This document shows, piece after piece, positions 1 to 39,909 of a DNA stretch of 39,909 nucleotides. Both the position numbers and the translations under genes were made by a program. Location: positions 1 to 39,909 of the forward strand of contig RFGB01000212.1 of the NCBI GenBank assembly GCA_003697125.1, written 5' to 3'. Position 1 is the stretch's first letter, and each line of letters starts with the position of its first letter. A model generated the notes under the pieces. It had not been told where the DNA came from and searched no databases. It saw only the letters and a list, made by a program, of their open reading frames with translations. Source of the stretch: Alphaproteobacteria bacterium. Its GTDB lineage: Bacteria > Pseudomonadota > Alphaproteobacteria > Rhodobacterales > Rhodobacteraceae.

Positions 1-280
1 GCGTGGCGGGCGCGACGGTGGCCGCTGGCCCGGGGGATGGCGGCGCCGGGCGCGGGCGCAGGGGCGGCAGGGGGCTTTCGGCCACGTTGGCGAGGCGCAG
101 CCCGCCGGACGTGCCGATGGCGGCACCGACCCGCGGCGCGGGCGCGGCGGCGGGCCGCCCGGAGTCGGGCGAGGCTGTGGCGGGCACCGGCAGTGCCGCA
201 AGCGCGGCCAGCACCAGTCCGGCCAGCCATCCCGCGGCCCGGCGCGATCCCGCGCGCGAAATCCTGTGCAGGCCCGTCAC
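1..280 (-). CDS. Secreted proline-rich protein, N-terminal part (runs off the left edge)
   Basis: Reading leftwards from a GTG at 278-280, an open frame reaches the window edge. It begins V-T-G-L-H-R-I-S-R-A-G-S-R-R, then has a hydrophobic stretch (GWLAGLVLAALAALPVPATA) that looks like a Sec signal peptide with an A-x-A type cleavage site. A low-complexity segment rich in Pro, Ala and Arg follows, including PLPPLRPRP. A purine-rich GGGAGCGAG lies just upstream of the GTG as a possible ribosome binding site. The mature domain is outside the window. Rhodobacterales extensin-like proteins have similar signal-plus-proline-rich N-termini, but that is only a guess. The gene is divergent from the SIMPL-domain gene. 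An overlapping + strand reading frame is less protein-like. Confidence 0.5.
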   Translation of the reverse strand, partial: MTGLHRISRAGSRRAAGWLAGLVLAALAALPVPATASPDSGRPAAAPAPRVGAAIGTSGGLRLANVAESPLPPLRPRPAPPSPGPAATVAPAT

Positions 281-362
281 CGCCGCTCGCTCCCCTGCCT
301 GAACCGGGGCCGGCCCGACCGCCCGCGCCCCGGCACGCCTTCTGCCCCTTCCCGGACGGGCA

Positions 363-371
363 TGCTACAGT
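363..371 (+). promoter_or_regulatory. Possible extended -10 promoter for the SIMPL-domain gene
   Basis: TGC-TACAGT (363-371) resembles an extended -10 element (TGn plus 4 of 6 matches to TATAAT) in the divergent gap 281-448. No convincing -35 is seen; CTGCCC at 342-347, at 18-bp spacing, is the best candidate. Weak evidence. Confidence 0.25.
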
Positions 372-448
372 CGGGCGCGGCCGGGCACCAGATGCCGCAT
401 CGGCCCGACGCGAGAATGGCAGGATCAAGCATGGCAGGGAGAGGACGG

Positions 449-1138
449 ATGACGCGACGCATGATCGCCGCTGCCGCGCTGGCGGCGCTGGCGCTGGCCG
501 CAGCGCCGGGCGCGGCGCAGGAGGCCGTGCCGCGCACGCTCCAGGTCGCGGGAGAGGCGGAGGTTGCGGTGGTGCCCGATCTGGTGCGCGTGACCGTCGG
601 GGTCGGCGCGACCGAGCGCAGCGCCGCCGCGGCGCTGCAGGCGGTGGCGCAGGGGATGGCCGCGCTGTTCACCCGCCTGGACGCCGAGGGGGTGGCCGAA
701 CGCGACCGTGTCACCAGCCATGTCAGCCTGTCGCCGGTCTGGGATCAGCAGTATGGCGGCAGCGTGCCGCGCATCACCGGCTATCGGGCGGCCTCGGGGG
801 TGACGGTGACCTTGCGCGACGTCGCGCGCCTCGGCAGCCTGCTCGATGCGCTGACCCGCGATGGCGCCAACACCATCGCGGGGATCGCCTTCGATGTCGC
901 CGATCCGGGGCCGGCGATCGCCGAGGCGCGCCGCGCCGCGGTGGCCGACGCGATCGCGCGGGCACGGCTCTATGCCGAGGCGGCCGGGGTCCGGCTGGGC
1001 GCGGTGCTGTCGCTGACCGAGACCGGGGGCACCCCGGTTCCGTCGCGGCTGATGGCGCGCAGCGAGTCGGCATTGCCGGTGGCGCCGGGAGAGGCGAGGC
1101 TGCAGGCGTCGGTGACGATGGTCTTCGCCATCGAATAG
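449..1138 (+). CDS. SIMPL (DUF541) domain periplasmic protein
   Basis: 229 aa. An N-terminal signal peptide (MTRRMIAAAALAALALAAAP, cleavage near GAAQ-EAV) is followed by a SIMPL/DUF541 domain. The typical start of the fold is visible at TLQVAGEAEVAVVPDLVRVTVGV, and the C-terminal strand is LQASVTMVFAIE. The family includes Brucella BP26/Omp28 and E. coli YggE; members are exported proteins, often linked to oxidative stress tolerance or outer-membrane-associated assemblies, with no established enzymatic activity. The ATG at 449 was chosen because GGGAGAGG sits at good spacing. An in-frame ATG at 431 would add six residues, and the frame stays open to 266 but that part overlaps the divergent neighbour. 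Monocistronic, ending at a strong hairpin. Confidence 0.85.
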   Translation: MTRRMIAAAALAALALAAAPGAAQEAVPRTLQVAGEAEVAVVPDLVRVTVGVGATERSAAAALQAVAQGMAALFTRLDAEGVAERDRVTSHVSLSPVWDQQYGGSVPRITGYRAASGVTVTLRDVARLGSLLDALTRDGANTIAGIAFDVADPGPAIAEARRAAVADAIARARLYAEAAGVRLGAVLSLTETGGTPVPSRLMARSESALPVAPGEARLQASVTMVFAIE

Positions 1139-1162
1139 GCCGCCCGACGCGGCCGGGGGCGG

Positions 1163-1188
1163 GGCCGGGCGGCACCTGCCGCCCGGCC
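1163..1188. terminator. Bidirectional GC-rich hairpin between two convergent genes
   Basis: A perfect 11-bp inverted repeat, GGCCGGGCGGC / GCCGCCCGGCC, with a 4-nt loop (ACCT) sits between the SIMPL gene stop (1138) and the metY stop (1195). There is no U-tract on either side. Its position suits a shared terminator or mRNA 3'-end stabiliser. Confidence 0.6.
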
Positions 1189-1194
1189 GGAAGG

Positions 1195-2487
1195 TCAGGC
1201 GGTGGCCTTGGCGAGGGCCTGGTCCAGATCGGCGATCAGGTCGTCGGCATCCTCGAGCCCGATCGACACGCGCACCACATCGGGTGCCGCGCCCGCCCTC
1301 TCCTGCTGTTCGGGGGTCAGCTGGCGGTGCGTGGTCGATGCGGGATGGATGATCAGCGACCGGGTGTCGCCGAGATTGGCGACATGGCTGAACAGTTCCA
1401 GCGAATCCACCAGTTTCACGCAGGCGTCATAGCCGCCCTTGACCGAGAAGGTGAACAGCGCCCCGGCACCCCGGGGATAGAGCCGCTGGACCCGCTGGTA
1501 ATAGGGCGAGGAGGGCAGGCCCGCATAGGTGACCTGGGCGATGCGCGGATCCTTCTCGAGCCAGCTGGCCACCTTCACCGCGTTCTCGACATGGCGCTGC
1601 ATGCGCAGGCTCAGCGTCTCGATCCCCAGCAGCGTGTAATGCGCCGCCTGCGGGTTCAGCGTCATGCCCAGGTCGCGCAGCCCGATGGCGATGCCGTGGA
1701 AGGTGAAGGCCAGCGGGCCGAAGGTCTCGTGGAACTTCAGCCCGTGATAGGCCGGCTCGGGCTGGCTCAGCGAGGGGAACTTGTCCGAGGCCGACCAGTC
1801 GAACCGGCCCGAATCCACCACCACGCCCCCGGTGACCGTGCCGTTGCCGGTCAGATACTTGGTCATCGAGTGCACGACCAGGGTCGCGCCCATCTCGATG
1901 GGCCGGCACAGATAGGGCGAGGCGGAGGTGTTGTCGACGATCAGCGGGATGCCGGCGGCCTGCGCGATCTCGGCCAGCGCCGGAATGTCGGTGACATAGC
2001 CGCCCGGATTGGCGATCGATTCGCAGAAGATCGCCCGGGTGTCGTCATCGATGGCCGCGCGCACCGCGTCCAGATCCTCGGTGTCGACGAAGCGCGCCGA
2101 CCAGCCGAACTTGCGGATGGTGTTGGTCAGCTGCTGCACCGTGCCGCCATAGAGCCGGGTCGAGGCCACGACATTGCGCCCCGGCGCCATCAGCGGGAAC
2201 AGCGCCATGATCTGCGCCGCATGGCCCGAGGAGCAGCACACCGCGCCCTGGCCGCCCTCCAGCGTCGCGATGCGTTCCTGCAGGACGCTGACCGTGGGGT
2301 TGGTCAGGCGCGAATAGATGAAGCCGACCTCCTGAAGGTTGAACAGCGCCGCGGCATGTTCGGCGTCGCGGAACACATAGGCCGTGGTCTGGTAGATCGG
2401 CGTCTGCCGCGCCCCCGTGGCGGGATCGGGCCGCGCCCCGGCATGGATCTGCAGCGTGTCGAACCCGTAATGCGGTGTGTCGGCCAT
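1195..2487 (-). CDS. metY: O-acetylhomoserine sulfhydrylase (MetY type, Cys/Met metabolism PLP enzyme)
   Basis: 430 aa, matching the usual MetY length. A cytoplasmic PLP enzyme of the Cys/Met gamma family that makes homocysteine from O-acetylhomoserine and sulfide in methionine synthesis. The N-terminus (FDTLQIHAG) and YQTTAYVF are typical. The SGHAA segment near residue 87, Asp185 in IVDNTSASPYL (pairs with the PLP pyridine nitrogen) and Lys210 in HSMTKYLTGNG (Schiff-base lysine) are all present. The C-terminus HPASTTHRQL...VRVSIGLED is diagnostic. The start ATG (2485-2487) has AGGAGAG about 7 nt upstream, so the long antisense frame running from here through topA is spurious. It stands alone. 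A 9-bp inverted repeat lies in its leader. Homology alone cannot exclude use of O-succinylhomoserine or the reverse reaction. Confidence 0.93.
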   Translation of the reverse strand: MADTPHYGFDTLQIHAGARPDPATGARQTPIYQTTAYVFRDAEHAAALFNLQEVGFIYSRLTNPTVSVLQERIATLEGGQGAVCCSSGHAAQIMALFPLMAPGRNVVASTRLYGGTVQQLTNTIRKFGWSARFVDTEDLDAVRAAIDDDTRAIFCESIANPGGYVTDIPALAEIAQAAGIPLIVDNTSASPYLCRPIEMGATLVVHSMTKYLTGNGTVTGGVVVDSGRFDWSASDKFPSLSQPEPAYHGLKFHETFGPLAFTFHGIAIGLRDLGMTLNPQAAHYTLLGIETLSLRMQRHVENAVKVASWLEKDPRIAQVTYAGLPSSPYYQRVQRLYPRGAGALFTFSVKGGYDACVKLVDSLELFSHVANLGDTRSLIIHPASTTHRQLTPEQQERAGAAPDVVRVSIGLEDADDLIADLDQALAKATA

Positions 2488-2515
2488 CTCTCGCTCTCCT
2501 GTCTGTCGGCAATCC

Positions 2516-2540
2516 GCGCCATGACGCGCCTTCATGGCGC
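2516..2540 (-). promoter_or_regulatory. Perfect 9-bp inverted repeat in the metY leader or promoter
   Basis: GCGCCATGA (2516-2524) and TCATGGCGC (2532-2540) are exact inverted repeats with a 7-nt spacer, 29-53 bases upstream of the metY start. It could be an operator or a leader-mRNA hairpin. It does not resemble the SAM-II riboswitch known from alphaproteobacterial methionine genes. Confidence 0.4.
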
Positions 2541-2610
2541 AGAACCGGCGTGCGATGCAACGGGCAAGGCGGCCGGGGGCGGATGGCCGGCGGGCGGCGG
2601 GCCAAGCCGG

Positions 2611-2640
2611 TTGACAATCGCGCGGCCCCTCCCACATGGT
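2611..2640 (+). promoter_or_regulatory. Possible sigma70-type promoter of topA
   Basis: A perfect -35 hexamer TTGACA (2611-2616) is followed after 18 bases by CATGGT (2635-2640; 3 of 6 matches to TATAAT). It lies about 40 bases upstream of the topA ATG. The -35 is the only consensus hexamer in this very GC-rich gap; the -10 is weak. Confidence 0.4.
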
Positions 2641-2679
2641 CCCCGCCGGCCCGGTCCGGGCAGCCCAGCGGGAGAGCGC

Positions 2680-5286
2680 ATGACCGTCGTCGTCGTGGAA
2701 TCGCCGGCCAAGGCCAAGACGATCAACAGGTATCTGGGCCCGGGATACAAGGTTCTCGCCTCCTATGGCCATGTCCGGGACCTGGTCGAGAAGGACGGCT
2801 CGGTCGATCCCGACAATGGCTTCGCGATGCGCTGGGAGGTTTCTCCGGCCAGCCAGAAGCATCTGCGCGCCATTGCCGAGGCGCTGGCCGGGGATCGCGA
2901 GCTGGTGCTGGCCACCGACCCCGACCGCGAGGGCGAGGCGATCAGCTGGCACCTGATCGAGGCGCTGCGCAAGCGTCGCGCCCTGCGCAAGGACACCGAC
3001 ATCCGGCGCGTGGTGTTCAACGCCATCACCCGCTCGGCGGTGACCGAGGCGATGAAGAAGCCCCGCGATGTCGACATGGAACTGGTGCACGCCTATCTGG
3101 CGCGCCGCGCGCTCGACTATCTGGTGGGCTTCACCCTCAGCCCGGTGCTGTGGCGCAAGCTGCCGGGGGCGCGTTCGGCGGGGCGGGTGCAGTCGGTCGC
3201 GTTGCGCCTGATCGTCGAGCGCGAGATGGAGATCGAGGCCTTCCGTCCGCGCGAATACTGGACGGTGAGCGCCGAGCTGGAGACGCCGCGCGGCGAGCTG
3301 TTCACCGCGCGGCTCGTGACCCTTGACGGCCGCAGGCTCGACCGCTTCGACCTGGCCGATGCCGCCGCGGCCGAGGCCGCGGCCGGGGCGGTGCGCGCCG
3401 CGGCGCTGAGGGTCGGCGCGGTCGAGGCGAAGCCGGTCCAGCGCAGCCCCGCGCCGCCCTTCATGACCTCGACCCTGCAGCAGGAGGCCAGCCGCAAGCT
3501 GGGTCTGGGCGCCCAGGCCGCGATGCGCGCGGCGCAGAATCTCTACGAGGCGGGCTTCATCACCTACATGCGCACCGACGGCATCGACATGGCGCCCGAG
3601 GCGGTGGCCGCCGCCCGCGCCGCCATCGCGGAACGTTTCGGCGCGGACTATGTCCCCGACCAGCCCCGCCAGTACCGGAACCGCGCCAAGAACGCCCAGG
3701 AAGCCCATGAATGCATCCGCCCCACCGACATGGCGCTGGATGCGGCGGGGCTTCCGGCCGGGCTTGGCGCGGCCGAGCGCGCGCTCTACGACCTGATCTG
3801 GAAACGGACCCTGGCCAGCCAGATGGCCAATGCCCGTCTGGAACGCACCACGGTCGAGATCGCCGGCGGCCGGGTCGGGCTGCGCGCCACCGGGCAGGTG
3901 CTGCTGTTCGACGGCTTCCTGAAGGTCTATGAGGAGGGGCGCGACGACAGCCCCGAGGATGAGGACGCCGCGCGCCTGCCGGCGATGGCCGCGGGCGAGG
4001 CGCTGGCCCAGCGCGCCGTGCTGCCCCAGCAGCACTTCACCCAGCCGCCGCCGCGCTATACCGAGGCGACGCTGGTCAAGCGGATGGAGGAGCTGGGCAT
4101 CGGCCGCCCCTCGACCTATGCCGCCATCGTCACCACCATCCAGGATCGCGGCTATGTCGAGAAGGACCGCGGGCGGCTGGTCCCCAGGGACAAGGGCCGG
4201 CTGGTCACCGCCTTCCTGGAAAGCTATTTCGGCCGCTATGTCAGCTATGACTTCACCGCGGCGCTGGAGGAAGAGCTCGACGACATCACCGCGGGCAAGG
4301 TCGACTGGCAGGAGGTGCTGGCGCGCTTCTGGCGCGACTTCCGCCAGGCGGTGGACCAGACCGCGGGGCTGCGCATCTCCGAGGTGCTGGAGCGGATCGA
4401 CGAGGTCCTTGCCCCCCATCTCTACCCCGACCGCGGCGACGGATCCGACCCCCGCCGCTGTCCGGGCTGCGGCAGCGGGCGCCTGTCGCTGCGCACCTCC
4501 CGCGCGGGGGGGGCGTTCATCGGCTGCTCGAACTATCCCGAATGCCGCTATACCCGTCCCCTCGGCAGCGGCGAGCCCGAGGAGGCCCCGGCCGACCGGC
4601 TTCTGGGCCATGACCCCGAAGGCCGCCCCGTCTGGCTGAAGTCGGGCCGGTTCGGGCCCTATGTCCAGCTGGGAGAGGCCGACGAGGGGGCCAAGCCACC
4701 GCGCGCCAGCCTGCCCAAGGGCCTTGCGCCCGAGGCGGTGGATCTGGACCGCGCGCTGGCGCTTCTGTCGCTGCCGCGCGTGATCGGCCCGCATCCGGAG
4801 GATGGCGCGCCGGTCGAGGCGGGGATCGGCCGTTTCGGCCCCTTCGTCCGTCACGGAAAGACCTACGCGAATCTGGCCGATTATGAGGAGGTGTTCACCG
4901 TCGGCATGAACCGGGCGGTCGAGCTTCTGGCCCAGAAGGCCGCCCGCGGCCCGCGCCGCGGCGCGGCCGCCGAGCCGCTGCGCGCGCTGGGCGAGCATCC
5001 CGAGGGCGGCCCGGTCACGGTGATGCCCGGCCGCTATGGCCCCTATGTCAAGTGGCAGGACATCAATGCCACCATCCCGCGCGATCGCGACCCGGCCGCG
5101 CTGACGCTGGAGGAGGCGCTGGCGCTGATCGAGGAGCGGCGCGCCCGGGCCCCCGCCGGCACCCGGCGCAGGGCCGGGGGCAAGGCCGGGGCGAAGCCGG
5201 CCGCGGGCAGGGGCGGCAAGGCCGCCCGCGCCGGTTCCGGCAAGGGCGCCGGGCAGGGTGGCGATCCGCTGATCGAGGGCAAGTAG
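2680..5286 (+). CDS. topA: DNA topoisomerase I (type IA)
   Basis: 868 aa; relaxes negative supercoils. The Toprim domain is at the N-terminus (VVVVESPAKAKTI, residues 3-15) with the metal-binding motif TDPDREGE at 79-86. The catalytic tyrosine is Tyr296 in FITYMRTDG, and GARSAGRVQS (163-172) is the conserved type IA motif. One four-cysteine zinc ribbon follows (CPGC ... CSNYPEC). After it come repeated C-terminal TopoI domains with GRFGPYVQ, GRFGPFVR and GRYGPYVK motifs, and a basic Lys/Ala/Gly tail, as in alphaproteobacterial TopA. ATG 2680 was chosen because the Toprim motif begins immediately and GGGAGAG precedes it; an upstream extension of the frame into metY antisense has no family similarity. 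Single gene, with a palindrome after its stop. Confidence 0.97.
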   Translation: MTVVVVESPAKAKTINRYLGPGYKVLASYGHVRDLVEKDGSVDPDNGFAMRWEVSPASQKHLRAIAEALAGDRELVLATDPDREGEAISWHLIEALRKRRALRKDTDIRRVVFNAITRSAVTEAMKKPRDVDMELVHAYLARRALDYLVGFTLSPVLWRKLPGARSAGRVQSVALRLIVEREMEIEAFRPREYWTVSAELETPRGELFTARLVTLDGRRLDRFDLADAAAAEAAAGAVRAAALRVGAVEAKPVQRSPAPPFMTSTLQQEASRKLGLGAQAAMRAAQNLYEAGFITYMRTDGIDMAPEAVAAARAAIAERFGADYVPDQPRQYRNRAKNAQEAHECIRPTDMALDAAGLPAGLGAAERALYDLIWKRTLASQMANARLERTTVEIAGGRVGLRATGQVLLFDGFLKVYEEGRDDSPEDEDAARLPAMAAGEALAQRAVLPQQHFTQPPPRYTEATLVKRMEELGIGRPSTYAAIVTTIQDRGYVEKDRGRLVPRDKGRLVTAFLESYFGRYVSYDFTAALEEELDDITAGKVDWQEVLARFWRDFRQAVDQTAGLRISEVLERIDEVLAPHLYPDRGDGSDPRRCPGCGSGRLSLRTSRAGGAFIGCSNYPECRYTRPLGSGEPEEAPADRLLGHDPEGRPVWLKSGRFGPYVQLGEADEGAKPPRASLPKGLAPEAVDLDRALALLSLPRVIGPHPEDGAPVEAGIGRFGPFVRHGKTYANLADYEEVFTVGMNRAVELLAQKAARGPRRGAAAEPLRALGEHPEGGPVTVMPGRYGPYVKWQDINATIPRDRDPAALTLEEALALIEERRARAPAGTRRRAGGKAGAKPAAGRGGKAARAGSGKGAGQGGDPLIEGK

Positions 5287-5288
5287 CG

Positions 5289-5304
5289 CCGCCCGGCCGG
5301 GCGG
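5289..5304. terminator. 16-nt palindrome between topA and mtaB
   Basis: CCGCCCGGCCGGGCGG is a perfect palindrome 2 bases after the topA stop and 25 bases from the end of the convergent mtaB. It may act as a shared transcription end; there is no U-tract. Confidence 0.4.
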
Positions 5305-5328
5305 GCGCCGGGGGCCGGTCGCGACGGC

Positions 5329-6585
5329 TCAGGCGGTCAGATGGTCCGGCCCGGCGCCGGTCATCACGGCGGTGACGATCCGGCCCGGCTGCTGCGGCCG
5401 GGCGAATCGCACCTCGGCATAGCCCTCGGTGCGGCCGGTCGCGGGGGTCTCGACCAGGATGCGGCGCGTCCGGCCCACCTCCCGGGCGAGATGGGCCGCC
5501 GCCCGCTCGGCGCCCAGCGCGCGCAGCCGCGCCGCGCGTTCGCGAACCGTCGCGCGGGGCAGCTGCGGCATGCGCGCGGCGGGGGTTCCCGGGCGCGGCG
5601 AGAAGGGGAAGACGTGCAGCCAGGTCAGGCCGCATTCCCCGACCAGGCGCAGGGTGTTCTCGAAGGCCGCCTCGCTCTCGGTGGGAAAGCCCGCAATCAG
5701 GTCCGCACCCAGCACGATGTCGGGGCGCGCGGCGCGAACGGTGTCGCAAAAGCGGATCGCATCACTGCGCAGATGCCGCCGCTTCATCCGCTTCAGGATC
5801 AGGTCGTCGCCCGCCTGCAGGCTGAGATGCAGATGCGGCATCAGCCGCGATTCGTGGCGCAGCGTGTCGATCAGCACCGGGTCGGCCTCGACGCTGTCGA
5901 TCGAGGAGAGCCTGAGCCGCGGCAGCTCGGGCACCAGGCGCAGGATGCGCGCCACCAGCTCGCCCAGCCGCGGCCGGCCCGGCAGGTCCGCGCCCCAGGA
6001 GGTGAGGTCCACCCCGGTCAGCACCACCTCTGCATGGCCGGCGGCGACGAGGCGGCGGATCTGTTCGACCACCGCCCCGGCGGGGACCGAGCGGGCATTG
6101 CCGCGCCCGAGCGGGATGACGCAGAAGGTGCAGCGGTGGTCGCAGCCGTTCTGGATCTGCACATGGGCGCGGGCGCGGTTGCCGAACCCGTCGATCAGGT
6201 GGTGGGCGGTCTCGCGCAGCGCCATGATGTCGCCCACCTCGACCCGCGTCCCGGGCTCCGCCGCCGCGGGACCGGCCAGCCGGGCCCAGCTTTCGGGGCG
6301 CATCTTCTCGCCATTGCCCAGCACGACGTCCACCTCGGGCATCGCCGCGAAGGCCTGCGGGTCGATCTGCGCGGCGCAGCCGGTGACCACGATGCGGGCG
6401 CCGGGGTTGTCGCGGCGGGCCTTGCGGATCTGCTGGCGGGCCTGGCGCACCGCCTCGGCGGTGACGGCGCAGGTGTTGATCACCACCACATCGGAAAGCC
6501 CCGCGCGGTCGGCCAGCTCGGCCATCGCCGCGCTTTCCCAGGCATTCAACCGGCAGCCGAGGGTATGGAACACGGGGGCGGTCAT
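5329..6585 (-). CDS. mtaB: tRNA (ms2t6A37) methylthiotransferase MtaB
   Basis: 418 aa radical-SAM enzyme that inserts a methylthio group at C2 of t6A37 in tRNAs reading ANN codons. The N-terminal MTTase domain has the three cluster ligands Cys11 (TLGCRLNAWES), Cys39 (VINTCAVT) and Cys70 (VTGCAAQ). The radical-SAM CxxxCxxC is Cys148, Cys152 and Cys155 in NGCDHRCTFC. LTGVDLTSWG and FPFSPRPGTPAARM are typical of MtaB rather than MiaB or RimO. A C-terminal TRAM-like region follows. The ATG (6583-6585) overlaps the TGA of dapF as ATGA, so the pair is translationally coupled; this fixes the start and argues against the longer frame that would run into dapF. Confidence 0.95.
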   Translation of the reverse strand: MTAPVFHTLGCRLNAWESAAMAELADRAGLSDVVVINTCAVTAEAVRQARQQIRKARRDNPGARIVVTGCAAQIDPQAFAAMPEVDVVLGNGEKMRPESWARLAGPAAAEPGTRVEVGDIMALRETAHHLIDGFGNRARAHVQIQNGCDHRCTFCVIPLGRGNARSVPAGAVVEQIRRLVAAGHAEVVLTGVDLTSWGADLPGRPRLGELVARILRLVPELPRLRLSSIDSVEADPVLIDTLRHESRLMPHLHLSLQAGDDLILKRMKRRHLRSDAIRFCDTVRAARPDIVLGADLIAGFPTESEAAFENTLRLVGECGLTWLHVFPFSPRPGTPAARMPQLPRATVRERAARLRALGAERAAAHLAREVGRTRRILVETPATGRTEGYAEVRFARPQQPGRIVTAVMTGAGPDHLTA

Positions 6586-7391
6586 GCCTCGAGGAACTCC
6601 GCGCTCAGCTCGCCGTCGAAGACATGGGCGGCGGGGCCGGTCATCCACACCCCCCCGGGGGTCCATTCGATGTCGAGCGGTCCGCCATCGAGGATCACCC
6701 GCACCTCGCACCCGGTCAGCCCGGCGCGGGCGGTCGCCACCGCCGCGGCGCAGGCGCCCGAGCCGCAGGCGGGGGTGATCAGGCCGCCGCGTTCCCACAC
6801 CCGCATGCGGATGCGGTCATGGGCGAGGACCTGGACGAATTCGACATTGGTGCGCTCGGGAAACAGCGGGTGCGTCTCGATCCGCGGTCCCTCCCGCTCC
6901 AGATCCACCGCGCCGATGTCGGGCACCACGAAGACGCAATGCGGGTTGCCCATGCCGACCGCGGCGGGGCTGCCCTCGATGGGCAGCGCCCTGGTGTCGC
7001 AGGGATAGGCCAGGGGAATCGCCTGCCAGTCCAGCGCGGGCGGGCCCATGTTGACCCGGAACAGGTCCCCCGCGCGGGTGCATTCCAGAAGGCCCGCGGC
7101 GGTCTCGACCGTCAGACGGTCATGGGCAACCTCCTCGAACAGCACCCGCGCCGCACAGCGGGTGCCGTTGCCGCAGGCGCCGGCCTCGGACCCGTCGGCG
7201 TTCCAGAAGCCCAGCCGCGCCGCCGCCCCGGGGACGGTCGGATCGCCGATCAGCACCAGCTGGTCGAATCCCACCCCCCGGCGCCGGTCGCCCAGCGCGC
7301 GCACGAGCCCGCGCGTCACCGGGTTTCGCGCCCCGCGCGCGTCGATCACGACAAAGTCGTTGCCCAGCCCGTGCATCTTGCGAAAGCGCAT
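6582..7391 (-). CDS. dapF: Diaminopimelate epimerase
   Basis: 269 aa. Converts LL- to meso-diaminopimelate for lysine and peptidoglycan synthesis in the cytoplasm by a cofactor-free two-base mechanism. The N-terminus [15 protein letters not shown] is the family hallmark. Both catalytic cysteines are present: Cys73 in GACGNGTRC and the second in [11 protein letters not shown] near residue 220. [10 protein letters not shown] and [10 protein letters not shown] are also conserved. The start ATG (7389-7391) has GGAGGACC just upstream; longer in-frame extensions to 7511 add no family similarity. First gene of the dapF-mtaB pair, with a 4-bp overlap, and divergent from the anthranilate-type operon. 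Confidence 0.96.
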
Positions 7392-7505
7392 CACCGGTCC
7401 TCCGCTGTGCCGCCTCACATGGCGCGGGGCGGGGCCGAGCGCAAGGCGCAACATGCCCCAGCGGGCCAAGGCGGCGCGGCCAGCGCGGTCCTTCAGGTCG
7501 CAATA

Positions 7506-7542
7506 TTTCATGCTTGAAACGAAATGGCCGTGGCGCTAGGCT
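7506..7542 (+). promoter_or_regulatory. Promoter of the 2-aminobenzoate operon with overlapping inverted repeat
   Basis: TTGAAA (7514-7519; 5 of 6 matches to TTGACA) and TAGGCT (7537-7542; 3 of 6) are separated by exactly 17 bases, which puts the transcript start about 25 bases before the ATG at 7574. The inverted repeat TTTCA-TGCT-TGAAA (7506-7519) covers the -35 in a locally AT-rich patch. That is where a repressor such as the MarR protein encoded in this operon could bind. The function is inferred. Confidence 0.55.
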
Positions 7543-7573
7543 TTCCGCCGATCTGGCAGGGGAGAAGGCGGCG

Positions 7574-9868
7574 ATGCGTGTGGCATGTCTGGGCGGCGGT
7601 CCGGCGGGGCTCTACTTCGCCATCTCGATGAAGCTGCGCGATCCGTCGCACGAGGTGGTGGTCTATGAGCGCAACCGCGCCGACGACACCTTCGGCTGGG
7701 GGGTGGTGCTGTCGGACGAGACCCTGGAGAACCTGAAGGCGAACGATCCGGTCAGCGCCGCGGCGATCCGGGAGCATTTCGCCTATTGGGACGACATCGC
7801 CGTGGTCTATCGCGGCACGCGCACCGTCTCGACCGGGCATGGCTTTTGCGGAATCGGCCGGCGGCAGCTGCTGATCCTGCTGCAGGAGCGGGCGCGCGAG
7901 CTGGGGGTCGATCTGCGGTTCCAGACCGAGGTGGACAGCCCCCGCGCCCTGGCCGATCAGTATGACCTGCTGGTGGCCGCCGACGGCATCAATTCGCGCA
8001 CCCGCAGTGAGTTTGCCGAGCATTTCCGCCCCGACATCGACGTGCGGCCGAACAAGTTCGTCTGGCTGGGCACCCATCAGAAGTTCGACGACGCCTTCAC
8101 CTTCATCTTCGAGGAGACCGAGAAGGGCTGGGTGTGGGCGCATGCCTACCAGTTCGACGCCGACACCGCGACCTTCATCGTCGAAACCACCGGCCCGGTG
8201 TGGGAGGCGTGGGGCTTTGGCGAGATGACGCGCGAGGAATCCATCGCCACCTGCGAGCGGATCTTCGCGCGCCATCTGGGCGGGCATCGGCTGATGTCGA
8301 ACGCCAATCACCTGCGCGGCTCGGCCTGGCTGAACTTTCCCCGCGTGCTGTGCGAGAAGTGGCACCACCGCAACATCGTCCTGATGGGCGATGCCGCCGC
8401 CACGGCGCATTACTCCATCGGCTCGGGCTCCAAGCTGGCGATGGAATCGGCCATCGCGCTGGCCGACTATCTGCACGAGGGCCAGGGCATGGAGGCCGCC
8501 TTCCGCAAGTATGAGGAGGCGCGCCGGCTGGAGGTGCTGCGCCTGCAGTCCGCCGCGCGCAACTCGATGGAATGGTTCGAGGAGATCGAGCGCTATCTCC
8601 ACCTCGACCCGGTGCAGTTCAACTATTCGCTGCTGACCCGGTCGCAGCGGATCAGCCACGAGAATCTGCGCCTGCGCGATCCGGAGTGGCTGCGCTCGGC
8701 CGAGAAATGGTTCCAGACCCGCGCCGGGGTCAGCGAGAATGCCCCGGTGCGCGCGCCGATGTTCGCGCCGTTCCGCCTGCGGGGGATGGAGCTGAAGAAC
8801 CGCGTGGTGGTCAGCCCCATGGCCCAGTACAAGGCCGTCGATGGCTGCCCCACCGAATGGCATCTGGTGCATCTGGGCGAACGCGCCAAGGGCGGCGCGG
8901 GGCTGGTCTATACCGAGATGACCTGCGTCAGCCCCGAGGGGCGGATCACCCCCGGCTGCCCGGGGCTGTATGCCCCCGAGCATGAGGTCGCCTGGAAGCG
9001 GATCGTCGATTTCGTCCATGCCGAGACCGACGCGAAGATCTGCTGCCAGATCGGCCATGCCGGGCGCAAGGGTTCGACCCAGCTCGGCTGGCAGGAGATC
9101 GATGCCCCCCTGCCCGAAGGCAACTGGCCGCTGATCTCGGCTTCGGCGATACCCTGGAGCCCGCGCAACCAGGTGCCCAGGGAGATGGACCGCGCCGACA
9201 TGGACCGCGTGCGCGACCAGTTCGTCGCCGCGACCGAGATGGCCGCGCGCTGCGGCTTCGACATGGTCGAGCTGCATGCCGCCCACGGCTATCTCATCTC
9301 CTCGTTCATCACCCCGGTCTCCAACCGGCGCAACGACGAATATGGCGGCAGCCTGGAAAACCGCCTGCGCTATCCGCTGGAGGTGTTCCGGGCGATGCGC
9401 GCGGTCTGGCCCGAGGACAGGCCGATGTCGGTGCGCATCTCGGCCAATGACTGGGTGGGCGAGGCGGGCGTCACCCCGGCCGAGGCGGTCGCCATCGCCC
9501 GCGCCTTCGTCGAGGCGGGCGCCGACATCATCGATGTCTCGGCAGGCCAGACCACACCCGACGCCCGGCCCGTCTACGGACGCATGTTCCAGACCCCGTT
9601 CAGCGACCGCATCCGCAACGAGGGGCGGGTCGCGACCATGGCCGTCGGGAACATCTACGAGGCCGACCATGTCAACTCGATCCTGATGGCCGGCCGCGCC
9701 GATCTGGTCTGCCTCGCCCGCCCGCATCTGTGGAACCCCTACTGGACATTGCATGCGGGCGCCGGAATCGGCGACCGGCTGGAGAGATGGCCCGACCCCT
9801 ACCTGTCGGGCCGTGACCAGATGTGGCGGCTCATGGACCGGGCCGAACAGGCCGTGGGCAGGGTGTGA
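7574..9868 (+). CDS. 2-aminobenzoyl-CoA monooxygenase/reductase (salicylyl-CoA 5-hydroxylase family fusion)
   Basis: 764 aa, two fused flavoprotein domains. Residues 1 to about 380 are an FAD monooxygenase: [12 protein letters not shown] at 5-16, a mid FAD/NAD motif [15 protein letters not shown] at 131-145, and [15 protein letters not shown] at 271-285. Residues from about 394 to the end are an old-yellow-enzyme NADH:flavin oxidoreductase ([25 protein letters not shown] near 495, [11 protein letters not shown], and a C-terminal [14 protein letters not shown]). In the Azoarcus evansii enzyme this architecture hydroxylates and then reduces 2-aminobenzoyl-CoA to 2-amino-5-oxocyclohex-1-enecarbonyl-CoA; the salicylyl-CoA 5-hydroxylase relatives share the fold. 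The surrounding genes support the anthranilate role. GGGGAGAAGG precedes the chosen ATG at about 6 nt. First gene of the operon; its TGA overlaps the next ATG (TGATG). Confidence 0.88.
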
Positions 9869-10626
9869 TGGCGCGCGATCCGGAAGGGCGCCACGCGCTG
9901 GTGACCGGCGGCGGCACCGGAATCGGCGCGGCCATCGCCAGCGCGCTGGCCGATGCGGGCGCCAGGGTCACCATCACCGGCCGGCGCGAGGCGCCGTTGC
10001 GCGCCACCGCGGGCGACCGCATGCGCTGGCAGCTGATGGACGTGACCGACGAGGACTCGGTCGCCCGGGGATTCGCCGCGGCCGAGGCCGCGGCCGGCCC
10101 GGTGGACATCCTGATCGCCAATGCCGGCATCGCCGAGACCGCGCCGCTGGGGCGCACCAGCCTGGAGCTGTGGCGCCGGGTGCAGTCGGCCAATGTCGAG
10201 GGCGTCTTCCTGTGCCTGCGCGCCGTGATCGACGCCATGGCCGCCCGCGGCTGGGGCCGGGTGGTGATCGTCTCCTCGGTGGCGGGGCTGAAGGGATTCC
10301 GCTATGGCTCGGCCTATGCCGCCTCGAAACATGCCGTGCTGGGATTGATGAAATGCGCCGCCGAGGAGGTCCTGAAGACCGGGGTGACGGTGAACGCCCT
10401 GTGCCCGGGCTATGTCGCCACCCCGATCGTGGAGGAGAACATCGCCCGGGTGATGGCGCGCTCGGGCCGCAGCCGCGCCGAGGCGGAGGCGATCTTCGCC
10501 GCCGAGAACCCCTTCGGCCGTCTGATCCGCCCCGAGGAGGTGGCCGCGGCGGCGCTGTGGCTGTGCGGCCCCGATTCGGGGGCGGTGACCGGCCAGGCGA
10601 TCCCGATCAGCGGGGGGCCGCTGTGA
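9868..10626 (+). CDS. Short-chain dehydrogenase/reductase of the 2-aminobenzoyl-CoA pathway
   Basis: 252 aa classical SDR. The dinucleotide motif TGGGTGIG is near residues 11-18, ANAG near 89, the catalytic Ser lies in [10 protein letters not shown], and YAASK supplies the Tyr and Lys. After the lysine the typical [12 protein letters not shown] loop follows. It probably acts as a 3-hydroxyacyl-CoA dehydrogenase or alicyclic ketone/alcohol dehydrogenase on the ring-reduced CoA ester, because similar SDRs sit in the A. evansii anthranilate clusters. It starts within the TGATG of the upstream monooxygenase gene and ends in another TGATG with the MarR gene, so translation of all three is coupled. 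The exact substrate cannot be read from the sequence. Confidence 0.85.
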
Positions 10627-11099
10627 TGGACGGGGGCGATCCGGTCCGCCCCGCCGGCGATCCGGACCGGGAGCTGTCCAAGGAGCGGCTGCGCGCCTGG
10701 CTCAGGCTCCTGAAGGTCACCCGCCGCATCGAGGCGGCGATCCGCAGCCGGATGCGCACCGAATTCAACACCACCCTGCCGCGCTTCGATGTGCTGGCGG
10801 CGCTGGACCGCTTCCCCGACGGGCTTCGGATGAGCGAGCTGTCGGGGCTGCTTCGGGTGTCCAACGGCAATGTCACCGGCGTCGTCGACCGGCTGGTGGG
10901 CGAGGGGCTGGTCGAACGCCATGCGGTGGCCGGGGACCGCCGGGCCCAGCTCGTGCGCCTGACCGGGCGCGGGCGCGCCGCCTTCGCCGAGATGGCCCGG
11001 CGGCACGAGGCCTGGGTGAACGAGCTGATGTCGGGGCTGGATGCGCCCACGGCCCGGGCGCTGGGCGAGGCGCTGGGCCGGGTCGGCGCCGGCGGGTGA
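10626..11099 (+). CDS. MarR family transcriptional regulator
   Basis: 157 aa. A winged-helix domain is visible: [23 protein letters not shown], the recognition helix [21 protein letters not shown], then the wing [21 protein letters not shown], the classic MarR signature. MarR regulators of aromatic CoA pathways usually repress and are released by an aryl-CoA or aromatic acid ligand. Its position inside the operon, third gene and start-coupled to the SDR, suggests autoregulation. The candidate binding site is the TTTCA/TGAAA repeat at the operon promoter (7506-7519), an inference from location only. Confidence 0.87.
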
Positions 11100-11119
11100 T
11101 TCGCAAGGGGGGTGAACGC

Positions 11120-11932
11120 ATGACGCGGATCGGCGATCGCAAGGTGACGCATTTCAGCTGCCGGATCGAGGGCCGGATCGCCCATCTGGCCCTGACCCGG
11201 CCCGAGCGGAAGAACCCGCTGACCTTCGACAGCTATGCCGAACTGCGCGACTGGTTCCGTGCCCTGACCCATGCCGAGGATGTCGATGCGGTGGTCTGGG
11301 GGCCGAACGGGGGCAATTTCTGCTCGGGCGGCGACGTGCATGAGATCATCGGCCCGCTGACCAGGATGTCGATGAAGGAGCTGCTGGCCTTCACCCGCAT
11401 GACCGGCGATCTGGTCAAGGCGATGATCGGCTGCGGCAAGCCGGTGATCGCCGCCGTCGACGGGGTCTGCGTGGGCGCGGGCGCGATCATCGCCATGGCC
11501 TCGGACCTGCGGCTGGGCACGCCCGGGGCGCGGGTCGCCTTCCTGTTCACCCGCGTCGGGCTGGCGGGCTGCGACATGGGCGCCTGCGCCATGCTGCCGC
11601 GGATCATCGGCCAGGGCCGCGCGGCGGAACTGCTCTATACCGGGCGGACGATGAGCGCGGAGGAGGGCCTCGCCTGGGGCTTCTTCAACGCGCTGCACGC
11701 CCCCGATGCGCTGATGGCCGAGGCCGAGGCGCTGGCCCGCCGCATCGCCGAGGGGCCGAACTTCGCCCACATGATCACCAAGACCCAGCTGAACCAGGAA
11801 TGGAACATGGGTCTTGAACAGGCCATCGAGGCCGAGGCGCAGGCACAGGCGATCTGCATGCAGACCGCGGATTTCCGCCGCGCCTATGATGCCTTCGTGG
11901 CCCGGCAGAAGCCGGTCTTCCAGGGCGACTGA
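11120..11932 (+). CDS. Enoyl-CoA hydratase/isomerase (crotonase) family protein
   Basis: 270 aa. Crotonase fold with the oxyanion-hole motif [13 protein letters not shown] near residues 70-82 and [29 protein letters not shown] in the middle. The segment [25 protein letters not shown] carries the conserved Gly-rich turn, with Asp at a position often taken by catalytic Glu. The C-terminus [23 protein letters not shown] is typical. In the 2-aminobenzoyl-CoA pathway a crotonase is expected to hydrate the alicyclic enoyl-CoA or open the ring hydrolytically, as oxepin-CoA and cyclohexanone-type crotonases do; which of these applies is not visible. GGGGGGTGAAC precedes the ATG; 20 bases separate it from the MarR gene. 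Confidence 0.86.
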
Positions 11933-11963
11933 GCGCGGGGCGCGCGGATCGGCGGAGGCGGAC

Positions 11964-13100
<1,137 letters not shown>

Positions 13101-13122
13101 CGCGCGCGGACACGCAATCGCG

Positions 13123-13148
13123 CGCGGCCGGGGCGAAACCCGGCCGCG
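13123..13148 (+). other. Intra-operon stem-loop before the CoA ligase gene
   Basis: CGCGGCCGGG / CCCGGCCGCG form a perfect 10-bp stem with a GCGAAA loop in the 78-base gap between the dehydrogenase and ligase genes. It has no U-tract. It may be an attenuator or mRNA-processing/stability element. Confidence 0.5.
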
Positions 13149-13178
13149 GACGCGGCGGCAGGGAAGGGGAGGAACGTC

Positions 13179-14801
13179 ATGCTGGGACCCAGCGCGCATG
13201 TCGACACCTTCACGCGGGACAATCTGCCCCCGCCCGAGGAATGGCCGGTCTTCCATCTGGAGGGTTTCAGCTATCCCGAGCGGCTGAACGCCGCGGTGGA
13301 GCTGACCGACCGCATGGTCGAGCGCGGCTTCGGCGACCGCGTCGCGCTGATCGGCAACGGGCGCAGGCGCACCTACAAGGAACTGGCCGACTGGACCAAC
13401 CGCATCGCCCGGGCGCTGGTCGAGGATCTGGGCGTCAAGCCCGGCAACCGCGTGCTGATCCGTTCGGCCAACAACCCCGCCATGGTCGCCTGCTGGCTGG
13501 GCGCCACCAAGGCCGGGGCGGTGGTGGTCAACACCATGCCGCTTCTGCGCGCGGGCGAGCTGGCCAAGATCGTCGACAAGGCCGAGATCAGCCACGCCCT
13601 GTGCGACACCCGGCTGATGGACGAGCTGGTGACCTGCGCCAAGGGCTCGCGCTTCCTCAAGACGGTCATCGGCTTCGACGGCACCGCCAATCACGATGCC
13701 GAGCTGGACCGGCTGGCGCTGCAGAAGCCGGTGACCTTTGACGCGGTTCCCACCGGGCGCGACGACGTCGCGCTCCTCGCCTTCACCTCGGGATCGACCG
13801 GCACGCCCAAGGCGACGATGCATTTCCACCGCGACATCCTGATCATCGCCGATGGCTATGCGCGCGAGGTGCTGCAGGTGACGCCCGACGACATCTTCGT
13901 GGGCTCGCCGCCGCTCGCCTTCACCTTCGGGCTGGGCGGGCTCGCGGTGTTCCCGCTGCGCTTCGGCGCGGCGGCGGCGCTGCTCGAGAACGCCTCGCCG
14001 CCCAATCTGGTCGAGATCATCGAGCAGTATCGCGCCACCATCTGCTTCACCGCCCCCACCGCATACAAGGTGATGCTGCAGGCGATGGACTCGGGGGCGG
14101 ATCTGTCCAGCCTGCGCGCCGCGGTCAGCGCCGGCGAGACGCTGCCCGCCCCGGTCTACGAGGCCTGGCTGCGCAAGACCGGCAAGCCGATGCTGGACGG
14201 CATCGGCGCCACCGAGATGCTGCACATCTTCATCTCGAACCGCTTCGACGATCACCGCCCGGCCTGCACCGGCCGGCCGGTCACCGGCTATGTCGCCCGG
14301 GTGATCGACGAGAATGGCAGGGAACTGCCCCGCGGCGAGATCGGCCATCTGGCGGTGCAGGGGCCCACGGGCTGCCGCTATCTCGCCGACCGGCGCCAGC
14401 GCGATTACGTCCGCGACGGCTGGAATGTCACCGGCGACGCGTTCTGGCAGGACGAGGAGGGCTATTTCCACTTCGCCGCCCGGACCGACGACATGATCGT
14501 GTCGGCGGGCTACAACATCGCCGGGCCCGAGGTGGAGGCCGCGCTGCTGGCCCATCCCTGGGTGGCGGAATGCGCGGTGGTCGGCGCGCCCGACGAGGCG
14601 CGCGGCCAGATCGTCGAGGCGCATGTCGTGCTGGAGAAGGGGATCGAGCCCGGCGAGGCCGTCGCGAAGATCCTGCAGGATCACGTCAAGGCGCGCATCG
14701 CGCCCTACAAGTATCCCCGCAGGGTGATCTTCACCGAGGCCCTGCCCAAGACCCAGACCGGCAAGATCCAGCGTTTCCGGTTGAAGCAGGGGCAAAACTA
14801 G
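13179..14801 (+). CDS. 2-aminobenzoate-CoA ligase (benzoate-CoA ligase family)
   Basis: 540 aa ANL-superfamily adenylating enzyme; activates an aromatic acid with ATP and CoA, the first step of the pathway. The P-loop-like A3 motif AFTSGSTGTPKAT spans residues 201-213; other core motifs are GIGATEMLHIFIS, DGWNVTGDAFWQDEEGYFHFAARTDDMIVSAGYNI, and the catalytic Lys529 in KTQTGKIQRFRL. The benzoate-CoA ligase subfamily is recognised by SPPLAFTFGLGGLAVFPLRFG and the short RDNLPP N-terminus. The adjacent anthraniloyl-CoA-type monooxygenase makes 2-aminobenzoate the likely substrate, but benzoate or salicylate cannot be excluded. GGGGAGGAACG gives a strong ribosome binding site. Hairpins lie on both sides of the gene. 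Confidence 0.88.
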   Translation: MLGPSAHVDTFTRDNLPPPEEWPVFHLEGFSYPERLNAAVELTDRMVERGFGDRVALIGNGRRRTYKELADWTNRIARALVEDLGVKPGNRVLIRSANNPAMVACWLGATKAGAVVVNTMPLLRAGELAKIVDKAEISHALCDTRLMDELVTCAKGSRFLKTVIGFDGTANHDAELDRLALQKPVTFDAVPTGRDDVALLAFTSGSTGTPKATMHFHRDILIIADGYAREVLQVTPDDIFVGSPPLAFTFGLGGLAVFPLRFGAAAALLENASPPNLVEIIEQYRATICFTAPTAYKVMLQAMDSGADLSSLRAAVSAGETLPAPVYEAWLRKTGKPMLDGIGATEMLHIFISNRFDDHRPACTGRPVTGYVARVIDENGRELPRGEIGHLAVQGPTGCRYLADRRQRDYVRDGWNVTGDAFWQDEEGYFHFAARTDDMIVSAGYNIAGPEVEAALLAHPWVAECAVVGAPDEARGQIVEAHVVLEKGIEPGEAVAKILQDHVKARIAPYKYPRRVIFTEALPKTQTGKIQRFRLKQGQN

Positions 14802-14814
14802 GGCGTTCTGCCAT

Positions 14815-14838
14815 CGGCGGCGCGCGGCCGCGCCGCCG
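14815..14838 (+). other. Stem-loop between the ligase and ABC transporter genes
   Basis: CGGCGGCGCG / CGCGCCGCCG form a perfect 10-bp stem with a 4-nt loop directly after the ligase stop and 21 bases before the substrate-binding protein ATG. Probably a stabiliser or partial terminator separating enzyme and transporter expression. Confidence 0.5.
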
Positions 14839-14859
14839 GGCACGACAGGGGAGGAAGAG

Positions 14860-15996
14860 ATGACGAGACGGATCGCTATGGTGGCGGCGCTGGCCGCGCT
14901 GATCGGCGGCGGGGCGGTCGCCGACACGGTCAAGGTGGGCATGATCACCACGCTGTCGGGCGGCGGCGCCGGGCTGGGCATCGATGTGCGCGACGGCTTC
15001 CTGCTGGCGCTGAAGATGGCCGGCACCAGGGATGTGGAACTGGTGATCGAAGACGACCAGCAAAAGCCCGACATCGCCGTGCAGCTGGCCGACAAGATGA
15101 TCCAGTCCGACCGGGTCGACGTGCTGACCGGCATCATCTGGTCGAACCTCGCCATGGCGGTGGTGCCGGGCGCGGTGCGCCAGGGCGTGTTCTACCTGTC
15201 GCCCAATGCCGGGCCCAGCCAGCTGGCCGGCAAGGGCTGCCACGAGAATTACTTCAACGTCGCCTGGCAGAACGACAACCTGCACGAGGCCGCGGGCGCC
15301 TATGCCATGAAGGCCGGCTACCAGAACGTCTTCATCATGGCGCCGAACTATCCCGCGGGGAAGGATGCGCTGACCGGCTTCAAGCGCTTCTACACCGGCA
15401 AGCTGGCCGGAGAGCTCTATACCAAGCTGGGCCAGACCGACTATGCCGCCGAGATCGCGCAGATCCGCGCCTCGGGCGCCGATGCGGTGTTCTTCTTCCT
15501 GCCCGGCGGCATGGGCATCGCCTTCCTGAAGCAGTATGCCCAGTCGGGCGTCGGCATCCCGCTGATCGGCCCGGCCTTCAGCTTCGACCAGACGATCCTC
15601 GCCGCGGTGGGCGATGCCGCGCTGGGGGTGCGCAACACTTCGCAATGGTCGAAGGATCTGGAGAATGACGCCAACCGCGCCTTCGTCGCGGCCTTCCTGA
15701 AGGAATACGGCCGGCTGCCCTCGCTCTATGCCAGCCAGGGTTTCGATACCGCCAACCTGCTCTTGTCCGCGATGGCCCGGGCCGAGGTCGAGGACAAGGC
15801 CGCCTTCCGCGACGCGCTGCGCAAGGCCGACTTCGCCAGCGTGCGGGGCAAGTTCCGCTTCAACACCAATCATCACCCCATCCAGGACATCTATGTCCGC
15901 GAGGTCGTGCGCGAGGGCGACGTGCTGACCAACCATGTGGTGACGGTGGCGCTGGAGGATCACGGCGACGCCTATGCGGCCGAGTGCCGGATGTGA
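14860..15996 (+). CDS. Liv-type ABC transporter substrate-binding protein
   Basis: 378 aa periplasmic binding protein of the branched-chain amino acid/aromatic acid (LivJ, type I) class. The signal peptide is MTRRIAMVAALAALIGGGAVA with mature start DTVKVGMITTLSGGGAGLG, the typical family opening. VELVIEDDQQKPDIAVQLADKMIQSDRVDVLTGIIWSNL segments and YASQGFDTANLL match ABC-type receptors for aromatic acids. It presumably binds anthranilate or a related aromatic acid, given its place between the ligase and the remaining pathway genes. GGGGAGGAAGAG is a strong ribosome binding site. A stem-loop follows the gene, a common way of making more binding protein than permease. Confidence 0.9.
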   Translation: MTRRIAMVAALAALIGGGAVADTVKVGMITTLSGGGAGLGIDVRDGFLLALKMAGTRDVELVIEDDQQKPDIAVQLADKMIQSDRVDVLTGIIWSNLAMAVVPGAVRQGVFYLSPNAGPSQLAGKGCHENYFNVAWQNDNLHEAAGAYAMKAGYQNVFIMAPNYPAGKDALTGFKRFYTGKLAGELYTKLGQTDYAAEIAQIRASGADAVFFFLPGGMGIAFLKQYAQSGVGIPLIGPAFSFDQTILAAVGDAALGVRNTSQWSKDLENDANRAFVAAFLKEYGRLPSLYASQGFDTANLLLSAMARAEVEDKAAFRDALRKADFASVRGKFRFNTNHHPIQDIYVREVVREGDVLTNHVVTVALEDHGDAYAAECRM

Positions 15997-16002
15997 GGAT
16001 CC

Positions 16003-16025
16003 GGGGGCGCGGCTCGGGCGCCCCC
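16003..16025 (+). other. Stem-loop between binding protein and permease genes
   Basis: GGGGGCG / CGCCCCC, a 7-bp stem with a 9-nt loop, sits 7 bases after the binding-protein stop. Such elements in ABC operons often protect the upstream mRNA or partly terminate. Inferred. Confidence 0.4.
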
Positions 16026-16044
16026 GCCATGCGTCGGAAGGGCC

Positions 16045-16965
16045 ATGTCCGCGGTGCTGATCATCGAGCAGGTTCTGAACGGCCTGCAGTTCGGCGTCAT
16101 GCTGTTCCTGATGGCGGCCGGGCTGACGCTGGTGTTCGGCGTCATGGGGCTGATCAACCTGGCGCATGGCTCGCTCTACATGATCGGTGCCTTCGCCTGC
16201 GCGGCGGTGGCGATGGCCACGGGGTCGTTCTGGCTGGGGCTTGCGGCATCGATCGCCGCCTCGGCCGCCGCGGGCGCGCTGATCGAGGTGGCGGTGATCC
16301 GCCGGCTCTATGACCGTGACCATCTCGACCAGGTGCTGGCGACCTTCGCGCTGATCCTGGTCTTCTCGGAAGGCACGCGCTGGGTGTTCGGATCCTTCCC
16401 GCTCTATCTCGATCCGCCGGAAGGGCTCTCGGGCGCGGTGACGCTGCCGGGGGGCATCGACTATCCGCTCTACAGGCTGGCGATCATCGTGGCGGGGCTG
16501 GCGGTGGCGGCGGGGCTGTTCTGGCTGATCGGCGGCACGCGGCTGGGCATCCGGATCCGCGCGGGCGAGAGCGACCGCGAGATGATCGCCGCGCTGGGGG
16601 TGAACATCGCCGCGCTCTATACCGTGGTCTTCGCGCTGGGGGCGGGGCTGGCGGGGCTGGCCGGCGCGATGGTCGGCGCCATCCAGTCGGTCCAGGTGGG
16701 GATGGGCGAGCCGGTGCTGATCCTGGCCTTCGTCGTCATCGTCATCGGCGGGGTGGGCAGCGTGGCGGGGGCGCTGGTGGGGGCGCTGCTGGTCGGGCTG
16801 ACCGACACGCTGGGCCGCTTCCTGCTGCCGGTGGCCTTCGGCGCGATCCTGCCGCCGAGCGAGGCGATGGGGGTGGGCTCGGCGCTGGCCTCGATGCTGA
16901 TCTATCTGCTGATGGCAGTGGTGCTGATCTTCCGCCCGCAGGGGCTGTTCGGGGCGCGGGCATGA
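16045..16965 (+). CDS. Branched-chain/aromatic acid ABC transporter permease (LivH type)
   Basis: 306 aa inner-membrane permease with about eight hydrophobic helices. The LivH signatures LNGLQFGVMLFLMAAGLTLVFGVMGLINLAHGS near residues 11-43, GIRIRAGESDREMIAALGVN (the cytoplasmic coupling loop, near 175-195) and VIVIGGVGSVAGALVGALLVG are present. The ATG is preceded by GGAAGGG. Its stop overlaps the LivM-type gene by 4 bp (ATGA), giving equal synthesis of the two permease halves. Expected to import the aromatic substrate with the binding protein upstream. Confidence 0.92.
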   Translation: MSAVLIIEQVLNGLQFGVMLFLMAAGLTLVFGVMGLINLAHGSLYMIGAFACAAVAMATGSFWLGLAASIAASAAAGALIEVAVIRRLYDRDHLDQVLATFALILVFSEGTRWVFGSFPLYLDPPEGLSGAVTLPGGIDYPLYRLAIIVAGLAVAAGLFWLIGGTRLGIRIRAGESDREMIAALGVNIAALYTVVFALGAGLAGLAGAMVGAIQSVQVGMGEPVLILAFVVIVIGGVGSVAGALVGALLVGLTDTLGRFLLPVAFGAILPPSEAMGVGSALASMLIYLLMAVVLIFRPQGLFGARA

Positions 16966-17942
16966 CGCGCGAGGGGGCGGTCAACGCGGTCATCCTGGCG
17001 CTGCTGGCCGCGGTCGCGCTGGCCGGCGCGGCCGGCGACCGGCCATTTCTGGTGACGCTGGCCGCCAAGGTCGCGATCCTGGGCCTTGCCGGGGTGGGCC
17101 TGAACATCGCGCTGGGCTTCGGCGGGCTGGTCAGCTTCGGGCATGCGGCCTTCTTCGGGCTTGGCGGCTATGTGGCCGGGATCCTGGCCAGCCATGCCCA
17201 GAACTACGAGCCGGTGGCCGAATGGCCGATCACGATCGCGGGCACGCAGGAGATGCTGATCATCTGGCCCGCGGCGCTGGCGGCCTGCGCGCTGGCCGCG
17301 GCGGTGATCGGGGCGCTGTCCCTGCGCACCTCGGGCATCTTCTTCATCATGATCACGCTGGCCTTTGCGCAGATGCTTTATTATTTCGCGATCTCCTGGC
17401 CGGCCTATGGGGGCGAGGACGGGCTGCCGATCTATCTGCGCAATGCCTTTCCGGGCCTGGACACGATGGACGGGCTGCAGTTCTTCGCGCTGTGCCTCGC
17501 CGCGCTGGTCCTGGGGGTGGGGCTGTCCTGGCGGCTGCGCGATTCGCGCTTCGGCCTGGCGCTGGAGGCCGCGCGCCAGAACCCCGAGCGGGTGGCCGCG
17601 GTGGGCATCCGGGTCTTCCGCGTCCGGCTGGCGGCCTTCGTGATCTCGGCCGCGATCACCGGGCTGGCCGGCGCGCTCTATGCCGATCTGAACCGCTTCG
17701 TCAGCCCGGCGATGCTGTCATGGCAGACCTCGGGCGAACTGATCGTGCTGGTGATCCTGGGCGGGGTCGGCAGGCTGTGGGGGCCGGTGGCGGGGGCCGG
17801 GCTGTTCGTGTTCCTGGAACATGTGCTGGGCGGCGTGTCGGAATACTGGCAGGCGCTGCTGGGGCTGATGCTGCTGGGGGTGGTGCTGTTCGCCCGTGGC
17901 GGGCTTCTGGGGCTTCTGGCCGGAGCGCGGCGCCATGGCTGA
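16962..17942 (+). CDS. Branched-chain/aromatic acid ABC transporter permease (LivM type)
   Basis: 326 aa polytopic membrane protein. LivM features: LGLAGVGLNIALGFGGLVSFGHAAFFGLGGYVAGIL at about residues 40-75, the coupling loop ALEAARQNPERVAAVGIRVFRVRLAAFVISA, and VLVILGGVGRLWGPVAGAGLFVFLEH near the C-terminus. Pairs with the LivH-type permease it overlaps by 4 bp. Its own 3' end overlaps the ATP-binding gene by 8 bp, so the membrane and ATPase subunits are translationally linked. Confidence 0.92.
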   Translation: MTREGAVNAVILALLAAVALAGAAGDRPFLVTLAAKVAILGLAGVGLNIALGFGGLVSFGHAAFFGLGGYVAGILASHAQNYEPVAEWPITIAGTQEMLIIWPAALAACALAAAVIGALSLRTSGIFFIMITLAFAQMLYYFAISWPAYGGEDGLPIYLRNAFPGLDTMDGLQFFALCLAALVLGVGLSWRLRDSRFGLALEAARQNPERVAAVGIRVFRVRLAAFVISAAITGLAGALYADLNRFVSPAMLSWQTSGELIVLVILGGVGRLWGPVAGAGLFVFLEHVLGGVSEYWQALLGLMLLGVVLFARGGLLGLLAGARRHG

Positions 17943-18684
17943 GACGGTTCTGGAGCTTGCCGGGCTGAGCAAGAGCTTCGGCGCGCTGCGCGCGACCGAC
18001 GGCGTTTCCCTGACGCTGCGGCGGGGCGAGATCCACGCCCTGATCGGCCCGAACGGGGCGGGCAAGTCGACCCTGATCCGCCAGATCACCGGAGAGATCG
18101 CGCCCGATTCCGGGACGATCCGCTTCATGGGGCGCGACCTGACCGGGCTGGACATGCCCGCGCGGGCGCGCGCGGGGCTCGCGCGCAGCTTCCAGGTGTC
18201 CTCGGTCGCCTCCGAATTCACCGCGCTGCAGAACGTCGTGCTGGCGGTGCTCGGCGCCTCGGGGCGGGTGTTTGGCTTCCTCGCACCGGCCATGGCCGAT
18301 CTGCGGCTGGTGGGACCGGCGCGCGCCCATCTGGGGCGGGTGGGCCTTTCCGGGCGCGAGGCGGTGCGGGCGGCGGACCTGTCGCATGGCGAGCGCCGCC
18401 GGCTGGAACTGGCCATGGCGCTGGCGCTCAGGCCGAAGGCGTTCCTGCTGGACGAGCCGATGGCCGGCATGGGCCCCGAGGGCGCGCGCGAGATGACCGC
18501 GCTGCTGGCCGGGCTGAAGCGGGAGGCGCCGATCCTGCTGGTGGAACATGACATGGATGCCGTCTTCGCCCTGGCCGACCGGATCAGCGTGCTGGTCTAC
18601 GGGCGGATCATCGCCACCGGCACTGTGGCCGAGATCCGCGCCGATCCCGCCGTGCGCGAGGCCTATCTGGGAGAGGAGGCATGA
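17935..18684 (+). CDS. Branched-chain/aromatic acid ABC transporter ATP-binding protein (LivG type)
   Basis: 249 aa ATPase. Walker A GPNGAGKST is near residues 39-47, the Q-loop is in GLARSFQVSSV, the signature is LSHGERRRLELAMAL (a His variant of LSGGQ common in LivG), Walker B is KAFLLDEPMAGM, and the switch histidine is in LLVEHDMDAVF. ATG 17935 was selected because MAETVLELAGLSKSFG begins the conserved domain; an upstream in-frame start would overlap livM by much more. Ends in a 4-bp overlap with the LivF-type gene. Confidence 0.92.
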   Translation: MAETVLELAGLSKSFGALRATDGVSLTLRRGEIHALIGPNGAGKSTLIRQITGEIAPDSGTIRFMGRDLTGLDMPARARAGLARSFQVSSVASEFTALQNVVLAVLGASGRVFGFLAPAMADLRLVGPARAHLGRVGLSGREAVRAADLSHGERRRLELAMALALRPKAFLLDEPMAGMGPEGAREMTALLAGLKREAPILLVEHDMDAVFALADRISVLVYGRIIATGTVAEIRADPAVREAYLGEEA

Positions 18685-19367
18685 GCCTCCTGCTCCTGTC
18701 CGGGGTCACCGCCCGCTATGGCCGGGCACAGGCGCTGTTCGGCGTCGATCTCGCGCTCGACGAGGGCGAGGTGGTGGCGCTGATGGGCCGCAACGGCATG
18801 GGCAAGACCACCACCATCCGCTGCATCTGCCGCCTGCTGCGCCATGACGGGGGGCGGGTGGAATTCGCCGGCCACGACCTGCGGCCGCTGCCCGCCTTCC
18901 GCGCCGCCAGGCTGGGGCTGGGGCTGGTGCCCGAGGGACGGCGCTGCTTTCCCAACCTGACGGTGGTCGAGAATCTGATCGCCGCCGCCCGGCCGGGGCC
19001 CTGGGATCTGGCCGCGGTCGAGGCGCTGTTTCCGCGTCTGGCCGAACGGCGCGGCCAGATGGCCAGCACCCTGTCGGGGGGCGAACAGCAGATGCTTGCC
19101 ATCGGCCGGGCGCTGATGACCAATCCGCGGCTGCTGATCCTGGACGAGGCCACCGAGGGGCTTGCCCCGGTGATCCGGGCCGAGATCTGGGCGGCGATCC
19201 GGCGGCTGCGCGCCGAGCGCCAGGCGATCCTGATCGTCGACAAGTCGCTGCGCGAACTTCGGGCCCTGGCCGACCGCTGCGTCATCCTGGAACGCGGCGC
19301 CACGGTCTGGTCCGGGCCGCCCGCGGCGCTGACACCGGATCTCGCCAACCGCCATCTGGGGGTCTGA
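18681..19367 (+). CDS. Branched-chain/aromatic acid ABC transporter ATP-binding protein (LivF type)
   Basis: 228 aa. Walker A GRNGMGKTTT near residues 35-44, signature LSGGEQQMLAIGRAL, Walker B RLLILDEATEGLAP as in LivF. The H-loop position reads IVDKSL, lacking the canonical histidine: the usual VEQ/VEH-type sequence is replaced by VDKS. LivF proteins of this kind (with DKS/DKN) do occur, so it is probably not an inactivating change. Ends one base before the thioesterase ATG. Confidence 0.9.
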   Translation: MSLLLLSGVTARYGRAQALFGVDLALDEGEVVALMGRNGMGKTTTIRCICRLLRHDGGRVEFAGHDLRPLPAFRAARLGLGLVPEGRRCFPNLTVVENLIAAARPGPWDLAAVEALFPRLAERRGQMASTLSGGEQQMLAIGRALMTNPRLLILDEATEGLAPVIRAEIWAAIRRLRAERQAILIVDKSLRELRALADRCVILERGATVWSGPPAALTPDLANRHLGV

Positions 19368-19368
19368 C

Positions 19369-19776
19369 ATGCGCTTCACCGTCTCGCACCGCGTGCGCTT
19401 CCAGCACTGCGACCCGGCGGGAATCGTCTTCTATCCCCGCTATTTCGAGATGATCAACGCGGTGGTCGAGGACTGGTTCGCGGCGATGGGCATGCCCTTC
19501 GCGCGGATGCATGGCGCCGAAGGGGCGGGGGTTCCCACGGTGGCGGTCTCGGCCGAGTTTCCCGCGGCAAGCCGTCTTGGCGACGTCCTCGACTTCACGC
19601 TCGCCGTCGCCAGGCTTGGCCGGACCAGCGCCGAGCTGCGCATCGAGGCCCGGTGCGGCGACGAGCTGCGGCTTCGCGCCCGGCCGGTGCTCGTCTGGAT
19701 CGACGCGCAGCGGATGCAGGCGCGGCCCTGGCCCGAGGCGCTGCGTGGCCGGATCGAGCAGACGATGGAGGAATGA
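19369..19776 (+). CDS. 4-hydroxybenzoyl-CoA thioesterase-like (hotdog) protein
   Basis: 135 aa hotdog-fold acyl-CoA thioesterase of the 4HBT class. The active-site Asp lies in FQHCDPAGIVFYPRYFEM (residues 11-28), matching the Pseudomonas 4-HBA-CoA thioesterase signature. VEDWFAAMGM follows as expected. A thioesterase is a regular member of the A. evansii anthranilate clusters and may free trapped CoA from dead-end aryl-CoA esters. Starts one base after livF and overlaps or abuts the Rid-family gene, so it is firmly part of the operon. Confidence 0.86.
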   Translation: MRFTVSHRVRFQHCDPAGIVFYPRYFEMINAVVEDWFAAMGMPFARMHGAEGAGVPTVAVSAEFPAASRLGDVLDFTLAVARLGRTSAELRIEARCGDELRLRARPVLVWIDAQRMQARPWPEALRGRIEQTMEE

Positions 19777-19778
19777 GC

Positions 19779-20180
19779 ATGCACCGGATCATCCACCCCG
19801 AGGGCTGGGCGCCCGCGCGCGGCTACGCCAATGGCGTGCTGACCCCCGACGGGCGGCTCTATGTCGGGGGGCAGGTCGGCTGGACCGCCGATCAGCGCTT
19901 CGAGGCGAAGGACTTCCTGGGCCAGATGGAACAGGCCCTGCGCAACATCCGCGCGGTGGTCGAGGCGGCGGGCGGGCGGCCGGAACACATCGTCCGGCTG
20001 ACCTGGTATGTGACGGACAAGCGGGAGTATCTGGCCCGGCAGGCCGAGGTCGGGGCCGCCTATCGCCGGGTGATGGGCCGGCATTTCCCGGCGATGACCA
20101 TGGTCGTGGTCAGCGCCCTGGTCGAGGACGCGGCGCTGGTCGAGATCGAGGCGACCGCCGAGCTGGGCCGGCCGGGCTGA
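19779..20180 (+). CDS. Rid (YjgF/YER057c/UK114) family protein
   Basis: 133 aa. Rid-family fold with LYVGGQVGWTADQRF, MEQALRNIRAVVEAAGGRPEHIVRLTWYVTDKREY, and the C-terminal VEIEATAEL. RidA enzymes hydrolyse enamines/imines. By my alignment from memory, the Arg that binds the imine carboxylate in RidA (Arg105 of the A-R-L-P motif) is Ala here (S-A-L), while the Glu of V-E-I-E-A is kept; this suggests a Rid4-7 type rather than RidA. The pathway intermediate 2-amino-5-oxocyclohexenecarbonyl-CoA is an enamine, so deamination is a plausible job. ATG 19779 has GGAGGA at 6-nt spacing; ATG 19773 overlaps the thioesterase stop but is too close to that site. Last gene of the operon. Confidence 0.85.
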   Translation: MHRIIHPEGWAPARGYANGVLTPDGRLYVGGQVGWTADQRFEAKDFLGQMEQALRNIRAVVEAAGGRPEHIVRLTWYVTDKREYLARQAEVGAAYRRVMGRHFPAMTMVVVSALVEDAALVEIEATAELGRPG

Positions 20181-20192
20181 GATCGGCCGATC
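20181..20192. terminator. 12-nt palindrome in the convergent Rid/phytochrome junction
   Basis: GATCGGCCGATC fills the 10-base gap between the Rid gene stop and the phytochrome-like gene stop. It is too short to be a strong hairpin, but it is the only structure at this convergent junction. Confidence 0.2.
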
Positions 20193-22965
20193 AGCCCAGC
20201 CAGGGCGGAAAGAGCAGCATCTGCGTGATCCGGATCGGTTCGACCGGCGCGGCGAAGGCCGGCCCGCGCATCAGCGCGCAGCCCAGGTCACGCAGGATCG
20301 CCGCCTGCTCCAGCGTCTCAACCCCCTCGGCCGCGACCGGGATGTCCAGCGCCGCGCCCAGCTCGGCCAGCGTCTCGACCAGGCTCAGCGAGGTCTCGAG
20401 GCGGTTGAGGGGGGCGATGAGGCCGGGGTCGAGGCACAGCCGGTCCGGCCTCAGCCGGATCAACGCCGACAGCGGCGCACAGGCCGCGCCGAAGCCCGCC
20501 AGCTCGACAATGGCTCCGGCCTCGCGCAGAGCTTCCACGGCCCAGCGCAGCGTCTCGTCGGGCATCCCGGCGCCGATGTCGCGCAGCGAAACGACCAGCC
20601 CGCCCTCGGCGTGAAGCCCGATCAGCTGGTCGGCGAAGTCCGGGTCGAGCAGCCGGGCGGCGGCCAGGGCGATCCCGATCCGGGGTGCGGGCCCGCCGGC
20701 AGCCCGCCAGCGCCGCGCCCGTGCCCTGGCATCATTGATCAGCATCGCGTCCAGCCGCCGGCCGAGCGGGGGATCGATCCCCGCGGGCAGGGCGGGCGCC
20801 GGGGCCGGCACCGATCCGTGCGGATCGCGCACCGACAGCACCGCCATCACCTCGCGGATGCGAAGCGTGGCGGCATCGACCACCGGCTGATACAGCACGC
20901 CGACCTCGCCCGCCGCCAGCGCCCGCTCCACCGCGGCGTTCCAGCGCCGCGCAGCGGCGTGATCCGCGGCCATCGGCGGGGCGAAACGCACCGGTCGGCC
21001 GCCGGCGATGGTGCGCGAACGGTGCAGCGCCGCACCGGCCTCGTGCAGCAGCGCAGGCGCATCCGCGCCGCTGGCGCGGGCGATGCCGACCGCGACCGGG
21101 CCGGCCTCTCGGCACAGGCGGGCAGCCTCCTGCATCTGCGCCGCACGCACCCCGAGCGCGTTGTCGTCGGTGCCCTGGATGCAGGCCAGCGCGAAGCGTC
21201 CGGGACCCAGCCGGGCAGGAATGTCGCCCTGGCGCGACAGCCCCGCCAGCGCGCGGGCGAAAGCCTGATCGGCCTCCGGGCTGGCCTCGGGCAGATCGAT
21301 GCGCAACAGCGCCACCGCGCGACGCGGGGCCGCGGCCAGCGCCGCCTCGAGCCCGGCGCGGTCGACCAGCGCCGCCTCCGCCGCCTGCGCATCCGGGCGC
21401 GCCGGCGGCGCAAGGATCAGCCGCTCGGCCTCGTCCAGCGCGGCCAGCAGAATCCGCGCGCGCGCCTCGGTCTCGGCCGGCCAGTTGCGCGCATGGTCGA
21501 TGATGTCGTCCTGCCACAGGCGCATCGTGTCCCGCGCCGATCCGGCCCCGGCCGCGGCACCGGCGCGGGGCGGCGGGGCCTGCATGGCTGCCCCGCTGTT
21601 CGGGCCGTCGCGGCGCGCTGCGCGCAGCGCGATCAGCCCGGGCCCGCTGCGCAGCTCGCCGATCCCGACCAGGCCGGCCGCGGCGGGCAGCAGTTCCGCG
21701 GCCCGGTCGGGCCAGTGGCCGATCGTCCGGTTGGTGACGAAGGCGCCGCCCTCGGCCGCCGCCAGCCGGCCGGCCACGCGCTCGGCCAGTGTCGCGGCGG
21801 TGGCGCGATCCGGCCCCGGGCCGATCAGCCACAGGCCCCGCCGGCCGCGAAAGACCAGGCTGTCGCATGCCGCCGCGGCAAGGATCTCGCGCTCTCGCCC
21901 GGCCAGGAACCCTGCGAAGTCGCCGGGCGGGGCGCCGGCCGCCGCCTCCACCAGCTTCGCGGCCCGGCGGGTGGTCTCAAGCCGGGCCGCCTCGCGGTTG
22001 CGGTCCTCGGCCCGGGCGATGCCGGCGGCCAGAATGTCGGCCAGGGCCCGGGCCATGGCACGCCTTGCCGGGTCGCAGATGCGCGGGCCCGCGTGATCGT
22101 GCAGCGCGACGAAGCCCCACAGACGGTTGTTGACCACCAGCGCAAGGCTGAGACTGGCGCGCACGCCCATGCCGCGCAGAAACGCCCTGTGTCCCGGGGC
22201 GAGGCCGCGATACACGCTTCCCGACAGGTCCAGCGCCGCGGGCGCGCCCCCCCCGGCCGCGACATGCAGCGCGACATCCTCGCCCGCGGAGTCGACCACC
22301 ATGCGCAGCCTCTCCTCGAGGAAGCGCTGCCGGGAGGGCGTCGGGATCTCCGCGCCCGGAAAGAACAGCCCCGTCCGGCGCGCCCCGTCATCGGATCCCG
22401 AATCGGCCAGCACCTGCGCATTCTGGTCGGCTTCCAGCGCACACAGCATCGCCCGGCCATAACCGGTCAGACGCAGGAAGCCCTGCGCGATCTCGGCGCC
22501 CCGCGCGGCGACCGCCTCATGCGTCGCGCCGGTCAGACGGCGGGCGATCCGGCCCAGCGTGGCGCTTTCGGCGGCAAAGGCCAGCCCGGCGGCCTGGATC
22601 GCCGCGGGATCGGGGGCGGGCTCGATTTCCAGCCCCACCAGCGCCCCGACCCGCAGCGGATTGGCCCAGACCGTCCGGCCCGAGGGCAGCGTCAGCGGCC
22701 CCGCCGCTGCCGCCAGGCTGCCGCCGTGCAGCGCGCGTTCCAGCGCGCGGGTGCCGCGCACGCCCAGCAGGCGGTCGGCCTCGCGCCCCAAAAGCCGCGC
22801 GGCCGGCGCACCGAACAGTTCCGACAGATTGTCGCTGGCCACGCGCAGACGCAGATCGTCGCTGCCGAACAGCAGCAGGATCGCGCCCTGCTGGACCGAG
22901 CCCGGACGCAGCGAAGGCAGCGCCTCAGGCGTGGCGGCAGACGCCGCGTGAAGTGGAGTGGTCAT
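20191..22965 (-). CDS. Phytochrome-like sensor with degenerate GGDEF and EAL domains, no bilin cysteine
   Basis: 924 aa. PAS-GAF-PHY core: PGSVQQGAILLLF (21-33) aligns with the PGxIQPHG of bacteriophytochromes. GAF residues 203-208 read PGAEIP for PASDIP. His259 (HRAFLRGMGVRAS) and His289 (WGFVALHDH) match the conserved histidines. The biliverdin Cys position eight residues before PG is Pro13; residues 1-174 contain no Cys, and the plant/cyanobacterial GAF Cys position is Gly258. The output half carries LGPGRFAL where RxGGDEFA is expected, and an EAL-like domain in which EALLRW is MAVLSV, DDFG is lost, but VAAEGVET is kept. So it probably neither makes nor cleaves c-di-GMP. ATG 22965 was chosen over a far-upstream TTG. 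Convergent with the Rid gene; 66 bases downstream of the isochorismatase-like gene. Confidence 0.82.
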   Translation of the reverse strand: MTTPLHAASAATPEALPSLRPGSVQQGAILLLFGSDDLRLRVASDNLSELFGAPAARLLGREADRLLGVRGTRALERALHGGSLAAAAGPLTLPSGRTVWANPLRVGALVGLEIEPAPDPAAIQAAGLAFAAESATLGRIARRLTGATHEAVAARGAEIAQGFLRLTGYGRAMLCALEADQNAQVLADSGSDDGARRTGLFFPGAEIPTPSRQRFLEERLRMVVDSAGEDVALHVAAGGGAPAALDLSGSVYRGLAPGHRAFLRGMGVRASLSLALVVNNRLWGFVALHDHAGPRICDPARRAMARALADILAAGIARAEDRNREAARLETTRRAAKLVEAAAGAPPGDFAGFLAGREREILAAAACDSLVFRGRRGLWLIGPGPDRATAATLAERVAGRLAAAEGGAFVTNRTIGHWPDRAAELLPAAAGLVGIGELRSGPGLIALRAARRDGPNSGAAMQAPPPRAGAAAGAGSARDTMRLWQDDIIDHARNWPAETEARARILLAALDEAERLILAPPARPDAQAAEAALVDRAGLEAALAAAPRRAVALLRIDLPEASPEADQAFARALAGLSRQGDIPARLGPGRFALACIQGTDDNALGVRAAQMQEAARLCREAGPVAVGIARASGADAPALLHEAGAALHRSRTIAGGRPVRFAPPMAADHAAARRWNAAVERALAAGEVGVLYQPVVDAATLRIREVMAVLSVRDPHGSVPAPAPALPAGIDPPLGRRLDAMLINDARARARRWRAAGGPAPRIGIALAAARLLDPDFADQLIGLHAEGGLVVSLRDIGAGMPDETLRWAVEALREAGAIVELAGFGAACAPLSALIRLRPDRLCLDPGLIAPLNRLETSLSLVETLAELGAALDIPVAAEGVETLEQAAILRDLGCALMRGPAFAAPVEPIRITQMLLFPPWLG

Positions 22966-23031
22966 AGAGAATTCCGCCCTGCGCCGAAAGGGCGCCGGCG
23001 GCCTGAATACAGCAAGCCCTTTAGACAAAAC

Positions 23032-23652
23032 TTAAGCGGCAGCGAGCGCTGCCCCGGCCTCGGCGCAGGACAGCGGCCGGGCGATGGTGGAAAGATCGGC
23101 GATCGCCCTGGCGTGGACCTGCGGATCGAAGGCGGCGCAGCCATCGGTCAGGATCATGCAGCGGAAGTCGCGCACATGCGCATCGCGCAGTGTCGAGGCC
23201 ACCCCGCCATTGGTCACGATGCCGCAGAAGATGAGCGATTCGACCCCCGCCTTGCGCAGCACCCATTCCAGCCGGGTCATGTAGAAGGCGGAATAGGCGA
23301 CCTTCTCCACCGTCAGATCCGCCGGCTGCAAGGCGTCGACCAGCGCCTGCCCCCAGCTGCCCGGGGCAAAGTCGCCCGGGCCCAGAAAGGGGCGCAGCGC
23401 CTTCAGATGCGGCGAGATGAACGGCGCCCCGTCCCGCCCGGGCACCAGGGTGAACTGCGTCGCCACCACCCAGCCGCCGGCCGCGCGCAGCGCGCGCGCC
23501 ACCGGAGCGATCCGGCCGGGCAGGGCGGCGATCTCGTCCGAGCGGACCCCGCCCCGGGCATAGGCGCCATCGGGGTGCAGGAAGTCGTTCTGAAGATCGA
23601 CGATCACCAGCGCGGTGCGCGCCGGATCGCCAAGGTCGCCGGGCCCGCTCAT
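23032..23652 (-). CDS. Isochorismatase-fold hydrolase lacking the nucleophilic cysteine
   Basis: 206 aa. Isochorismatase superfamily: Asp19 in LVIVDLQNDFLHPDG and Lys117 in VEKVAYSAFY match the Asp-Lys of the triad, but the site of the nucleophilic Cys reads TNGGVASTLRDAH, so residue 150 is Gly. Cys143 lies seven residues earlier and is not in the catalytic position. True isochorismatases (EntB, PhzD) also have Gly or another residue there and hydrolyse vinyl ethers, while amidases of the fold (N-carbamoylsarcosine, maleamate, nicotinamide hydrolases) need Cys. It therefore may not be an amidase. The ATG overlaps the hyuA stop (ATGA), so it is the last gene of the hyu/dmd-type operon. Confidence 0.85.
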   Translation of the reverse strand: MSGPGDLGDPARTALVIVDLQNDFLHPDGAYARGGVRSDEIAALPGRIAPVARALRAAGGWVVATQFTLVPGRDGAPFISPHLKALRPFLGPGDFAPGSWGQALVDALQPADLTVEKVAYSAFYMTRLEWVLRKAGVESLIFCGIVTNGGVASTLRDAHVRDFRCMILTDGCAAFDPQVHARAIADLSTIARPLSCAEAGAALAAA

Positions 23653-25691
23653 GCTTCCTCGCGCATCACCAGATTGCCGAAGGGGTCCACCCGGGCGGTC
23701 AGCCCGGAATCCACGAAGATGGTCGTGTCGGGCTGCTCCAGCACCGCGGGGCCGACGATCTCCTCGCCCACCGCCAGCGCCAGCCGGTCATAGACGCCGG
23801 CCTCGACCCAGCTTCCCTCCGCATAGACCCGCCGCGTCCCCAGCCGGCATTCCGCTGCCGGCCTGCCATCGGCGGGGGCGAACAGCCGCGGGTCGAGCCC
23901 CGGGCGCCGTCCGACCACCGCCACACGGTGGTTCATCACCCGCACTGGAATGTCGTCCAGCACCCGGCCGAACGCCGCCCGGTAGGCGGCCGCGAAGGCG
24001 GTGGCGATCCCCTCGCGCGTCAGCCCGCCCTCGGGCATCACCACCGGCACCCGCACGGTATGGGTCTGGCCCAGATAGAGCATGTCGAGCTCGTAGATCC
24101 GTTCGCGCCCGGTGAAGGCGACGCCGGCGTGGTCGAGCTCGCCCTCCAGCTCGTCCGCCGTCGCGACCATCTCGGCCGACAGCGCCGCGGGATCGAGCTC
24201 GGACAACAGCCGGTTGACGGTGCGCACCCGGTCATGGCGCATGTCCGCCACCACGCAGCCCAGCGCCGAGGTGACGCCCGGAAAGCGCGGCACCAGCGCC
24301 GCGCCGAGCCCCACCTCGCGCATCAGCGCGCCGGCATGAAGCGCGCCGCCGCCGCCGAAGGGCATGGCGGCAAAGCGCGCCGGGTCATGGCCGCGCTCGA
24401 TCGACACCAGCCGGATCGCCCCGGCCATCCGGGCATTCGCCAGCTTCAGGATCGCCTCGGCGGCATCCTCCACCGACAGGCCCAGCGGCGCGGCGATATG
24501 CGCGGCGATGGCCGCGCGGGCGGCTGCCACGTCAAGCCGCGCAAGCTTGCCCCCGATCGGCCGGTCGGGATTGATCCGCCCCAGCACGACATTGGCATCG
24601 GTCACCGTGGGGCGGTCATTGCCCAGGCCATAGCAGACCGGTCCGGGGTCCGAGCCCGCGCTTTCCGGGCCGACCTGCAGCAGGCCGCTGGCGTCGAGCC
24701 AGGCGATCGAGCCGCCGCCCGCGCCGATGGTGGTGATCTCGATCATCGGCAGCCGGATCACCATGCCGAAGTCGATTTCGGTCTGGGCGGCAAGCGCCGG
24801 CTCGCCATCGGCCACCAGCGAGACGTCGAAGGACGTGCCGCCCATGTCGCAGGTGATGATGTTGGGAAAGCCCGCGGCCAGCGCGATGCCGCGCGCGGCG
24901 ATCACGCCCGCGGCGGGGCCCGACAGCGCGGTGCGCACCGGCTGGCGGCGGGCGGCATCGACCCCCATCACGCCGCCATTCGACTGCACGATCAGAAGCT
25001 TGCCGGCGAAGCCGCGCCCGGTCAGCCGCTGGTCCAGCCGGTCGAGATAGGCGGCGACGACGGGTTGCAGATAGGCGTTCAGCGTTGCGGTCGACAGCCG
25101 CTCGAACTCGCGGATCTCGGGCAGGATCTCGGTCGCGGCGGTGACATAGGGATTGGGCCAGACCGCCCGGGCGGCCGCGACCGCCTGCGCCTCGTTGGCG
25201 TCATTGGCATGGCCGTTGATGAAGAAGACGCACAGCGCCTCGCAGCCCGCCGCGGCCAGCCGCCGCGCCGCCCCGGCCACGGCCGCGGGGTCCACGGGAA
25301 CCAGGATCCGGCCATCGGCCAGGGTGCGCTCGGCGGTCTCGATCCGGTCGGTGCGCGCGACGACCGGGGTGAAGCTGCCGCGCAGGCCCCATGTGGCCGG
25401 CCGGTCGCGCCGGCGCATCTCCAGAACGTCGCGGAAGCCCTCGGTGGTGATGATCCCGGTATGCGCCCCCTTGCGTTCCAGCAGCGCATTGGTGCCGACC
25501 GTGGTGCCGTGGACCACGGTGGCGATGGCGGCGAAATCGGGCGCTGCGCGGGATATCCCCTCGACGAAACCCACCGACTGGTCGCCGCGGGTCGATGGCA
25601 CCTTCAGCGTTCGGACCGTCCCCGCGGCCTCGTCGAGAACGACGATGTCGGTGAAGGTGCCGCCGACATCGACTCCGATCACCAGACTCAT
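23649..25691 (-). CDS. Hydantoinase/oxoprolinase subunit A (HyuA)
   Basis: 680 aa. ATP-dependent hydantoinase/5-oxoprolinase A subunit with the ASKHA fold: VIGVDVGGTFTDIVVLDE at residues 4-21, TVVHGTTVGTNALLERKG, and the phosphate-2 motif ITCDMGGTSFDVSLVADG. FGGGGALHAGALMREVGL follows in the second half. The family opens cyclic amides or imides (hydantoins, 5-oxoproline, N-methylhydantoin, caprolactam), or carboxylates ketones in the acetone carboxylase branch. No acetone-carboxylase gamma subunit is present, which favours ring opening. It is linked by 4-bp ATGA overlaps to HyuB upstream and the isochorismatase-like gene downstream. The substrate is unknown. Confidence 0.9.
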   Translation of the reverse strand: MSLVIGVDVGGTFTDIVVLDEAAGTVRTLKVPSTRGDQSVGFVEGISRAAPDFAAIATVVHGTTVGTNALLERKGAHTGIITTEGFRDVLEMRRRDRPATWGLRGSFTPVVARTDRIETAERTLADGRILVPVDPAAVAGAARRLAAAGCEALCVFFINGHANDANEAQAVAAARAVWPNPYVTAATEILPEIREFERLSTATLNAYLQPVVAAYLDRLDQRLTGRGFAGKLLIVQSNGGVMGVDAARRQPVRTALSGPAAGVIAARGIALAAGFPNIITCDMGGTSFDVSLVADGEPALAAQTEIDFGMVIRLPMIEITTIGAGGGSIAWLDASGLLQVGPESAGSDPGPVCYGLGNDRPTVTDANVVLGRINPDRPIGGKLARLDVAAARAAIAAHIAAPLGLSVEDAAEAILKLANARMAGAIRLVSIERGHDPARFAAMPFGGGGALHAGALMREVGLGAALVPRFPGVTSALGCVVADMRHDRVRTVNRLLSELDPAALSAEMVATADELEGELDHAGVAFTGRERIYELDMLYLGQTHTVRVPVVMPEGGLTREGIATAFAAAYRAAFGRVLDDIPVRVMNHRVAVVGRRPGLDPRLFAPADGRPAAECRLGTRRVYAEGSWVEAGVYDRLALAVGEEIVGPAVLEQPDTTIFVDSGLTARVDPFGNLVMREEA

Positions 25692-27409
25692 GCCGCCCCC
25701 CTCAGCCGCGCCGTGGCCGCCTCGTCCACGCGGCCATCCGCATCGAGTGCCACGCGGTAGACCTCCCGCGCGGCCCGTGCGCTGACATAGCCCTGCGCCA
25801 CGTCCCGGGCCACCGCCGCCGGGTCGCGCCGCGCAGGGTCGCCATGGCCGCCGCCGCCCGGCGTCTCCAGCCGCAGCTTCTGGTCGCGCCGGAGGCGGAT
25901 GCCGGTCATCTTCGATGTCATGGGCGGCGCGTTCCAGCCCGTCGCGCCCTCCCAGGCGAAGCGGTTCGGCGCCGCGGGCAGGCCCCCGGCGACCCCCGGC
26001 GGCGGGTGCCGGCCGCGCTCGCCGAACAGGAAGGCCTCGGCCTCCTCGGCCATCAGCGCAAGCTCGTAGATCGCGCCCAGCCCGCCCCGGTGTTCACCCG
26101 GCCCCCCGGAATCGGGCCGCAGCGCCCATTGGGTGAACCGGACCGGATAGGCCGCCTCGAGGATCTCCAGCGGCGGGATGGTCGCGGTCGAGATCGGGGC
26201 GTTGCCGTGGCTCAGCCCGTCACCCCCGGCATGGCCGCCATGGCCGCCGCCGAAGAAGCTGAACATCACCCAGCGCCCGCCCCCCTCGCGCCGGCCGGTG
26301 ACCGACAGGGCGTTGATGGTGCCATAGGCCGGCGCCACCGCGCGCTCGGGGGCGATCCTGGCCACCGCCTGGAAGATGACGTCGATCAGCCGCAGGATGG
26401 TCTCGGTATAGCCGCCGACCGGGCGGGGATTGCGCGCATCGAGGATCGAGCCGTCGGGGATGCGGATCTCCACCGGCTCCAGCACCCCGGCATTGGCCGG
26501 CACCTCGACGAAGACGTGCTTCAGCGCGACATAGCAGGCCGCGATGGTCGTCGCGCGCGAGATGTTGACCGGCCCCTGTGCGGCGGGAGCCGAACGCGAG
26601 AAGTCCAGCACCAGCCGGTCGCCCGCCACGGTCATGTCGAGCGCGATGCGCAGCGGCTCGTCCACGATCCCGTCATTGTCCAGCAGGTCGTCGGCCGAGA
26701 CGCTGCCGTCGGGAAGCCCGGCGATCTGGGCGCGCATCATCGTCGCCGCTCGCTCCTTCAGCGCCGCGAAGGCCGCGCGCAGCGTGTCCGCGCCATATTC
26801 GGCGATCAGGGCGCCGATCCGGCGCACCCCCAGATCCAGCGCCCCGATCTGGCCCTGCAGGTCGCCATAGAGCGACAGCGGCAGCCGGGAATTCGCCGAC
26901 AGGATGTCGACGACGTCCTGCACCAGCTCGCCGCGGTGGAACAGCCTGACCGGCGGGATCAGCATGCCCTCCTGCAGGATCTCTGTCGCCACCGGATTGT
27001 AGTTGCCGGGAACATTGCCGCCCACATCGTGCCAGTGCCCGACCGAGGCCAGCCAGCAGAACAGCTCTCCGTCATGGAACACCGGCCGCACCAGGCGGAA
27101 GTCCGACAGATGCGTGCCCCCCGCGAAGGGGTCGTTGAAGATCCACACGTCGCCGTCGCTGATCCGGCCCTTCGCGCGCGCCATCACCGCGCGCACGCCG
27201 AAGGCCATGACGCCCACGAAGATCGGCAGCCCGGACTTGCCCTGCACCAGCGTGTCGCCGGTCGCCGCGTCATAGATGCCGTGGCTGGCGTCATGGGCCT
27301 CGGCGATGATCGGATTGAAGGCGGCGCGGAACAGGGTCGCGTCCATCTCGTCGGCGATCTGTTCCAGCCGCCCCTTCAGGATGGCGAGTGTGACGGGGTC
27401 GAGGCTCAT
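25688..27409 (-). CDS. Hydantoinase/oxoprolinase subunit B (HyuB)
   Basis: 573 aa, the usual length. B subunit that partners HyuA. Signatures: IFNDPFAGGTHLSDFRLVRPVF near residues 90-111, VGHWHDVGGNVPGNYNP, GHGGHAGGDGLSHGNAPIS, RPDSGGPGEHRGGLG, and the C-terminal GGGGHGDPARRDPAAVARDV. In this family A and B together couple ATP hydrolysis to ring opening. The ATG overlaps the stop of the lyase gene by 4 bp, which places HyuAB in one transcript with the aconitase-type and lyase genes. Confidence 0.92.
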   Translation of the reverse strand: MSLDPVTLAILKGRLEQIADEMDATLFRAAFNPIIAEAHDASHGIYDAATGDTLVQGKSGLPIFVGVMAFGVRAVMARAKGRISDGDVWIFNDPFAGGTHLSDFRLVRPVFHDGELFCWLASVGHWHDVGGNVPGNYNPVATEILQEGMLIPPVRLFHRGELVQDVVDILSANSRLPLSLYGDLQGQIGALDLGVRRIGALIAEYGADTLRAAFAALKERAATMMRAQIAGLPDGSVSADDLLDNDGIVDEPLRIALDMTVAGDRLVLDFSRSAPAAQGPVNISRATTIAACYVALKHVFVEVPANAGVLEPVEIRIPDGSILDARNPRPVGGYTETILRLIDVIFQAVARIAPERAVAPAYGTINALSVTGRREGGGRWVMFSFFGGGHGGHAGGDGLSHGNAPISTATIPPLEILEAAYPVRFTQWALRPDSGGPGEHRGGLGAIYELALMAEEAEAFLFGERGRHPPPGVAGGLPAAPNRFAWEGATGWNAPPMTSKMTGIRLRRDQKLRLETPGGGGHGDPARRDPAAVARDVAQGYVSARAAREVYRVALDADGRVDEAATARLRGAA

Positions 27410-28254
27410 TCGTAGCGTTTCCCGAGATCGAGCAGTTCCTTCGTGCCCAGCAGGTCGTTCAGCGCGGCGAAATCCAGCATCCGGTCGCGGAAGGGCAGGG
27501 TCGAGCCATGGGCGATCAGGCTGGCGTAATAGTCCTGCGCGGTGCGCACCAGCGCCCGCACGATCCCGCCGGGGAAGATGGCGATGCGAAAGCCCAGCGC
27601 CTGCAGCGCCGGCGCGTCCTGCAGCGGGGTGCGGCCGCCCTCGATCATGTTGGCCAGAAGCGGCACGCGGCGCGCGAACCGGTCGGCGATCGCGCGCAGC
27701 TCGGCCGTGTCGCGCGGCGCCTCGATGAACAGGATGTCGGCGCCCGCCTCGAGATAGGCCTCGGCCCGCGCCAGCGCCGCCTCGAACCCCTCGACCGCGA
27801 TGGCGTCGGTGCGCGCGATGATCAGCGCGTTGCGGCGGGCATCGACCGCGGCGCGGATCTTGCCGGCCATCTCGGCGGCGGGGATCAGCGACTTGCCGGC
27901 GAGATGGCCGCAGCGCTTGGGGAAGGTCTGATCCTCGATCTGCAGGGCATCGGCGCCCGCCCGCTCGAAGATCCGCACGGTGCGCTGCATGTTCAGCGCA
28001 TTGCCGAACCCCGTGTCGGCATCGACGATCAGCGGCGTGTCCACCCGCTCGCGGATCAGCGCGATGGTCTGGGCGACCTCGGTCGCGGTGACCAGCCCGA
28101 TGTCGGGCCGGCCCAGCCGGGTATAGGCGATCCCGGCCCCGGTCAGATACAGCGCCTCGGCCCCCGCCCGGGCCGCGATCAGCGCGGTCAGCGCGTCGGT
28201 CACGCCGGGCGCAAGCAGGATGCGCGCCTGGCCCAGCCTTTCCTTCAGGGTCAT
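27406..28254 (-). CDS. Isocitrate lyase/PEP mutase family lyase (2,3-dimethylmalate lyase-like)
   Basis: 282 aa. TIM-barrel lyase of the ICL/PEP-mutase superfamily. Metal-binding VDADTGFGN at 77-85 and IEDQTFPKRCGHLAGK at 106-121; the catalytic Cys of the KRCGH loop (Cys116) is present, which points to C-C lyase rather than PEP mutase activity. Relatives of this length include methylisocitrate lyase, oxaloacetate/petal-death-type hydrolases and the 2,3-dimethylmalate lyase of Eubacterium barkeri, which splits dimethylmalate to propionate and pyruvate. The two aconitase-type subunits upstream match the E. barkeri dmdA-dmdB-dml order and support a malate-derivative lyase. ATG 28254 overlaps the small-subunit stop by 4 bp; a longer in-frame reading into the small subunit is spurious. 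Confidence 0.88.
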   Translation of the reverse strand: MTLKERLGQARILLAPGVTDALTALIAARAGAEALYLTGAGIAYTRLGRPDIGLVTATEVAQTIALIRERVDTPLIVDADTGFGNALNMQRTVRIFERAGADALQIEDQTFPKRCGHLAGKSLIPAAEMAGKIRAAVDARRNALIIARTDAIAVEGFEAALARAEAYLEAGADILFIEAPRDTAELRAIADRFARRVPLLANMIEGGRTPLQDAPALQALGFRIAIFPGGIVRALVRTAQDYYASLIAHGSTLPFRDRMLDFAALNDLLGTKELLDLGKRYE

Positions 28255-28730
28255 GCCTGTCCTTTCAGCCTTGCCTTGAGCCAGGGCACCAGCCCGCCCG
28301 CGGCGATGATCGGCCGCAGGTTTTCGGGCAGGGGATCGAGCGGCACCGCCCGCCCCCCGACCAGCAGCCTGCCCGCGGCGATGTCGAGGGCGGCCTCGGC
28401 CCCGTCCTCGATGCCCGACAGATCCGGCGCGGTCAGGACCGGCAGCCCGAGATTGATCGCGTTGCGATAGAAGATGCCGGCGAAGCTTTCCGCGACCACC
28501 CCGGCCAGGCCCAGATGGCGCAGCGCCTCGGCCGCCTGTTCGCGCGAACTGCCCATGCCGAAATTGCGCCCGGCGACGATGATGTCGCCGCGCCGCACCC
28601 CGGCGGCGAAATCGGGCCGCACCGATTCGAGGCAATGGGCGGCGATCGCCTCGATTCCCCCCCGCATGTATTGGCCGGGCGCCAGCTGGTCGGTGTCGAT
28701 GTCGTCGGCAAGCCGCCAGATCCGGCCCAT
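28251..28730 (-). CDS. Aconitase-family small subunit (LeuD/DmdB-like hydratase swivel domain)
   Basis: 159 aa swivel subunit. Begins GRIWRLADDIDTDQLAPGQYM, the conserved DDIDTDQIxPG signature, with GRNFGMGSSREQAAEALRHLG at residues 53-73 (the substrate-binding SSRE loop) and AGIFYRNAINLGLPVL. This length fits the archaeal/bacterial IPMI-type and dimethylmaleate hydratase small subunits. A true leucine-pathway LeuD would normally sit with leuB or leuA, which are absent here. The ATG overlaps the large-subunit TGA by one base (TGATG), consistent with a stoichiometric heterodimer. Confidence 0.9.
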   Translation of the reverse strand: MGRIWRLADDIDTDQLAPGQYMRGGIEAIAAHCLESVRPDFAAGVRRGDIIVAGRNFGMGSSREQAAEALRHLGLAGVVAESFAGIFYRNAINLGLPVLTAPDLSGIEDGAEAALDIAAGRLLVGGRAVPLDPLPENLRPIIAAGGLVPWLKARLKGQA

Positions 28731-30034
28731 CAGGCAGCCTCCAGCATCTCGCGCGGGTCGGCGATCCGCCCCGCCACTGCCGATGCGGCCACCGTCATCG
28801 GCGAGCCGAGCCAGACCCGCGCCGATGGATCGCCCATGCGGCCGCGGAAGTTGCGCGCGGTGGAGGAGATGCAGCTGACCCCGGCCGCCAGCCGGTGCGC
28901 GCCATAGCCGGCGCAGATCCCGCAGGCATTGGGCAGGATGCGCGCGCCGGCCGCCTCGAACACCGCCATGATGCCATCGGCCGCGGCGCGTTCCTGATCG
29001 CGGCGGCTGGCCGGCGCGACCAGAAGCGTCACCCCCGGCGCCAGCCGCCGCCCGCGCAGGATCCGCGCCGCCGCCGCCAGATCGGCGTATTTGGCCCCGG
29101 TGCAGGCACCGATATAGGCGATGTCGATCCGCTCTCCGGCGGCATCGGCCACCGGGCCGGCATTGGCCGGCGAATGGGGCGCGGCGACCTGGGGCGGCAG
29201 GGCGGCGGCATCCAGCCGGTGATGCTCCGCAAGCCGCGCGCCGGGATCGGTGCGCAGCCCCTGCCAGTCGCCGGGATCGGCGCCGACCCCGGCCAGCCAT
29301 TGCGCCGTCACCTCGTCGGGCGCGATCAGCCCGACCTGCGCCCCCAGCTCGGCGGCCATGTTCGACAGGGTCATCCGTTCCTGCATCGGCAGGGCGGCAA
29401 TGGCCTCGCCGGCATATTCCACCGCCTGATAGCGCCCGCCATCCATGCCCAGCCGCGCGCACAGGGCCAGCATCATGTCCTTGGCCATCACCCCCGGGCT
29501 CAGCCGGCCGCGCCACTCGATCAGGATGGTCTCGGGAACCCGGATCCAGATCTCGCCCGTGGCCAGCACGCCCGCCATCTCTGTGGCGCCGACCCCGAAC
29601 ATGTAGGCCCCGAAGGCGCCGCCGGTGGGCGAATGGCTGTCGCCGCCCACCACGAACATGCCCGGCCGCAGATGCCCCGCCTCGGGCAGCACCACATGGC
29701 AGATGCCGACCCCGTCATGGAAGGCGACGCCGGTCTCGCGCGCCCATTCGCGGGTCAGCGCCAGGATGCGCGCACCCTCCTCGGTGTCGCCCGGCACGAA
29801 ATGGTCCGAGATCAGCACCACCTTCGCCGGGTCCCACAGCCCGACGCCCAGTTCGCGCAGGATGGGGGCGACGCGCCGCGGCCCGCCCGAATCATGGATC
29901 ATGGCCAGATCGACACGCGCGGTGACCACCTCGCCCGGCGCGACCGGCCGCCCGCAGGCCCGCGCGATGATCTTCTGGGCAAGGGTCGTGGCGCCGGTCG
30001 CCGCACCTTCCGCCCGCCCGCCTGAAGCCGTCAT
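28730..30034 (-). CDS. Aconitase-family large subunit (LeuC/DmdA-like [4Fe-4S] hydratase)
   Basis: 434 aa. Short-form aconitase/IPMI large subunit. TLAQKIIARACGRPVAPGE opens the domain; VVGGDSHSPTGGAFGAYMFGVGATEMA lies at 128-154. The three cluster ligands are Cys311 (IGACTGAKY), Cys371 and Cys374 (NACGICAGYG), so a [4Fe-4S] hydratase is expected. Candidate substrates are methyl- or dimethyl-maleate-type acids. ATG 30034 has GAGGGG 8 nt upstream; an in-frame ATG at 30073 would add 13 unconserved residues. First gene of the six-gene operon, divergent from the SnoaL-like gene across 68 bases. Confidence 0.9.
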   Translation of the reverse strand: MTASGGRAEGAATGATTLAQKIIARACGRPVAPGEVVTARVDLAMIHDSGGPRRVAPILRELGVGLWDPAKVVLISDHFVPGDTEEGARILALTREWARETGVAFHDGVGICHVVLPEAGHLRPGMFVVGGDSHSPTGGAFGAYMFGVGATEMAGVLATGEIWIRVPETILIEWRGRLSPGVMAKDMMLALCARLGMDGGRYQAVEYAGEAIAALPMQERMTLSNMAAELGAQVGLIAPDEVTAQWLAGVGADPGDWQGLRTDPGARLAEHHRLDAAALPPQVAAPHSPANAGPVADAAGERIDIAYIGACTGAKYADLAAAARILRGRRLAPGVTLLVAPASRRDQERAAADGIMAVFEAAGARILPNACGICAGYGAHRLAAGVSCISSTARNFRGRMGDPSARVWLGSPMTVAASAVAGRIADPREMLEAA

Positions 30035-30102
30035 CGCCAACCCCTCGCATTCGTCGCGCCAGAGTCTTAGCATCGGCCCCGGAGAATGCCAGAGGAGGAG
30101 CC

Positions 30103-30486
30103 ATGCCGGCCGAGGACATCGTTCGCAGCTATCTCGCGGCGCTGGAGGAACGGGAGATCGCGCGCGCCGAGGCGATGCTCGCGCCGGGGCATGTCAGCGT
30201 CTTTCCGGGCGGGGCGCGCCTGTCGGGCCCGCGCGAGGTGGTCGCCTGGGCCGCGTCGCGCTATCGCTGGGTGCGCAAGCGGATCGAGCGGGTGGATGCC
30301 GCGGGCGACACGGTCTATGTCCTCGGCACGCTCTACGGCGAATGGCCGGACGGATCGGCCTTCGAGGGGATCCGATTCATCGACCGGTTCGAGCTGCGCG
30401 ACGGGCGCATCGCGCGCATCGACGTGTGGAACGATCTTGCCGAGGTCCGGGCCGCCGCCCGGGCACCGCAGCCCGCCGGGGGCTGA
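30103..30486 (+). CDS. SnoaL-like (nuclear transport factor 2 fold) polyketide cyclase-like protein
   Basis: 127 aa small alpha+beta barrel protein. Starts EDIVRSYLAALEEREIARAEAML, then GPREVVAWAASRYRWVRKRIERVD and a C-terminal strand pair FIDRFELRDGRIARIDVWNDLAE, typical of SnoaL/NTF2-like proteins. Members are diverse hydrolases, isomerases or ligand-binding proteins, so no reaction is assigned. AGGAGGAG gives a very good ribosome binding site for ATG 30103. It is divergent from the dmd/hyu-type operon, with a short shared promoter region, and ends 16 bases from the convergent feruloyl-CoA synthase gene. It might serve the former pathway. Confidence 0.8.
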   Translation: MPAEDIVRSYLAALEEREIARAEAMLAPGHVSVFPGGARLSGPREVVAWAASRYRWVRKRIERVDAAGDTVYVLGTLYGEWPDGSAFEGIRFIDRFELRDGRIARIDVWNDLAEVRAAARAPQPAGG

Positions 30487-30502
30487 GCGCGGCCTTCGCC
30501 GG

Positions 30503-32374
30503 TCAGCCGCTGCGCGCCGGGCTGCGGGCCAGGATCACCCGCGGGTCGGCGTCGTCATAGAGCGCCGCGACCAGATCGGCCCTGTTGCGCAGGATGTTGC
30601 GCTGGTTCAGCGATCCCTTGTCGGTGATCTCGCCCCGCTCGGGTTCGGGCGGGCTGTCGAGCAGGATCGCGCGGGCGACGCGGCTGGCCGAACCCGTCGC
30701 CGCCGCGGCATGGGCGGCCAGCCTTTCGGCCAGCGCCCGGCGCACCGCGGGATGGGCAAGGACGGCGGCGTCGTCCAGCGATCCGGAATCCCCGGATCCG
30801 ATCAGCGCCCGCAGCGCGGCGATGTCGGGCAGCATCAGCGCGCCGATCTCGGCCCGTCCCTCGCCCGCCAGCACCGCATCGCGCACCAGCCCGCCCATCT
30901 CGTTGACCAGCCGGCCGCGCAGCGGCCCCACCGCGACGAAGGTGCCGGTCACCAGCTTGAAGTTCTCGGCCAGCCTTCCGTCGAAGAAGAAGCCGGCCTC
31001 GGGCCGCCCCGGCACCGCAAAGCGGATCGCGTCGCCCAGCCGGTAGAATCCCTCCTCGTCGAAGGCCTGGGCGGTCAGCGCGGGATTGCGCCAGTAGCCC
31101 GGCGTGACCGAGGGGCTCTTGATGCGGCATTCCAGCTTGTCGCCCACCGGAACCAGCTTCAGATGCACCCCCTGCGCGGGGATCCCGACATTGTCGGGGC
31201 GCTCCTCCTCGACCATCCCGCACAGCGCGAAGGGGCCGGTCTCGGTCGCGCCCAGCGAGGATGAGCGCAGGACCCGTTCGCCCACCGCACGTTCGGACAG
31301 CGCCGCCAGCCTGTCCCAGCAATGGCGCGACATCGGCGCCCCGGCATACATCAGGTATTGCAGGCGGCTGAAGAAGTTGCGCGCAAGCGCCGCGTCCTCC
31401 TCCATCGCCCGGACCAGAAGTTCATGCCCGGCGGGGACATTGAAATACCATGTCGGCGCCACCTCGCGCAGGTTGCGCAAGGTGGTCCCGATCGCCTCGG
31501 GCGTGGGCTTGCCCGCGTCGATGTGATAGCTGCCGCCGTTGAACAGCGACAGGTAGAACACCTTGGTGCCGGCCGCGACGTGGTTCCACGGCGCCCAGTC
31601 CACGATCACGGGGGGCGTGTCGCGCAGGAAGGCATAGGCATCCAGCACCATCGCCTGGTTCGAGGCGATGTTGCCGTGGGTCTGGATCACCGCCTTCGGG
31701 CTGCCGGTGGTCCCCGACGTGAACAGGAACTTGGCGATGGTGTCGGGGCCGACGGCCTGATGGGCGCGGTCCACCGCCTCGTCGGGCCGCGTGGAGACGA
31801 GATCGTCAAGGGCAATGCCCCGCCCGGGCAGCGGGTTGGTCCGGCTGACCACCGGCAGGTCGGGGGGGAAGACCGCCTCGATCGCGGCGCGGAAGCGCGC
31901 GCCGTCCTCGGCATAGATCAGGCCGGGGGTCAGCTGGCGCGCCACCTCGCGCAGCTTGACCGGATCCGCCGCGGCCAGCGAATAGGCGGGCGCGATGGCC
32001 GCCGAGGGTATGCCCACATGCTGGGCGGCCAGGGCCATCAGCGCATGGCCGATGCTGTTGCCCGACAGGATCGCCAGCGGCCGTTCGGCCGAAAGGCCCA
32101 TGTTCAGCAGCGCCGCGGCGATGGCACGCACCTGCGCCAGCGCCTCGGCATAGGTCACGCGCTGCCATTCCCCATCCCCCGCGGGTCCGGCGCGCTCGGC
32201 CATCCAGACCCGTTCCGGCGCCTCCCGCGCCCAGCGGATCAGCGGATCGGTGACGCTGCGCTCCCACGGGCCCAGCGGATCTTCCCGCCAGACATGGATG
32301 CTGCCGTCGGGGCGGGTATCCATCGCCAGCTTCGGGTTCCAGGTGCGGATCCTCCTGAGCGGTGCCTTGGCCAT
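30503..32374 (-). CDS. Feruloyl-CoA synthase-like acyl-CoA ligase
   Basis: 623 aa, the length usual for feruloyl-CoA synthases of this class. ANL adenylation motif FLFTSGTTGSPKAVIQTHGNI at 216-236. The subfamily shows VIVDWAPWNHVAAGTKVFYLSLFNGGSYHIDAGKP as segments, then SSLGATETGPF, and FFFDGRLAENFKLVTGTFVAVGPLRG in place of the usual hinge. The C-terminal Lys lies in RGEITDKGSLNQRNIL. It activates hydroxycinnamates (ferulate, p-coumarate, caffeate) with ATP and CoA. It is divergent from a crotonase-MarR-amidohydrolase-TRAP set, as in other hydroxycinnamate loci. GGAGGGAAGG precedes ATG 32374. The true substrate may be another aryl-propenoate. Confidence 0.85.
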   Translation of the reverse strand: MAKAPLRRIRTWNPKLAMDTRPDGSIHVWREDPLGPWERSVTDPLIRWAREAPERVWMAERAGPAGDGEWQRVTYAEALAQVRAIAAALLNMGLSAERPLAILSGNSIGHALMALAAQHVGIPSAAIAPAYSLAAADPVKLREVARQLTPGLIYAEDGARFRAAIEAVFPPDLPVVSRTNPLPGRGIALDDLVSTRPDEAVDRAHQAVGPDTIAKFLFTSGTTGSPKAVIQTHGNIASNQAMVLDAYAFLRDTPPVIVDWAPWNHVAAGTKVFYLSLFNGGSYHIDAGKPTPEAIGTTLRNLREVAPTWYFNVPAGHELLVRAMEEDAALARNFFSRLQYLMYAGAPMSRHCWDRLAALSERAVGERVLRSSSLGATETGPFALCGMVEEERPDNVGIPAQGVHLKLVPVGDKLECRIKSPSVTPGYWRNPALTAQAFDEEGFYRLGDAIRFAVPGRPEAGFFFDGRLAENFKLVTGTFVAVGPLRGRLVNEMGGLVRDAVLAGEGRAEIGALMLPDIAALRALIGSGDSGSLDDAAVLAHPAVRRALAERLAAHAAAATGSASRVARAILLDSPPEPERGEITDKGSLNQRNILRNRADLVAALYDDADPRVILARSPARSG

Positions 32375-32427
32375 TCCTTCCCTCCGATAAGCGGCCGGCA
32401 CGGACCGGCGCCTCCCGGCCCGCCATC

Positions 32428-32467
32428 TTGACGCGGGCCGGCAAATTTGTCTACTTGGAAACAAATT
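32428..32467. promoter_or_regulatory. Divergent promoter/operator with AT-rich 24-bp palindrome
   Basis: The 24-bp imperfect palindrome at 32444-32467 (arms AATTTGT / ACAAATT exact, 9 of 12 pairs matching overall) is a striking AT-rich island in the feruloyl-CoA synthase/crotonase gap. On the + strand TTGACG (32428-32433) and TCTACT (32450-32455) form a likely promoter with 16-bp spacing; the -10 lies inside the palindrome. A MarR-type operator is the natural reading, since a MarR gene is third in the locus. Confidence 0.6.
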
Positions 32468-32564
32468 CGCCCCACCCCGCGGCTCCGGCCCGAAGGGCGG
32501 GGCCGGGCGGGTTGCGGCGCGCGGTGATGCCGCGCGGCGAAGGCGCGGCGGAAGGGGTGTGGTG

Positions 32565-33368
32565 ATGACGGCCGGCACTGGCGCGGACGGGCTTCTCAGC
32601 TGGGAAATGCGCGATGGCGTCGCCCTGATCGGGCTGAACCGGCCGGCCAAGCGCAACGCGATCAGCGATGCGGTGATCGCCGCGATCGACGAGGCGGTCG
32701 CCCGGGCCGAGGCGGAGGCGAGAGCCGGGGTGATCTTCGGCCATGGCGGGAATTTCTCGGCCGGGCTGGACCTTGCCGAGCAGGCCGAGCGCTCGGCGCT
32801 GGACGATCTGGAGAATTCGCGCCGGTGGGGGCGGGCCTTCGACCGCATCCAGCGCGGTCGCCTGCCCTGGTTCGCCGCGCTGCAGGGCGCGGTGATCGGG
32901 GGCGGGCTGGAACTCGCCGCGGCGGTGCATGTGCGGGTGGCCGACGAGACCGCCTATTTCGCCCTGCCCGAGGGGCAGCGCGGGATCTACACCGGCGGCG
33001 GGGCCTCGGTGCGCGTTGCCCGGCTGATGGGGGCCCATCGCATGGCCGACATGATGCTGACCGGCCGCGTCGTCACCGCCGCCGAGGCCGAGGCCTGGGG
33101 CGTCGTGCAGTATCGCGTGCCGGCGGGCGAGGCGCTGGCGCGGGCCGAGGCGCTGGCCCGGAAGGCCGCCTCCAACGCGCCGCTGTCGAATTTCGCCATC
33201 ATCCAGGCCCTGCCGCGCATCCAGGACATGAGCCATGAGGACGGCCTGTTCGCCGAAAGGCTGATGGCGGCCCTGACCATGACCACGCCCGAGGCCAGGG
33301 CCAACCTGCGCGCCTTCTTGGAGAAGCGGGCGGGCCGGCTGGCGGTGCCGGACGAGGCCGATGACTAG
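32565..33368 (+). CDS. Crotonase-family enoyl-CoA hydratase (hydroxycinnamoyl-CoA hydratase/lyase candidate)
   Basis: 267 aa. Crotonase domain with HGGNFSAGLDLAE near residues 64-76, FAALQGAVIGGGLELAAAVHVRVADETAYFALPEGQRGIYTGGGASVRVARLMG in the centre (read as short motifs), and the Glu of LPEGQRGIY, the usual acid/base position. It probably hydrates feruloyl- or coumaroyl-CoA and may cleave it to the benzaldehyde and acetyl-CoA. No aldehyde dehydrogenase is nearby, so a beta-oxidative route or an aldehyde dehydrogenase elsewhere is possible. ATG 32565 was selected over two upstream in-frame GTGs because GGAAGGGG lies 7 nt before it. The stop overlaps the MarR start by 8 bp. Confidence 0.85.
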   Translation: MTAGTGADGLLSWEMRDGVALIGLNRPAKRNAISDAVIAAIDEAVARAEAEARAGVIFGHGGNFSAGLDLAEQAERSALDDLENSRRWGRAFDRIQRGRLPWFAALQGAVIGGGLELAAAVHVRVADETAYFALPEGQRGIYTGGGASVRVARLMGAHRMADMMLTGRVVTAAEAEAWGVVQYRVPAGEALARAEALARKAASNAPLSNFAIIQALPRIQDMSHEDGLFAERLMAALTMTTPEARANLRAFLEKRAGRLAVPDEADD

Positions 33369-33885
33369 GCCGGGGGGATCGCGGGTCACGGTCCTGCCCG
33401 CGCCCGGGCGGGAGCCGCAGGCCCCCCCGGCGGCCGATCCGTCCTCGCTGGCGCTGGGCGCGCTGGAGGATTCGCTGGGCTTCCTTCTGCGCATCGCCCA
33501 GCTGCAGGCATTCGAACGCTTCTATGCCGCCGTGGCGGGGCATGATCTGCGCGCCGGCGCCTTCACCATCCTGTGGGTGATCGGGCTGAACCCGGGCGTG
33601 CGCCAGGGCGTGCTGGCCGAAAGGCTGATGATCAAGCGCGCGCACATGGCCAAGCTGATCCGCGCGCTGGAACTGGCCGGCCTGGTCGCGCGCACCCCCT
33701 CGCGCGAGGATCGCCGCGCCGTCGAGCTGCGCCTGACCCCGGCCGGGCGCCGGCATGTCGAGCTGCGCGCCGCGGCCTTCTTCGCGCCCGACAGCGCACC
33801 GCCGACGAGTCTCAGCGCCGCCGAGACCCGCACGCTGATCGGGCTGTTGCGAAAGCTGACCGGAATCGGCGAGGAGGCGCCATGA
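33361..33885 (+). CDS. MarR family regulator of the hydroxycinnamate-type locus
   Basis: 174 aa. After a disordered Pro-rich N-terminus of about 28 residues comes a winged-helix domain: FTILWVIGLNPGVRQGVLAERLMIKRAHMAKLIRALELAGLVAR and the wing SREDRRAVELRLTPAGRRH. MarR proteins such as FerR and CouR repress hydroxycinnamate genes and are released by the aryl-CoA. The palindrome at 32444-32467 is the obvious candidate site, an inference from position. Overlaps the crotonase gene by 8 bp and the amidohydrolase gene by 4 bp. Confidence 0.87.
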   Translation: MTRPGGSRVTVLPAPGREPQAPPAADPSSLALGALEDSLGFLLRIAQLQAFERFYAAVAGHDLRAGAFTILWVIGLNPGVRQGVLAERLMIKRAHMAKLIRALELAGLVARTPSREDRRAVELRLTPAGRRHVELRAAAFFAPDSAPPTSLSAAETRTLIGLLRKLTGIGEEAP

Positions 33886-34757
33886 ATGTCGATGATCTGA
33901 TCGCCATCGACGTCCATACCCATGCCGAGGAGCCTTGCAAGGGCCCCCGCGATGACGGCTATCACGAGTTCCAGGCCGGCATGGCCCGCTATTTCCGCAA
34001 TCCGGCCGGCGCCCAGGGCATGCTGCCCACGGTGGAACAGACGGCCGCCTATTACCGGGAACGGCGCATCGGCTGCGTGATCTTCCCCGTCGATGCCGAA
34101 CGCGAGACCGGCTTCCGGCGCTATTCCAACGAGGAAGTCGCCCGCATCGCCGCCGAGAACGCCGACATCATGATCCCCTTCGCCTCGATCGACCCGGCCA
34201 AGGGGCGTGCCGGCGCGCGCGAGGCCCGCCGGCTGATCGAGAGCTTCGGCGTGCGCGGCTTCAAGTTCCACCCGACCATGCAGGGTTTCTGGCCCAATGA
34301 CCGCATGGCCTGGCCGCTCTACGAGGTCATCGCCGAGGCGGGCGCCATCGCGCTGTTCCACACCGGCCAGACCGGGGTCGGCGCCGGCATGCGCGGCGGC
34401 ATGGGCATGCGTCTGAAGTATTCAAACCCCATGGCCATCGACGATGTCGCGGTGGACTTCCCCGACATGAAGATCATCCTCGCCCACCCCTCCTTCCCCT
34501 GGCAGGAGGAGGCGCTGAGCGTCGCAACCCACAAGCCCAATGTCTGGATCGACCTGTCGGGGTGGTCGCCGAAATACTTCCCGCCGATCCTGATCCAGTA
34601 CTGCAACACGATCCTGAAGCACCGGATGCTGTTCGGATCGGACTGGCCGGCGATCACCCCGGACCGATGGCTTGCGGATTTCGCGAAGATCGGGATCCGC
34701 GACGAGGTCCGGCCCCTGATCCTGAAGGAGAATGCGCGGGCCCTGCTGGGCCTGTGA
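33882..34757 (+). CDS. Amidohydrolase family 2 (ACMSD-like) protein
   Basis: 291 aa TIM-barrel metalloenzyme. HxH motif His12/His14 in IDVHTHAEE, RGFKFHPTMQGFWPND, LFHTGQTG, KIILAHPSFPWQEEAL, and the C-terminal metal Asp in LFGSDWPAITPDRWL. Family 2 members include aromatic decarboxylases (gamma-resorcylate, 5-carboxyvanillate, ACMSD) and lactone or C-C hydrolases. Its position between the MarR and TRAP genes suggests an accessory aromatic acid role, not determined here. The ATG overlaps the MarR stop (ATGA) and GGAGGCG precedes it. Confidence 0.85.
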   Translation: MNVDDLIAIDVHTHAEEPCKGPRDDGYHEFQAGMARYFRNPAGAQGMLPTVEQTAAYYRERRIGCVIFPVDAERETGFRRYSNEEVARIAAENADIMIPFASIDPAKGRAGAREARRLIESFGVRGFKFHPTMQGFWPNDRMAWPLYEVIAEAGAIALFHTGQTGVGAGMRGGMGMRLKYSNPMAIDDVAVDFPDMKIILAHPSFPWQEEALSVATHKPNVWIDLSGWSPKYFPPILIQYCNTILKHRMLFGSDWPAITPDRWLADFAKIGIRDEVRPLILKENARALLGL

Positions 34758-34776
34758 CGGAGCAGCGGAGGAAACC

Positions 34777-35889
34777 ATGAGACTGATTCATGCGGTTGCG
34801 GCCGGGGCCCTGGCACTGACCAGCCTGCCCGCCGCGGCGGAGGAGCTGGTCTACGGCTCCTGGGTGCCCGCCGCCGACTGGCTGACCGCCAAGGCCCTGC
34901 CCGAGTATTTCGCCCGCGTCGAGAAGGACGCGCCCGGCGAGGTGACATGGACCTGGATCGCCGGCGGACAGCTCGCCGGCGGGCGCGAGACCCCGACCGC
35001 CATCCAGGACGGGGTGATGGATGCGGGGCTGGTGATCCCGACCTATGTGCCGAACCTCCTGCCCTCGCTGGCGATCATGTATGGCATCGCCATCGAGGGC
35101 AACGACCCCGTCGCCGCCGCCGGCGCCTCGATGGAGGTGATGCTGCTGCGCTGCCCGTCCTGCCTGGCCGAGGCGCGGGCGATCAACCAGATCCCGCTGG
35201 CCGGCCATGCCGGCGCACCCTATGTGCTGATGTGCCGCGAACCGGTGCGCAGCGTCGCCGATCTGAAGGGCAGGCGCATCCGTGCCTCGGGCGCCGCGCT
35301 CGACATGCTGAACATGGCCGGCGCGGCCACGGTCTCCGCCAGCCTGGTCGAGGCGGTGAGCCTGCTGCAGCGCGGCGGGCTCGACTGCGTGGCGGGCGTG
35401 GGCGAATGGCTGCGCACCTTCGGCTAAGGGGACTTCGCCAAATATGTCACCGACTTCTCGTTCGGCGTGTCCTCGCCCGCGATCAACCTGTCGATCAACC
35501 GCGACCGCTGGCTGGCCATGTCCGACACCGAGGAGCGCGCCCATCTGCGCCATGCCGGATATCTGGTCGCCGAGATGACCATCGGCAGCTTCATCATCCG
35601 CAACCAGCAGGCGGTCGACGAACAGGTGCGCGACAATGGCGTGCAGATCATCCGGGGCGATGCCAGCTTTGACGCGCTGATGAAGCGCTACAAGGCGGCC
35701 GAGATGGACACCGCGATTGCCAAGGGCCGCGAATTCGGCGTCGAGGGGGTCGAGGCGATGGTGCGCGACTATCTCGACACCGCCGAGAAGTGGCGCGGCC
35801 TTTCGGCCGAGATCGGGACCGACATCGAGAAGTTCGCCGAAGTGCTGTGGCGCGAGGTCTATTCCAGGATCGACCCGAACGCCCTCTGA
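34777..35889 (+). pseudogene. TRAP transporter substrate-binding protein (DctP type), interrupted by an in-frame TAA
   Basis: The reading frame encodes a 370-codon DctP-type periplasmic receptor with signal peptide MRLIHAVAAGALALTSLPAAA. Codon 217 is TAA (35425-35427), between GEWLRTFG and GDFAKYVTDFSFG; the same frame then continues without interruption to 35889 (VLWREVYSRIDPNAL). The expected residue here is probably Tyr (FGYGDFAKY), so one change of TAC or TAT to TAA would explain it. The encoded 216-residue fragment would lack the C-terminal lobe. GGAGGAAACC is a good ribosome binding site. The membrane genes downstream are intact. A sequencing error or tolerated readthrough are alternatives. 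Confidence 0.85.
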
Positions 35890-35907
35890 TCCGGCGAGGC
35901 TGCCCCC

Positions 35908-36450
35908 ATGGCCGCGCCGATGACCCGCGCGACCGGCCTGTGCCGCCGGATTGCCGACGGCCTGTTCGCCCTGGCCCTTCTGGCCGGGGCGGCAATGATG
36001 ACGCATGTCACCGTCGATGTGCTGGCGCGCAGCCTCCTGGCCCGGCCGCTGCCCGGCACCAACGAGGTGGTCGCCGCCTATTACATGATCGCGGTGGCCT
36101 TCCTGCCCTGGGCCCATCTGGCGCTGGCCGACCGGCACATCACCGTCGACATGTTCGTTGCCCGCCTGGGGCGGCGCTGGCGGGCGGGGCTGGACCTGTT
36201 CGCGCGGCTGGTGACCATCCTCTACACGGCGGTGTTCACCTGGCAGAGCTGGATCGGCGCGCTGCGCCGCACCGCGCGCGGCGAGGTTCTTGAGATCCCC
36301 ACCGGCTTCCTGCCCGCATGGCCGGGGCGATGGCTGCTGCCGGTGGCGGGCGCGGCGATGCTGGTGGCGCTGGTGCTGCGGCTGGTCGCCGATCTCGGCA
36401 CCGCATCCCGCGACGGCGGCGATGGTGACGTGTCTGGGGGGCGCGGGTGA
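35908..36450 (+). CDS. TRAP transporter small permease (DctQ type)
   Basis: 180 aa with four hydrophobic helices (LFALALLAGAAMMTHVTVDVLAR, EVVAAYYMIAVAFLPWAHLALA, the VTILYTAVFTWQSWIGAL segment, and the C-terminal LLPVAGAAMLVALVLRLVADL). HITVDMFVARL is the typical DctQ motif following helix 2. Forms the inner-membrane complex with DctM. 18 bases after the interrupted dctP; its stop overlaps the DctM start. Confidence 0.88.
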   Translation: MAAPMTRATGLCRRIADGLFALALLAGAAMMTHVTVDVLARSLLARPLPGTNEVVAAYYMIAVAFLPWAHLALADRHITVDMFVARLGRRWRAGLDLFARLVTILYTAVFTWQSWIGALRRTARGEVLEIPTGFLPAWPGRWLLPVAGAAMLVALVLRLVADLGTASRDGGDGDVSGGRG

Positions 36451-37769
36451 TGTCGGGGCTCGAGCTGGGTCTGGTCAGCCTTGCCGCCGTGCTGGCGCTC
36501 ATCGCGCTGCGGGTGCCGATCGGGGTGGCGCTGGCCGGGGTCAGCTTCCTGGGCTTCTGGCATCTGCGCAACCTGAATGTCGCCCTGTCGATGGTGCGAG
36601 AGGTGCCGCACGGCTTCGCGTCCAGCTGGGACCTTTCGGCCATTCCCATGTTCCTGCTGATGGGCGCGATCGCGAATGCCAGCGGCATCGCTGCGGCGCT
36701 GTTCTCGGCCGCGCGGATCTGGCTGGCGGGGCTGCCCGGCGGGCTGGCGGTGGCGGCCAATCTCGCCTGCGCGGGCTTCGCGGCGGCCTGCGGATCCTCG
36801 GTTGCCGCCGCCGCGGCCATGGCGAGACTTGCCGTGCCCGAGATGCTGCGCGCGGGCTACGAGAAGGGGCTGGCCGCGGGGGTGGTGGCCTCGGCCGGAA
36901 CCATCGCCGCGCTGATCCCCCCCTCGATCCTTCTGGTCCTGTTCGGGGTGTTCGCCGAGGTCTCGATCGTCGACCTTCTGATCGGCGGGGTGGTGCCCGG
37001 GCTGATCACCGCGGCGGTCTACACGGCGATGATCCTGCTGCGCTGCCGGCTGGACCGGTCGCTGGCACCGCGTCCCGACCCTGCCGCGATCGCCGCGCTG
37101 GGCGCTGCGCGCTGGCGTGCGCTGGCCGAGGTCTGGCCGCTGGTGCTGCTGATCGGCGGGATCATCGGGGGGCTGTATTCCGGGATGGTCAGCCCCACCG
37201 AGGCCGGGGCGGCGGGGGCCTTCCTCGCGCTGGTCATCGCGGTCGCGCAGCGGCGGATGACCATGGGGCGCATGGTCGAGGCGCTCGCCGAGGGCATGGG
37301 CACCACCGCCCAGATCTTCTTCGTCGGGATGGGTGCGGTGATGTTCACCCGCTTCCTGTCGCTGACCGGAACATCGGCGGCGCTGGCCGATCTGGTGGCG
37401 CCGCTCGCGCTGGATCCGGTGCTGATCGTGATCGCGATGTCGGTGGTCTATCTGGTGCTGGGCATGTTCCTCGACCCCATCGGCATCATGCTGATCACGC
37501 TGCCGGTGTTCCTGCCGCTGCTGAAGACGCTGCAGATGGATCTGGTCTGGTTCGGCGTGCTGGTGGTCAAGTATATCGAGATCGGCATGCTGACCCCGCC
37601 GCTGGGCTTCAACCTATTCGTCGTCAAGTCCGTGGTCGGCGGCGAGATCTCCCTTGAACGCATCTTCCGCGGCGTCGGCTGGTTCCTTGTCTGCGACCTG
37701 GTCGTCGTGGCGCTGATGATCCTGTTTCCGGATCTGGTCACCTTCCTGCCCGGGCTGATGCGGGGCTGA
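36450..37769 (+). CDS. TRAP transporter large permease (DctM type)
   Basis: 439 aa, the usual length, about 12-13 transmembrane helices. Characteristic DctM segments: RVPIGVALAGVSFLGFWHLRN, SSWDLSAIPMFLLMGAIANASGI, AAACGSSVAAAAAMARLAVPEML, GTIAALIPPSILLVLFG, SPTEAGAAGAF, GMFLDPIGIMLITLPVFLP and LGFNLFVVKSVVGG. Na+-driven secondary transporter of carboxylates; the partner receptor gene is broken, so import may not function unless another receptor supplies it. ATG 36450 was selected (TGATG with dctQ) over the preceding GTG. Confidence 0.93.
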   Translation: MSGLELGLVSLAAVLALIALRVPIGVALAGVSFLGFWHLRNLNVALSMVREVPHGFASSWDLSAIPMFLLMGAIANASGIAAALFSAARIWLAGLPGGLAVAANLACAGFAAACGSSVAAAAAMARLAVPEMLRAGYEKGLAAGVVASAGTIAALIPPSILLVLFGVFAEVSIVDLLIGGVVPGLITAAVYTAMILLRCRLDRSLAPRPDPAAIAALGAARWRALAEVWPLVLLIGGIIGGLYSGMVSPTEAGAAGAFLALVIAVAQRRMTMGRMVEALAEGMGTTAQIFFVGMGAVMFTRFLSLTGTSAALADLVAPLALDPVLIVIAMSVVYLVLGMFLDPIGIMLITLPVFLPLLKTLQMDLVWFGVLVVKYIEIGMLTPPLGFNLFVVKSVVGGEISLERIFRGVGWFLVCDLVVVALMILFPDLVTFLPGLMRG

Positions 37770-37785
37770 CGGCGGGGCGGCACTA

Positions 37786-37800
37786 TTCCATGTGGTGGAA
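37786..37800. other. Short inverted repeat in the TRAP/aldose dehydrogenase gap
   Basis: TTCCA-TGTGG-TGGAA has exact 5-bp arms in the 133-base gap 37770-37902. It is the only structure noticed there and could be an operator or chance. No clear promoter was found. Confidence 0.2.
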
Positions 37801-37902
37801 AGCCGCCCCCGGGGGTGGCGATGGAAGTCGCGGCGCTTTCGCGCCAAGATCGGCATGCGGCGGATTGCCGCGCCAATAACAGCTATGTCAGGGAGAGACC
37901 CG

Positions 37903-39156
37903 ATGAAACGGATTCTTCTGGCCTCGGCCGCGCTGGTGATCAGCGCGCTGGCGGCCCCCGCCCAGATGGCCCTGCCGGAGAACCTCGAGAAGCTCGGCCG
38001 CTTCCAGGTCACCGGCGTGACCGATTTCACCTATGTCGAGCAGGGCGGCGAATATGCCGAAGCCATCAAGAAGACGCTTCAGCGGATCAAGCTGCCGCCC
38101 GGCTTCAAGATCGAACTCTACGCCATCGTGCCCGATGCGCGCCACATGGCGGTGGGACCGCAGGGCATCGTCACCTTCGTCGGCACCCGCAAGTCCGAGG
38201 TCTGGGCGGTCACCGACCGCAACAAGGACCGTGTCGCGGACGAGGTGAAGAACTTCGCCCCCTCGCTGCCCAAGACCATCCCCAACGGGCCCTGCTTCAC
38301 CAAGGACGGCTTCCTGATCATCGCCGAGCGCAACCGGGTGCTGCTGTATCCGGCGGCGGAATTCTTCTATGAGAGCCCCGACGTGGTGGCGATCCCGATC
38401 GTGCCCGAGGGCAAGCTGATCCCGCCCGAGGAGGAGAGCTACAACCACACCGCCCGCGTCTGCCGCGTCGGGCCGGACGGAAAGCTCTACATCTCGCTCG
38501 GCCAGCCCTACAACGTCTTCCCGCCCGAGAAGATGGATCTTTACAACGAATGGGGTATCGGCGGCATCATCCGCATGAACATCGACGGCACCGGGCGCGA
38601 GGTCTACACCTACGGCGTGCGCAACTCGGTGGGCATGGATTTCCACCCCGAGACGGGCGAGCTGTGGTTCACCGACAACCAGGTCGACGGGATGGGTGAC
38701 GACATTCCCCCGGGCGAGCTGAACCGGCAGACCGCGCCGGGCCAGCATTTCGGCTTCCCCTGGTATGGCGGCGGCCATGTCCGGACCAATGAATACAAGG
38801 ACAGCGAGCCGCCCGCCGACGTGGTGTTCCCCGCCGTCGAGATGGTCGCCCACGCGGCCGATCTGGGCATGACCTTCTATACCGGCAACATGTTTCCCGA
38901 GAAGTATCGCAACGCGATCTTCTCCGCCCAGCACGGGTCCTGGAACCGCACGACGCCGGTGGGCGCGCGGGTGATGGTGACCTTCATCGATGCCGAGGGC
39001 AACGCCACCTCCGAGCCCTTCGCCGAGGGCTGGATCGACGAGAACGGCGAATATCTCGGCCGGCCCGTCGACGTGGCGCAGCTGCGCGACGGTTCGCTGC
39101 TGGTCTCCGACGACCTCGTCGGCGCGCTCTACCGCATCTCCTATGTCGGTCAGTGA
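37903..39156 (+). CDS. Sorbosone dehydrogenase family (PQQ-type beta-propeller) periplasmic protein
   Basis: 417 aa with signal peptide MKRILLASAALVISALAAPA. Soluble aldose/sorbosone-dehydrogenase-like six-bladed propeller: LPPGFKIELYAI, RHMAVGPQGIVTFVG, HTARVCRVGPDGKLYISLGQPYN, VYTYGVRNSVGMDFHPETGELWFTDN, GQHFGFPWYGGGHVRT, IFSAQHGSWNRTTP, LLVSDDLVGALYRISY. Relatives oxidise sugars or aldehydes with PQQ, or may be electron carriers with unknown substrate. PQQ residues cannot be checked by eye. The TGA overlaps the start of the diheme cytochrome (TGATG), so they are co-expressed and probably an electron-transfer pair. GGGAGAGA precedes the ATG. Confidence 0.87.
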   Translation: MKRILLASAALVISALAAPAQMALPENLEKLGRFQVTGVTDFTYVEQGGEYAEAIKKTLQRIKLPPGFKIELYAIVPDARHMAVGPQGIVTFVGTRKSEVWAVTDRNKDRVADEVKNFAPSLPKTIPNGPCFTKDGFLIIAERNRVLLYPAAEFFYESPDVVAIPIVPEGKLIPPEEESYNHTARVCRVGPDGKLYISLGQPYNVFPPEKMDLYNEWGIGGIIRMNIDGTGREVYTYGVRNSVGMDFHPETGELWFTDNQVDGMGDDIPPGELNRQTAPGQHFGFPWYGGGHVRTNEYKDSEPPADVVFPAVEMVAHAADLGMTFYTGNMFPEKYRNAIFSAQHGSWNRTTPVGARVMVTFIDAEGNATSEPFAEGWIDENGEYLGRPVDVAQLRDGSLLVSDDLVGALYRISYVGQ

Positions 39157-39776
39157 TGCGACCCGGGCTGATCGCGGCAGCCCTGTTCGGTGCGGCGGTT
39201 GCGGCCGCCGCACCGGCGCATCAGGGCATGACGCCCGCCGAACCTGAGGCCGGGCACGACTGGCCGCCCGGCGATCCCCAGGCCGGGCGGCGGCTTGCCG
39301 GCCAGTGCCGCACCTGCCACGGGCTCGACGGCATCGCCCGCATTCCCATCGCGCCGAATATCGGGGGAGAGCACGCCGCCTATATCGCCGCCCAGCTCGA
39401 TGCCTTCCGTTCCGGCGCGCGGGAACACGAGATGATGTCGATCGTGGCGCGCGGGCTGACCGACCAGCAGATCGCCGATCTGGCCGCCTGGTATTCGGGC
39501 TTCCGGGCCGAGGCGGAGCTGCACGCCGACCCCGCCGACGCGCCCCAGCCCTGCGCCTCGTGCCACGGGGCCGACGGCATCGCGGTCGACGAGATGGCGC
39601 CGAACCTGGCCGGGGAGACGGCCGTCTACATCGACACCCAGCTGCGCGCCTTCCGTTCGGGCAAGCGCCATTCCGAGGTGATGGGGCCGATCGCCGAAGC
39701 GATGAGCGATGCCGAGATGCGCGCCGCGGCGGAATGGTATGCGGCGACCCGCCTGAAGGTCAGCCGCCCCGACTAG
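39156..39776 (+). CDS. Diheme cytochrome c (class I, cytochrome c4-like)
   Basis: 206 aa. Signal peptide MRPGLIAAALFGAAVAAAAPAHQG, then two CxxCH heme sites: C51-R-T-C-H55 and C133-A-S-C-H137. Each domain is followed by PNIGGEHAAYIAAQL or PNLAGETAVYIDTQL and a methionine-containing segment (EMMSIV, EVMGPI) able to give the axial Met. The c4/periplasmic class is an electron acceptor for dehydrogenases. Start-coupled to the sorbosone dehydrogenase-like gene. Its TAG stop forms part of a CTAG that is the apparent insertion site of an IS5-family element, so the native 3' flank is lost. Confidence 0.9.
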   Translation: MRPGLIAAALFGAAVAAAAPAHQGMTPAEPEAGHDWPPGDPQAGRRLAGQCRTCHGLDGIARIPIAPNIGGEHAAYIAAQLDAFRSGAREHEMMSIVARGLTDQQIADLAAWYSGFRAEAELHADPADAPQPCASCHGADGIAVDEMAPNLAGETAVYIDTQLRAFRSGKRHSEVMGPIAEAMSDAEMRAAAEWYAATRLKVSRPD

Positions 39777-39909
39777 GACACCGACTCATGAACGCGCAAC
39801 CAGATGCGTTTTGCGGCAAGTTTGATCAGGGCGAGGAAGTTGGCGTCATGTTTCTCGTATCGGGTTGCGATTGCCCTGTAGTGCTTGAGCTTTGAGAAAA
39901 ACCGCTCGA
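39773..39909 (-). CDS. IS5-family transposase, C-terminal end (truncated at the right edge)
   Basis: Reading leftwards from the right edge, the frame gives ERFFSKLKHYRAIATRYEK, then HDANFLALIKLAAKRIWLRVHESVS and a TAG stop at 39773-39775. The RFF(N/S)KLK-RAIATRYEK pattern, followed by the FLAL(I/V)KLAA(A/K)RIW motif, is characteristic of the C-terminal end of many IS5-family (IS427-like) DDE transposases. The catalytic part is outside the window. Its stop overlaps the cytochrome stop on the opposite strand, so it falls on the insertion site. Confidence 0.85.
   Translation of the reverse strand, partial: ERFFSKLKHYRAIATRYEKHDANFLALIKLAAKRIWLRVHESVS
39777..39909 (-). mobile_element. IS5-family element, terminal part
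   Basis: The sequence from the CTAG at 39773-39776 onward drops to about 53% GC by count, against roughly 70% in the genes around it, and carries a transposase end. The first bases, GACACCGACTCATGAACGCG, are the likely element terminus; the other end is outside the window. CTAG is a target used by IS427-group elements. The exact boundary is uncertain by a few bases. Confidence 0.65.

Follow-up and report, generated by a model that had tools for sequence, protein, structure and literature searches.

A TRAP receptor gene interrupted by an in-frame TAA beside intact permease genes: a probable recent nonsense mutation

The TRAP systems closest to the locus described here consist of a receptor, DctP (PF03480, solute-binding family 7), and the permease subunits DctQ and DctM, encoded in the order P-Q-M. 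PMC3610893 describes a ligand-carboxylate Arg of TRAP receptors. The same paper covers the TarP of R. palustris (RPA1782), the receptor of one of the aromatic-acid TarPQM systems, and the proteins TarP_Csal and TarP_Sse represent these systems by solved structures. A further familiar case is the ordinary recent pseudogene, in which one nonsense codon interrupts a gene.

The window, by which we mean the whole analysed stretch of 39,909 nucleotides, coincides with the whole of contig C18; the draft assembly measures 3.5 Mb and has 315 contigs. It encodes a locus that resembles DctP with DctQM in profile match, in gene order and in predicted fold, the last being that of a read-through model only. 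It differs from a typical dctP in that the full-length coding sequence, as needed for a working receptor gene, is broken by a TAA at codon 217, in its weak Pfam score, and in belonging to a branch with four invariant Cys. From ordinary recent pseudogenes with one nonsense codon it does not differ, unless the stop is a sequence error: there is one stop where relatives have a sense codon, the remainder is normal and the neighbouring genes are intact. We suggest that a conserved Tyr codon has recently mutated to a stop, truncating DctP after 216 of 370 residues, and we give this reading a probability of about 0.6. The features of the locus are listed in Table 1.

Table 1. Features of the interrupted dctP gene and of the genes around it, in window coordinates.
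Feature	Position	Strand	Observation
AMP-binding (acyl-CoA-ligase-like) gene, start provisional	30503..32848	-	PF00501, 148.5 bits
Enoyl-CoA hydratase family gene	32559..33368	+	PF00378; NF006013 above cut-off
MarR-type regulator	33361..33885	+	PF01047, 44.6 bits
Amidohydrolase-2 family gene, directly upstream of dctP	33882..34757	+	PF04909, 176.4 bits
dctP, truncated frame	34777..35427	+	216 residues, stops at TAA; PF03480 (DctP), 30.2 bits for this half alone (gathering cut-off 23.4)
In-frame TAA, codon 217 from ATG 34777	35425..35427	+	Tyr in 40/42 relatives, Phe in 2/42
dctP, C-terminal half past the TAA	35428..35889	+	153 residues and TGA (35887-35889)
dctQ, small permease, intact	35908..36450	+	PF04290, 78.7 bits, profile 1-130 of 132
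dctM, large permease, intact	36447..37769	+	PF06808, 280.2 bits, profile 2-412 of 413; listed frame opens with GTG, next ATG at 36450

The dctP frame is preceded by a GGAGG (by eye) and begins with what resembles a signal peptide, followed by a TRAP receptor's N-terminal portion. Taken across both halves the PF03480 score rises to 37.4 bits. The first-pass annotation had reported a TAA at codon 217 with 154 more codons behind it, and both statements agree with the sequence, the latter when the terminal TGA is counted. Its view that both permease genes are intact is borne out by profile matches that run almost end to end. No further lesions were found in dctP between 34777 and 35889, and a search from 34700 to 35950 gave no promoter-like or terminator-like sites.

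The stretch past the TAA is real protein and not a chance open frame. Uninterrupted relatives match it as part of one continuous protein, the gene of G021 at 52% identity and that of Sagittula stellata at 47%, and its codon usage and GC3 are normal; together with the fold, this is what the earlier description of a normal DctP C-terminal half would lead one to expect. In codon score, the gene's own frame is the highest for each half (0.612 for the C-terminal and 0.454 for the N-terminal half), as it is for the neighbouring genes. Both remaining forward frames score negative. One reverse frame is also positive, at lower values (0.462 and 0.332), a pattern that the neighbouring genes share.

Relatives were sought in a collection of genome contigs, where the N-terminal half alone as query gave none and an alignment as query gave 39 loci. 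With two Sagittula plasmid genes and a paralogue on contig C115 of the same genome these make up an alignment of 42 relatives, none of which has a stop at the position of codon 217. In a more distant set of 13, with partly overlapping genes, the residue is Tyr in eight, Leu in four and Phe in one, again with no stop. A Tyr codon as ancestor and a single base change, as first proposed, fit both sets; it should be noted that the four Leu count against strict conservation of Tyr. Columns conserved at 90% or more are kept by the window's DctP in 42 of 44 cases in the N-terminal half and in 11 of 12 in the C-terminal half. The ratio of C-terminal to N-terminal identity to 32 outgroups is 0.71, below the 0.75 to 0.85 of seven of the eight near relatives. 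This could mean slightly relaxed constraint on the C-terminal half, although the nearest relative, with 0.72, is equally low. Nothing past the TAA clearly points to decay; with normal codon usage and normal conserved residues there, any decay would be recent. The earlier claim of a recent event without other lesions thus stands for dctP itself; for the genome it does not, as other lesions are present there.

A structure was predicted for the read-through DctP, with Tyr put in place of the stop, from an alignment that included 23 of the 39 loci. The model (mean pLDDT 93, pTM 0.90) shows a complete TRAP receptor fold and superposes on 4nap_B with TM scores of 0.75 / 0.89. The 50 listed fold matches are all receptors of the TRAP type or of related kinds, and the top 25 include the TarP structures and several entries titled aromatic-acid-specific or solved with aromatic acids, e.g. 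5i5p, 7nsw and 7nr2. The identity to TarP in the fold alignments is only 17-19%; with regard to hydroxycinnamate binding, which marks the TarP receptors, the likeness is one of fold only. The stop comes behind the helix 211-214, and the modelled elements past residue 216 comprise strands at 223-225 and at 235-241, a long helix (250-287) and everything later. Arg169, located before the stop, is invariant in the 24 aligned sequences (the window's and those of the 23 loci); it probably corresponds to the ligand-carboxylate Arg of TRAP receptors (PMC3610893). C126, C129, C153 and C204 are likewise invariant in the 24 sequences, and 4n6d, the best-matching solved sequence, lacks an equivalent of the CxxC pair. 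The four Cys may be joined in disulfides or serve as metal ligands.

Downstream of dctP, the gene order of the window is that of most relatives: DctQ and DctM follow the receptor gene in 35 of the 39 related loci, at L059 after a second receptor gene. Within the sequence examined, the exceptions are L067, with DctQ only, and L056, L057 and L079, with neither. In Sagittula a single permease pair lies between two receptor genes, and in G021 two permease pairs surround one receptor, both of them unusual TRAP layouts (L022 and L033). L049 and L059 also have two receptor genes beside one permease pair. The CoA-type enzymes adjoining the window's dctP are a further likeness to the TarPQM systems. 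To judge by the fold neighbours and the nearby genes, an aromatic acid or some other organic acid may be the substrate.

We propose the following course of events. A nonsense change at Tyr codon 217 would leave a DctP of 216 residues, retaining the apparent signal peptide and Arg169 and lacking every modelled element past residue 216. Such a protein would be exported and then misfold or be degraded; a stable, working receptor of 216 residues is unlikely. Deprived of its receptor, the DctQM of the operon would fail to take up its substrate, perhaps an organic acid, aromatic or otherwise, on which the adjoining amidohydrolase and CoA enzymes act. That loss of the receptor would silence import through DctQM, as the first-pass annotation stated, is a sound expectation. 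Rescue of DctQM by another receptor is possible; the nearest DctP paralogue of the genome, on C115, lies beside a DctQ and a DctM of its own, and nothing points to it as the substitute.

The good conservation of the remainder and its position in frame would also suit functional readthrough of the stop, or a two-piece receptor made from both halves. We consider this very improbable: TAA is not a codon of the Sec or Pyl type, none of the 42 relatives shares the stop, the RNA downstream of it folds no better than shuffled sequences (z -0.55), and a restarted piece would be without a signal peptide. Readthrough, put forward earlier as an alternative, thus finds no supporting feature, and a readthrough signal was rejected on the ordinary folding of that RNA. 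Possible restarts at the in-frame GTG 35467, ATG 35518 and ATG 35575 were rejected, as no clear ribosome site was seen by eye. The ends of 21 chosen long plus-strand frames are 14 TGA, seven TAG and no TAA; several of these frames are not real genes, and the count speaks neither for nor against TAA as a sense codon. Strain polymorphism, another alternative of the first-pass annotation, would mean that intact and broken alleles of dctP coexist in the population and that the assembly shows the broken one; a lone lesion that looks fresh would suit it. This would be most natural for a metagenome-derived assembly, and we hold it to be decidedly unlikely. The one genus mate examined (84% complete) gave no receptor match at E 1e-60; its amidohydrolase, with 72.5% identity, is encoded on a contig of 7,396 bases, where dctP, dctQ and dctM had no match.

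The main rival, also among the alternatives of the first-pass annotation, is a sequencing or consensus error in the draft, by which dctP would really be intact; we find it somewhat doubtful, and the evidence bearing on it is mixed. The assembly consists of 315 contigs, the gene is otherwise well kept, and isolated lesions occur elsewhere, namely on C38, C104, C289, C125 and C227; such other stops and frame changes raise the chance of error and count against a mutation. In brief, the dctP on C38 (L041, G000:C38) has an in-frame TAG at record position 22095, where six of eight relatives' loci have Glu (L084, out of register, and L089, unreadable, were dropped). The dctM on C104 has an in-frame TAG (L090:1838 = G000:C104:11337), and the dctM on C289 (L091, G000:C289:2919-4135) lies in two overlapping pieces in different frames. 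An ATP-grasp-like gene on C125 has an in-frame TAG (L093:1402), and so does an ABC sugar-type receptor gene on C227 (L104:7697), which seems to change frame too. Stops were found in two of 35 DctP matches of the genome (the window's dctP and that on C38) and in one of 51 DctM matches (C104). On the other side, none of the 125 ABC_tran and 84 BPD_transp_1 matches of the same genome (209 in total) contains a stop, which argues that errors are not rife, a contrast that is suggestive only since both domains are short and the count is blind to frame changes. The ABC_tran count comes from scoring 150 of the 182 candidates of a first look. A same-frame scan of 412,142 bases in 23 stretches including the window, mostly transporter-bearing contigs, gave 18 hits; four of them, the window's dctP included, were judged other than ordinary gene junctions, and the stop on C38 was missed owing to the length limit of the scan. 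Among the DctP matches listed for 40 other genomes there is at least one more stop-bearing gene (G015), so that lesions of this kind are not confined to the genome of the window.

A fresh-looking, single nonsense lesion in a TRAP receptor gene is a familiar and ordinary kind of event. Among the many TRAP genes of this genome, stops interrupt dctP twice and dctM once, and one further dctM changes frame, against no stop in the 209 ABC domain matches. That the organism is in the course of shedding several uptake systems together, by fresh lesions, seems quite unlikely to us. The two stops with a known ancestral residue, Tyr in the window's dctP and Glu on C38, could fit G:C to T:A changes of the kind expected from an oxidative mutator, two cases being too few to test this. 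The other lesions are a reason for caution in metabolic prediction and about the quality of the assembly. If the nonsense mutation is real, this TRAP system is disabled at its receptor while the permeases persist, and annotation from the permease genes alone would overstate the uptake range of the bacterium.
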